A DNA stretch of 64,000 bases from Calycina herbarum (lineage: Eukaryota; Ascomycota; Leotiomycetes; Helotiales; Pezizellaceae): positions 372,001-436,000 of the forward strand of contig LLEY01000028.1 of NCBI GenBank assembly GCA_001414485.1, given 5' to 3'. This document shows, in pieces, positions 1-64,000 of this stretch (position 1 is its first letter; each line of letters begins with the position of its first letter). The notes beneath the pieces are model-generated. The model saw nothing but the letters and a program-made list of their open reading frames with translations, ran no database searches and was not told where the DNA came from. Position numbers and translations under genes: made by a program.

Positions 1-739
1 ACCGCTTTCTGGTGCGTGCTCCCAGGATCGACCTAAGCTTAAGCCTTAAGGTTGTTTGAAAATACGAGGTGGACCAAATCCATCGCGCGCTTGCGATGAC
101 AGATAGAAGGAATCCACGTTATCTTCTCAAGAAAGATTCTATACAAAGTTGTACTTTACCAATGGCATGACTTCATGGAAGTTTTTTCTCGTGCTTATTT
201 CCACGTTTTGGCAGAGTAATTCAGGGGTGCTACGCCGCACAAATAGCCCCACCACATGGAAATTCACAAGGGCGCGGCGCAGGGAAGAGATCAGCAAGCG
301 TTGAAATGACATATCTGGGGGCTGAAGTAAACTCCTTTCGTATATATCTGAAACGAGATACAGGCTTTCCTGCGCAGCTTTCAATAACCCCCACGATGGA
401 GCCAATTAAGGATTCGGATACCAGATCTCTCTAGCTCTTATTGCCCACCTTCCAAACAGGGTTTGGATCATCACTACTGGGGAACAACTGCGGCTCTGGG
501 TGGTCGTAACCCAGCCTTGGATCCACAGCTCTTTTGATCACCTAGACCTGTGGGTATTCAAAAGGACGCTTTGTCCCTTCCCCTCTTAGCATGAATCCTA
601 AAGTAATTGTCAACTGAAATCCTTCTCAATTCCGAGTCAAGTCTTTAAAGCTCACTTTTCGTTTGTTGTTCCACGTACAACGAGATTTCAAGGTTTCGTC
701 CATGTCAACGACAAACGAGCTTGACATACCGCTATCATA
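1..739. other. Intergenic, no supported gene
   Basis: I see no reading frame with convincing gene structure here. The stretch from about 600 to 739 is the presumed promoter and 5' leader of the gene starting at 740. A short minus-strand open frame at 139-405 could be a fragment of something, but it has no recognisable domain. Confidence 0.5.
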
Positions 740-1542
740 ATGAGTTCCTCTGCTCGATATCCCTCAGGCGGAGGCCTTGAATTAGATACCACTCCAAGTG
801 AGAAATATCCCTCTCCGAAATATCCTTACAACAACGCGCCACAAGTTGTCCAACCAGAAAAATATTACGTTGGCATGACCAACTATGTACAAGAGTCAGC
901 GTTTCAAGAAGCAAAGGCAGTTGAAGATAAAAGGATCTGCGGTTTAAGAAGGCGGAATTTCTGGATAGTTCTTGGTTCTTTTGGTGTTGCTTTACTGGTC
1001 GCATTCATCGCTGTCATTGCGGTCTTGTCGCAGAAAGTATCTCAAAACAAAAGGTATATCTCGGAATAATTCTTCACTCCCGGAGGCATCACTGATATTT
1101 TTGCAGCAATAATGCAGTCCTATCGTCGGCCTCTACAGCAGCGCAAAATCCAAATCAAGCCACCGTTAGTCCTATAACATACACACCATCAACGACTCTC
1201 TCAATCCAAACGACCTCTTCTTCAACACCAATACCAGACTCTACTTTAATATCCTCATCCACATCCGCTCCCACCAAAACCTCCGCACCCGGATCCTCCG
1301 TTACCTCCTCATCAACTAGTACAGCAGCTAGCTGTACAACGACAACCATAGGGAAATGCGATGCCACTGGCTGTGCTGGTTTCAACAGTCAAACACTCTT
1401 GTACGGGACTTGTACAACAGGAGATCTTCGCGGTTGCCAATGTCTAACATTGTGTGGATCAATACTAGGACCGTGTTCAAATTGCGATGGAGTAAATGGG
1501 ACATGTTATGGGGGTCCATACCAGGGCTGCGGATGTACTTGA
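740..1542 (+). CDS. Single-pass membrane protein with Ser/Thr stalk and cysteine-rich C-terminus
   Basis: Two exons (740-1053 and 1107-1542) give about 249 residues. The 53-bp intron has a GTATAT donor and a TTGCAG acceptor, and the frame stays open across it. The N-terminal 73 residues are hydrophilic (Tyr/Pro-rich), followed by RRRN and one transmembrane helix at about residues 74-96. A long Ser/Thr/Pro linker of the kind usually O-glycosylated comes next, then about 70 residues with 12 cysteines, ending in GCGCT. The basic residues before the helix suggest the N-terminus is cytosolic and the cysteine-rich part outside. This layout resembles fungal surface sensor or adhesin-like proteins, but I recognise no named domain (it is not a clear WSC domain). 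Function is unknown; gene structure is well supported. Confidence 0.72.
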
Positions 1543-2293
1543 GGGCGACGTGTTAATGAATTTGAATCTCTTTATTATAAATTCTTTCCGCGAGCATGCG
1601 TAGGGGAAAAGAGTCCGGGTTGGTATGATTTTGGCGCACTGGATACGTAGGGGTTTTCCGGCGTGGAGCAATGGACTAAATTCAGTTCATTTCTCCATGT
1701 CAGATGACCAGACATGGAAAAATCAGGTGCCAGGGTTTTGAAAACTCTTGTCATACGGCATTTATGATGATGATTATTTAATACGAATGTGTATCCTTTT
1801 TTTTATTGTTTTGGTTTTTTCTTCTTTCATTTCGTGAGTTTACATGTCGCTCGATGCATGATACTGCATTACGCCTATGGAATGACATTCCACCACGTGG
1901 TTCGTGATTTGTCGCTTTCATTTTCTGAATAATTTCGTCAAATGATGTTCACGGGTATTTGTTTGTTCTCATGTTTTGTCTTCCCTCGGTAGGCTAATGG
2001 CCAGAAAGTCATCCAATTCCATGTTGAGTAATCATAATTTTGCCGAAACTCCTCACGTTTTCAAACATCATGATATCAATTGAAGTCCCGAGATGAGTAA
2101 CGGAGGCATGCCGAGGACCAAGTTGAGATGAGTCAAGACTTTACATCCACCTTAGTGAATTGAGAGGATGACGCAGTGGTGATTTCAGGAGTTGGCAGTT
2201 GTATAAAAGAACAAAGTTGCTGCATCTCAAGACTCTCCAATCCAACAATCACTCAAAGGTCACTCAGCAACCACTCAAATCAACATACTAACA
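1543..2293. other. Intergenic spacer and promoter of the MDR gene
   Basis: No gene is seen. There is a T-rich stretch near 1796-1830 downstream of the membrane-protein gene, and a TATA-like box at about 2202 upstream of the next gene. Confidence 0.5.
2202..2208 (+). promoter_or_regulatory. Probable TATA box of the MDR oxidoreductase gene
   Basis: TATAAAA lies about 90 bp upstream of the ATG at 2294, with a C/A-rich leader (CAACAATCACTC-like) between. Distance and context suit a fungal core promoter; the assignment is inferred. Confidence 0.45.
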
Positions 2294-3471
2294 ATGAAAG
2301 CCATTGGAGTCAAGTCTTATGGGGCGGTCGAGAACTTGGTTGCCTTGGAAGTACCTGAGCCTCAAAGTCCCCAGGGAACCTTTTTACTCATTCAGTAAGT
2401 CGAGCCTCTCCTTCAATAAATGAACCCCCCAACCCCTCATGTAACTAACAATCTCAAAGGATAAAGGCCACCTCCCTCAACCCAATCGACTGCAAAATCC
2501 GACAAGGAAAATACGATGATGCCCCTGGTAAGTTTAACGGATTCAAGCCACCAAAAAAGGAGCCACGCTAACTATTGATCCGACCAGACTATTATGAGCA
2601 TTCCCCAAAGTTACCACATATCATCGCCATGGACGGAGCAGGGATAGTAGTTCAAGCCGGTCCAGATGTTACACGCTTCAAGCCCGGCGATGAAGTCTTC
2701 TACGTCTCGAACCCTACTCTCCAAGGCGCAGCTTCCGAACTCCAACTCGTCGATCAGAAACAATGCGGGTACAAGCCTAAGACTCTTGATTTTGTCGAGG
2801 CGGCTGCGATGCCTTTGACATACGCCACTGCCTACGTCTCGCTCGTCGAGTCTCTTGGTATTACCAAGGGCGAGAAAGCTGCAATTCTCATCATCAACGG
2901 CGCTGGTGGTGTCGGTGCTGTGGCAAGTCAAATCGCACGCTCAGTTCTCGATCTCCCTGTTGTCATCACTACCGCTTCAAGACCAGAGACCGTTGCTTTC
3001 ACGAAGAAAATGGGGGCTACACATGTCCTCAACCATCGCTTGGACTTGCAAAAACAAGTCGAAGAATTGAATCTCGACATCCCCCTCAAATACATCTACA
3101 TCGTCGGTCGACCAGAACAATACATCCAAGTCATCGGCGAGATCGCAGCTCCGTTTGCAAGAGTTTGCTCGATTGTTCAGGCGGATTTCAGTATGTATGG
3201 GACGCAATTCATGTCTAAATCTATGACTTTTGCTTGGTGTTGGTTGGGGACTCGGGCTTTTCATCGGACTGATGTCGTCTTGTATCAGAAGGTTTTTGAG
3301 GAGATGGCTGAGTTGATTGATGCGGGGGTTATTAAGTGTCATTTGACTAAACGGATGAAGTTTACGGTGGAGAATCTGAGGGAGGCACATAGATTGTTGG
3401 AGTCGGGGAAGATGTATGGGAAGGTTGCTTTGGGGGTTGATGAGGAAGGGGAGGGTGAGGCTTTTACTTGA
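2294..3471 (+). CDS. Medium-chain dehydrogenase/reductase (zinc-type alcohol dehydrogenase-like / quinone oxidoreductase)
   Basis: Three exons (2294-2394, 2460-2527, 2588-3471) join in frame to about 350 residues. The N-terminal GroES-like fold is seen in MKAIGVKSYG and in ATSLNPIDCKIRQG, a quinone-oxidoreductase signature. The Rossmann domain has AMPLTYATAY and the nucleotide-binding GAGGVGAVASQIAR. The cysteines and histidine that bind catalytic zinc in true alcohol dehydrogenases are not apparent, so an NADPH-dependent reductase acting on quinones or enones is more likely than a zinc enzyme. The family usually has 330-350 residues, so the model looks complete. The ATG sits about 90 bp after a TATA box. 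The gene converges with the MFS gene at 4225-6260. Substrate unknown. Confidence 0.88.
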
Positions 3472-4224
3472 GGGAAATGATACTCGATGGTGACGCTTTG
3501 CCCCTTCCACCCCCTCGCATGACCTCGCTTAGTAGATATTTTTGATTCACTTCCATGCAGAACGTATGAAATAAGCCAATCAGAACTTCTTTGAAATAGA
3601 CCATTAATCTTGTGAATTACCTCTCTTTCCAAATATCACCTATGTGGTTTCAGTACCAAGTGGCATTGTAACCAAAGGCGGAAGCACGGTCATCAGTATT
3701 GCTCTATCATGGTGTGCAACTTGGGACAAGTAAACTGCAAGACACATTGCCATCGTCACTTTGACATTTAACAAATAATGTACCGGGAACCCCGCGTATC
3801 AAATGTGTTTTTCCGGAGGTAAACTTGCACCTGGAACTCCGAGTACCAACGAGATCCGCCCATGGCTAAAATAGCAGTTCTTGTCACCCAAACCGCGGCC
3901 CATGCCAGAGTCTGACATTTGCTGATACTGTGTAGTGGAATGGTCCTTGAACCCAAGGACTCCACGTCGACATTTGCAACGTGGAATTCATCGATCGATA
4001 CTAGATCCCTTCGCCAATTGCCAGTTGTATAGTGTAAATATTAGTCTTTATTATTCGAACTCTAACTACAAATGATCTAAACAAGCGCCTGCTCTCCAAA
4101 TTTCCTGCAATCCTAATAGGATCCACACAAAATATCCCTTTTGTGAGATCTTACACTTCCAACACAACAAATAAAAGATGATGGACACCTCGAAAGAGAG
4201 GACAACACAATACATATCCCAAAT
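3472..4224. other. Intergenic region between convergent genes
   Basis: This holds the 3' ends of the MDR gene (plus strand) and the MFS gene (minus strand). No further gene is visible. Confidence 0.5.
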
Positions 4225-6260
4225 CTAAGCAACAGCAAACCTACTCTTCTTTCTCAAGGCAGGACCATAATGATATAAAGCAAAAAAACAAACCGAGCAA
4301 AGACAAGATACACCAGCCAACAGACTCACGCCTCCCGCAACACCAAGAGCCAAGAACATCGGACGACCAAACAGGATCGCAGCAGCAGCGAGAGTGCTCC
4401 TCGCCGCATCGTTAGCAGCGAACAATGAAGCTGCATACTTGGGGTATATATTGGGGATATATGTGAATATCACGTTCAGAACGATGTAGCTGCCGGATTG
4501 ATTGATAACAACTCCAATAATTGGAGTTATCCAATGGATCGAGGAGCGTGCTGTCCATGCTATTTTGATATGTCAGCTCAGTTCTTATTTAGTTAGGGAA
4601 ACGGATATAATTACCGAAAATGAAAAGGCCAATAGGCACCAGAAAATTTCCGATAATACCAGGTTCTAACCAAACTTCAGGTTCTGGCGCTCCATGTTTC
4701 AGCAATTTTGGTTCAACCCAGAATCCATAATAAAGTAGACAAACAGGTGCTGTAAGACACACTCCCACAGGAACAGAAAGGAATGCGAGTCCAGTAATTC
4801 CAGGGCTGAAACCGTACATTTCCGGGAACACCAAAGGAAAGACCTCAAAGAATGAATAAAATATCGCGTAACATAGGGCAACGTAGAAGGTACTAAACAA
4901 AACAGCGGGGTCCAATATGTTGATCTCCCACGGTTTGATCAAAGAATCGAATGCCATCTCCTTGGCGGACATATGTTGTTGGGTAATCTCCGATTGAGAT
5001 CTGAGGTTCGTATCACCGGTGAGTTTACGGAGTCGAGCTGCTCGTCGGAGGAGAATGTTGTCTGATGAGGTTTCGGGGAGGAGACTGAAGAGCATAAGGA
5101 ATACGGGGGCGGAGAGCCAGAGGAGTTCCCATTGACTCCAATGCCAATCCTTTGCTGGGACTGAGAAGCCGGCTACTATGGGGCCCATTGCGGGAGCTAG
5201 GGTTCCTGGATTGAGTTATATTAGTATGATGACCTTTTGAGAAACCGAACATTTAAGTCTTGATGTTGAGCTTACCTGAACATGCCCAGAAGGCCAAACA
5301 ATACGGGAGTTTGAGAAAGGTAAACATGTCAGAGAATCCAGCGGCACCAGTGGCTAACGATGGAGAGCCTTTGCTTGAGTATTAGAGTTGATCTACTCCA
5401 GAAAGAATAAGAAACTTACCAAACCATCCGAGCAAGAACCGCAATACAAGCAGACCAGCGAGATTGTCGACGAGAGATGTTGGGATCAACAAAATTGTGA
5501 AGAGAAAGAATGTAAGAATATAAATTGAGTTTCTCCCGAGCAATGGGATTCTTTGAATGTTAGCAGCTAGTTTTCATGGGCGGAAGAAGCGTTCTTACTC
5601 GCTCAATGGAGACCAAAGCAATGCTCCTAGTCCATCTGTGATAGTCAGAAATTGTTGAAGTACATCGCAAGATATCACTTACAACTAAGCACATATAAAG
5701 CCAGCCCCAGAGAAGCTACAACTTCTGAACAGTTGAAGTCTTCCATAACGCCTGGTATACTTGGAGCATAAATTGCAGACCCGATATAAACGGTGAACGT
5801 GTAAACACTAATGAGTGTGAGTTGGTAGGGCTGAGCTTGGAATGTTGGAAGTTCTTACCAAATCTCAATGGCTACTAGTACTTTCTTACTCGTACTCCAG
5901 TTTTGGGGATTCGCTGGATCATCTGTATTTCCACGTTAGCATTGCATGGGGGGTACGGAAAGTTCTGCAGTAACCTTTGCTATACCAGCTTACGAGGACG
6001 AAATCATCTTTGACACTTGATGCCTCAATATCTGGTGTTGAGTTCCCTCCATCTGAATCTGCTTCGGGTTTCTCTGGATTGGAGGCAATTGTGGGATGGA
6101 AAGATGTCGGCAAGTTTCCTGTCGCGCCATTTTCTAAACTTCCGGATGCTGAATATGGGTTTTCGAAGCCTGGTAGCTCTTCTGGATACCGAAGTATTCT
6201 GCGTCGTGAAAGAAAGCGGACGATTTGCCCAGCGGCAGTTTCACGGAAGAGGTCGCTCAT
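4225..6260 (-). CDS. MFS transporter, DHA1 family (drug or polyamine:H+ antiporter type)
   Basis: Eight exons on the minus strand. The start is at 6260; exons 1-4 are about 5975-6260, 5859-5922, 5683-5807 and 5599-5635, and the stop is at 4225. A hydrophilic N-terminus leads to DDPANPQNW, the motif that precedes helix 1 in fungal DHA1 carriers. LGRNSIY resembles motif A, and GSPSLATGA followed by APAMGPIVAGF is the helix 5 region (motif C type). A central cytosolic loop starts at PETSSDNILLRRA, and a second set of helices ends with a short basic tail. The family includes yeast Tpo1-4 and Candida Flu1, which export polyamines, drugs or mycotoxins across the plasma membrane. The substrate cannot be told. 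Intron 1 has an unusual GTTACT donor but a perfect GCTAAC branch point. Confidence 0.86.
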
Positions 6261-7512
6261 GATGAAATTAAGAGAAAAGCTGCGTTAAACAAAATGATCG
6301 AGACGATATTTGATAACAGAAAGAATTGAGCAGGACTACATCTTAAGTATGAAAAATACGTGTACGAAATGAGAGTGGGTTGGTCATAGGGATGCGGTTC
6401 ATATGGAGGCTGGCCACCTCCAACCACGACTACACCCACAGAATGAGTACCAGCGCTTGTCGGATATAGGACTTAATTTCAAAGCGATCACGAAATAGAA
6501 CACTCCTCGAAATTGGAAGAAGAATACCCAAGAAGATGAGCTCATGCATCTTTCTCATCGATCAATGCCAGAGCGAGTACTGCTAACTTGTGCACTGAAC
6601 CGGAATTCCGAGTGCCACAATTTGAAGCAGCCAAAATGTTTGATTAGTCAAGAAATATTCATCTGAGTTGGAACGCTTGAGGTTGGAATAGACTGAGCGG
6701 AGATCGGAGTGCAAGTGCAAACTGCTACAGAACAGAAGTTTGGTGCCAGGTTATCTCCTTAGGCCGTATTGCGGCGAGTAGCAACAATGAGAAGAGTTGT
6801 CCCTTCAAGATGTTCGGCCTTCAATATCAGCCCTGTAATCTAGTCAAAGAAAAGAAATACTTGCTCCCCCTTGACCAGAGTATACGCAAAATGGAGTCCG
6901 TGTATCCACATCCCCCTTGCGTTTAACCCTCCAACAATATCTGGAATACCTTTCGTATGTAAAGAAAGCTGCCATATTCTAGGTCCTCATCCCACTTGAA
7001 ATTTGAAGCCGCTCCGGTAATGCCACAGAGTTGTGATATATGAGTTGCCGAGCAAAAGGATCGCTGGTTTTAAACACCCGTGAAAATTCCGTTTCTCCTA
7101 ATTTACACGCATCTTAAAAGGTTTCGGGTTGGAAACAAGAAGAACTTCTCGAACTTTGGTTGTGAACTAAGCAGAAATCTCATTCGTTGATCATCTCCTA
7201 TTGAGCCGCCCAGCGTTGACAGGTGCTTTTCAATAGATAATACTTAGACGAACTCTCCCCCAATGTGCCTGGCGCGTGTTCGATCAATCCCCCAGACATC
7301 TCCATTGTGTAGGGTTGAGTATAAGCATCTGGCTCATGCCTCTTCGAAGACCCAGTAGTGTGCCGGTCCTCATCCCCGCGATTCGTTTTCGACGACAAGA
7401 ATTCGTGTATATGGGGGTAGGAGTGAGGAGGGAGGAGCCCCTCACTTCAAGTATTGGTGCCTCAGGCCACATAGCCAGACAGCTCTCCATAATGGAGACA
7501 AGCCTGTGAGCA
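6261..7512. other. Intergenic, no supported gene
   Basis: About 1.25 kb with only short, unsupported open frames on both strands. It contains the presumed promoter of the MFS gene and whatever remains of the regulatory region of the decayed transcription factor that follows. Confidence 0.45.
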
Positions 7513-8340
7513 ATGCAAGCAACACAAACGAAAGTTTCTCTACCATGCCATATGTGCATGAAGGTCCGGGTTGCTTTGCTCAGGTTGCCGAACAGTGTGA
7601 GGCCCGATTGCTCTGTTTGCTTGAGGCTGTCCAAAAGATGCTCGTATCCCACTAGCAGCGATCGGAAGTATGCTTTATTCTACCCCCCCTTTTCATTCAT
7701 TGGTTGAATTTATATTAGGAGGAAGCGATTTACGCAAGAGTATGTAACGGCCCAAGTTGCTGCATTTAAGGCACAATTGTGGAGTCGCGATGACTCCTTT
7801 TCAGCACCAACATACCGCTCGGGAGAAGAAGAGAGTGACAGCGATGACAGCCATCACTCTTCAGTTGATGGTTCCTCATCAGAAAGACCACAAAACCCCA
7901 CGCCAGGAGCAGATGATGAAAATGCCCGTTCACAGCAAGCAATCGATGACCTTGGGAGGATGATGTGGAAGATTGAGATTGCTGATAATGCATCCATACC
8001 GGGTTTTGAGTCGAATAAACATCAGGAGTTTAATATTCAAGATAGCGATTTTTCATTTGCCATGAACTCGAGAGACGCGGCTCTGAAACGGCACTTAGCA
8101 GCATTGTTTTTTGGCACGCCAATACACATCACCAGTTCATCGATTCCAATGTACTTAAGGACATTGAGACATATCCCTTGGGCGAGTCAGATGTTGTATT
8201 CCTTCAAAGTGCTGTTTTTGCAGCCGGGTCTCTCTACTGGGACAACTCCAGTGCTATTCAAGCATCGTTTTTGACCCATGCAGAGAGTATGGCGATGGCA
8301 TGCTGCCGTTTGCCATCTTCGTTGTATACAATTCAAGGGA
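7513..8340 (+). pseudogene. Decayed Zn(II)2Cys6 transcription factor (nit-4-like family)
   Basis: From ATG 7513 the frame gives a binuclear-cluster-like segment: CHMC, later DCSVCLRLSKRCSYP. The third of the six cysteines is missing (Leu). An intron of about 50 bp starting near 7666 joins in frame to KRFTQEYVTAQVAAFKAQLW and an acidic Ser-rich linker, then LGRMMWKIEIADN, typical of the fungal-specific regulatory domain. At a run of six T (about 8105-8111) the frame breaks: the family-like sequence continues one frame over (HHQFIDSNVL, then SDVVFLQSAVFAAGSLYWDN). Seven T would keep it open. After about 8335 family resemblance is lost. The missing ligand, the frameshift and the absent C-terminal half indicate a pseudogene. 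A sequencing error could explain the frameshift alone, but not the other defects. Confidence 0.7.
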
Positions 8341-8640
8341 ATTTGGAGTCAGTCACTTCCCAGCCAGATGGGATGGGTGATGAAGATAACGATCAATATG
8401 TTTACTTCACTCAAGCCATGCTCGAGAGAGGAATTGTCAGGCCAACTTTGCTCATCATAAACATCGTCCCAGTACCAGATACTCCGCAATTGACCTTCGT
8501 ATTTCACGAAATAACTTCGAATCACCACTTCAGGATTTCTTTTGGGTCTGCCGAAGATCTTGCTCGTATTAATGGCGAGGAAGAATTGTATCTTCTAGTC
8601 TGTGGTGATGTCCTGACAGGGGACTCATTAACGAACCCAC

Positions 8641-9609
8641 ATTACGGTATACCCGCTGTCCTTTTGCAAAGGCAGCCCGAATCCAGAAACCAAGCGCTTC
8701 GCTTTCGGCGTGTTTGCTCTGTTGGATGCGAATCTTTGGGCGATGACTCTGCTTTCCAAGAACGTGGAAGTTACTCCCAAGCAAAACGCCTACACTGGGA
8801 ACAAGACAAACAGTATCAGATTGACTGCTTAAGTTCGTTGCTCCCCCTTGGTTGAATCACAAACTGAAATATCAGACTTTTCAAACGTCCAAGCACTTCG
8901 CCACCATCAGATATCTGGCTTTCGTCGCACCTGGGATACATCCTTTAGAGTCTCATCTCTCCTAACGCCTTTACTGTTGCTCTACTACCTGTTGGTTCTT
9001 GCTTTGACGGCGCCAGCAGCCTTTACCCACGGCCCTATCTCTTTCCCAGATGGATGGTTTGCCCTCATCGCCTTTTTCTTTCTTATGAGGGTCCTTATAT
9101 ACGTATGGAATAGCCACCTGGATTGGTCGACTAGTGCCCAAGCTATCATATTCAACGATTGGGTCAATGGACTGAACGATCCGGGGAATTCCCCGCCAAC
9201 CATTAACAGAAGTCCCCAGCACACTGGGTTCTATATTCATATGACGCCCATATGGACATTCATATTCAGTGCAATGTCACCCCTCTTTATTATACTGGGC
9301 GCACCTCTGGACTAGAGAACAGGAGTAAAATGGCTTATCCCGGTTGGTGTAGGGGGAATCCTAGGGTTAGCGCTGAGATTCCTACTTGAATTGTTGTATT
9401 CTAGTTTAAGCTCTCTGAGACGCTCTTTCTCCGCCGATACTTTGGCACCGCGCCCTGAGTACCCTGGCTTGTATCAAAACTTCTTTGCAGAATCGCGCGC
9501 TACTAGATGGATCAGAAGAATTTTTCGTTCGGAGACAAAGAGGCGAGAGGGGACAGAGCATATTGGATGGAAGGGCCGAAGAAGCATGATTTTCGTTCAA
9601 AATTTCTGA
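8641..9609 (+). pseudogene. Decayed integral membrane protein gene of unknown family
   Basis: One reading frame from about 8641 to 9609 looks coding (FGVFALLDANLWAMTLL, several hydrophobic helices at about 8950-9020, 9050-9110 and 9250-9300, then a basic tail). It is broken by TAA at 8830 and TAG at 9313. Both stops are one C-to-T change away from CAA or CAG, as RIP or cytosine deamination would produce. The 5' end is not recognisable; the frame further upstream carries more stops. The next plausible membrane segment (TGVKWLIPVGVGGILGLALR) follows directly after the TAG, which shows that the two open pieces were one protein. I do not recognise the family. Confidence 0.6.
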
Positions 9610-9878
9610 CCTAACGGCAATCTGGCCGCAAAGGAAGACGGCATAGGCAAAGTGAACCAGTTGTACGAATATATATTTTGCTGAAATTACTGTTTTTTCC
9701 GAAGCGATGGTATAGATCTTTCTATCTTCTGTTTGAGAAGTGTACTCTTCTCCTGAATTCTCAGCATCCCGTGAGAAGGTTGTGGAAATAAGTTCGCTTC
9801 CTCCTCGGCCTTTTCTAGATAATGTAATGCCATCTTAACTGTATGTTCATCCTCTACCATAATTGGACGGACGAAGTT

Positions 9879-11092
9879 CTACGACTTGAACCTTTCTTTT
9901 ACCAGTCTAATCTTTGCTACTTGCGTATTTTCTAAGCCCTTAAGAGGGCTAAACCGGGTTTTGACACTATGAAACCTGGGCATATCGAGCGCTTGTTCCA
10001 AGCCCATCTGGTATAGTTCCTCTGCCTGCTGGAACTGTCCTATCTGTAACTTGTCTTTGGCAACGTTGTTCAGAGTCTATAGTACGTTCCGGGCAAAGGG
10101 GCCATAGTAGCGTTGCTGATCTTCAAACAAAATACGCCGCGTGCGAATCCGCTCGCCATCAATGCCAGCGTAGTAGAGTCCATCGCAGAGTCGCTCCTTC
10201 AAGTACAGGGTTTGTCAGTTCATTCTCCCCAATGTCTTGCTTATTATGTCCCGGGCAACGCGCGTGCACCGAATGGAAAGGTCCGAAAGGCTGGCATCAG
10301 GAGTATTTCCGAGGGCCTCGAAAAGGGGAATCCATGGATGCCCCGGGTGTGTGGTTCTCAGCAGTTTCAAATATTCAATCGACTGCCGGATGAGCATATA
10401 AACCAGCTGGGTAGTCCCATCCCGTCTCTTTATATCGCAAATAACTACCAAAAGTATAGCCAGGCCGATTAGGTGAGGGTCTTTCAACAAATCTTCCAAA
10501 ACTATAAAGGCTCGCGAAGCATTGCTGAAATCATACTGGATGACCGAAACACTTTCCTGCATTGTATGTGCAAACTTCCCATATATGGTGTTTCGATGAA
10601 CTAGCGGTTCTGCGAAGTTTTTCGAAAGTTCCGACTCTAAATATCCGTAGGAGTATACTTGCATAGTATATATTGCCCGATCGTAAAACTCCTGAACTGG
10701 ATCGTTCACGCCTGGACTCAATAACTCGAGGGAGTTATTAGGATATGCACGTTACCTTAGAGGCAGAATGAGAGTGTGGGGCGCGCCTGGATGTTGATTT
10801 TCGCGTCGTCTTGAACTGTGCTCACTAAAATCTCGAGCTGTGGGATGCCGTTTGTATTTTCGCGTGAGCTCCCATCGATCGAGACGAGTTCTGACCATTC
10901 GTTTCCTAGTTGAAGGAAAATGTCAGTAATTTCTACCACTCTCCCGATCTGCTGGGCGTACGTTGCGTGGCCAAGGCCAGGAAGATCACGTAGCGCCTCT
11001 ACAACATCCGTCAAAGTCGTGTTCTCGTGGAGATACAGGCTCTCGATAAGTTGATGATGGGATTCCCAGACGTCTTCTGGAACAACGCTCAT
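9879..11092 (-). pseudogene. Decayed Clr5-domain protein with C-terminal TPR-like region
   Basis: From ATG 11092 the protein begins with a Clr5-like domain (VWESHHQLIESLYLHENTTL). The frame then shifts near 10947, and the resumed frame carries TGA near 10930 inside NY*HFPSTRKRM. A plausible intron near 10717-10757 (GTAACG donor, CCTAATAAC branch) joins PHTLILPL to SPGVNDPVQEFYDRA in frame. Further stops are TGA near 10215 (MN*QTLYL) and TAG near 10081 (NVL*TLNNVA). A TPR-like segment follows (LQIGQFQQAEELYQMGLEQA), with the final stop at 9879. All three in-frame stops are single C-to-T changes from CGA or CAG. In the family, Clr5 domains sit at the N-terminus of fungal regulatory proteins. 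This copy is clearly non-functional. Confidence 0.72.
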
Positions 11093-12374
11093 GATGCAGC
11101 CGCTCCAGCACAAGCCGAACTCGCTCCTGATATTTTATAAGCATCCGGGCAATTGAGAAACTCTGTTATAAGTCCAGGAAGCAGTGTCATATCTGAGAGC
11201 TGTCTACAATAATAATCGAATATCGATAATATTGTTAGAGCGCGGCTGTTGGTACTGGGTGTTGCCCTCAAAGGGCGGAGCTCCTCAATCATTAGAGAGC
11301 CATCACAGCAATAAGCATTCCCCTGCTCAGCCTGCTCCAAGCTTGAATTCTCAGCCTCAATACCAAATTCGGATAATCAAGGCAAGATGACTGCGGTAAG
11401 GATTGGACGACTGCTAAGCAGCCCCCAACCTATCTATGTCTTGCATTTCGCCGCACCCCGCTCCTCCAATCGCTAAGTCAAGTGCCATTTGGCGTTGCCG
11501 TATCTCAGCAACACCGCAACCAATGAACCATAATCCATGTGGCAAACAATTTCTTGTCTAGTTCATAAACCAAATCTTTAACTCCACCCAATTGACAAGG
11601 TATCCACCCCCACGAATTTGCTCTCATCATCCCCCCTATCTCCCGCATGAAAATTTCTCCAAAAAAAAAAACCGCTCAGCAACATCCCCAGCCTCAGTTC
11701 GAAGGACCCGCAAAATTATCCCAATTCTCTTAAACTGTTACAATAATTAGATTTATATCACCTTTTCCAAGAAGTGTTAGTATAATTCAAGAAAGAAACT
11801 AGAGGACTTCCCCTTAGCTCCAATTTTCCGCTGAGAGTACTGTTTTGTTTTCGCGTAAAGTGGGTTTTCTAGAAGAGCCAAGATATACAATTAAGCTTGT
11901 CTGAGAAGCACGTGGATAGCACGTGCGCGGTACTAGAAACAGTACCTGAAATTTTTACATTTCTAGGTCTCTTCTACTTTAGAAGAACAAAAGAAATTAG
12001 TACTAAAACCACTTTAACAATAAATCGCGTTTACAATGGAAATCGAGGTCTGATAACGTGAGCAGGTCAGGAAATTAGAGCGGAGGGGATCTGTCTTACT
12101 AAGCCACTCTTCGTACAACAACCTTCACAAAATATAAACTTTAGAGTCTAGGTATGAAGAAAAACTGACAAGAGATTTCTACATTGTTAGGATTCAAGGC
12201 ATTTTACGGCGCAGTAATGGATGACAACCAGGCAGCAGCCCCAAAAAGATGGCTTAAGCGAAGAATCATCGCATAAAATATATAAAACTCGACCAAAAGC
12301 CAAGCATCGACTCGTGACATTGAACATCTCTTAAAAACAATAAAAACAATTTCGTGATCGCAAATTACAAGAGC
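11093..12374. other. AT-rich spacer upstream of the HET gene
   Basis: About 1.3 kb without a supported gene. A minus-strand open frame at 11089-11340 could be a further relic upstream of the Clr5 pseudogene, but it has no recognisable domain. The last 100 bp form the HET core promoter. Confidence 0.45.
12278..12288 (+). promoter_or_regulatory. Probable TATA box of the HET-domain gene
   Basis: ATATATAAAAC lies about 90 bp upstream of ATG 12375, followed by an A/C-rich leader. Inferred from position and composition only. Confidence 0.45.
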
Positions 12375-14596
12375 ATGTCCTCGAAAACTCCCTCAATCTA
12401 CGGGCCACTCCCCACCAAAACATCAATCCGCGTCCTCCTTCTCGCCCCCGGACCCCCGGGGGATGAAATATTCTGCTGGCTCCTCCCCATAGATTTAGAT
12501 AGCGACCATGACCTCTCACCAGCCTCCATCCCCCGCCCAATCCAAGGCGTCTCCTTCATCCACGGGAAAACCTCCGATGGTTCCTCACGTGAATTCCCCA
12601 TGGCCTTTGATATATACATAGACGACAACAAGGATGACCCACAAACACATCCTTTTCAACGATATACAGCTCTTTCCTACGTATGGGGTAGTTCTGAGAA
12701 CCCGGATTTTATCATCCTCGATGGAGCGAGGAAATTCCCCGTAACGAGGAATCTGTACGCAGCCTTGAAGGCTATGAGGAGTGAGAGGGAGGGGAGAGCG
12801 CTTTGGGTTGATGCGTTATGTATTAACCAGACCAACCACGAAGAGAAGAAGGGACAGATTGGACTTATGAGACGGGTTTATCGACAGGCTGAAAAAGTCG
12901 TTGCTTTTGTTCCTTTGAGCGAGGAGGACCAGAGGAATATCCCGGAACTGGTATCTAAAATCTGGGATGCGAAAAAGAAGCACGAGGAGAAACATAAGGG
13001 GGAGGAACCCGTTACAAAAACCCAGCAGGAAAATCGGAAAGGACTAATACCCATCCCGGATCTAAAACCAAAAATGGTTGATACGGGACCGGAACAGGAA
13101 AATATCCATAGCCTCAAGCAAGAAGCGCAATTCCAGGAAATGAACAGACCAAGTCCAGAAAATGCACAATTCCTCGAGGACTTCGGCTTGCCACCTGTAG
13201 ACAGTCCACTCTGGGCTTCCTGGCGTCGCTTCTTTGCATCTCCTTACTACCGACGAATCTGGATCCTGCAAGAATTCGCATTAGCAAAAAATCTAGGATT
13301 TTGTTTCGGTACCAAAACAGTCCATATGGAGCCCATTATTGTTGCCCATATCTTTGTTAAGGAGTACAGTGGCGTAGTGAACGCGCATTATCTTGGACAC
13401 TCGCATGAAGGTGATCCCGAAGAACTGTCACAGTTGGCGATGGCTGGTGGCCGAGGAGCTGAATTGATGTTTATGGAGAGAGTCCTGGTTGGGAATGATA
13501 CACTCGGACAGCCGCTGATTGAAAAGCTTCGACGGCTGAGCAGTTTCGAGGCTACGGATCCTAGAGATAAGATCTACGCTTTACTAGGACTAGCAAAGGA
13601 TGGCGATTTTTTTGCTGATCATGTCAATTACGCTCATGACGAAACGCCTGCGAAGGTGTTCACGAGATTTGCCTGTTTATTTGTGGAGAATGGAAATGTG
13701 TTTGAAGTTCTATCCCAAGCTGGTTTGGGATCCGGTCTGACGGGATTGCCTTCATGGGTTCCGGTAAGCTGATATCTGGTCAACCCTTCCTTCTGCTTAA
13801 TACTGATGAGATCAAAATTCAGAATTGGGCTGGCTCCCAAATAATCACAGGAGCTCTGTCATTGCGTAAGAATCACTCCCCAGAGCGAATCAGCAGCGTA
13901 AAGATTCCACAAGAAAACACTCTTCTCATACGAGGCACACTCACAGACGAAATCCAACATCTCAGCAATCCCTTTAATCAACTACCAAAAGAAGGTTCAG
14001 AGCCCCGCTCCGGAGGTAACTCAATCGACACCATACGAGGACTCGTCAACGGAATCCTGCTTGTGCTCAAGACTCTCGCCCGAACAGTGTCAGTGGACGA
14101 GGTCTTCGACCTCATATTCCAAGTTCTGACCCAAAAGAACACCAGCTCAACTCAAACATCCACTGAAGCCGAAGAAATCAAATCCCTAAAAATCGGCTTC
14201 GGGGCTTTCCTCGGTGTGATGAAAGCATGGGGGCCAAATCTAGCAAGTCTCCAAGATGGGAAAATGCTGCGAGTGGAATGTAATTCCCCGGAAGAATCCA
14301 AGATGTATAACCAATTTCTCCAGAGAGTCTTCCAGACAACTGCATACACAAGATTTTGCATTACGAAGAATGGCTATGTTGGGCTAGTTCCTTATAGAAC
14401 CGAAAGTGGAGATCTTGTGGCTGTTTTTGATGGGAGTCCAAATCAATTCATCCTTCGCAACGCTGCACAGGAAGAAAAGACAGAGGACGAAATCGCAAGT
14501 TACAGACTCGTTGGGAGCGGGTGCTTGCAGCATTTGAATGAACGAGAAAGCTTTTCTCATGAACCTGAGAAGCACGAAAGCATTAGGATAATATGA
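12375..14596 (+). CDS. HET (heterokaryon incompatibility) domain protein
   Basis: Two exons (12375-13763, 13823-14596) with a GTAAGC donor and a TTCAG acceptor, phase 0, giving 720 residues. The HET domain starts near residue 97 with YTALSYVWGSS, then LWVDALCINQTNHEEK near 143-157, MRRVYRQAEKVVAF, and RRIWILQEFALA further on. ATDPRDKIYALLGLA is the usual post-HET signature. A charged Lys/Glu-rich insert of about 100 residues splits the domain between these blocks. HET proteins trigger cell death when genetically different hyphae fuse, usually together with a partner receptor; none is visible beside it. The first ATG in good context is at 12375; the frame is open a little further upstream without an ATG. 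Intact, in contrast to the decayed genes just upstream. Confidence 0.9.
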
Positions 14597-14957
14597 AATA
14601 GAAGAGTGGTTTCAATGATCCCGAATCGCAAACCCAAAATAAATTAGAAGAAAGCCTGAAAAAAGGAAAGGGGCTAGTGGTAAGTATTTATATTACTACT
14701 ACTTGTAGAGAGTCTTTCTGAGGTATTCATGAAAGCATTTCATTCCCCTTCCAGAAAACATAAACTCCATGATCAGAGGACCAATTCCTACCGAGTCAAC
14801 GCTCAAATGTCCAATGCCTCAACTCCCATCATCACATGCATTCTTTCGATTTCGATTTCCAATGTCGTGCCTGGTCTGTTCAATCCAACGACTTCCCCTC
14901 AACCCATTCATTACCTCCTCCAAAACCACACTCCCTTCTAACCAAACAATCTGCTCC
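14597..14957. other. Short intergenic region between convergent genes
   Basis: 3' flanks of the HET gene and of the lactonase gene. Nothing else is seen; the C-rich open frames here are shadows. Confidence 0.5.
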
Positions 14958-16268
14958 TCAAATCCCCAACAAATCCCCCCTAATCCCCTCCTCCCCATCC
15001 GTCCCAGACTTCAACTGCACCCACCACAACCTCTGCTCCCCACAAATAAACACCTCCCCCTCCCTCCCAAACCCAAAATTCGCAACGCCCTGTCCGCCAG
15101 GAACAACAATCTTCCCAATCAAACTCCCATACACATTCCAAATCTCAACTCCCGCCCCAGTCCCCGAATACACATTCCCCTTCGTATCGCATTTAATCCC
15201 ATCCGGCACCCCCTGCGTCGCATACGCAAAAGTCCTGCGATTCCGCAAAAAAGGTTGAGTCCCCGCCTCCTTCCCATCCATCGATTTGCCCTTCCCCTTA
15301 GCTTCCGGATACAAGACATCAAAAACATAAATCGTAGCCGGACGTTGTAAATCCCGTCCTCCATCTCCATAAACCACCCCGGTATCGGTGACATATAATT
15401 TCTCCTCACCAGGGGAGAAGCAAATCCCATTACAACGTTCCCATTCCCCAGCCATAACCCTCACCTCCCCGCTCCCCTCAGCATCGAAGCGGTATACCTG
15501 ATTGGGGAGTTCGGGTCTGCGACGGAAGCCTTGTTCGTAACCGTAACATGGGTCTGTGAACCATATACTCCCATCGCGTTTGGAGACCACCACGTCGTTG
15601 ACGGAATTGAAATCGCGCCCGTAGAAATTCGTGACTATAGGTACAGGCGGTGCTGAGCGGGGCATGTAGTATATGCCACCCGTTCCCGGAGCCGGACTGC
15701 CTTGTGCGCAAAATAGGAGGCCTTCTTTGTAGTTTACTCCCCCGTTTGGCATATCTATGCCAACGGGTGGTCGTAATTTCGCCCATTCTAGCTTCGATAT
15801 GACGTTTGGCGTTAAAGAGGACGGGGAACGGGTAAGTTTTATGCGCGAAATGAGGATTGTGGGGTATAAAGAGGTAGAGGAGCTCTGGAGGAGATTCGAG
15901 GTAATGTAGAGCTCGTCGTGGGAGGGGAGGTAAACGCATGCCTCGTGGAAGAAGGGGTTTTTGCTGCTTTCGACTGTAGAGAGGAGGAGGGATTGAGTTG
16001 GTGAGGGTCCGATTATTGGGGTGAGTTCAGAGCTGTATTGTATGATTGTAAGGGCATCGCCTGTTTTGGGGATTTCGAAAGCTCTGCCAGTTGTTAATGT
16101 TGTTTGGGGATGTTGGGGGGAAAGCAGCGTACCTGATGCTGCCATTGCTTTCTGCGATGCGATCCGCGGTCTGGAAAATCTTAGCATTGAATGGAGAAGG
16201 GGGCATTTGAAGCTTACCTTAACCTCTATGGGTAAGACCTGGATGTCCTTATTCGTTACAGTTGTCAT
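14958..16268 (-). CDS. SMP-30/gluconolactonase-like beta-propeller lactonase
   Basis: Three minus-strand exons (16218-16268, 16133-16170, 14958-16083) give 404 residues. The 38-nt middle exon is needed to keep the frame (KTADRIAESNGSI). The body matches SMP-30/gluconolactonase-like calcium-dependent lactonases such as fungal D-lactonohydrolase: HEACVYLPSHDELYITSN near the start, DFNSVNDVVVSKRDGSIWFTD in the centre, then ERCNGICFSPGEEKLYVTDT and VPDGIKCDTKGNVYSGTG. The Asn of NDV, the Asn of NGI and the Asp of PDG correspond to the usual metal-binding positions. There is no signal peptide, so a cytosolic enzyme is likely. Substrate unknown (a sugar or pantoyl lactone is plausible from the family). 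Confidence 0.88.
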   Translation of the reverse strand: MTTVTNKDIQVLPIEVKVSFKCPLLHSMLRFSRPRIASQKAMAASGTLLSPQHPQTTLTTGRAFEIPKTGDALTIIQYSSELTPIIGPSPTQSLLLSTVESSKNPFFHEACVYLPSHDELYITSNLLQSSSTSLYPTILISRIKLTRSPSSLTPNVISKLEWAKLRPPVGIDMPNGGVNYKEGLLFCAQGSPAPGTGGIYYMPRSAPPVPIVTNFYGRDFNSVNDVVVSKRDGSIWFTDPCYGYEQGFRRRPELPNQVYRFDAEGSGEVRVMAGEWERCNGICFSPGEEKLYVTDTGVVYGDGGRDLQRPATIYVFDVLYPEAKGKGKSMDGKEAGTQPFLRNRRTFAYATQGVPDGIKCDTKGNVYSGTGAGVEIWNVYGSLIGKIVVPGGQGVANFGFGREGEVFICGEQRLWWVQLKSGTDGEEGIRGDLLGI

Positions 16269-16895
16269 TCTTGCTAGAATTGATGTTGCGGTGAGGAGCT
16301 GAATTGAAGCTTCATCAACAGCAGTGACCCCTTGACCCCCCGCACGATTCGGACAAGCTTCCAAGTGAAACCAAAAGAAAAGACTGTGGGGAAAATTTTG
16401 AATCTTAGTTTAGGGAATGATTGATAGTCAAAGATAAGGGCCAAAAAGAGGGAAAGATGTTGTAGAGGCAGAGTAATTGAGCTTGTTTCTAGAAAGGTGG
16501 TAGTGTATGTTTTGCTGGTTGAATGACGCTGGCTAGTGGGGTCCACCGATTTCGCTCCAGGCTGATCGCCAAACAAGCCAACACAAAGTCACAAAGTTAT
16601 AAAAAGCAAATGAATGCATCACAAAGCAATGTCTGATCAATTTAAAGGACAAATTTCATGCATTCATTGAGCTCATCAACCTAGCACAGATTTTTGGCCG
16701 ATTTCCTGGTAGCTTTCTTCACCTCCAATCCCAAGGATCAATCTGAAGAAGCACACTAAAGCTGACACCATGTCGTCCATAAAACTCCATGATTGTCCAT
16801 CCACCCCAAACTCCCCAATGAAAGCACCTAGTAGGACAATTACATAGAAAAAGTACAGTTATTAGGGTATTGTAGGATGTCGTTATTCATTACCT
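16269..16895. other. Intergenic, promoter of the lactonase gene and 3' flank of the regulator gene
   Basis: No additional gene is supported. 16270-16580 is the likely leader and promoter of the lactonase gene; the remainder is the 3' flank of the Zn2Cys6 gene. Confidence 0.45.
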
Positions 16896-19085
16896 TCATG
16901 CCAATCGGCCCACGTATGAGCGATCGTATGATCCAAGTGGCAGGCCAGACCAATCACCAAATACCCAATCCATTGAATCATAGAGAATTCTCTCATCGTA
17001 ATCCAATCCAGCAAATGGTCCATTTGGAGTGCTGATCGTTCCATCCGCAAGGGTCACAGCTGTCTCTGGTGTTGCACCCTTGGCCTTGAGTTGCTCTTTC
17101 CAAGCGAAGTGAAGGTCGTAGATGTGGCTTACTCCCATTCGGAATTGAATTCGCAAGAGTGAAGGATCAGGCTTGTTTGCAAATTGAGATCCTGCACCAA
17201 GGGCACGCCACATGAGTGGTACTCTAGCAGCAACTCGAGAAGCGAGATCATTTCCAATGCTCATTCCTCGGATACCCAAAATGATGCCATTGAACAAAGC
17301 CATGCCACCTCTTTGGTCAAGATCGATCTGGCTGGCAAATGAACTGTTAAACATCTTAACCAAAGTAAACGTGGAAGAGAAAATGGTATTGGTGATGAAG
17401 TTGCTGCAGTGGTCGAAGAGAGTGCCAGTTGACGTCTCATTATTCATCACGCCTTGGAGGAAGCTGCAAACAGCATTGTACAGATGAGAGAGAGCCGTAG
17501 TTTGCTCTACACCAGGTGTGAGGAAGAAAGCGAAGGTGAGAAGGTGAACATTGGCTGCGTGCAGATGAAGTTGGGTAATAGCTGTAGACTGTTAGTGATG
17601 GTGTTTTTTGATGCAAATTTTAGAACACTTACTTGACATATGATCGGTCAAAGCAATTTCCAATCTGCCATAAAGGGCTCGCAAATGCTCTAAAGTCTGG
17701 GGTCGTGTAGCTTCAGGAACCAAGCCATTAGGTTCAGACTTGTTGCAGTATAGACTCTTTGTGACGGTATTAAGGAATTGGGAGATTCTCAATTGGCCAA
17801 CAAGATCAGAAGGAAGCTGGTGAGTGGAAAGATATGTGAAGTCTGAACCAAGAACACCTTCATAGACCGTGTTAGGAGGGAGTCCAAGAATGGTGGAAGT
17901 GCTAGGCTTTGTTAGTTAAATGGAGAAGAGAGTGCCATTTTGACATACCTCTCAGCAACAATGTTACAGGCAGCCCAGGTCATCAACCGATCCCTATGAT
18001 CAGCTGGCGACAACTCTCCTCTGAACGGGGTTTGGGATTGAACGTCAAGATGAAGCATGTTTTGCAAAGCAATCTGCATCATAAGGCCACTGAGTTGGGG
18101 GGTCAAATCCTTGAAGTCTCTGTCTGTGGGCAATGGCCAATAGCAAATCAAAGCGAGAGCCTTCACAACATGATAATTTTGGGGAACATCGGAAATGGTG
18201 GACCACAAAAATCGGACGTAATCGGCTGTGAGAGATTTGTGGAGGCTAGGCTCACGAATGAAGCGTCTGGCAGCTACCATAACAATGGTCCATCCTAGGA
18301 GGGGAGAAAGGCCAAAGTAGTGATCTGGACCTTGGGTCGAATCAAGGAACGGGAGGAGAGGGTGATAAAGCGTGAAGAACCTAGCATATATTAGCATGTT
18401 TAAGAGGAGAGAAGATCGGAGGGAACTTACTTGCTGAAAAGATCCTCAAGAAGTTCACCTGAAAGGGTAAAGTGACCAAGTTCACGAGTTAAAGTAGGTC
18501 GGGGATTGGCCGGATCAACGACATCGCCATTGTCTTGCTGAGGTTGAGGTGGAAGCGCGATACCAGCACCTTGCGTTTGACGTCTCAACTTCCAGCGCAA
18601 CTCCTCGATCTCCCGTTGCATCTCAGCATATTTGCTTCACAAAACGATTAGCAAATTGATCATCCAAAGCGCGTCGAAATACTCACTCTCGTCGGCCGAC
18701 ACGCTTGAAGAGTGTATCAACGGTGCATTGCTTCCCGAGTTTCCGGCAGCGGGAGCACGGCGCGAACGGGGATTGAACAACATCGCAACGAAGCTGTTTC
18801 AATCACGTTAGCAGAGCCATTGAAACGCGAAAAGATCGAGATCGAGATGTAGAGGAAACTGACCTTTTGCTGACGGCAATCATTGCAGGCTCTCTTCATC
18901 GGCTTCATGCCCTCGTGGCCATTACCCAAGTTCATGCTACTCTCGTCGCGCGCATCGTCTGGGCTGCTGCGGACCTCGGGATTGTGCGACATTTGCAACG
19001 AGTGCGCAACTCGGGCATCATCTCGCACGTTGACCGGCATCGCCATCGACATCGGGCGCGGTTGTTGGTTTGGATCGCGATCCAT
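16896..19085 (-). CDS. Zn(II)2Cys6 transcription factor, Leu3-like
   Basis: Six minus-strand exons (18864-19085, 18687-18793, 18431-18634, 17949-18380, 17633-17901, 16896-17581) join in frame to 639 residues. The zinc cluster is canonical: Cys67, 70, 77, 87, 90 and 97 in ACNDCRQQK, LRCD, APCSRCRKLGKQC. An intron splits it after QQK. The linker KRVGRR and a short coiled coil (YAEMQREIEELRWKLRR) follow, as in Leu3 and War1 relatives. The remainder is the regulatory domain (FFTLYHPLLPFLD, ALALICYWPLP). The ACxxCRQQKxxCD form is typical of Leu3, which controls branched-chain amino acid synthesis in yeast. Whether this copy has that role cannot be told from the sequence. Confidence 0.87.
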
Positions 19086-19994
19086 GGTGAAGTTGCGATT
19101 CAATTGCGAAGCAAATTGATGGTAGAATTGAACTGCGAATGGATAGGAAGAGAGATGGAGGGAGGAAGAGGTCGGACCGTGACCGGCGGAAAGGTCGGCT
19201 AGCGTTTGCCAAGACCTTCGCACTCCGGCGCCAATGCCAAAGGTCTTACCCGGCCCGCGTCGGCCCTAATTTTCCAAGGTGCGGAGGTGCGGAGGAAGAC
19301 GCAAAAAGCAGCAGATCAATCTTGATTGGTCAAGTCGGTGACAAGATTTATTGCCTTTCGAAAGGTAATGAGAGCAGCACTAGATATCTCGAAGCACTAT
19401 GTGATATCAAGTGCCGCTTTTATAATTCATTCTAAGACAGCAACACCAACGACGAGCATCTGCTACAATGTACCACCCCGATCCATCTGAAGTAACAAAG
19501 TCTTTAGACTACCAAACCGTTTCCTATCAAAATGTACAACATAGTACCAAGAAAACTATTGCGGGGAATGCAACGAATAATGATGGCGAGACCACTTTTC
19601 ATCATGATTTAGGTAGAGCTTCCAAAGACACAACATCAGGAGAAAAGGCAAAGAAATAGAAGAACACAGAGAAGACCAAATAACCTGCAATAGTACTCCT
19701 ATGCTTTCAAGAAGTAAAAACCGAAAAAAGTCAAGAATCCAACGCCAATGTCATACCCCTACAAACCACCGAAGGTTTTAAAACCTTCGGTCCACGTTGA
19801 AGTAACACCTCCATACACCAGATGGAACCCAACCAACGCAGTGGCGGAGACCACAGGCGGCAGGAAAAATGAAAAGCAATTTTTGTTCTCCCTCCCCCTT
19901 CAATCTTTGTTTTCTCTCATATTACTCCTCATCCACTGCCCACCAATAGCACCCACTGGCCATACTTTGCTAAAGAAACCCCAGAAGCAAGTAT
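19086..19994. other. Intergenic, promoter of the Leu3-like gene; contains a perfect palindrome
   Basis: About 0.9 kb with no convincing gene. A 63-codon open frame at 19468-19659 has no supporting features. A 24-bp perfect palindrome is listed separately. Confidence 0.45.
19768..19791. repeat. 24-bp perfect palindrome
   Basis: ACCGAAGGTTTT is followed immediately by its exact reverse complement, without a loop. It lies about 200 bp past the stop of the DUF1774 gene. It could be a cruciform, a binding site for a dimeric factor, or chance; no function is assigned. Confidence 0.8.
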
Positions 19995-21044
19995 TTAGTT
20001 GTCATCCAACAACGGTGCTCTCTCCTGATCGGCAGGAACAACAGCACCCTCCCGTCTGATATTGAATTCCTTGCCAAAGATACCTGGGACCGCGATGAGG
20101 AGCGTAGCAACGAATAGAGTTGCCATGATGGTAAAAGCAAAGATCCACTGGAATGCAATTACGCGTGTGAAAAATTGACCAACACCCAAAGCAGCAGTCA
20201 AGATGCTAAGAGAGAAACCCATAGTGTAATCCTGTATGCCGGTCAAAATGAATACAGGAAAGCTTAAGAGGAAAGCTACTAACCTTGTAGGCAACGAGGA
20301 AGAACAATCCATAGACGAGAATTCCCCAGATGGCAACATTGGCCAAAATACGAGCTGCCAAGTGGTGTGAGTTGACCGCAATTGCTCCGTTCCAGTACAA
20401 GGCCACGAATGTCCATGCAAGTGGTCCCGAGGCAACGGGAATGTGAATTAGTCGTGCTTGTGTGTTGTGACGGAAGTAAAGGAAGGAAAGATTGAAGAAG
20501 TTGATGATCAAGATAATCTCAGCCCAGATGAAATGGGATCGGACGAAGAGCATGACAAAGGCAAACTGGAGGAGATTGTTGAAAATGAAGTGAGATCCAA
20601 CTCCTGCAGCTGCTTGAACATGTGCACTTTGGTTCGAGAAGAGGTGCCACATATAACCGATCTGTAGTAGGAAGAGGGCAATCCTGGGACCTTGAGTTAG
20701 TAAAGGTGTTTTCTATGGGGTGGGAGAGGGTTGGCATACCAGTATAGAGAAGTAATAAGGGCATTTAGAGCAAAGGGAGTTGGGTGAGTGCGGTTGTGTC
20801 CCCAGATTGAATTTCTCCATCCTTTCTTGTCATCGTGTGGTATGCCAAACGTATAATAGATGGACGCGAGGACGGTGACTAGCCATGTTACAATGGTCAG
20901 GACTCTGTATGTCCAGATGGCTCGGACTGGGTGTTCTTCCCGTCGAGAGAATGGATTGGCAGCTACAAAGTTTTGTTAGTTTAAATGCGGGGTATGGGGA
21001 GAGCTGAAGGCCCGGGACAATTGCATACAAGCAAAGGAAGACAT
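19995..21044 (-). CDS. DUF1774-like multi-pass membrane protein
   Basis: Four minus-strand exons (21029-21044, 20740-20962, 20284-20683, 19995-20231) yield 291 residues. The first exon has only 16 nt and encodes MSSFA; splicing produces MSSFASANPFSRREEHP. ANPFSRRE, then IYYTFGIPHDDKKGW and NRTHPTPFALN are characteristic of the fungal DUF1774 family. About seven hydrophobic segments follow, among them IALFLLQIGYMWHLF, FAFVMLFVRSHFIWAEIILI and FAFTIMATLFVATLLIAVPG. The tail ends in an acidic APLLDDN, which could be a di-leucine sorting signal. Function in the family is unknown; a vacuolar or endomembrane location is only an inference from the tail. Confidence 0.82.
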
Positions 21045-22583
21045 CTTGGCTATCCGGAGTTTATGGTTTTGTTGGATATCTTGCAGGGAGAAGGTTCGAA
21101 AGGTAAAGTATTGTATCGAAGGTAAATCGACGCCGATGTAGAGTCAAAGTTTCGGACTTTGGGGGGAAACAATAGGCGGTTACTGATCAGCCAACAGGAG
21201 CTGGAAGTGTAAGTCAGTCAATGCCAATGCAAGCAAGAGGAAGGCAATGCGTGGGAGTATTCACTTAGCAAGATGTACTATTGTTGAGATTGCAGTCTCT
21301 AAAATGAGGCTTGCAAAAGTGGTGAGATGAAGAGAAAGGAGTTTTAAGGCTGTTGTAAGTATTGAATGAAGTAGGAGCTGCCCTGGTGGAGCTGAGCAGG
21401 CAAATGGCATCCAAGGAAGGCGCCTTCGTCTACCTGTGACGTACCTGCTGATTTCCGGGTCTGGTCTGTCTGACCCGCCGCTTTGAAGCCAGACGGCCAC
21501 GATGCAACAAAGAATAATAAATTGCCAATCATCTCCTCTTTCCAACGTGGGGTTGGACAGCCATGAGGCGTTTTTGGGTGGCGTTTTGTTTTGGTATGAA
21601 GCAGGAAAGCGGCATCCAAATACTCAAAGATCAGTTTAATGTCCAAGTCAATCGAATCAATCGGAAAGACACAAGATGGAGAAGATTGTAGGACAGCAAT
21701 GGAAAGGGGGGCTACGCATCGACACATACTTCAGATGGCAAGTTTCTTCCCCTATCTACTATAAAAGTCAATTTATCCCCTCAAGGCACTTGACACTATC
21801 TGGTGCCGCTTTCTTCCCCTATGAGGCGTCTTTTCTCAGTGCATCAGAACTGTGAGGGGTAAACAGCTTCTGCTCTTCATATTGGCCAATCTGGTAGACG
21901 CGGGGCGAAATGGTGGTCTCATGCAGCTTCGTGCTTTCCCATCCAGGCAATCAGGGAAAAAACTTCACCATCTCATGTTCGTACAACATCTTTCGGAGCA
22001 TTCTCTTACGCAATTCTTGGGGGGATATTAAGTACATTAAATTCCATCAGAGCGTGGAGAAATGACACGATAAATTCGAGATTTCTTCAAACTTGGTACC
22101 TGTGGGAGCTTCATGTAGGTTTGTTGTAGGACATGACATTTCCAAGAACGGGTCCGGAGCTGCATCCGGCTGGGTTGCAAGGTGACAATACATAATACAT
22201 GCCGTGCGAAGTCATTTGGAAGGGGGAACAGCAAAGTCATGCCATTGCGAGAGGAGCTGAATCGATTCTCGAATCATGCTATAACGCACGGCATTCTCTA
22301 AATATCACGTCGGCTGCAGATTTTGGAATTGTTCAAGTCGTACGGTACAGAAATGGAAAGAGCGTTTGGGAGATCGGCGATCAGGCACCAGCCACAAAGC
22401 ACAGCCACACCATGTCACCCGGTTGATCTGCCTCACTAGCTCACTAGCTCACTAGCTCACTAGCTTGGGCCCTCTGCCATGAGCTCCAGTTGTACTCCGT
22501 ATCGTGCTTCAGTTGATAGCAAGTCAACAAACCTCACAACTTACATCTCCCCTCATATTCCACCCCATCCTTCTCTCATCACC
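21045..22583. other. Intergenic, 1.5 kb, with a short tandem repeat
   Basis: No supported gene; two minus-strand open frames of about 90-127 codons overlap each other and lack any gene-like features. It contains the promoter of the aminopeptidase gene and a (TCACTAGC)4 repeat. Confidence 0.45.
22433..22464. repeat. Tandem repeat, TCACTAGC x4
   Basis: Four exact copies of an 8-bp unit, about 120 bp upstream of the aminopeptidase start codon. A simple sequence repeat in a promoter region; copy number may vary between strains. Confidence 0.95.
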
Positions 22584-23866
22584 ATGAAGCTTTCAACATT
22601 CTCAGCGCTGGCGCTTTCTGCTGCTGTTGTTTCCGCTAGATTCGTGGAACAACATGAGAAGGACCAAGTCGTTATCAACGCCAGTGACACCCCGGAAGAG
22701 CAATATCTAATCGAGCTAGCTCCTGGTGAGACGAGGTGGGTGACAGAGGAGGAGAAGTGGGAGTTGAGAAGAGTATGTCTATCTGGAGGACTTCAACCTA
22801 TGATTAAGTATATGCTAATGTATTGTTGACGTAGAATGGACAACAGTTCATGGATATCACCGAGACTCAGGAACTCGGTTCATTCAAAATCGCCTCTTCC
22901 AGAAAAGAGCCATCATTCCCAAAGAAGCCAGTGTTGCAAGATGAATTATCTCCCATGATGAAGAACCTTACCAAATCCAACATGAAGGCCAACCTCGAAC
23001 ACTTTACCTCCTTCCACACGCGATACTATAAGTCGGATTATGGGAGACAATCATCCGAGTGGTTGTTGAAGCAGGTTCAAGATTTGATCTCGGACTCTGG
23101 CGCAGAGGATCACGGTGCATCTGCGAAGCACTTTCCACATCCTTGGGGACAAAATAGCGTTATCGCAACCATTCCGGGAAAGAAGAACTCAACTGTTGTA
23201 ATTGGTGCGCACCAAGACAGCATCAACCTTTTCCTTCCATCCATTCTCTCTGCACCAGGTGCCGATGATGATGGATCAGGAACAGTCACTATTTTGGAAG
23301 CTCTGCGAGTTCTGCTCACTTCCAAAGACATCATCAAGGGGAACGCGGAAAACACCATCGAGTTTCACTGGTACTCTGCTGAGGAAGGCGGACTTCTTGG
23401 TAGTCAGGCAATCTTCACAGAGTACGAGAAGACTGGACGGGATATTCGCGCGATGTTGCAACAGGATATGACTGGTTATGTTCAAGGTACCCTGGATGCT
23501 GGGTTGGAGGAGTCAGTAGGAGTCATCACAGACTTTGTTGATCTCGCTCTTACCACTTTCATCAAGACTGTTGTCACACAGGTAATAATCCCCCCTTAAT
23601 TCCCCGAATCAAACTAATTTACCCTCCTTCAGTATTGCTCTATTCCTTACACCGAGACCAAATGTGGATACGCATGCTCTGATCACGCCTCTGCATCGAA
23701 AGCTGGCTATCCTTCCGCTTTCGTAATCGAGTCTGCATTTGCAAACTCGGACAAGAAGATCCATACTTCGGATGATTTGATCAAGTACTTGAGTTTTGAT
23801 CATATGCTTCAGCACGCTAAACTTACTCTCGGCTTGGTTTATGAGCTGGCCTTTGCAAAGCTATGA
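22584..23866 (+). CDS. Secreted M28 leucine aminopeptidase
   Basis: Three exons (22584-22772, 22835-23581, 23633-23866), all phase 0, give 389 residues. A signal peptide of about 18 residues is visible ([18 protein letters not shown]). A propeptide of about 70 residues follows, as in fungal extracellular aminopeptidases. Zinc-binding and catalytic motifs are present in order: GAHQDS (His and neighbouring Asp), [10 protein letters not shown] (bridging Asp), [10 protein letters not shown] (catalytic Glu and zinc Glu), QQDMTGY (Asp), and [17 protein letters not shown] (the final His). [14 protein letters not shown] has the conserved disulfide cysteines. Length and order match fungal Lap1-type enzymes of about 388 residues. 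It removes N-terminal residues from peptides outside the cell for nitrogen nutrition. Confidence 0.93.
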
Positions 23867-24531
23867 TAAGGCGATCCCTTGTCGGTTTGGTTATTGGTTA
23901 TACTATTAGAGTACAAATTAGATGATTGCGACTATGTCAGCTCTACTGAATAATTCAAGGTTATTGTTCTCGTACAACTGAAACCAGACTTTTGGCATGA
24001 TTTCATGACTGGCCGGTCTCTTCAAGCCTGTTGATGCTTGGAAACATACAGACGGCGTTCGAGAGCGATAGCATCTTTGTTTCGTTTCCGTTTGGCCCAC
24101 GTGGTGATTTATGCAAACGAAGTCTTTTGTTCAAACTCGATTTAACGTTGAATTCATGGCTACATCGTTTGTATAATTATGACACCTTCGCACATGCTGC
24201 AGCACGCACATGCATGATATGGTCATCCGGGGAAGGGGGCAGTGAGACATTTAAAAGGACTCATCTAGACAGTCATACACGTCCCTTCACAACGGCCAAC
24301 GATTGGTCAATGTGACTGTTTGGCGATTACGACCTTCCGATAAGCCGGGTTTCGATAGCTTCCCCGTGTTCTGTCCTCACTTCTCCCGGAGCTTCATTTC
24401 CTTCTAACTTGCCATCCAACTCCTTCCCAGCTTCATCTTCGAACTCTCTCTGGATAGAGAGCTTCTTCTTTCTTGCCTTTAGTACTTGTCTACTGAACAC
24501 CTGTCTGCATAACTTGCAAACGCTTCTTACG
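23867..24531. other. Intergenic, between aminopeptidase and R3H genes
   Basis: 3' flank of the aminopeptidase gene and a pyrimidine-rich promoter or leader (about 24360-24531) of the R3H gene. No gene is seen. Confidence 0.5.
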
Positions 24532-25744
24532 ATGGCTATCTACTCCAGCGTCCCTCCACCTGAGCAACAGGCTGCGTTGCCAACCCAGGCAGCAGCTGGT
24601 TTGACTACTGGTCTTGCTTCATTGTCGATTTCTGCTCCTGCGCAGGGAAGTGGAGTTACGCTTTCGATTCCTCTTGATGCCGCTGCTGAGGCGCTCAAAG
24701 CTGTAAAAGCCAGGAAGGAACCTTTGAGACGGGATAGCATGAAGCGCAGAGAGGCGCTCTTGAAGGGGAATGAAGGCAGTAGAAGAAGGCAACGATGGGA
24801 GAATGGTATGTACTCTTCTTATCCAAATCCTTAGGAGAACTATCCTTATCGCGTCGAGCTTGAATATTCTTGCGCGGGTTTGGGGAGTGTATGCATTCAA
24901 GGTTGGGAGTGATGACGCATCACTCGAGTTGGTGATTTTGGCAATCGATAATCAAGTGAAGTGAAGACAGAACTGAATGCTAACTCGATATCCTCTCCAG
25001 ATCGTTTCCTCCACGTCCCCAACGCCCAACCTCCCCTCCCCTCCGACTGGGAAATCCACCCCACCTACCCCGTCCACAGCGTCCCCTACTACCTCGCCCC
25101 CCTCTGGGACCTCCGCAACGAAGCCCAAGCCAAACACGCCCGCAAGTCCTCCACCGCAACCAAAGCCGCTGCCCGTGACGAACAAAAAGGACGTATTCCC
25201 CAAGAACTCAAGGCCAAGCTCAAGCGTAGCAAAGGCGCCAAAACGCTTCTCCAAGAACTCGAGGAGGAAGTCCGGAAATTCGTGCGCGAACATGAGAAGC
25301 AAGAAAGACAGAGGATGAGTGGGAGGGACTCGGATGATGAGCCGGAGTTGGATAGTGAGGATGAGGAGATTGTGTTTATTGGACGCAATGGGAAGATGAG
25401 TGATGTGGTTCGGGAGGAGAGAGAGAGGGCTGAGATGTTTTTGCAGAGGGAGAAGATGATTTGGGAGGGGGCGGCGGATGATCGGGGGTCGGGCTTTGGG
25501 TATGTTATTCTTCTGCTGTTTTGCTTGATGAGTTGGAAGGCTAATTCTGAATAGACGTTGGCTTGTCCATTCTATTGCTGCCTACTATGGTCTTTCATCG
25601 CGCTCGGTCACTGTTGGTGATCCGGCAAGGAGGGAGGCTTATGTTGGCATCAAAACTCAAGAGGTTAAGATGAAGACTGGTCGGAGGGTTTCTGGTTCTA
25701 GTCTTCAGGGGGATCTTCCACGGCCTTTGTACGGTCTCATCTGA
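24532..25744 (+). CDS. R3H domain protein with R3H-associated N-terminal domain
   Basis: Three exons (24532-24805, 25001-25499, 25555-25744) give 320 residues. A low-complexity Ala/Ser/Pro N-terminus is followed by RRDSMKRREALLKGNEGSRR, then DWEIHPTYPVHSVPYYLAPLW, which fits the R3H-associated N-terminal region. A long charged, probably helical segment with an acidic patch (SDDEPELDSEDEE) follows. The C-terminal exon carries the R3H signature Arg-x3-His in RWLVHSIAAYYGLSSRSV. R3H domains bind single-stranded nucleic acids; a role in RNA or ssDNA binding is inferred. The 195-bp first intron is the longest placed in this part of the window. Confidence 0.82.
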
Positions 25745-26489
25745 CACCCTTTCATTTTCCCGGTTTTCTTTATCGTGAGATGAGGAGGAAAGTGGAAATT
25801 GGAGTGGTTATCAGTCTCTAGACTATGACCTACCTTGTACCTTGTTTGATTATTTTGCGCACCGATGCTATTTGGCGATCGGTGTATTCATGTTTCTGGA
25901 GAGATGGGGAGATAGAAATTCTACCTTTCTCGTAAGTGATGGGCTGAAGCTGCTTCCAGAGAGCTGGCCCATGGATATTGAGGATTGAGTATGCATATAA
26001 TAATATACACCGATGCATATCAATTCTTCATTGGGGGATTTTTGTTTTTGTGATTGTTGACTTGGTGGATTTATGGGAGGGCTTCTCGGGAATTTAGATG
26101 GAAGGAAGGTAGGAGTGAAGTCTTGAAGTGGTGAGAAAATGGGAAATTGGGTAGAGACTTGAAGATGGGCAGTGAGATGGAAGTAGCAAATTTAAAAAGA
26201 AAAGCCAGGGTTCTTAGATATTTTATTTGCGGTAGGAAAAGACGGACTCTTTGCTGTCGTAGAATGCCTTTGCAGACAACTGGGGATTTCGGGGAGTAGG
26301 CCTATACACAAAAAACAAGAGGGGAGCAAAGGGGGAACTACGCTAAAAATAAGCTTAAATTTAGTGCTTTATCCACTTGGTCCCACATTTATATAAAAAG
26401 CAACCATTTTCCTCATCCAAGCTCCTAAAACCAGCAACAGCAGAACGCGCTCCGATCGAAAAGGATCTTTCTTTTGCAGAGCGCGGATC
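25745..26489. other. Intergenic spacer
   Basis: 3' flank of the R3H gene and promoter of the holo-ACP synthase gene. Purine-rich around 26080-26200. No gene is supported. Confidence 0.5.
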
Positions 26490-27816
26490 ATGCCGCCATA
26501 TCTCCCCTTCCCCTCGCCTATGAGAATTGGAACGGATATTTGTAACATCGCTCGCATTCGGCAGCTCGTTGTCAAAGATCATGCGTCCTTCACCAGGAGG
26601 GTATTGACGCCGAGCGAGAGAGACGCCCATAGAAATCGGTTGGCCGTTCCTGAGATGATCAGGCCGATTACCAGAGAGGGGGAACGATTATATGTTCCTC
26701 GCGGGGGAAAAGTGGAGACCCTTCCCCTTCCCGCGCAAACGGTCTTCGACGAGGATGGGAATTATATTTTGACGCTTGCGGAGTGGACTGACCTTTATGG
26801 TCAGATGCATTTGGGTAGACATGCGGTCAAGTATGTTAATTCCTGAGTTTTGAATTTGATGTTTTGTCTCGAGCGAGGTGGGAGGCGACTATCGAGGGGT
26901 TGAGATGTGGCCTTGGATGTCTTTGATTCTGAGGGTCTGATGGCTAATATGGTGATTGGCGAGTAGGGATTATATATGGCCAAAATACACTGATAGAGAG
27001 CTTAGAAACATTGAAGGCCATGCGACGATGAGTGATCTTGAGCTAGCTGGGAAAATTCTAGAAAATAGAGAGAAGAAAGATGAAAAGTTGGCCCGGGGAG
27101 CCTCTGTTGAGTATCCGGATGAAGACCCAGCGAAGGAAGTCGCTTTCGTCACCGAACTTGGCGAGAAGAGAGAGGCGCTTAAAGAGAACCATACCCATGA
27201 AAATCATTTGGCGCTACTTGCATTTCAGAGGAGCAAGAGAGCTAAGTATGCCTATCTCTTCTAATCTCTCTTCCTCCGAATCTTTTGTGAATCGTTGTTG
27301 AAGCACAGCTGACCTTCTTTGATTAGATTATACTTTAAAAAGCTAAAGCGAGGAGAGCTGGAATCCAGCAACGAAGAAAAGCCGGAAACCAAAAAAGAAG
27401 AGCTGGAAGGGATGGCTAGAAATCTCAGAGAAAAGCGTGAGATAGAAAGGCTACTGACGAGAGAGGGTGAGATAACAAGAGTCGCGAGGTTTCTTTCTGG
27501 GAGGTATTTTCCTCCCCTTTCTCCCTTGATTCTAATGATTCTACTGACTGTTTTCCCGCCTAGATGGGCCGCCAAAGAAGCAATCACCAAAGCACACTAC
27601 CATCGACGAATCACACTTCATGATATCGAAATCACGACTCCCGCCAAGAACTATAGCGATGCAGATGCGGATACGGGCTCCTTGCCCCCTGTTGCCGTCG
27701 TCAAATCCGAAGAGGGCGATGAACATCCGTATCGAGAGGTGCAAGTGAGTATCAGCCATGATGGAAATTATGCAACCGCTACGGCATTGGTTTGTGAACC
27801 CAGCCCAGTCAATTAA
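26490..27816 (+). CDS. Holo-[acyl-carrier-protein] synthase (mitochondrial Ppt2/AcpS type) with large insert
   Basis: Four exons (26490-26830, 26967-27245, 27327-27503, 27564-27816) give 349 residues. The AcpS magnesium-binding motif is near the start (RIGTDICNIARIRQL, Asp16), followed by FTRRVLTPSE. The second signature, ARFLSGRWAAKEAITKAH with Glu271, and the C-terminal VSISHDGNYATATAL complete the fold. The enzyme moves the phosphopantetheine arm of CoA to an acyl carrier protein, probably the mitochondrial one as for yeast Ppt2. Between the two halves lie about 200 highly charged residues (Lys/Glu/Arg-rich), where bacterial AcpS has about 45. All three introns fall in or next to this insert. 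No clear mitochondrial presequence is visible. Confidence 0.86.
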
Positions 27817-29351
27817 AGGTAGTCTAAATCACGCCCTTTTGTTTGTTGGTGCTCGCTTGGTTGACGAGGAGGGACAATTGTGTCCTATCATGCCTGATGC
27901 CCAACAACATATCCCAATGGGAAGGAGTGCAATCTGGAAGTGCGTTGGGCCTTCCTGTTGATAATGGAAGAAGTCGGTTTATCTGGCTAGTGTGTTCATT
28001 GGGAGTAATTTGGGGGAGGATGTATGATTATAGGGTTTGCAAAAACGGCACAGCTCCCCTTTTTGATGATGGAGATCTTGGTCTGTCATCGCGAGTCCTT
28101 ATTTAGTACCACATTTACGATATTTTTTTGTTGCTGATGTATAGCTACTGTTTCAAATGGCGATAAGGAAAAGATACCCTTTTGTATAGAAAAGATGTTA
28201 GTTTTCGTTACATTTGTGATTAGTATGCCCACTTGATTTTCAGCTCGATTCTTCTCGCTCATCAATACAAAGTCCTTTTTCTATGGGTCTCTAGAAGGAA
28301 GCCGTTTTTTGAAAGGAAATCAGAGTCAAATTCTTCGTTCTAAATCCGAGAGAAAAGCAGAGTTCTTTCACTCATTGTCTCTTTCCCTCCTCATCGGCTG
28401 TTTCCATTTCCCCATCTTCGCCTTGATGCGGTTCTTCGTCTTGCTTCATTCCTTTCCCCCGAAACCTACGGTGGTTTGCGCGGGGATCTTGGAGGACGAG
28501 ATATATGTTTCCATGTTTGCACAGGCGTTCGTATTGTTGCTTAGCTGTGAGTGGAGGTGGTGGTGGGAGAACTGCTGGGGGAGCCTGGTGAAGGGCTGGC
28601 GGCTGGCCATGGAGTTGGTTTGCTGCCATTTTTTTTTTGTTTCTTCGTTGTTTGGTTGGGGAGCTGTTGGTGGTGGTTCATTCGGGTGATAGACACAGAA
28701 GTACATATATACATGGTCAATGGGTGAAGTTATGCAAGACCCTTGGAGAAGGGTCTACAGCGAAGTTTCAAGCTGGTTGTCTTTGTTTCGTTGGCACACA
28801 ACAGCTTCTTTTCAAATTGGAGATTCTTAGAGAATCGGTAATTTACCTCGGAGAATTTTCTATCTAAAAAGAAGCTATTATGGACGGAGAACAAAATCGT
28901 ACTTGCGAACATCCTAGATCATTTCACACAATTCTTAGTAGAGTATACTCAATGCTCTAAAGGCGGATGCCAAAATCGTTGGACATCATAAGCAGAGAGC
29001 GTATTGAACGGCAATGTATGTGCCTTCTACTTTACAAAGCTACTTATTGTTCTAAACTTCTTCTTTTGAAATAGAAGAGATAGAGGATGATTTTTCAAAA
29101 GTTTACATTTAGTTCAATATTTCGTGTCTCACAATCGCTTGAAGAAGAGGAAACCGTGAATTTGGGGGAGGAAAATGAACACATGTTTTAATTTATTTTC
29201 AAATTGCCGAGATCAAATTAGGGACTATTGTCCTGTTGAAGTATTTGAAACTGACAACTAGTCTAATTAGTATCAACTAAGGAAGAGGTATAGATTCTCG
29301 TAGGTCCTAGCTACTGCGAAGTGGTGCGGAAAATGACTATTGATATCCAAG
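27817..29351. other. Intergenic, 1.5 kb, mostly AT-rich
   Basis: No confident gene; one small minus-strand candidate at 28372-28629 is listed separately. AT-rich from 28860 onward. Confidence 0.45.
28372..28629 (-). CDS. Possible small proline-rich protein (85 residues)
   Basis: An intronless frame starts at ATG 28629 in good context (a run of A immediately before ATGGC). It encodes a Pro/Gln-rich N-terminus (LPPPPPLTAKQQYERL) and an acidic, charged C-terminus. No domain is recognised. Overlapping frames on both strands are also open, so this may be chance. Listed because the start context and composition are protein-like. Confidence 0.3.
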   Translation of the reverse strand: MAANQLHGQPPALHQAPPAVLPPPPPLTAKQQYERLCKHGNIYLVLQDPRANHRRFRGKGMKQDEEPHQGEDGEMETADEEGKRQ

Positions 29352-30497
29352 TTAGTAAAACTGGAAGATATTTGCGATCTCAATTAACCACCGTGGACTG
29401 GGGTTGTGGAGGGCGCGTGGATTGTAACTTGTCTGATCAACCCTCCCCGGACTGTGGCGATACGCATTAATGTAGCCACTACGTTGACGAGAAAACAAGT
29501 CAAAGTGGCCCTGGCACTGAGTGCAAAGGCGGAACTTTTCGTCTTCTCCATTCCAGCAACCTAACCACTGTATGAGACAATCTCTGTCAAAAGAATGACC
29601 ACAAGGAAGTTTGACTACTTGAGTTTCTCTATGGTTTCCATTCGAGGGCGGAAACTCTTGGCCATCAGTTCTATGAAGATGAGGGCCAGTAGGTGCACTC
29701 TCTGGAAGAGATTCGGGGTGTGAATGGGGTTGTGGAGGTAAATCCGGGATTGTTTCATCACCAAACGACTGTAAACAGATGTAGCATGTGTCATCATCAT
29801 CCCTCTTGAGCTCCTTGACGTTGACATCACGAAGGATTCTATCAAGCCGGGTCTTTACTACTTCCTCGGAAGGAGTTCTAGATCGGTGAGGCATGTAGCG
29901 ATCAAAAGTAGGTCGATGCGAGTGATACAAGAACGTCCAGAACCCGAGAATTGCCTTGGTGCAAGCGAAATGGATGGAGGCATAAGTTAAGACTTCTTTC
30001 TCTGAGACATGATCACCTTCATTCAATCGATCAATGATTCGATCATACAACGTCGCGTCTACCAAGATGAGAAAGCCCAAGTCTCGCAATGAGAGAGGTC
30101 CCTCAATTATGAAATCTCGGTAGTCGTTGAAAGAAGTAAAACTGTCTAACCACCACCTTTCTGCAAAGTTGCGTGCAGAAAGCAAGACTTGGTCACAGTA
30201 CTCGTCATCGTTGTCTGTGAGAGGAACTGTTTGATCGTATACCACTTCGTCACGCGGTCTGATTTGTCGTCGCGGATTTTCCCCGCTGGTGGAGGCGGTG
30301 GCGATGAGGCATTCTGGACAGAACCGCTTAGGGTCTGCATAGGACATCGTCAATAAGAATGGACATGGGCCTTCAGTGTTGGGGTTATTCTGTCTGTAAT
30401 CACAAGGTTGCAAGGGATCTATTTCAACAGAATGATAGTCGTCGGCATTGACATGGCGACGACATTCGTAGAATCTAACTTTCCAGGAGAGACACAT
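29352..30497 (-). CDS. RING finger protein, probable E3 ubiquitin ligase, with Asp in place of a zinc ligand
   Basis: Intronless, 381 residues from ATG 30497. The N-terminus has a Cys/His-containing region (FYECRRH, CPFLL, RFCPECLIA). The middle is helical without a known domain. The C-terminal RING has Cys238 and Cys241 (CYIC), a loop of about 57 residues, then Cys299, His301, Asp304 and Cys307 in LPCGHSFDRDCLIQWL, and Cys325 and Cys328 (CTQC). The usual fifth ligand is His or Cys; here it is Asp, as seen at one site of Rbx1. The long loop between ligands 2 and 3 is rich in His and Pro. Such proteins recruit E2 enzymes for ubiquitin transfer; the target is unknown. Confidence 0.82.
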   Translation of the reverse strand: MCLSWKVRFYECRRHVNADDYHSVEIDPLQPCDYRQNNPNTEGPCPFLLTMSYADPKRFCPECLIATASTSGENPRRQIRPRDEVVYDQTVPLTDNDDEYCDQVLLSARNFAERWWLDSFTSFNDYRDFIIEGPLSLRDLGFLILVDATLYDRIIDRLNEGDHVSEKEVLTYASIHFACTKAILGFWTFLYHSHRPTFDRYMPHRSRTPSEEVVKTRLDRILRDVNVKELKRDDDDTCYICLQSFGDETIPDLPPQPHSHPESLPESAPTGPHLHRTDGQEFPPSNGNHRETQVVKLPCGHSFDRDCLIQWLGCWNGEDEKFRLCTQCQGHFDLFSRQRSGYINAYRHSPGRVDQTSYNPRALHNPSPRWLIEIANIFQFY

Positions 30498-31074
30498 TTC
30501 GATAGATTGTTGTTGTTTGAGTGATTATTTTTGGCTAGAAGTTTCTCGATTTCGTATAGAGATTAGATGTCGGTGTGATTGAATGGTCTTGGATGGATGA
30601 AATGTGTATTGCACCTGCGGGGGTGCTGTCTTATATCTCCATCGAATATCATTGTTTTCAAAGCTTCCTTTCCCACTTTGAGCAACTCAAAGCTCTTTAC
30701 CTACTCCACTCTACATTATAGTCTAGAGGTACGACAAAGAGAAAGGTGCTTTGATTGCCATCTTCATTGTTGTGTTGTGACTGGACACCGTTGTTGTTTG
30801 TGTAGTTTTGACAAAGGATTGCCATTCGAAAGACTCATCAATCCAGTCACAAAGTCATTTCAAGTTCAGAAATTGAATAAAATTTCATTCTGTGATTGGA
30901 TGGGATATTTACGATGAAGTGGCTTTGAAATGGAATATATCGTGCAAATTAATAACTCATCGGATGTGGTGAAGTACTAAACAGCTGTATATGACATAAA
31001 ACAACTCCAACAAAAAACCCCGAAATAAAACCCATCTCAACACTTTTACGATTTTCAAGTCTGATTATCATACC
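30498..31074. other. Intergenic, between divergent genes
   Basis: Shared promoter region of the RING gene (minus) and the hypothetical gene at 31075 (plus). No gene is supported. Confidence 0.5.
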
Positions 31075-31698
31075 ATGATGTTGCCCAAGCCAGCCTTCGA
31101 AGAGTTTGATATTCCAGTTGCTAAGATACATGCACCAGTCGTCCCGAAGAATATAATAGCCGAGCCAGTTCAAATTCCACTGACACCTAGGACTGAAAGA
31201 ATCAATACCAAGGCATTTGACCTTCTTCGTATTCCAGAGCCTGAGTACAAAAGTGCAGAAGATTGGGACGATATCAACGAAGCATGTAATCATCCATACA
31301 CTCTGAAACTCAAGTCCATGGAAATTCGAAGCGCGCAATTTGCGGATCGAGCAGCAAAATGGAGACAGAAATGGTTGGAAAGGAGTCCCGAAAAAGAAGA
31401 GAAGAAGAGAATAATCATCGAATTCAAGAACGAAGACCCGACTAGACCAATTTCTGATGCTCTCCAGTCCGCGTTGAAGGAGGAGTCGCAATTCGAGAAA
31501 CCGCGCATCAAGAGGGAAGGAATCGATACATCTGTAGAGGAGTTAGCAGAGGAGTTAGCTGGTTGGGAGATATTGGATGAGTCCGATTTGATAGAAAGAC
31601 GAGGACCTAGCTTAGCTGAGATGGTTATTGCTACTAGAGAACTCTCACCGGAGTGGGATGAGCTTGATGACGATATACAGAGCACACAGAGTCTCTGA
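31075..31698 (+). CDS. Hypothetical protein, charged, intronless
   Basis: 207 residues from ATG 31075. It begins with a Pro/Val-rich segment (FDIPVAKIHAPVVPKN), has a central basic helix (FADRAAKWRQKWLERSPEK) and an acidic C-terminal half ending in DELDDDIQSTQSL. No signal peptide, membrane segment or known domain. It is the first of three intronless plus-strand genes in a row (31.1, 32.3 and 33.2 kb). Codon use and length support a real gene; function unknown. Confidence 0.62.
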   Translation: MMLPKPAFEEFDIPVAKIHAPVVPKNIIAEPVQIPLTPRTERINTKAFDLLRIPEPEYKSAEDWDDINEACNHPYTLKLKSMEIRSAQFADRAAKWRQKWLERSPEKEEKKRIIIEFKNEDPTRPISDALQSALKEESQFEKPRIKREGIDTSVEELAEELAGWEILDESDLIERRGPSLAEMVIATRELSPEWDELDDDIQSTQSL

Positions 31699-32297
31699 GG
31701 AAGCACCACTTGATTCTGGAGATATTTAAAGATATTTGGAGGGTTTATGAGTAGTTTTACAGTGTCTGGAGTATATTAAAGCTCGATGAGTGGACTTTTA
31801 TTGAAGGCCCAAGAGTGATATCGTCAAGTAGGGGCGTTGGATTAATCGGGGTTTAGGAACTCTCGGAAATGGCTTAGAAGGTCTCAATTGTACAATCACG
31901 CAACCATGAAGTAAACATGGATCCAATTACTCTAGAAGTATAGCGCAATTGGTGAGATTCTTTGAGACCTTATTGAGAAACGTTTTGCTAATTTGGGCTG
32001 GTTGAGCCAAATTGTGCCTCAATGGAAAGATCTCCCAAACAGAACTACCAGTTTTGTTCCAGCAAAAAATGGATTCACCGATAAGCTTCCGAGTGAATGT
32101 CTTTGTCAGTTGATAGATTCTACCTTGTTCTAGTCGCTCTACTCTTTGTTCCATTGTTTTCCAGACAATAGAATTGCACATTGATAAATAGAATTCGGCA
32201 GCAAACGAGGTTCTTCCTTCCCAGGTACTTCTAGCATCTCTTCACTATCGGAGATCGAAGCATTGAAGCAATTAATTCACGAAATATAACACAAACT
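31699..32297. other. Intergenic spacer
   Basis: AT-rich flank between two hypothetical genes; no gene is seen. Confidence 0.5.
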
Positions 32298-32765
32298 ATG
32301 CAGAATGAAGAGATTCGAAAACGGAATGCGGAACATCGTGCCAAGCCCTTATCCGAAGTCGCTGCTGCGGGTAGAACCCACGAAAGGAGAGGAAGCTATC
32401 CAAAAGAATGGTTCAAAAAGCTTGGGAAGAAGCTTGGGGTTAGTTCTGAAAAGCAATCAGAATTGCCAGAGACTGCTTCTTCTGAATCCCAGAAACCCCC
32501 AAAACGGGTAAGATTTAGCGAAGATGTCGAGGTTATCCATCCCTCACCTTGGTTCTTGCGAGGGAAAACTGGACCAGAAAAAAAGCAAAAGGGGAACGCA
32601 TCGCGGGGAGGGTTTAAAGAAGGCTCTGATGACGAGGAAGTTGAAAAGAATTTACGGAGGGCTAGAACGAACTGCTTTTTGAACAAGAACGCTATTCTAT
32701 CTGTTTCCGTCTCCGTTCTAGAACCAGACCCCGGGTCTGTGAAGGATAAAAAGTCGGACCGTTGA
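32298..32765 (+). CDS. Hypothetical basic protein with PP1-docking (RVxF) motif
   Basis: 155 residues, intronless. It is Lys/Arg-rich with no predicted globular domain. The clearest feature is KRVRFSEDV at residues 69-77, a strong match to the [RK]xVxF motif that binds the catalytic subunit of protein phosphatase 1, followed by acidic residues as is common. SYPKEWFKKLGKKLG (residues 33-47) could form an amphipathic helix. A role as a PP1-targeting or inhibitory subunit is inferred from this short motif only. Confidence 0.58.
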   Translation: MQNEEIRKRNAEHRAKPLSEVAAAGRTHERRGSYPKEWFKKLGKKLGVSSEKQSELPETASSESQKPPKRVRFSEDVEVIHPSPWFLRGKTGPEKKQKGNASRGGFKEGSDDEEVEKNLRRARTNCFLNKNAILSVSVSVLEPDPGSVKDKKSDR

Positions 32766-33188
32766 GCCAAGTTCAACCCGGTCTTCTTACTACCACCATG
32801 TCTGGCCGACAGGTAAGTAAAAATAAATCAGTCTGAACAATCCCGTAGCCTGTATTCTAATTATGAATTGAAGCATTGTGACTCGTAGAGCCCTGTGACT
32901 CGTTGAGAAGATATGTGTAGACATCACGAGAGTGTGATGATTCATGTGAAGTAAAGTTTCGTGTGAATAATTTTGAACAACTTTGTCTAGTACTCACAGC
33001 AGTAAAAAAGCCATTCATGTTAGAGTATTTATAACAAGAGAAAAGTTTTACTTCTTAAGTGGATAATTCCTGTTTGGTTAGTTCTCTAAAACTAATAAAT
33101 ACTCCGTGAGGGAGTTCTTTTGACGGGTGGAAGTTCTTCAGCTCGCTTTTTTTGTTGAGATCTTATCGGCTCTTACAGAGATTCAAGA
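32766..33188. other. Intergenic spacer, AT-rich
   Basis: No gene is seen between the two RVxF-containing genes. Confidence 0.5.
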
Positions 33189-33947
33189 ATGGCATACCCT
33201 CCCAATTATCTTCTACGAGTACGGGATCTTGAAGCAGTCTTATGCCAATATAGGGAGAATATCGAGAAACCCACCACCATCGAATCCGAGTCGACCTACG
33301 AATCAAATGGCATCAACAATCTCGCGGAACCCAAAAAGCAGAAGAAAAGTGTGCGTTTCGCAACTCATGACTCGTCAGGCAAAATAACGACAATTTCCAC
33401 AACTCACGCGATCGATAGAAAGAAAGAGCTCGATTCGGAACTTCTCAAATTGCGAGAGATATGCCTCATGCTAGATTGTTTGGAACGCCACATTTGGTCC
33501 TCAAAATCCGAAAAGAAAGATGAGATTCTCTACTTTATTGACCTTCGTTTCACACGATTGTCGGTTCTCTCCGAAAAACATGTTCTCGAACTTGAACTTA
33601 TCGAGAAGGAAGCGAGACTGTCTCGTATCATTAGAAGGCTGAAAGAAAAGAAATGGGACTTGAGACACGAAGTAAACTCGTGGCTGAAGTTGCAAGAGAG
33701 GACATGGAAACCGCTTCAAGCAGATTTGAGGCATTGGGGAAGTCGTACATCTGTTGCTAGCGAGGCGGATCTGAGAGCTGAGAGGTTTCAGCTGGAATTT
33801 GAAGTTGGAGGGTGTAGACGTACCTTGGAGAAGTTTCAAGAATCACTGGACATTATCTTGCTGGTAGAAAAAGCTGCTGCTGTGTCCGGAAACATGGGAA
33901 CCAGAGGTCTCTTTCACTTGAAGAGGATCTATTTTGACTGGTGGTGA
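33189..33947 (+). CDS. Hypothetical coiled-coil protein with PP1-docking (RVxF) motif
   Basis: 252 residues, intronless, ATG 33189. The N-terminus is polar; KKSVRFATHD at residues 52-61 fits the PP1-docking consensus. From about residue 75 on, the protein is rich in Leu, Glu, Lys and Arg with heptad-like spacing (ELDSELLKLREICLMLDCLE, LELELIEKEARLSRIIRRLK), consistent with coiled coils. No known domain. It lies 0.4 kb from another gene with the same motif type, in the same orientation. Confidence 0.6.
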   Translation: MAYPPNYLLRVRDLEAVLCQYRENIEKPTTIESESTYESNGINNLAEPKKQKKSVRFATHDSSGKITTISTTHAIDRKKELDSELLKLREICLMLDCLERHIWSSKSEKKDEILYFIDLRFTRLSVLSEKHVLELELIEKEARLSRIIRRLKEKKWDLRHEVNSWLKLQERTWKPLQADLRHWGSRTSVASEADLRAERFQLEFEVGGCRRTLEKFQESLDIILLVEKAAAVSGNMGTRGLFHLKRIYFDWW

Positions 33948-34376
33948 GAGTTTGTCGCTATCCCCGTTTGTAGGATTATTTAAGACCACAAATGTGTATA
34001 TGCCCACTCAACTGGGAACATAAACAACAAGATCGGGTATTAGCACTCCCCACTATTCTTTTAGTCAGTAAATATATAAATCTCCGAAACAGATTTCAAT
34101 TACTAATTATCACGTGAACTAAAATTGCGAAATTTGGGATGGTATGACGAAATTCGCGTTCCCCGCATCTATTGTTACAAGACATGTAACTTTCCATAAG
34201 ACTTCATTTCTTCATCCTAATGAACAAAACAATTCTGTTACATGATATTGAAAAGAAAGGGGAAGTTCCGGCCGGGTAATTCGTCTCGCTTAAGTTATCC
34301 TTCAACTCCCAAGCTTCCTACAATATCGACGACAATAACCTCATCCCACTCTTTGTGAGTTATTGAGTTTTTGAAA
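33948..34376. other. Intergenic, promoter of the flavin monooxygenase gene
   Basis: AT-rich, no gene. Confidence 0.5.
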
Positions 34377-36133
34377 ATGGCTGAGAATAGCAAGATCAAG
34401 TCGGTAGCCATTATTGGGGCCGGTGCAGCGGGTGATTACAAATTCTTGGCGTGTACTCAATGTCCAATTCTCATTTTTATAGGAGCTGTTACAGCAGCGG
34501 CTTTTTTAGCAGAAGATTTCTTTGAAAAGATCAAAGTCTTTGAGCGCAGAGAAAGCGCTGGAGGAACATGGTATGTCTGATGAATTCCATCTGAGTCTTG
34601 TAGCCAGCTAACTCATGCAGGATATATGACGATTCGCCTCCATCGAGTCTGCCTATTCGTGCAGGAAGTTTGCCACCAGATTCAGATCCTCCCATTGAGA
34701 TCCCAAATAGTCTCCCGAAAATAACTTCGCCAAATGCGCAAGAGAGATATACTAAAACACCGATATATTCTTCACTCACGTACGTGGCTTTCTTGTCCTC
34801 CCAAATAAATTTACTGAGTAAATCCAGAACCAATGTCCCAGCCATCGCCATGTCATTCTCGGACATTCCGTTTGCTTATGGGCCTTTTGTGCCTCATCAC
34901 GTTCCGAAGCAATATATCGAATCCTATTTCTCACACCACAAAACAGATACTTTACTCAGCCTAAACACCACAGTTGAAGATGTTTCAGTCACGAGAACTT
35001 CGCAATCAAAAAGAGAAAGCTGGAAACTGACCCTGAGAAAGTATGATCCGGTACTCCGTGTTGATATTTGGTGGGAAGAACATTTTGACGCTGTGATCTT
35101 TGCAAATGGACATTATTCGGTACCTTTTGTAAGTCAATAATATTTTCACGTGACTTTCTTGGGAACTAACAAGGGGAAGATTCCAGAAGTAAAAGGTCTT
35201 GCTCAATACTTGGAAGACTTTCCAGGTAGGGTGGTACATTCCAAAACCTATCGGACACCCATTTTGTATGAAAATAAGAAGATCTTGACGATAGGTAACT
35301 CCGCCTCCGGACACGACGTGACTGCCGAATTGGTTTCAACTGCAAAACTTCCAGTATTCCAGTCCAGAAGATCTAAATCTCGTTGGGACGGACTCGAACC
35401 TCCACCTGGCATATCATGGAAGCCAATCATCAAAGAATTTTTACCCTCTGGAAGAATTGTTTTCGAGGATGACAGTTATCTGGACGACATAGACACCGTT
35501 ATCTATTGCACCGGATACAAAGCATCATTTCCTTTCTGGAACTCGCGAAATAACGGACGCCATTTCTGGGATTACGAGAACAATAAACTAATCAAAAACT
35601 ACTTGCATACGTTCTTCCAAGATTTCACAACCCTCGCTATAGTTGGCGTACCACGCACACTCACTTTTCGAAGTTTCGAATATCAAGCCATTGCACTTGC
35701 TAGATTATTTTCCGGGCGTCAATCTGTAAATCTACCGCCCGTGGAAGAACAAGAGAGATGGGAAAAGGATAGAGAAGAAAGGACGAAGAGGGAGGGACTG
35801 AAGTATCACGATATTGGGTGGGATCATAATGAGACTATGAATTGGCTGGGTACTTTGCATGATATTGCAGGTCTGGGATTATTGACAGGTGAAGGCATGG
35901 TGCCGCCAGTCTTCTCGAAAGAAATGAAATGGGCGCTTGAGAATTTGAAGAAGTATCCGGAACCAGGGAATGGAGACGATGAAAGAATTTCGAAGGCTCT
36001 TGACATTCCGTACACTTCTGATGGTGTTGAGCGTGTTTTGAGTAGTGTCAGTTTGGCAGAGAAGGATAGTGAAGATAACTCTTGGGTTGTAGTGAAGAGA
36101 AGCAGTAAAAAGGACTCATTGTGGTTCATATAG
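34377..36133 (+). CDS. Flavin-containing monooxygenase (FMO-like)
   Basis: Five exons (34377-34431, 34483-34570, 34621-34779, 34828-35128, 35180-36133) give 518 residues. The FAD-binding motif GAGAAG is split by intron 1; FERRESAGGTW is the second FAD motif. NVPAIAMSFSDIPFAYGP and PKQYIESYF are typical of fungal FMO proteins. The NADPH site reads GNSASGHDV, and IYCTGYKASFPF is the FMO-type ATGY motif. The enzyme would oxygenate nitrogen or sulfur atoms using NADPH and O2. The classic FxGxxxHxxxY/F signature of family FMOs is weakened: the region before the NADPH site reads FPGRVVHSKTYRTP, so its His and Tyr remain. Not in an obvious cluster. Confidence 0.87.
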
Positions 36134-36217
36134 AAGTGACCACGGCAAAGGTAATGCTTTTTAGATACATTTATAGAATCTAGCTAACTAAATTGATTTC
36201 TTTTTATATGCCGGTAT

Positions 36218-38155
36218 TCAAAGTGAATTTGACCTTTTCGTTATAGTCTTCGCTATCCATCCATGCAAATTCACTCCCACCGAAGACAAAGCATCGCCCG
36301 TGATAGGAGAATCATCGTCGGATTCCCAGCCAGCAATCCATTCATGTTGACGGATAGCCTTCTCTGCCAAAGGATACCCGGCATCCTCACGGAGCCAAGT
36401 AAACATGTTCCTCGTCACCATTTCGGAAGTGTCATCGTCAGGGTCGAGGCTGTCGAAGGGCACGCAGATATTAGTCTCCTCTGAAGTTCCATTTAAATAA
36501 CGCAATGGGACTGTGGGTAATGTAATCGAAATTTTGGGACCAAGGCATTCCCAGGTTATGCTCTTGAGTTGGAGGCCATGCTTCCCTGGACATCTGATGT
36601 GTTCTCGAACGTTGAGTTCAACATCTAAAATCGCGGTATAGCCAAATGGCGCCCATGGAAACAGAGGAGGATGGCTGTTGAATGGCTCATGAGAGAGATA
36701 CATCAATCGGCATTCGTCGGCGCGTGTTATTTCCTTAGGTTCAGATGCCGGGAAATCTTTCGAAACGGGCTCTTGTATGAATGAGATATACGTTCCAGTC
36801 CAAGCAGCGGTGCTAAAATCCAGGCTCCAAGACCCTCGGCGGCCTTCTTGCAAAGCACCTTTGTATGACCCGAGAATAAAAGCACCAAGCCAAAGAAAAC
36901 CTAGTGTTGGGTCTCTCTTCATCAAGACGCGTGCAAGGAGATGACGGTCTTTAGCAATGACATCTGAGTCTAGAAAGGCAAAAGTTCCTTGTAACCATTC
37001 GCCGCAGACGTTACAGTCTATATTCCGCTGAAAGAAAGCATTCGCGAGAAGGGACTTGACTCCTCTAGGATTACAGCTCATTGTCAGAAGTCTATCAAAC
37101 TGTGTGAGACTTTTATCAGGTAGATGGGAGTAAGTGCGGGTTTCCCGGGTAGAGAATGTCTTGTGGTGGACACTGGGAAAAGGCAATTCGATAACTCTAT
37201 TGTCATATTTGACAGCGGGGAGAAGTAAGGCGGCTGCCAAAGCAGCACGGCTCTGCTCGATTATATTGTGCAATTGACAATAATTGGACAAATAACCCGA
37301 AGCGGCAGAGAATGTTGCTGGCGGATAACTCCCGACAAGAGGGGGATCAGCGTCTCGGGAAATCATAAAAGGGGATTCTGAAATGATTTTTGAATGCCAA
37401 GGTGAGTGGAGGATGTCGCCTTTGTCGTTTCGAATAGGAGTGCTCCATCCAGTATCCAGTGCAAGAACTGCTGACCACCATCGGGCTTCATTGTCATCTG
37501 CATTGCCCAAATAAATCGTGGATGCGGAACGAGAATACGATGAATGGTCCTGTTCGCTTTGGTCCAGTCTGGCGTCCCAACTACTTTTCACCCAAGTTGC
37601 CTGACAATTGCTGTATTCTGGGTTCGATACCCCTGGCATAATCTCAGCCCATCTTGCCGAAAGGATATAGGTCCAAGCTAGAACAAGTATGGTGATATGG
37701 TTGTCGTTCTCACTGAACCATTCTGGAAATGCAACAGGCAATTGTTTGATAGTGATCTTTATTTGAAAGGGTAGTCCAACATGAAATAGGACATCTTCAT
37801 CGAAGGATGGCAAGCTGCAAGGTCCTTGAGTGGTCGACCATGTAGATACAGCTTTGACAAACATAGCATGCGAGTCGATGACAAGATCGCCAGGGAAATA
37901 AGGATGTTCCGGGAATACACTCTCAATCTGCTGGAGACAGTCCCATGGGAGACTTGAATCGGCAATTGATAAATCGTAAATATTGGACCACGTTCGATAA
38001 CCCTTCTCATATGTCGCTCGCAGCACCTGCTCACTGGGCTGAAGTGCATCCTCCATGTGAATAAATCTGACCTCGCGCCGTAAAGCCAGATACGATTTAG
38101 CAACAGAATTAGACAAGAAGGGATGAAGGTGTTGAGTGTGATGTTGACATAGCAA
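36218..38155 (-). CDS. Large intronless fungal protein of unknown function
   Basis: 645 residues from ATG 38155; a second possible start is ATG 38056 (MEDALQPSEQ). No signal peptide or transmembrane helix. Trp- and aromatic-rich throughout, with LVLAWTYILSARWAEI, ARWWSAVLALDTGWS and ISFIQEPVSKDFP as notable stretches. I recall these features from a widespread family of uncharacterised fungal proteins, but cannot name a domain or function. The gene is convergent with the FMO gene, with an 84-bp gap between stops. Confidence 0.78.
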   Translation of the reverse strand: MLCQHHTQHLHPFLSNSVAKSYLALRREVRFIHMEDALQPSEQVLRATYEKGYRTWSNIYDLSIADSSLPWDCLQQIESVFPEHPYFPGDLVIDSHAMFVKAVSTWSTTQGPCSLPSFDEDVLFHVGLPFQIKITIKQLPVAFPEWFSENDNHITILVLAWTYILSARWAEIMPGVSNPEYSNCQATWVKSSWDARLDQSEQDHSSYSRSASTIYLGNADDNEARWWSAVLALDTGWSTPIRNDKGDILHSPWHSKIISESPFMISRDADPPLVGSYPPATFSAASGYLSNYCQLHNIIEQSRAALAAALLLPAVKYDNRVIELPFPSVHHKTFSTRETRTYSHLPDKSLTQFDRLLTMSCNPRGVKSLLANAFFQRNIDCNVCGEWLQGTFAFLDSDVIAKDRHLLARVLMKRDPTLGFLWLGAFILGSYKGALQEGRRGSWSLDFSTAAWTGTYISFIQEPVSKDFPASEPKEITRADECRLMYLSHEPFNSHPPLFPWAPFGYTAILDVELNVREHIRCPGKHGLQLKSITWECLGPKISITLPTVPLRYLNGTSEETNICVPFDSLDPDDDTSEMVTRNMFTWLREDAGYPLAEKAIRQHEWIAGWESDDDSPITGDALSSVGVNLHGWIAKTITKRSNSL

Positions 38156-39586
38156 ACAGCCTGTACGGGACGACCGTTACAGCAATAATTCTCGTAGTTA
38201 GCGCGCGTAAAAGTCTCAACTTCGACTTCACTTTCTCAACTCCAGCAACACCAAGAACTCTAAGCGTTGCGTTTCTTCAGGCGACATCTCGTCACTAAAG
38301 CTTGCTGTTGCGTGGCGCTAGGGTGGGGTCTCGGGGCTCAGGTTAGGTTACCCTCGGGCAGAACGGCAGGCCCAAGCCCCCTGTAAAATAGGGCGTGTCG
38401 AAACAGCACACGATGCGATTCAACAACCTCGATTTATTACACTTGTTCGATAATTAACCACTACCGAAGATCTTCGAGGTTTACATTTTCGAGGCTTTAG
38501 ATGTATATTTTGAGGTACTTCAAGCTTGCTTTATCGCAATTCTAGGAAATATCGCACTATCTCTTTTGTGCCAGGCTGCCCCTCGGCTGTGACTCGACCT
38601 AAAACAAAATTACATCCAACATATAATTTATAGTTGATAGAACTTGAAATATTGAGGTGTTTCCTCTATCACCAGAATCTAGACGCTTCTTTCTCCTAAC
38701 TACCTACTAATAGTCTCAATTTGTGACATGGTATAACTCAGGGAAAAATCTTTCGAGGTACCAACGAAGTGCCTCGAGAAAGGAAACTTTAGTTTTTCGA
38801 AGAGGGGAAATTTCCCATTATCTTGGCGTCTTTGCTCCAAAGTTTGGAAACAACACATTGCCGGACCGACCCGAGAAGTGCTGACTAGAACGACTAGGAA
38901 ACAAGAAATCCAAGTCAGATTTTACTTTGAAAGCGGAAGAGAGTTGTGGAGTTCCTGAGCTAAGCGATGCCTCGAAACACTTGACGTGTACCTCCCATGC
39001 AACGGGTATGCACAATAGCTTTTAGGCTACAGTGACTATGTATACATAGCGTTCAACATCGATTTTCTTTGCTGTGGTATTTTATTTATGATGAAATAGA
39101 AAGGTATACATAGGGTACACCTAAATTGAGATTTCTATTTATTTACAAGAAAAGTAGAAGTCGAAACTAAGTGGTACTTTAACCTGCAGGATAACTCCGA
39201 GAAAGTAAAGATGGATGCTATGATGTAATTTAGAAAGTCACGAATTATGCAAAAGACTCCGTCTTCATAAAGCAGGGTCTTTTCAAAGGTGCCAGTCATA
39301 GAATTCACTACGAAATTGGGAAATTTGGGGCAGATTTTGATGGCAAAATATGCATTTCATGTATCAAGTATTTCCCAAAGTGCACAGGAGACCCCTGAAG
39401 GTAATGGAAAACTAACCCCAATGCTAGCAATCATGCTTGATTTTGTTCATCAACACCATATTTTGGCATAAAATCAGTGCCATCAATAGGACAAGCTAGA
39501 AAAAGAAAGCAAACAGTTGGTCCGCATCCATTTAATATGCATTGTAAAGATCCCCAGCATCAGCCAAAAGACAACCATTATTTCCA
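38156..39586. other. Intergenic, 1.4 kb, AT-rich
   Basis: No gene is supported. It contains the promoter of the 645-residue gene on its left side. Confidence 0.45.
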
Positions 39587-40812
39587 TCACTCGTTGCTTG
39601 GGCTCCAGCTTGGTACATGGAAATCATCAGCTGTAACGATTTCATTGTTGTCAAGATTGATTCCGTCTGCTTCCTTCGCTGCATCCTCATTGTTGTCAAG
39701 ACTGATTGCTCCTGCTTCCTTCTCTGCATCTTCATTGTCCACAACAGTCTCTCCAGTTTGTCCATTGTCGTAATTTTGTACTAGCCAACTTGAAGACCAG
39801 GCCGCGTTGGCTCCATAAGCTGGTGGATTTTTGGGTTTTCGGAATTGATAGCGGTATTTGTATGTGTCTCTAATGTGCTGAGAACCAAGCGATTGGTGTG
39901 AGCCTAGCAATACAAGTTAGTACCCAATTCAGAAGTGAGAGTACAGGCAACAAGAGGAGGATAGGACCGAAGAATTGAATAAGAAAAAATGAAACTTACG
40001 AGGAGGGTGTGGGGGTTCTGGGGTTGCGTAGTTCAACAATCCGTCCTTATCTTGTTCCAGGAACTTCGAGAGATAATTCTCAGGGAATGCTCTCTCTTTG
40101 GCAGCCTCATCCTTATGAATAAAGTCGTTCATACCCCGCGCCTCTCTGTCCAACAGATAGATAAATTTGTAGAATCGATCCATGCTACCTTGCAACGGTA
40201 CCAGCCAATCTTGGGGAACATCGTCTTCATGCTCAGGATAAACTAGGAAGTATTCTTCAACCTCGTGAATACGAACCAAAATCCCAAATTCAAGCTCAAT
40301 GTTCTTGATATTGCAATCCTCCTTTCCTTTGAAGAGTTCCAGTTCAGACAATGGGAGTAGGAAGCACCAGTATGGAAACCCTTGTGTATCCACACCATAA
40401 AGGGGCTGTATACTGGTACCGAGAAGAGGGTTGATAACAATTTGACGAGCCTCATGCTTAAAGATCTTTGGCTCCACTGCACCGGTATTGGTGGGAGGTT
40501 GTGGTGGTCCAGATGGGACATTTCTGCCCGGGAAATCCTCATTAGGCCCTAAACAAACTATTATTAGCATGTTTTGGTAGATAAAAGATTTTAGGATGTA
40601 AAGTACATACAAAGGTGCTTCCAAAGAGCTCTCTCAGTCGTGAATTTAACCCTGTCAGGTGTTAAACTGGGAATGCGTGCAAGAGCCAGATGATGGAAAT
40701 GGTCGAATGCATTGGCAAAGCCATCTGATTTGAGACCTACGTCTCTGGCTTTCTGCTGCATACTAGACAAAACAGACTCATAGCGCGTCGACATGATGGG
40801 TATTGGACTCAT
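39587..40812 (-). CDS. Hypothetical protein, three exons
   Basis: Exons 40611-40812, 40000-40548 and 39587-39903 on the minus strand join in frame to 355 residues. A second in-frame ATG (MSTRYES) lies 18 bp downstream. The middle contains GVDTQGFPYWCFLLPLSEL and an acidic EVEEYFLVYPEHEDDVPQDW. The C-terminus has an imperfect repeat built on DNNEDAAKEADGI/LDNNE. No signal peptide, membrane helix or recognised domain. Introns show proper donors (GTATGT, GTAAGT) and branch points, so the gene is likely real. Confidence 0.66.
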
Positions 40813-42735
40813 CCGTCTGAGTGGAGGGGGTGTGCTGATCTTTGATGGTGTTGTTAGCAGTTTCAAAATTAGAGAAGTCGCGAGCGAGCCGGTTTTTCAA
40901 GGCGCTAGTCTGACTCAAGGCGCTAGTCCGGCTCAAGGCGCTAGTCACAATATCATGGCATCTTAAAGTGGCCAGTGATTTGAGTTTCAGCACAATAAAT
41001 GTGGTGCCGCTCTAGGAACTTGGCTCTTGTTTGAAGGTTGTTCATTCACCACTGGCTTGAATTTCAAACACTCAGTGAATAAGCTTACTAATTTGAAGAG
41101 AAACATTATTCGTAGTAATTTTTTTGAAATTATAAGGCCATCTTGTTTTAATTTTGTCTAAAGGATTATAAAGAGAATCAAAAAACCCTCTTGCATTCAG
41201 AATAAAATCAATGAAAGAGTAATTCCTCTTGTATCTCAAGTCAATGGTTTATTTTCAAAGTCTTCTAAGACCCCTTGTGAAGAATGCTATAGAAAGGTTC
41301 TAGAATACTCGCTTTTATCAGAGGTGACTTGGCTACTTTGCACTCAAAATACCCTTTTTATATTTGTTAAATAGGTTACGTAAAAACTAGACCTTGGCTA
41401 GATATCATTTTACATCACGGACTTCCTACTAAATACTAGACTTACTTTTAGATTTTAGACCTGTCTATGAGAGCTTGCCCCTTTACAAATGCAAAAATCG
41501 CCAGTAAATGTTGGTTTATACCAAGGAAAATCCTAAAAATTTATGACTATTCTTCGTTTACTTGGTTAATTTCTTGTTAGCAGATACGCATCAGGTATTG
41601 TTTGTCAACTGATTCTCAAACCAAATTCCAAGACCATACAGCACGCAAGATTTTCTCGCATGTATTCCACTACATTTGCGACCTACGACACTGGACTTTA
41701 GACAAGCCGGTCTTACCTTGCTTCTTCTTTCTACTCCATGCGCTTCCAAGTCATTTCTTCCATCTTTACTTGCACAAATTATGCCGTATTTAGAAGCCAT
41801 TTTTTCTAAACCCCCATCCTATGGACCAGGTCTACGGAACTCCTGAGTTGACACCAGGAATCCTTTCTTAAACATGTGACGCTTTCCAAAGGTAGTTTTT
41901 GTTGCACTTCGCGATATTTTGAAGTAGAACTACGGAAAAGAATGGTAGGTCTTCCATAGGTTGTGTGATGTGGCAGAGAACACGTGACAGCGCCCACGAC
42001 GGCTGTTGTACAATTTTGAGTAAATCTGATACTTGAGAAATGAAAAATGGTTAGGAGTCTAGTTTTCGTGGATTTGTTGTTTGTAATTTTAGAGTAAAAA
42101 TAATATGGAATGGTCGCGCATGGTACCCGAAATGTTGATTGAAAAATACCCATCGATACGGTCGTGCAATCGAAGAAGATTCCCCAACATCGAAAACGCT
42201 ATGAAGGTTGAGGCCAACTGGAAGCAGGATGTGTGTTATAAATGTAACAGCTCGAGCGTGGGTGCTGGCGAATCAAGGATCTGGCGTGGAGTAAATGTGA
42301 CATAGGCTCCTCCCCCCCTCGCTTAGCAACCTGCAATCTAGCTGGCACCTAGCGGTGAAAGATACAGCCACAAAAGACAGGTTTTCTGTGCCAAAAAATG
42401 ATGTATGTTATTAGGAGAGTAAACCTAACACAATTGAAGACTTTAAGGATGGAGTGAGTTAGCGTACTAAAAGCTCATGTTCAATTAAGTTAAATTTAAT
42501 CAATGGCATCTGTTATAGCTATGGAATATATTAAAAAACATAAATTGCTTGTTCTCAACTGGAAAGTTTCGACCCCCAATCTTCACCACCAACCCAATCA
42601 ACAATCTACGTAGAACCACGGGTGAATTTACCACCGGCTTGCTTGCAGTAATATGTCATCTCATCACCACCATATCAACCAACTTGCGCTTTCAGTGCAA
42701 CACACTCGTTTAATCAGCAACCTTTTTTTTTGGAA
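40813..42735. other. Intergenic, 1.9 kb, very AT-rich in the centre
   Basis: No supported gene; short open frames at 41591-42305 on both strands lack gene features. A tandem repeat near 40898 lies upstream of the 355-residue gene. Confidence 0.45.
40898..40946. repeat. 18-bp tandem repeat, about 2.7 copies
   Basis: The unit begins CAAGGCGCTAGTC and repeats at 40898, 40916 and 40934, with small differences in the last bases. It lies about 90 bp upstream of the start codon of the minus-strand hypothetical gene, in its presumed 5' leader. Confidence 0.9.
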
Positions 42736-43336
42736 ATGCATTTTACCTCAGTTCTCGTAGCCCTTTTGGCAGCCACCCCATTGTATGTTCGCGCCTCATC
42801 ACCAGCTTACTCCTCACTAACATACCACAGCGTTTCCGCTGCCCCACCAATGCAAAAGCGAGACCTCCACACCCGTCTCATCTGCTTAGACTACAAATCC
42901 TCAGTCATCGTTGGCGAGTCTACCGCAGCAACTAATGACGGTGCAACCATTGTAAGCTGGAAATCCATCACCCTCCTCCTTTTTCCCAATCACAATTTAA
43001 AAACATTCATTAATGCTTTTTGACTTTTATAGGCAGCATGCAACGCTTACAGACGTCGCAACACCGGAACAAAACAATGGGATACCTGCCCAGATTGCAC
43101 CGTTATCCAACATAACCAAATCAAAGCATGCCAGTCTCTTGGTAAACACCTCGTACACAACTTTTCCCCTTGTTCCCCCTTTTGAACTCCTATTTTTAGT
43201 GGTCGGGAGCAGGTTTCATCCTTGCTCACTGCTCCCCGCTCCCAAGTCAAAGAGAAAGACGTATGCTAATTTGTTGCAGGGAGGTGATGAATTCAACTAC
43301 TATTGCAAGCAGAATGGTGCAAATTCTTCTGCATAG
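42736..43336 (+). CDS. Small secreted cysteine-rich protein
   Basis: Three exons starting at ATG 42736. The first intron begins at the GTAAGC after ATI (about 42952). The second ends at GGGAG before 43284; using the nearer CAG would cause a stop. The product has about 125 residues: a signal peptide of 20-22 residues (MHFTSVLVALLAATPLYVRA), a short pro-region ending in a Kex2-like Lys-Arg, and a mature part with six cysteines (LICLDY, ACNAY, TCPDC, KACQS, YYCKQ). Size, secretion signal and even cysteine number are typical of fungal apoplastic effectors or surface proteins. I recognise no family, so any role in host interaction is speculation. Confidence 0.66.
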
Positions 43337-43852
43337 AGAACGAGAGAAAAAAGGGGGTTTGGTTGGATGGCGATTGGGGATCAGGGGTGGGAATGAGGTC
43401 TGAGGATGATGAGCTCTTCCTCAGTAATAATTTGTATTTAAACCTCATCAATATTCTGCGTCCTTTTCTGTGATAATTGCCATGAAACTAAGTCTCTTCA
43501 GCAGGCGGATACGGTGCACATTTTGTCGGAACTCCCGAATTTGCAATTGCAGTGATGCTCGACTTGGATGATAGGTAGTGTAGAGTAATGTGGTCCTACT
43601 ACATATACTTGACTCGTTGGATTTTGGTATATGAGATACTGTCGTAAAATCTCGATAAGACCACATTCACAACTGAAATCTCTATAAGCTTCTCGGTAAG
43701 GATTAGTTAGCAGCTGACAGACATTCCGGAATTTTTGTTAGACTTCTATGGTTTTCTTTTGAGAGTGGAAGAAGCTGTAAGGTAGAGCCCGAGGCCAGTC
43801 TCACAAGAACGGCGGAATGAGCCGTCCTCGGGATCTTCGGAATAATACAAGA

Positions 43853-44210
43853 GGCTATTTCCGAAAAAAATATCTCCGAGCAAGTATCTTCGAGTATATT
43901 TTTCCAAGCATCTATTCCCGAGCATCTATTTCCGAGCCATTAAGTTTTCTCCGAGCCAACTATCTCCGAGTAAATATCTCCGAGACTCTATTCCAAGATG
44001 ATATTTCCGAGCAAATATCTCCGAAAGAACCGAGGGAATATTTCCGAGCTACTCTCGGACTCGGACGTAGTCTCGGTTTCGGAATAGTCTCGGAAATACT
44101 CCTCTCTGTTATTATGTCTGGGCTTGTCTCTCGGATTTAATTATCTCGGATTTATCTCGGAGCACTTAGGAACAAACGAAGAAGACTGAAATAGTCTCTG
44201 AAGTCTCGGA
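43853..44210. repeat. TCCGAG array followed by inverted CTCGGA array
   Basis: From about 43853 to 44048 the hexamer TCCGAG and one-base variants recur at least ten times at intervals of roughly 13-17 bp, mostly in the context TATCTCCGAG or TATTTCCGAG. From about 44052 to 44210 the reverse complement CTCGGA recurs eight times. The two halves therefore form an imperfect long inverted repeat built of short tandem units. Confidence 0.85.
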
Positions 44211-44269
44211 GTACTGGGAATAATATCAGACAACTCGGATAGATGTTTTTGAGAAGTCGATAAACCTGA

Positions 44270-44425
44270 ACCTTATTAATAGGTCGTCTACAGATAGCTA
44301 CTGAAAAAACGAAACTGCTATTCGTAGGGTACCTATGAATTGCACTACGGGAATTATTCCAGCTATTTGTAGGTCACCTACCAATAGCCACATCTTGTAG
44401 AAATGTGAGGTTATTTGTAGGTTAC
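44270..44425. repeat. Three imperfect palindromes around GTAGGT/ACCTAC
   Basis: Three related imperfect hairpins occur within 130 bp. The clearest is GCTATTTGTAGGT followed by its near reverse complement ending in AATAGC (about 44371-44397). Similar copies lie near 44279 and 44321, and a half copy near 44412. Confidence 0.65.
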
Positions 44426-45193
44426 TTTCTTTTTCTTTTCTTCAAAATGAAATAAAATAGAGAGGATTCGACTCAATTCTAACCTAGCATACTTTAATTC
44501 CCATCTCCTTCCAAAAATTCCCCGTTCAATGCATCCTCACAAATTACAAGCAAACATAAATTTTATACACAGATTTCATTTTATTCGTATAAAATTATGG
44601 CTCATGTCCCCTTTTTCTAAAGGCCCATCAATAGGCTCGTGCCTTCTCTTCTACCCGTCGGCATTTGGAACCTGGTCTAGAAGCTCCACTCTGCGAAATC
44701 TTTCCCAACTTGCTTTGTGAGAAGGGAAAGATTAATCTAGTCTTCGGGTCTTGTTGCTCCTCCCTCGCACCTGAAGTCAAGGCGGGGAAGGCACGATCTC
44801 CCCAACATGAACTCCTTCCTTCCTTTCTCAACATCAAAAACTTTCCTACGTCTCCAAGTGGGATCTTTACTTTCAGCGGACTGTGGTGGACAAGTAAAAT
44901 ATTTCTCAATTGATAGAAAACCCTACCAAAAAATACGTCCAACAGGTTGCAAAGGTAAAAACAGTTAATCATAAGAACTTCCGACCAATAAATACACGAA
45001 TGTACTCAGACTAACGATGCTAAGATCAAAGGGATCTAAATAGAATCCTCAGCCATTTCAAATCACCCCCGCTTTACGATCCCAAAAATCCAAGCCCAGG
45101 GGAGTCACGAATTGCAAGGGAGTCATAGGAGTGAGAGCAGATTCTATTTAATCCCATTTTGTATCTTCCTATCAAGAAAGAAAGGAGTGTTCC

Positions 45194-45228
45194 CCAAACC
45201 CGAACCCAAACCCAAACCCAGACCTAAA
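45194..45228. repeat. Short CCCAAA-type repeat
   Basis: About five imperfect copies of (A)ACCC/CAAACC. It resembles a telomere-like microsatellite, but the unit is not TTAGGG/CCCTAA. Confidence 0.7.
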
Positions 45229-45397
45229 CTTTACACACTCCTATATGCCTAGGCAACTCCACACTGACACCATCCCCAAAATCTCCACCCTTACTGGGTG
45301 TCGCATGCATGCATTCATTGCCTTTTATTTTTGTTATTATCATCAAATCATTCATTCCATCCACTCATCCATGAAACATATCTAACAAGAACAAACA

Positions 45398-48300
45398 TCA
45401 AGCTAAAACCTCCGAGGCATCATGCCAGACCTCACCCGAACTGTCTTCCGCCGGACTACTCAATATAGCACCGATACTCCCCATCCGCTTGATCCTCTGC
45501 GATGAGCTGGTGGGAGTGATGGGGTCACTGGAGGCGCCACTTGCAGGTGGTGTCGGCAGGGACTCCTCTGTTGGCTCCATGGATTGAATGACCGTACCCC
45601 TCCCTTCATTCACACCAGACCAAGCACTTGGCGTCTGTTCAGAATTTGAAGTCATCGCAAGGCGACGTGATGATCGTGTGCTATAAGCATGGGTCGGAGG
45701 CTTGAAAACAGGAGGCGGTGGTAGTTCACTTCGTGCCGGCGGTAATTCATCTTGAATAGACGGGAGTGATACTCCGGAGGGTGGATGCGTTAGCAAGTTC
45801 ATACCCTTGATATCCCAACCCCCAAGGTTGGGAATGTGATTAGAAGTTGAATAGAATGCGTAACGATTGGCATTGGTGTTGAGGTTTCGTTTGAAGATCT
45901 CGAGAGCTTCTTTTGGGGGCATTTTGGGCATGGTAGGTATTAAGACCCGAAGCTTTTTCCACTGCGCCATAACATCTGCCACATGAGTGACGTCTTTCTC
46001 TCGCTGTTCATTTTCGCCCTCGTCGTGATCTGCGTCCCGGCGCCCCTCAACCTGCTTGCCTTTTGCGTTTGTGGTTTTGGGTCTGGTTGGTTTGCTGGGC
46101 ATTGACTGTCTTTTCTTGCCCCGTGGAGCCGCACCCACCGCTAAAGAAGTCACCGCTGACATCGACTTGGTTTTCCTTTTGGGAGCAGGAAGGTTTTTCT
46201 TGACTTCTATTGTGGTTTTAGTCAGCGGCAGAGGGTTTTCGATATGTGGTTCTTTATTCGCGGCAAGAGATGACCGGAATTTATTTGTCGCGAATTTATC
46301 TGGATGTGATGGTCGAGGTGCAATGTTTCCATCCCCATCGGGGAACATTCTCAGCGCATCCAGTATCTTGAAGGTGACCCATGCACCATTCGTTTTGTCG
46401 TCCCTCATACATTGAGGTCGAGCCCGTGGTTTCGTTTCGCCGAGTGACTCTCTCGGGTTTCGTGTGTCTAGTGACTGTCGTTTCTTCGGCTCTTCAATCG
46501 TGCCCTGAGGTGACCAGATGTCCTCCCTCCTCTGTTTTAGATCCAGCACCCAAGCATCACAGTCCCATTCAACCCAATAATCAATGACATCTCCCCAAGT
46601 GCTTTCAGGTGGCTTTGTCCTATTCACAAACACCACAGTTCCTCCTCTACTATGTACGGCTTTGGCGAATTCCTTGACCATGATTTTTAGACCATGTACC
46701 TTTAAGCTGGTCCCCATGATCAGTAAGACGTCGGGCCCAAGCCCGATGTCGTGTGTTATAAGCGGCCCAACTAGGTTTGCATGGGGGTGCTCCTCCCCAT
46801 AAAGAACAATATCAGGTCTCAATCGACCAACAGCTAACTCTCGTCTGCCTCTTCCGGTACGGTGGGCATTATATTCAGTGCAGGACGGACAATCGGGGGC
46901 CTGTCCAGACAATGTTGCAGATTCTCGGTCTGCCTCGCTCCAACTTGATATTTTGCCGCAAAGTCCGCACCTGAGGTCAACCAAACTCCCGTGGAGGAGC
47001 ACAACTTCAACTCCTCCGTTGTGAGCAGACTGCTCGTCGATAGTCTCGGGTCTGGGTTCTCGCTGTGTTCTCGAGTGAAACCGCGCGCGATGACCTGGCC
47101 CACGTGTGAGGTTCGTACATAGCCCCAGGCGTTCTTCCAGGCAATCGATGTTTTGTGTGTAATTCCTGACAAGACGCCCTCCGTCACGCAGGGTTCTGAT
47201 GAAGTTGTGCGTTTCTGTCGTCGTCGTAACTTCATTTTGGATTTTTTGTCGTAATGAAGAAATGAACATGTAGAAAATGGAAGTTGTGAATGGATCTTGC
47301 CAAACCATTGAATCAAAAAGATCTCGTCCCTTCAAATTTGGAAGACTTCGTGAGGATGTTTGTGAGGATTGTGTCGATGGTTCCTCGTCTGATGGCGAGC
47401 TCATGAAGCTCGAGGCTTCTTTCTGTAGGGTTTGTCGGCGTTTATGTGGTAACACGGAGGGCTGTGAGGATTGAGTCGATAATTCCTCATCTGATGGCGA
47501 GCTCATGAAACTTGATGCTTCTCTCTGTAGGGTCTGTCGGCGTTTATGTGGCAAGACGGTACGACTTTCCTCGCTGGGAGCACTATTGAGGTCTGACGTC
47601 GTGGAGTTGGCGGGGAAGGATGTATTAATCTCGCGTTTAGGAGACCTCATAAAGAATGACGTCCCAGCGTCAGTCCCAGAGTCGACCAAACTTGGGGAAT
47701 TACGATCTGAGGTGAATGGGCCCATTGAGCTGCGCATCGATCTTCGTGTTGGTTTGGGCTCGCATGCTGGTTTGCTCTGCGCTTGAACTTCAGTCTCTTC
47801 TCCTCCGCACTCCAAATGGCTCAATACGCAAGCTGAACATGGAGTATTTGAATCGCATTTCACTTTGCGCCTTCTGCAATTCTGGCAAGCTGTCACTGCC
47901 CGTTTTCGTTTCGGCTGTCTTGGTTTGGTGTCTGATGTCGGTAGTTTCAGAGGTTTTGGCTGTGGACTACTATTTAACATCGACACGTCTTGTTGTACGA
48001 AGGGGGAATCATTCTCCCCTGCCGAGCTGCCAACTGATGAGGCTGATTGCACAGATCGGTAATGCGAGGAAATATAGAAGTCAGATAGATCGAGTGACGG
48101 TGTCGTTGATCGAGTGCTGAGTGGGCTGCTGGGAGGCAGTAGATTTGATAATGGCGGTCCATCACCATCATTTGATGATGATTGTGATGATGGCTTTTCC
48201 TCCTCGTCAATCACTGCTACAACATTTCCATCTGGAGCCACGACCTCGTAGAAGTATGATGGTCTTTTCCTTTTCCTTGGTCTGTCGTCGATATCGAAAG

Positions 48301-48563
48301 TATTTGTATGTTCCCAAGGCGGGTTCTCGAGAGATTTGTCGTATTGGGCTTGGATCAAGGAATACAGGCCATTTTCAGATCGGAAATCCTACATTTGTTA
48401 ATACCATTCATTCGCGGATCTGGGGTGCGCGACTCACTGGTATGCCACAATTGGTACTTATACCAGCACCTGTAACTACAATGACCCTCTTCGACCTTCC
48501 TAAAGCATCTGCAACGCATTGCAATTCCAGGCTTGAGCCCGGTTTGACGTTGATCGTCGGCAT
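45398..48563 (-). CDS. Hst3/Hst4-like sirtuin with an embedded Zn(II)2Cys6 cluster
   Basis: Two minus-strand exons: 48438-48563 (42 codons) and 45398-48388; GTGAGT donor, TGTAG acceptor, phase 0; 1038 residues. NAD-binding motif VTGAGISTNCGIPDFRSENG at residues 30-49. The catalytic fold resumes near residue 394 with LKGRDLFDSMVW, HNFIRTLRDGGRLVRNYTQN, NIDCLEERLGL, the catalytic His508 in LLHGSL, zinc pairs CGLC and CPSC, RPDIVLYGEEHP and IMGTSLKVHGLK. This form matches class I sirtuins related to yeast Hst3/Hst4, which deacetylate histone H3 Lys56. Between the two parts lie about 335 residues. They contain PKRKRAV and a canonical C6 zinc cluster, Cys210 to Cys236, spaced x2, x6, x5, x2, x6, and a 34-residue duplication. 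A long disordered C-terminus with basic patches follows. Nuclear action is inferred. Confidence 0.9.
47807..47887 (-). other. Zn2Cys6 cluster inside the sirtuin
   Basis: The cluster reads ACQNCRRRKVKCD then TPCSACVLSHLEC. All six cysteines have canonical spacing and the DNA-contact basic loop RRRKVK is intact. It lies in frame within a single uninterrupted 2991-bp exon, so it is not an artefact of joining two genes by splicing. Confidence 0.93.
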
Positions 48564-50129
48564 TTTGTAATCTGCAGTATCTGCAATGTATTTCCTGGTA
48601 GCAGTTCACCGGCGACCACAAAATTTTCAGTAGTATTACCCCTCCCGTCCCTTCTTGTGTGGTGTGTGAATCACAAGCCCAGTATACTCCACGGCGGCCT
48701 TCAAGATACACCACAACCCTCACACTGCATTTCCAATCCAATCTTCGGAAAATGACACGGATTGGTACCTAATTTGACTCGTACTCGTGGACACTACAAG
48801 AATGCCCTGGGCGTGGTTTGGGGTTCGGATGCATCCAACTCTGGAAACAAAGGAACTCGGCGGAGCAAGAGCGCGCGGGATTTTGATTGAATACTGGGTA
48901 TTTCTTTATAGATATTCAACAATTAAACGTCCACAGATCCCTCGTTATCATGCGCTTCGAGGTCGTAATGTGGAGGAAGCTGGATAGGAACGCCCGCGCA
49001 AGAAATCGTCCTCGTAGATGGGAAATGACCGCAGAGAGTAAAAATTTGGATATTTGCGGAATGCTGTTCACGAGGTCTTATTCGTAGATAAGCTGTGCCC
49101 TCCAATTGTGGGTTTATTCGACGTGTGTGGTGTTGGAATCGACGCGTAGATAGCCCGAACGGTGGCACGAATCGGCTCGTTCGTAATGATTTCTCTGGCC
49201 GCAGATCTCGCAGATAATTCCCACAGACTAACGCCAGACTCCAAAAGAACAAATCGAGGGGGTAGAAGGTGCTGCTGCGGTGTTGAATCGAGGGCGATGA
49301 GGTTGAAGTTGAGAGCGAGTGATGTTGGGGGTCGCGACGGAGAGGAAAGCAGAACGCGGTTGATAAATCGGTTGGCGGCGCTGTTTACTCAGGTCAGGTT
49401 GCTTGCCTTGCCTTGCCTTTGCCTTCAGCTGGTCCGAGTCATCCATGTTGGAGGTCTGATTAGCGTCTCTCTTCCCCACAAAGTGACCGTGACCCACACG
49501 TGACCTCAGAAATGCCCCAGCCTCAACTATTTTCCCTTCACTCTCTTCTCTCTTTCCTTCACCATCTCTCACATCTCGAGGCTTCATTTTTTCATCGCGA
49601 GATTCGTCTGTTCTGTACTTCACTTTGATCACTAGTCTTTTCACTCCAGCCCATCCTTCACTCAACTCCCGTCTGTGTTGTACATGCTCCGTTTCGGGGT
49701 ACAGCCCCCAATTTTGCTAGCGTAAGGTCAGTCGATCAAGACACTGAAATATCAAAATACCCTCCCTCCCCTAAATTTCGTGTCTTTGCGAATCTTTAAA
49801 ACTATGCAAGCAGAGATTGCTTGCGAACACGCATTCGTACCCAGAGGCAGCCATGTTTCGAGTAGTACAGAACAGGGCGAAGGGATCCATTCCACCGTTT
49901 GCTGCTTAGGTGACAGCGAATGAACGACAGCGAAGTCTGGCAAGCACTTGAAAACTATATATTAGAACACCAAACTTCCCAAACTCGACGGGAAGTGCTG
50001 TTCAAGAGTCATCATGTTACATTTTCATGACAATTAAAGGTAATGGGGGAGGGTTCTTGCTTTTTTCCATTATCTGGGTGCTTGATCTTCATCGTTTCTT
50101 TCTTCGAGTGTACTCCTCCAGCTTTCGCC
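48564..50129. other. Intergenic, promoter/5' region of the sirtuin gene
   Basis: 1.5 kb without a supported gene. Minus-strand open frames at 48923-49252 and 49228-49665 lie in the presumed 5' leader/promoter of the sirtuin and could include upstream ORFs. No domain is seen in them. Confidence 0.45.
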
Positions 50130-50871
50130 ATGGTCAAAAACTTACAATTTGTTTGGCCCAAGGATGGTCCGAAAGGAAAGAGTGGTCATCGTGGATTTTG
50201 GGGCAGATTCAACAATGTTGTCACCAATCGTGGCCCGGATATCTTCCTTCAACGAAAGGGGGACAAAAATCCCATCAAGCCTGATGAATGGGGAAATTGG
50301 TATGCCATAGTCCAAGAAGTTCTATATTTGCACAGACTGATCTCCTCTAGGGATGGATATACCGACTCCAACGCCCAATTAATCGAGAATACTCGTCAAT
50401 GGATGTCTCGGGGCGTCCAAAGATATGACCCTCATACCAGAAGATACAAAACTTGGGCCATCAACGACGACCACTTCCAACAAGGCCCAGATGGACTCGG
50501 TCCCGGGTATTACCCACATTTTACAGCTTTGGAGTATGATCGAATGTCAAGAAGATTGGATCGTGGGCACAGAGTGGTCCCTGGGAAAATGGGTCGCGAT
50601 TGGAACGAATACGGTCCTAAGGTTCGTATTCATTTTCTGCGCGGAAGAGTTTCTTTACTAAATTCTGTAGCGCTTTCGTCAAGAACACGATTGGTTTTGG
50701 CAAGAGGCTCATCGAGTTGCTGAAAACCGGAGGGAAGGTCTTCCGGACTATGCCGATGTCAATCAAAACTTCTTGATGCATCAATGTTGGCCTAGTGATT
50801 TGAATGACTGGTCTATTGCTGAAGGACTAGGACGCGGCCGTCGCCGAGGGAATTTCAGATGGCCGGGGTAA
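50130..50871 (+). CDS. Hypothetical protein rich in Trp and Arg
   Basis: Two exons (50130-50621, 50671-50871) give 230 residues; GTTCGT donor, CTGTAG acceptor, phase 0. The start is set at MVKNLQFVWPKDG. An upstream in-frame ATG at 50043 would add 29 residues that look like a signal peptide (hydrophobic core, ending in TPPAFA). The body (FWGRFNNVVTNRGPDIFLQR, WAINDDHFQQGPDGLGPGYY, RQEHDWFWQEAHRVAENRRE) is basic and aromatic-rich. Ends in GRGRRRGNFRWPG. No recognised domain. Function unknown. Confidence 0.66.
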
Positions 50872-51430
50872 TTGATTGTTTGGGAAAGTGTAGCCTTGTC
50901 ATTTCTTTCTTTCAAGAACACGTATAGGTTTATCTATCTGAAGAAGGAATCCAATTGAGATAGTATTTTTCTTGGCAAGATATGGAAAGATTATTCTTCA
51001 TTGGTTCGATGCAGTAGACATTCCTTCAGTAGAACAGCTTGGGAATTGAATTTTGCTTCACTTTTTCTGTTCAGGTACTTCTTTCCATTCTCAAAACCGG
51101 AGAGTATGATTGGCGGGAATCAACCATTGACAGCTCGCATTAGCAAGCCCCCCGCCTCCTTTCTCGCCTGACCTTCCCCATCGGCCATCACCTAGCGGCT
51201 TGGGGAACGAGGGGAAGCGGGGGAAGGGGCGAACTATCAAGTTACCCGAGCTCATGTGCCCAAAGGTCAGCAAGCTCAATACGACCTCCATTCCTCTCGT
51301 ATCTCTCCTGTATTTAAGTTTCTTTTCTTCTTCCCCTTTTTCAATCTCAAATCAACTCAAGATTTCCAGATTTCTCGAACACTTCATCCAAACAAACATC
51401 ACGCCACCTCCCATCTCAACATCCTTCAAC
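50872..51430. other. Intergenic, promoter of the NTF2-like/monooxygenase gene
   Basis: The last 150 bp form a C/T-rich leader before ATG 51431. No gene is seen. Confidence 0.5.
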
Positions 51431-53535
51431 ATGGCAACTGTTGAAGCCCCAGTACGACCGGTCAACCCAGTTCCTTCTCACAATAGAATCGAACCAGGTT
51501 CCTTTCCTCTCCCCATCCAACCCCTTCCCACAACCACCAACACAAAATCCGAAGACCCGAAAGCAACAGTCGAAGCTTGGACTCAATCCTTTAACACCGC
51601 ACTATCCAATAACGACGTCCCCGCCCTCACCAACCTCTTTCTAGCCTCTGACTCCTATTGGCGTGATCAACTCTGTCTTTCCTGGGATTTTCACACCCTT
51701 CAAGGTCGTGAGAAAATCGCCAGCTTCCTCGCTCAAACTGATGGCAAGGAGAAGGGTATTAGAGTCAAATCCGTGGCTCTTGATACTTCTTCTCCCATAC
51801 ATGAGGCAAGAAACGGCAGTATCGGTCCTCTGCCTACTGTTTCCTCGTTCTTGAAGGTTGAGACGGATGTTGGAACTGGTGGGGGAGTGGTGAATTTGGT
51901 TTTTGATGAGGAGAGCAAGGAGTGGAAGGTTTTTACGCTTTTTACTTTTTTGAACGAGTTAAAGGGTCATGAGGAGAGGACCGGGGAGAAGAGAGCTTAT
52001 GGGTATGTGTTTTCCAAGTTTCTTTTTGTTCTGTGGGGTTATTTCGGGAGGGTGGAGGCACTGTCTGAAATAGCAATACTGACTTCCGCAGGTATGAAGC
52101 TGAGAAGGAGGGTAGCAGTTGGGGCGAGAAGAGAGCGGGGGAGGATAACCTTGAAGATGCGGAACCGGTTGTTTTGATTGTTGGTATGCATTCTCTTTCT
52201 TGATTTTTGTGACTTTGGCCAGCTGATTGGATATAGGTGCTGGACAAGCAGGTCTTGCTATTGCGGCAAGACTCAAGATGCTTGGTGTCAAGTCTTTGAT
52301 TGTGGACAAGAATAAGCGAGTTGGTGATAATTGGCGAAATCGATATGCGAGTCTCGTGCTCCATGATCCGGTTTGGTTCGATCACTTGCCATACATGAAT
52401 TTCCCGGAGTATTGGCCTGTTCATTCTCCCAAGGATAAATTGGGAGATTGGTTGGAGGCGTATGCTAAGTTCTTGGAGTTGACGACTTGGTGTGAGACTT
52501 CCATTGAAAAGTCGTCTTGGGATGAGAAATCGAAGAAGTGGACTGTTAGTTTGGCTTCCGGTAATGAGCATGGAATATCGAAGACTACTACCATTCATCC
52601 AAAGGTAAGTTTCCCCCAAAGCTCTCGCGTTTGAAAATCACACTAACACATCTCAGCACATCGTTATGGCAACAGGCCATAGCGGCGAACCCTCATTCCC
52701 CACTCACCTCCCAGGCCTCACAAACTTCAAAGGAACCCTCATCCACTCCTCCAAATTCACAGGCGTCCTCCCGTCCCACGGTCAAAACAAACGCGCCATC
52801 ATAGTAGGCTCCTGCAACTCCGGCCACGACATCGCAAAGCACTACCACGAACAAGGCTACCACACAACCATGATCCAACGCTCCAGCACCTTCGTCGTCA
52901 AAGTCAAGACAAATTGTGCTTCCATGGCCATGCTTTACGGCCAACATGGACCACCCACCGAGATCGCAGATGCCCTTTTCTTATCTCTTCCTTTTCGAGT
53001 TGCCAAAGGTTTGAATGTTGAAGCTGCGAAGATGGTCAATGAAATTGATGGTGAGACATTGAAGGGACTTGAGAAGGCAGGTTTCAAACTCGATAAGGGC
53101 ATTGATGATTCCGGACTTTGGATTAAATATCTTCAACGCGGTGGTGGGTATTACCTCGACTCGGGAGCTTCACAGATGATTATTGATGGGAAGATCCATG
53201 TTAAACAAGGTGTTGAAATTACTGAGGTTCTTGAACATGGTCTTAAATTCGATGATGGTACGACGCTTGAGGCGGATGATGTTATTTTCGCCACCGGATA
53301 TCAGAGTATGAATACTTCTGCGGAGAAGATCTTTGGTAAGGAGGTTGCTGGGAAGACTAAGGGCGTTTGGGGGCTGGATGAGGAGGGCGAGATTCGGGGT
53401 CTTTGGAGAGGTAGTGGACATCCAGGTTTCTGGTATATGGCTGGGAATTTGTTTTTGTGTCGGTGGTATTCTAGGATGTTGGCGCTGCAGATTAAGGGGA
53501 TTGAAGAGGGGTTGTTTGAGCAGAGTGAAGTTTAG
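51431..53535 (+). CDS. Flavin monooxygenase with N-terminal NTF2-like domain
   Basis: Four exons (51431-52002, 52092-52183, 52237-52604, 52657-53535) give 636 residues. Residues about 40-185 resemble an NTF2-like/SnoaL fold (VEAWTQSFNTALSNNDVPAL, FHTLQGREKIASFL). The FAD motif is VLIVGAGQAGLAIAARL, split by intron 2 right before GAGQAG. DKNKRVGDNWRNRY is the second FAD motif. HIVMATGHSGEPSFP and the NADPH motif IIVGSCNSGHDIAKHY follow, then DDVIFATGYQSMN. The C-terminal part resembles YUCCA-type and related fungal FMOs that hydroxylate or decarboxylate small acids. This NTF2-FMO arrangement is common in fungi. Substrate unknown; no signal peptide. Confidence 0.9.
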
Positions 53536-54406
53536 GGGATAGTTGGTGTGTCAGGACTTGGTGGGAGGGGCTTGAAGTGTTATTGAGGAATCGCCGGATG
53601 GTGGGTTGTGGGTTTATTTTTGGGGTCTGTTGAGAGATTGTATCTTATGCTGGCAGATATTAGATTACGTGGGCCACTTGCTGTGGTGTTAAAATCTTGG
53701 GAGAGGGGATTGTATTGGCAGGGGATTGTGAGGTTGAGATGATGGGGCTCGCTTATGGTTGCTGCTTGCTGGTCAATTATGGAAATTACAGATAGCTGGA
53801 TTTTGAAGATGAATGAATATTTGCACTTATTGAACACTACTTGGAGGTCTTACTGGGTCTCTTCCACTTTGTCATTTATCTTTTGTGTCACAGTTTTCAG
53901 AGGAAGCAGTTCATATTATTTTTGTAAATACAAACTACCTCCGTACAAACTCCTTCCAGGTCGCCACCACACGAAGTATTCCGCGAAAGAAGTGCAAAAT
54001 TCCGTAACTCACAACCGAACGGTTGCCAAAATCCTCCAAGGACGGTACCAAAATCCTTCGTATTGGCTTTTTGGATATGGTCGAAGCAGTGTCTTGGAAA
54101 ACACTTAGCTCAAATTGAAAGAACTGTTGTGCTGGCTATGCTGGTGAAGGATACTCGTTGGAATCGGTTATCGACCCGGAGGCGTTGAAAGAAATGTAAC
54201 GGGAACAAGGAGGACGCAGCGAACATGACAAGAGACGGGTGGTGTGAAAAATTGACGTTGTAGGTAGGTGTTCTGAAATCCTGTACTTGAAATGAATACA
54301 AGAGCCAGAATCAGTAAAAGGGCGACGGGCTGTACAAAGTTGGTCGTGCGAAAAGGTGGTACACAGTCCGAATTTTGGTTCATGTAGAAAGGCTTCGTGA
54401 AAAGAT
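53536..54406. other. Intergenic between convergent genes
   Basis: 3' flanks of the monooxygenase (plus) and the 2EXR gene (minus). No gene is supported. Confidence 0.45.
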
Positions 54407-55567
54407 TTATCGTTCCTTCCGGTGCCTTGGCTTCTTCCAACAAAGCACGGCGCATTCGAAGCTCAGGTCTGCCCTCTCTGCTGGATCCAAGCGCCAATCC
54501 AAAGGACTCCCCGGAGAAGTGGGATCCTCTTCGACCGCGCCCGATTCCACACCCCGAGCCAACACTTCTCGAAAATTTTGCTTCACCCTTAACGAGATTT
54601 CCGACGGTCGCGGGTGATAATACCAGACTTTTTTACTGATGAGAGGTGCATCTAATGGCTCGTAAAGTACCAAAGCACCGGTAGTTTTGTTAGCGACTTT
54701 TCCTGGATCAAAGTACATTGTGATCTCCTCAAGGTGACCGAAGTTTCCAAGAAAACCAAGAATGTGCTCCATAGAAGCTGCTGTTAAGAAACCCGAACCA
54801 TAGAAGAGCGCGATTTTCTTGATGCGATCAAAAACACGGAAACCCCCAAAACCCATCATGAGTTCATACATCATCAAGCTTCTTTCGACATCCATTTGTG
54901 GGGGAACGTATAAAACGTCTTCTGCAGCCCATCTTATACATCTGCCTTGCCGATTGTGCATCATTGTTTTCTCGATCGTTCGATTGGGTTTGGGGAGAGT
55001 TGGAGAACACAATCTCAAGTCCATATAATTATACTTCGTTTGGGAGAATGATGGTCGCAGATAATAGATATCGAGAACCGCGGCTCGTACCACGCGGCAG
55101 GTGTGCATCAACGGTAAAATTCGTCCACGGACCTGATAAGATATCCATTCATGGTCGGGTATGAGTATATCCAGATATTGATCATCATTATTATCATTGT
55201 CATCCCTGGCACGGGGCGCGATCGTTTCGGCCATCCAGTACTCGAAATCTGAGTAGTCCTCTATGTCCTCACGATTCCATGGGTCGATATCTTTCTTCTC
55301 GAGTAGCGATTCATATGTATCTTGAAAGTGACGTTTGACGTATGCGGGTGGGTGGAGTATGGCCTTTGGATGATCGAGATCATAATTTAGATAGAAGACC
55401 GTTGCGGCGTCGACATCTCGTGGATCCGGAATTGCGAATTGCCATACCGTTGCTTGAATTTCTGGTGCAAGAAGCTTAAATTGATGAAAGGATTTGCCAT
55501 GCCACCATTTGGGAAAGAAGAGGTGCGAAAGTGTATCGTGAGGGTTTAGAATAGTGCCAAAATCCAT
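54407..55567 (-). CDS. 2EXR domain protein
   Basis: The coding frame is a single exon of 386 residues. It starts with MDFGTILNPHDTLSHLF. FHQFKLLAPEIQATVWQFAIPDPR is a 2EXR-type motif, a fungal-expanded domain of unknown function. A possible further-upstream start (MNSANN at 55594) lies within what looks like an intron: GTGAGT near 55620, a GCTAATAAT branch and ACAG right before GATGG. I therefore use ATG 55567 and infer a 5'-UTR intron. C-terminal part basic (WKKPRHRKER). Function unknown. Confidence 0.82.
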   Translation of the reverse strand: MDFGTILNPHDTLSHLFFPKWWHGKSFHQFKLLAPEIQATVWQFAIPDPRDVDAATVFYLNYDLDHPKAILHPPAYVKRHFQDTYESLLEKKDIDPWNREDIEDYSDFEYWMAETIAPRARDDNDNNDDQYLDILIPDHEWISYQVRGRILPLMHTCRVVRAAVLDIYYLRPSFSQTKYNYMDLRLCSPTLPKPNRTIEKTMMHNRQGRCIRWAAEDVLYVPPQMDVERSLMMYELMMGFGGFRVFDRIKKIALFYGSGFLTAASMEHILGFLGNFGHLEEITMYFDPGKVANKTTGALVLYEPLDAPLISKKVWYYHPRPSEISLRVKQNFREVLARGVESGAVEEDPTSPGSPLDWRLDPAERADLSFECAVLCWKKPRHRKER

Positions 55568-58032
55568 CCTGTTTAAATTATTAGCAGAGTTCATTTAGAT
55601 TGGGATATGCAAAAACTCACTTGTTGGTTGTGCTTACAACGGCCGCAGATAAATCCCCTTCTTGGTGGTATGCCCTTGAAGTAAAGTCGAAGTCATGTTT
55701 GTGAAATATGGTTCCTAGTAACGTAGATTCATAATTGCCATCCTAATTAGTATTAGCGTAATCGGCTCTGCTTGTCAAGATTAAGCATGTTATAGCGCAC
55801 CCTGAACTTAAGCGAACTTTAGCCGGCTGCGCTAAATTTGTAGAAAGTCTCACACTTCCCAGTGGCTTTGAAAAAGAAATAGATCATAATTATCTCTCAT
55901 TAATACTATAATTCATTACGGAGCTGTTTTTTTTTTAATATCTCATAGAAAGCAGGAGTTCACTGAACATTCAAATTAGAACTGTTGGCGAAATGGCATT
56001 TTTAGTTCCGCCTAGCTTAGCGAAAATCTATATCACGTGAAGAGATTTCTCATTTATGTGGTATGTTGTTGAAGTTTGTTCCTGGCTTACTTTATAATAG
56101 CTTTAAAAGAACAATAATGATCTCCTGAAATTCAGTTGTTTGTTCAAGTTTGCTAAATTGACTCACCAGCTGTAAAACCTTATATTTGATTACTAAACAC
56201 CATTACTAGGCGTGCGTGAAAGTTTTGATAATTGTTTCCCTATGAATAGAAATCTAGTTATTGCTTTTAGCCTATAAAGCCCCAACTCAAACACTATAGA
56301 CATCAAGTGTTCAAATCTCGCTTATTCAAAAACCAGTATCACGAGAAATATTCACTTCTTTGCACAACGAGTTAGCTTAACAAGAACGTATTATTATTAT
56401 ATAAATAGAACTGAAGACCTAAATCAATTGACTCAACACAAGTTGTATAATCTCTCAGATCTCCGTTCTTGATTCTAATATTCTTCTGGTAAGATCTTGC
56501 AACTGATTTAGTTGTCGCAAACTACTTAGACACTTTCATTATTTAAATGCACAACGGACGATACTAACGATACCTATGCTCCTGGTATACTACTTATCTC
56601 CTAACAATTGAAGACTTAGTAAATTGGAGGCCAATTCTGTCACAATTTCAGTGAAAAAAATGAAGGTGGAGCTATTCCAAGAGTCTCTCTCACTCTGGAT
56701 ACATACATGACCCTGTTCTGCAACTAGAGCTTTGCTTGAGTCATTTTTCTGTTCCTTTACTTCAAAACTAACATCTATATTCAAAATTCTTTACACTGCA
56801 TAATACATTAAGCTTAAATCATTTCAAAACACAAATGTGATGAAACATGTGCAGTAAATTAACATCTATACTTTCCACGCTTAGGCTTAGTCGTTGACAA
56901 GAGAGGGCTCAAGTTAGTAGTTGGATATCAGTTATGTTTAGCATAAGTAGTCGTTTACCTTCAGGCTCCTTTACTGAAATAACTAAAAGTATTCCGCTGA
57001 ATGTTCCATTGGTAACTAACAACGAAAAATTTGATTCTGTCAAACCCAAGAGTTTGTGATATTCTTCTAATACAGATTTTGGCAGTAACTTTTGAAGTAA
57101 GTTTTAGTATAAAATGGAGTCATCTGGGCTTACACTTCTATCTACTGTAGCGTCCTGGGGAATTCAGTAAGCACAGAAACATCACAAATAGCTTAAAAGG
57201 CTGAAAATAAAAGGGGAAATCTTTTCCTGTCTACAAGTTGTGACTAGCGCTGCCCAAAGAACGAAGCACTAGTAGAAGTCTCTATGGAAGAGAACCCCAC
57301 AGTGCACACCGAAAATGAACTGCTTTTCATGAGGGGTGAATAGTTAGATCGTTGTATGACGTTGGTTGGCTCGTCACTAAGTCTGTAGAATTAGTGAATT
57401 CAACACCCAATTAAGTATACAATTAAGTGAGTTAGTGGACAAAATAGACTAGCTTTCAAAATAAATGCCCACATTTATCACTGTATCTTTATTACCCAAC
57501 TTCAGCAATTGGCCTCATCGAAACTCCTCAGTTGACCTCAAGCACCCAACTATAACATCATAAAGTGATTTGGCCATCATATCCATTCATCTAAGAGGAA
57601 CATGATGTGAGCCCGTTGGAAGAATTCCCAGCTGTCTTTATGCCTTACAATAAAGTCACAGGAAACCCCTAAGTACTCTTTTCCTCCTGCCCATTTTTCT
57701 CCCTTCTTTGTTTTCCGTTCTTGTGCCCCTTTTCCTCCTTTTCTTTTTTCTTCTCTCCCTCGCCTGTTTTCCTATTTTCTTCCTTCTCGTGTGTCTCTTC
57801 CATTTTCACACCGTGACCTATCCATCCTTTCCGCCTCCTCCTTTCTAGACAATATTCGCATTCCCCCTCTCCATTCCAGTAGTACCGAAAATCCTGAAGT
57901 GGATTGCAAGTGATGAAACTTCCAATACCCGTTAAGCTTGCGATTTGAACTGCAGCACAGGTTTCAATAATGTAGGGTCCGCGTGAGAAATGGTTGCATG
58001 CGTAGAAAGGGATTGTATGTTACAAAGAATAG
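55568..58032. other. Gene-poor AT-rich region, 2.5 kb
   Basis: No convincing gene. AT-rich throughout, with short open frames only. A polypyrimidine tract near 57667 is listed separately. The right end merges into the decayed membrane gene, whose N-terminal part may lie here in unrecognisable form. Confidence 0.45.
57667..57815. repeat. Polypyrimidine (C/T-rich) tract
   Basis: About 150 bp with nearly all pyrimidines on the plus strand (CTCTTTTCCTCC, CTTCTCTCCCTCG and similar). It could be the promoter tract of the membrane-protein pseudogene, as such tracts are common ahead of fungal starts. Confidence 0.7.
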
Positions 58033-58255
58033 GTGTTCTTTATTGCCATTTCGGTGGCTGAGCAAGACAATGCAATTGTTAATTCCTACACAACTCATCA
58101 GGCAGAGCTCAATTCAAAAGTGCGAAACCACGATTCCTAATTCATGTGCTCTAATATTCATACAACTTCGAGAAAAAACCTATTTACTGTTGTAGCAACT
58201 ACGAATGTCACTCCCGCACAGCTAGATGGGCTCTCAACGGGTTTCAACGCGGTTA

Positions 58256-58313
58256 CAGTCAGTTGCGATTTAACCTTTAATTCAGCCATTTTTTTGTAAC
58301 CGAGCTTTTTTTA
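58256..58313 (+). repeat. Left terminal inverted repeat
   Basis: 58 bp, about 78% identical to the right repeat; the first 18 bp differ at one position only. Confidence 0.85.
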
Positions 58314-58716
58314 TTTCTTAGGTTTTTCTCTTTCTTCCTTATTTCTCTAGAAGACAGAAAACAAAAGTACTCTAAAAGAGACAAGACGTAGCTAGAAAGA
58401 AGCGCTATATCTAATTATCTATCTTTTATATTTTTAAGGTAAGTATAACAAGAGTAAATTAAATAATAAATAGTTCCTAGAAAAACCCCTTTTCTTGAAA
58501 ATATTCTAGGAAAATTTTCACTACCTCTATAAGGTGAGCAGGCTCTGCTAAGGCCTTACAAAAATCGAGACAAATATAAAAGTGTTTATTTTATTCCTAA
58601 AAGGTTTATAAAGTAGAAGATAATATACATAGCCTCTACTTACTGTTACCTAGAGGCCTATAGCATACTTTGTTATTAAGTGTCGGTATGCACACAAGTG
58701 GTTAGCACTTCCACGT

Positions 58717-58741
58717 GCCCTTCTCACTTAACGAGAAGGGC
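58717..58741. repeat. Stem-loop inside the element
   Basis: A perfect 9-bp stem, GCCCTTCTC with GAGAAGGGC, and a 7-base loop. A GTGGTTAGCAC stretch just upstream resembles a tRNA D-arm, but no complete tRNA can be folded. Confidence 0.75.
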
Positions 58742-58904
58742 AGGTATTTAAGTAGAACCGAGTACAGACTTTACTCGGTATGCATCAACGATAGTTACAA
58801 CGATAATATACTCTTTTTGCATCAAGCTATTGACCACCAAGTCAAACCAACATTAAGTAATTCTATAAATAGTCTTAAGAGGAGGAGGGTTTTCGGGTTT
58901 TTTC

Positions 58905-58962
58905 TAAAAAAGCACAGTTTACAAAAAAAGTGCCAAATTCAAGCTTAAATCGCAACTCACTG
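58905..58962 (-). repeat. Right terminal inverted repeat
   Basis: Inverse partner of 58256-58313; ends in ACTG directly before TA. Confidence 0.85.
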
Positions 58963-59906
58963 TATAAGAGAGTTCGTAAGAAAGATCCCAGTAGCCGCCA
59001 CCAACAGCGGTTGTGAGGGACAGTGTACTGGCACTCTAAGCGCCTTTAGATATGCGATATCTTGTACAAAATCGGTTTCGACGTTCAGTTTATCCACCTC
59101 GTCAAATCCCGACGTATTTGTACGAGGGTATAGATGTGTTTTACACAAATTTCACTTACGTAGGAGTTGGCGAGGACCCAAATGATCGTCTTGTCGATAC
59201 ACCAAATCTTGTCTTCAAGTATCGATACAAACCAGAACCGGAATTCTGGGGAGACCTGAACCAAGCAGATTGTACCCCTTTACCTGCCATCGTGGAATAT
59301 CCGGTTTTCGTCACAAATGACGCTATTTCGTTGGACCCCGGTTCTAACTACACCAGCGATTGTGTGTTGGAGTTTTTACCAGGAATCAAGCAAGCAAACA
59401 ATGGTTTGGGAACGACTCATGGACCTATCAAGATAATTTCTAATTCTAATATCCACCTTAACTGGAGGGGGAGCAATTTCGGATATGACTTTGTCACGAA
59501 GGGTGTGGCTGCTTCGCAATATGCAACGGGAGTTGGCAATACCACAGATTCTGAGAAGGCTAGAACTTGCGCTCTTACCTGGAGTGTCCCCAAATCGGAT
59601 ATGCTGGGAAATGCCAGAGAAATAGCTTTCCGTGCTGCTCTCCACGCGGCAAACGACACTGATCTCCAGACGGTACTAGCCTTTTCAAGAAATTCGCGAA
59701 CGGTTTACACTTCGAACTACCGCTACCTCGGATTTGCTCTCTTCTTTACTCTTCTCGCCCTGCTTTGCATTGTTCCTGCTCTCTCCAGCTACTTAATACT
59801 CGGAAGACATTTTTCACTTTCCCCGATTGAAGTCGCGAAGGCATTTGATGCATCGCTTCTTAGGAACTCGGATGCAAATCTTGGAGCTGAAGAACTATTG
59901 AAGTAG

Positions 59907-60384
59907 GAGGAAGAAGCGTGAGGTATGGCGTGGTATCGATGAATGATGGTGGAAAAAGGCTTCTCATGAGCGAGGGAACTGGGGAAGTAAGACTTACAAG
60001 GGAGGGTTACAAGGGAGGGGAGCATATATAGTGGATGAACGATTCTTTTACTACTAGACAATAGAAAGGTGATCGGTTTGCTGCGCTGCTGGTTCCTAAG
60101 GCTGAGAATGAATTTAGTCGTCTGACGTCTTTATGTAGAAAAACGTCGAAAGATATATGACCTTCAGCAATTTCCGTGTGTCATGGTAATAGTGTCGCAT
60201 CAAATAGAAGAGACCACGACTTACCCCAAGCTTCAGAATTTGACGATCTCTAACTAGGCAGAACGACTTACGGATAGGTCGTAATTAGGAAATAGATACA
60301 CAAGAAAAGGAATAAGGTATCTCGCCAACTGAAATCAACTGTGTTTAGACCACTTGCATAAAAGCCAAACAAAGATTCTGGAGG
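59907..60384. other. Intergenic between convergent membrane-protein genes
   Basis: No gene is seen in this 478-bp gap. Confidence 0.5.
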
Positions 60385-62067
60385 TTACACACGTTTCCGA
60401 AATACGCCAGCATATAGCTTTCCCTCACAAAGAATTTCTACCTCGTCAGCAGAAAAGGCACAATGCCCAACTTCCTCCTCGGGCTCCTTCGATAGTGTCT
60501 CCCTGATACTTGTCATCAACCCTACATTACTGCCATCCTTATTCTCACCAACTCCTGTGTCTAATTTCCCCCCACGAAAATTATTATAACCCGTTGGCAG
60601 CATACCCCACTGGACGGGTAAGGACGCCGCATTATTCTGACCTCCATGACACGCAGCAAATATCGCAGCACTACAGCTTCTCGCAAGTGGTATATCTTTG
60701 AAAGTTCTCTTACTTGTAAATAGAAGAAAGAGCACCATGGCGACCTCAAGAATTGTAGCACACAAAATAGCGCGCGGTGAGTATCCGCAGCTCTGAATAG
60801 TGTCGAGTGCGTACAAAACGTTGTGGGGGAGTCCGTTGAAATCGAGCATAGTGATGTTGATAAAGAAGAGACTTTGAGAGATGAACCAGTGCATCAGCAT
60901 AGAAAAAATGAGTAACGGGAGACTATAGCGGTACGGAAGCTGTAGGAAATAAGTAGTTCGTTGGGCTCCTACTGGGGTGGTAGAGACTCGGAGGCCTTTT
61001 CGATGTGTCCCGTAGGATTCGAATTCGTGAGCCTGGAGCATATTGGTGAAGAGACCGTTGTAGGTGAAGTATAGTAGTGTCAGTATTAGCTGTGGTACGT
61101 TGGCTAATATCACGTTGGATGTTAAACCCGCAGTTCCTTCTATTGAAAGTGTGGTGGCAATGATTGCTAGGGGCCTAATTTGTCCGAATCCGATTCCCCA
61201 TATTTCTGACATGTCTGGTCTGGAGGATTTCACATTTTGGATTCCTACGCTCAAAATAGCGAGGCAGGCACCAAGAGCAGATATATACCTTTGATAGGTA
61301 AGCACTTTGTGATGGATCTCTTATAAGGGCGGGCATATCCACCTTCGTATTCCACTCACCACTGAGTGAAAAGGAAATGCCTTTTTTGAAAACCTTTGGG
61401 GTAAAGAAGGCCAGAGTCCTGTGTGAGTGACGACATTTACCTTAGACATCAAACACATGTTTTCCGTGACCGCGACGGGAAACTCCGTAAAGGAAGCAAT
61501 AGCATCACCGTTTGTTAAAAGTGGTTTGTCGGTCGTCTTCTTGTATAATCCAAAGACTATGTATAGCATAGTTAAAGCCTTAATCGCATTCATCGCGATA
61601 ACTGATGCAAGGGTATACGGGCTCAGTTGGACACGACAGCTTTTTTTACTGGGCTGACTCAAGCAATAAGCCACTGGCACACCCAATGGAGTCCAGTTGT
61701 TGCCTTCTTCCAAAATTTTCGTCGTTGCAATACTATCGCATGGCTCGCTGCATGTGTGTTGTTCCCGCGACGCCGACTGATCGCATATCCAAAGGTTGGC
61801 CTGTGTAAGATCGCAGTAACCCGAGTTAGTAGTAGCATACATGAAGGCAGCCCCAATGGTTGAAGGGTCTGAAGTCACTAGGATGAGGTTCCGCCTCGTT
61901 GCTTGGAAAGGCTGATTATATGATTCCAAACATTCTCTATCTTCGAGTCTATTGAGTTCCCCGGCCACTGCTTCCTTCTGCATATCCAGGAGGTGACTGT
62001 ATAATTTATCGATATTGTATCGCGCGCCGCCGATATTCAATTCAAAGTTGAGAATGCCTCTATTCAA
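60385..62067 (-). pseudogene. DUF6536-like multi-pass membrane protein, N-terminal part missing
   Basis: Two minus-strand exons, about 61323-62067 and 60385-61275, joined across an intron with a GTGGAT donor and a TCAAAG acceptor (GIRR to YISALGACLA). The first visible codons (RGILNFELNI) are preceded by TTGAATAG, an acceptor, so at least one exon lies upstream. The visible part fits the C-terminal two thirds of fungal DUF6536 proteins: LEDRECLESYNQPFQATRRN, GDAIASFTEFP, NVPQLILTLLYFTYNGLFTN, YFLQLPYRYSLPL, GYSPRAI and AACHGG. The expected N-terminal 200 residues with several helices are not found in the following 0.65 kb, and a Fot1-like element lies there. It is either truncated or continues beyond the element. 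Function of the family is unknown. The visible frame itself is undamaged. Confidence 0.65.
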
Positions 62068-62730
62068 ATCAACGAATTAGTCAAATATCGCCTGAGGCTT
62101 CAAGGAAGCAAGTCGCCCTGCAGCTGATCATGTTCTACCCTTCGATGGTCTCGCAATTATCCAGAAACTTGCTAACCATGTGGGCAAGTACATTGCTTCT
62201 ACTTTTTGTCGCAACTACCTCAACCATGAGATGGACCGACATGAGACCTAGGGCAGGCACTTTCGTCTCAATTGCCTACGACTGAATATGAAGGCACCTT
62301 CCTCCCTCCCATCGCAAGCTCCTCGCAGATATCAGCTCGTCCATCTCTCGTTCGTCTATCGCATCTATTCAAATTGCCACTTTCAATACCAACATATCCT
62401 GAAGCCGTCAAACTAGAACCCATACACATTCGCAGCGCAGATTGCGCACAACGGCAGAGAAACCGCTGCTAGTCGAGGCTAGGTTGTGTCGAGGCCAGCG
62501 TAGACGACGACGGAGAAGGCGAACCAGGAGAAAAAGGCAGAGAAAAAGAAATCGAAAGAATATTGTGGCCGGCATCATGTTGGGGGAAAATGGAGTTACA
62601 AAGCTCATGTCTTTGCTGGCGAGGCAGATCCAAGATGCCAAGACTAACCGATCTCCCTGGACTGTGCACGCTCCTGGACTGTGCACCACTGAAAATAGCT
62701 TCACTTTTCCCCCACTTACACACTTTAATT
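62068..62730. other. Spacer between the truncated gene and the transposase relic
   Basis: No clear gene. The left border of the Fot1-like element probably lies here. A 14-bp direct repeat near 62656 is listed separately. Confidence 0.4.
62656..62686. repeat. 14-bp direct repeat before the transposase relic
   Basis: CCTGGACTGTGCAC occurs at 62656 and again at 62673, about 45 bp before the transposase ATG. It is possibly part of the terminal or subterminal region of the element; the other end is outside the window. Confidence 0.75.
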
Positions 62731-64000
62731 ATGGCTAGAGCAGACAATACGCATCGGATTAACCAGGCGGTGGCAGCAATCGAAAGAGGGGAATTTAGCA
62801 ATTATGCTGAAGCTGCGAAGAAGTATGGATGTGACCGTTCTACTGTCTTACGGAGAGTTAGGGGCTTAACTAAGACACGTTGAGAAGCCACTGCTTTTTA
62901 CCTTTAAGCATTGACTAAGGAGTAAGAGGAGGTCCTAATTCGGCAGATAAGTAGGCTTACAGATCGTGGAATGCCTCCTACTTCGTCGATTGTCCGAAAC
63001 CTCGCCGAAGAGATACGTAGGAAGAAGGTTAGCAAGAACTAGACAGGGGATTTTGTTAAGCGGTATAAGGACAAGTTACGTAGTAGTTATCTTAGGAATA
63101 TTAAGAATTTAAGGGTTACAGCTAAGTATATACTAATGTTTACACTCTTCTTTACTTTGGTATTTACTTTCTTTTCTCTACTTATTACCTCTTTTCTTAT
63201 AGAAGCTAATATTACGCTCTACTTATAGTTAACCTCCGTTATCGAGAAATTCCATATTACCGCCGATAACCTCTATAACTTTGACGAAAAGGGCTTCCTT
63301 ATTAGATTCAGTCGGTCTATAAAGCGTATAATAACTGTAAATGTATATACCTTAGGTCGAGTTACTAAGAATAATCAGGACAGGTCTCAAGAGTTTATTT
63401 CACTTCTCGCATATGTCTCAGCTATTAGACGAGCGATTCTACTACTTCTTATATATAAAGGGAGCTCGGAGGATCTTTAGAATTCCTAGCTTAAGGATGT
63501 TAAAGAGGATTCTAGTATATACTTTAGCTCTTCCGAGAACGGCTGGTCCTCGAACGAGTTTAGTCTAAAGTAGCTTAAAAAGGTCTTTAAAAGGAATACA
63601 AAACCTAAGTTACTAAGGACCTACTGACTCCTCCTTGTAGACAGCTACTCCTTATATATTAATATGAAGTTTATTAACTTTGTAGATTGTCACCGTATAA
63701 TTATTATGATCTTGCCGCCTTATATAATACATCGATTATAGCCTCTCGACGTTGGCCTATTCGGACTGCTAGCCGCCTTCTACTCTAACGAACTAGACCG
63801 ATTAATATCTATTTCTTGAGGAATAGTCTCGATGTTAAAGCGATTTTTCTATATAATATTTAAGTTAGTATAGGATAAGGCCTGTATAGAGTATAACATC
63901 ATATATGCCTTCTATAAGTCTGGAATCTGGCCTATTGCTAGATAAAAGATGATAGACCAAGTGACGAAGCCTACTTTGCCTCTTCGCCCTTCTGCCAGAG
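62731..64000 (+). mobile_element. Decayed Fot1/pogo-like transposase (Tc1/mariner superfamily), runs off the window
   Basis: ATG 62731 opens a 50-codon frame with a helix-turn-helix (INQAVAAIERGEFSNYAEAA, KKYGCDRSTVLRRVRG), typical of CENP-B/pogo-type transposases. It ends at TGA 62881. The decayed reading continues with QISRLTDRGMPPTSSIVRNL, then DNLYNFDEKGFLI-like sequence near 63265 (first Asp of the DDE triad region), EFISLLAYVSAI, ENGWSSNEFSLK, LLLVDSYS (second Asp region) and ILPPYIIHRL*PLDVGLF. Many stops and a strong excess of TA over CG dinucleotides indicate RIP-type mutation. The right end is beyond 64000. It is unable to make transposase. Confidence 0.82.

Follow-up and report, generated by a model that had tools for sequence, protein, structure and literature searches.

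The sirtuin gene on the minus strand of the window (the whole 64,000-nt stretch of DNA analysed here, to whose positions all coordinates refer) lies at 45398-48563 and encodes a spliced product of 1038 residues, in which a canonical Zn2Cys6 cluster is located within the sirtuin catalytic domain. On balance we slightly favour the reading that this protein is an H3K56-type deacetylase with a DNA anchor of its own, captured from a transcription factor; site-specific targeting would be the weaker half of that proposal. A deacetylase able to read DNA sequence by itself would be the natural counterpart of engineered fusions of the type 'DNA-binding domain plus chromatin enzyme'.

Gene structure and sirtuin domain

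The first exon (48438..48563 (-), residues 1-42) carries the GAGIS NAD-binding motif at 48456-48470. Its translation is MPTINV...TGAGISTNCGIP; after the intron the protein continues with DFRSENGLYSLIQAQYDKS. The intron (48389..48437 (-)) comprises 49 nt, GTGAGT...TAG; the unspliced frame has stops and the spliced protein reads GIPDFRS, matching the homologues. The second exon (45398..48388 (-)) encodes residues 43-1038 plus the stop in a single open frame, whose 996 codons span DFRS, the cluster, LFDS, NIDCLE and HGS with no internal stop. The earlier note had placed all of this, GAGIS included, in one uninterrupted exon. That description stands from DFRS to the stop and fails for GAGIS, which the 49-nt intron splits from DFRS. 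The product length it gave, 1038 residues, is correct for the spliced sirtuin.

A Pfam run on the 986 residues that start at the first TTG of frame 45398-48388 gave SIR2 at 72.1 bits (cut-off 24). The domains over cut-off in residues 53-1038 are SIR2 and Zn_clus, and the fungal_trans middle homology domain was not found over cut-off in these residues. Together with GAGIS, DFRS, QNID, the catalytic histidine and the four zinc-binding cysteines, all of which are present, the SIR2 score places the protein in the Sir2/sirtuin family. The second half of the domain begins at NLKGRDLFDS (47309..47338 (-)) and contains the NAD-binding/catalytic motif TQNIDCLE (47135..47158 (-)), LLHGS with the catalytic histidine (46985..46999 (-), whose His and Gly do not vary in alignments A1 and A2) and the four-cysteine zinc site native to the sirtuin, CGLC ... 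CPSC (46880..46969 (-)). In alignments of 16 and 52 homologues the motif positions are mostly invariant or nearly so, and the sirtuin core looks intact.

Homologues were collected in two protein searches with 847 and 343 matches, of which the best 120 each were listed, giving 130 different proteins including that of the window; the profile of the second search was built from cluster-bearing proteins and favours cluster bearers. The putative Hst3 assignment, which agrees with the Hst3/Hst4 type proposed by the earlier note, is taken from the source names of the homologues, which read HST3 or hst3 for P0012, P0046, P0056, P0074, P0077 and P0089. NCBIfam returned sub-threshold models only, nearly all of bacterial-type deacetylases. 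The catalytic motifs are as in Hst3/Hst4 and in Aspergillus HstD. The genome has one match to PF08214 (E 8.9e-90), the HAT_KAT11 model, which we take to represent the Rtt109 family of acetyltransferases, and an H3K56 acetylation pathway is therefore plausibly present. In Aspergillus terreus, H3K56 acetylation rises on loss of HstD, according to PMC10454297. The window protein is probably an Hst3-type, H3K56-directed, NAD-dependent histone deacetylase. Near its C-terminus lies a motif, RIKRMGSIGAILSSP (window 45452-45496), that was matched as a regular expression in 29 of the 130 homologues.

The zinc cluster and its host loop

The cluster, CQNCRRRKVKCDSNTPCSACVLSHLEC (residues 210-236; 47807..47887 (-)), scores 38.2 bits with Pfam Zn_clus PF00172 (E 1.5e-9, cut-off 21) and has the canonical spacing C-x2-C-x6-C-x5-C-x2-C-x6-C. 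It is preceded by a basic patch, KRKR (residues 202-205; 47900..47911 (-)). This agrees with the claim that a canonical C6 cluster follows a basic patch inside the sirtuin catalytic domain. A chance pattern of cysteines was rejected, as none of 200,000 shuffles of residues 51-396 gave the Zn2Cys6 spacing and the Pfam score is over cut-off. In the PDB the cluster has weak sequence matches to Put3, Cyp1/Hap1 and Gal4 (best E 0.00095). A single-sequence AlphaFold model of 77 residues was poor (mean pLDDT 69.2) and the expected fold was not seen in it.

The host of the cluster is a long Ser-rich insert (residues 52-392; 47339..48361 (-)) that extends from DFRSENGLY to NLKGRDLFDS and flanks the cluster with about 155 loop residues on each side. 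A long insert and a tail are also found in other Leotiomycete-type homologues, and the loop stretches of the homologues inspected are likewise rich in Ser. The stretch from DFRS to LFD measures 61 to 539 residues in the 57 of the 130 listed proteins that have both landmarks, which indicates that this loop is by nature expandable and bears out the suggestion that the insertion site tolerates extra sequence. The yeast Sir2 chain 2hjh_A has 19 residues between the first two stretches matched by a short homologue (P0114).

Two further features of the loop may be mentioned. At window 47360-47557 there is an in-frame tandem duplication, VLPHKRRQTLQ(R/K)EASSFMSSPSDEE..., present by eye in two copies in the window protein (P0001) and P0002 and in one copy in the Hymenoscyphus fraxineus protein P0003. 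At 48218-48325 a block NPPWE..NTFDIDDRP.KRKRPSYFYEVVAPDGNVV is well conserved in the nearest homologues, both with and without the cluster, and its exact core KRKRPSYF occurs in 7 of the 130 listed proteins. A second KRKR (residues 81-84) falls within the block shared with the cluster-free H. fraxineus protein; nuclear import is therefore probably not the role of the cluster.

Removal of the cluster as an intron was also considered. None of the stronger consensus donor forms considered was present within 300 nt upstream of the cluster or inside it, and under that rule there was no frame-preserving candidate. When any GTR...AG of 45-400 nt was allowed, 52 frame-preserving combinations over the cluster were obtained, from seven donor hexamers that were all judged weak, which makes cryptic splicing of the cluster out of the sirtuin mRNA unlikely. 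The third-position GC content of the cluster stretch is 0.40, versus 0.42-0.49 in the remaining gene. Beyond the 3' end of the gene (window 44000-44240) many TCTCGGA/TTTCCGAG-like words were noticed by eye.

Source, distribution and origin of the cluster

In the 68.8-Mb genome to which the window belongs (379 contigs), a 301-bp DNA query over the cluster, in a search that skips very common words, gave two matches, itself and a stretch of contig C348; a repeat or mobile element was rejected on the same result. Over 111 bp (47785..47895 (-)) the sirtuin gene has 82% gap-free DNA identity to C348:70822-70932, for which reason its cluster looks captured. At the protein level, residues 198-244 (47783..47923 (-)) are homologous to the linker and Zn2Cys6 exon of a factor encoded there (E 1.5e-14, the next factor following at 1.4e-7). 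The match includes the linker, which reads PGQP in the C348 factor, PRQP in the window protein and SGQP in P0002, and ends near EETGV/EETEV; CRRRKVKCDSN is identical in the window cluster and the factor. The matching stretch is exon 2 of a short gene and scores 38.8 bits with Zn_clus. In exon 1, zf-H2C2_2 (35.2, cut-off 40) and zf-C2H2 (23.7, cut-off 25.2) both stay sub-threshold, and by eye an intron splits the second C2H2-type finger. Further factor exons were not seen by eye in the downstream ORFs of at least 90 codons on C348, and the gene may be that of a truncated factor. It lies at L023:4537-5103 (contig C348, about 70536-71102) and is flanked by an AT-rich stretch of 22-31% GC (L023 1-3500); no effector domain was recognised in it by eye.

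The C2H2 plus Zn cluster combination is the most frequent dual type among 191 fungal TFomes, being found in 140 genomes (73%), as stated in PMC5415576, and because of this frequency we read the direction as from factor to sirtuin. These 'dual-specificity' factors (PMC5415576) form the likely source family, since the C348 gene has the fingers, the short linker and the matching exon. The window cluster differs from them in lacking C2H2 fingers and in belonging to an enzyme. It thus looks copied from a C2H2+Zn2Cys6 factor, the C348 gene being either this donor or its sister, and would represent a transcription-factor domain transferred as a segment of about 47 codons to the flexible loop of an Hst3-type catalytic domain. 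The C348 gene directly predicts the candidate DNA sites. When 75 residues round the cluster were used as a protein query, the query alone was returned and P0002 too was missed, so that this search is uninformative on donors outside the genome.

A complete cluster is present in 18 of the 130 listed proteins, in the loop of 16 and in the C-terminal tail of two. A loop cluster could be visible in 101 of the 130, which have at least 100 residues before LFD; the other 29 are not judgeable. The loop architecture thus also occurs, among the matches listed, in proteins predicted elsewhere. The 16 are the window protein, its relative P0002 (79% identical) and 14 Sclerotiniaceae-type proteins, the latter from 13 species of Botrytis/Botryotinia, Sclerotinia, Monilinia, Stromatinia and Ciborinia, all in the family Sclerotiniaceae, plus one relative of these. 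The predicted protein P0003 of H. fraxineus, the nearest neighbour of the window pair, is without the whole segment, and so are P0056 (Rutstroemia) and P0046 (Clarireedia), which group with the 14 in the tree. Conservation across homologues, which the earlier note had left to be checked, is therefore partial: the cluster is complete in the loop of 16 of the 130 listed proteins and absent from the nearest neighbour. Homologues without the cysteines, which the note would have taken as a sign of a chance cluster, do exist in P0003, yet all 14 Sclerotiniaceae-type proteins keep all six. This retention and the DNA-level relative in a factor of the same genome argue for acquisition rather than chance. 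As far as the predicted proteins go, the loop cluster is lineage-specific.

The two tail clusters, in P0105 (residue 585) and P0125 (residue 540), are complete and have different residues and flanks; Pfam agrees on the former and a precomputed label on the latter. P0105 has an apparent translated intron before DFRS and was probably read from unspliced DNA. The tails of P0068 (Coleophoma, residues 832-923) and P0089 (Phlyctema, 993-1078) each contain two separate basic C-x2-C-x6-C half-motifs, which might represent a split or decayed zinc cluster.

How often the cluster was gained was addressed with a quick tree computed on the catalytic half that follows the loop, with 102 of the 120 first-search proteins (18 without a clear LFD start were dropped). 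On this tree the loop-cluster trait needs two changes, forced by starred branches, and the separation of the two groups suggests two captures. In a tree of 85 rows, from which 17 more were dropped for starts too near or long branches, one clade of all cluster bearers was rejected by the AU test (p-AU 8e-5, for a group named after seeing the data). A single ancestral acquisition followed by many losses seems an improbable account of the origin. It agrees with the location of the cluster in the same loop in both groups, and in a domain tree of 46 clusters, based on 44 columns only, one clade for both sirtuin groups was not firmly rejected (p-AU 0.08). However, it would require 12 losses when the 85-row tree is rooted at its midpoint, the two groups are distinguished by a C3-C4 spacing of x5 versus x6, and their nearest factors differ. 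The domain tree joins the C348 factor to the window pair (support 89, not starred) and the factors L036 (C46:256226) and L044 to the Sclerotiniaceae-type clusters (support 87, not starred). When the Sclerotinia cluster was searched against the window's genome, the window sirtuin was absent from the 9 matches at E up to 0.001. In L036 the cluster is followed by a stretch that resembles a coiled coil by eye.

These trees thus suggest, without proving it, that the domain was captured twice at one site and not once; this enzyme gained it at least once and apparently on further occasions. It is a tentative extension, and one we would not bet on, that helotialean Hst3 repeatedly captured Zn2Cys6 domains (twice in the loop, up to two in the tail) and that this gave rise to self-targeting deacetylases that act at the donor's sites on a chosen regulon.

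Constraint and possible function

All six cysteines are kept in 14 of 14 Sclerotiniaceae-type members, in which 13 of 28 cluster columns are invariant versus 86 of 398 columns of the remaining insert (Fisher p 0.005); of 343 equally wide windows placed elsewhere in this insert, 62 match the cluster in invariance. A comparison of the window protein with P0002 shows no higher conservation of the cluster than of its flanks (20/27 identical versus 175/241). Relative to the C348 copy the window cluster has dN 0.17 and dS 0.54 over 37 codons. By Gal4 numbering, Lys18 is kept in 18 of the 18 complete clusters among the matches listed and Arg15 in 17 of 18, positions that we presume to be the DNA contacts. 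The claim that this is a real GAL4-type cluster is supported, and these standard DNA-reading residues are retained, Lys18 in all 18. The retention of the cysteines and of Lys18/Arg15 speaks for a retained cluster function, with the stronger case in the Sclerotiniaceae-type proteins and the weaker one in the window pair.

The conservation data bear on the view that the cluster is a neutral passenger, i.e. an in-frame domain duplication that landed in a tolerant loop and has persisted there so far. The variable loop length (61 to 539 residues), the equal conservation of cluster and flanks in the window pair and the lack of the cluster in the predicted H. fraxineus protein all fit this view. It is nevertheless improbable, given that all six cysteines persist in the 14 Sclerotiniaceae-type proteins, that two other homologues carry tail clusters and that dN/dS against the C348 copy is about 0.3, a value that constraint on the C348 branch alone could explain.

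The DNA-reading residues likewise bear on the idea that the cluster serves protein-protein contact, zinc or redox sensing or auto-regulation of the sirtuin instead of DNA binding. Zinc clusters without DNA contacts exist, and insertion within the catalytic domain could couple cluster and core. Nonetheless, Lys18 and Arg15 are kept, the cluster is set apart from the sirtuin core by a long linker on either side, which lowers the likelihood of tight coupling, and nothing observed favours a sensor, so that we rate this idea as very improbable.

Given its basic residues and its homology to the domains of factors, the cluster would by default be expected to contact DNA. In the favoured reading, a DNA-anchored deacetylase, the Zn2Cys6 domain would have been copied from a C2H2+Zn2Cys6 factor, the long loop would let the cluster reach DNA and the sirtuin core would still fold and deacetylate nearby nucleosomes. 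The cluster would bind DNA, perhaps at single CGG-type half-sites, and by chromatin tethering deacetylation would be targeted locally and not globally. A crude heptad count gave 3 of 8 for a coiled coil after the window cluster, compared with 5 of 8 for the Gal4 yardstick and 5 and 6 for the tail clusters. With no clear coiled coil by this count, half-site binding or, alternatively, pairing through the sirtuin or partners would be expected, and specificity may be modest.

The same crude count agrees with the possibility that the cluster is a weak, non-specific tether to DNA or chromatin that aids the genome-wide work of Hst3 without selecting loci. RSC3 and CBF3 subunit B, which belong to large chromatin machines, have zinc clusters as well, and total H3K56 acetylation goes up on loss of HstD in A. 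terreus (PMC10454297). We consider a general tether rather doubtful, since the standard DNA-reading residues are kept, with Lys18 in 18 of 18 clusters.

As a rule, histone deacetylases reach DNA through other proteins that recruit them. Rsc3 and CBF3 subunit B bring a zinc cluster into chromatin work, as is proposed here for the window sirtuin, and so does Ume6, which recruits Rpd3. In these systems the cluster resides in a separate subunit or recruiter, whereas in the window protein it is located in the deacetylase itself. The cluster within the catalytic domain also distinguishes the window protein from Hst3/Hst4 and HstD, and to our knowledge no Hst3/Hst4-type sirtuin has been described with a DNA-binding domain. 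Titles and abstract starts in the open-licence literature yielded no account of a sirtuin that bears a Zn2Cys6 domain. The architecture is already visible in public databases, as UniRef labels several of the Sclerotiniaceae-type homologues 'Zn(2)-C6 fungal-type domain-containing protein'.
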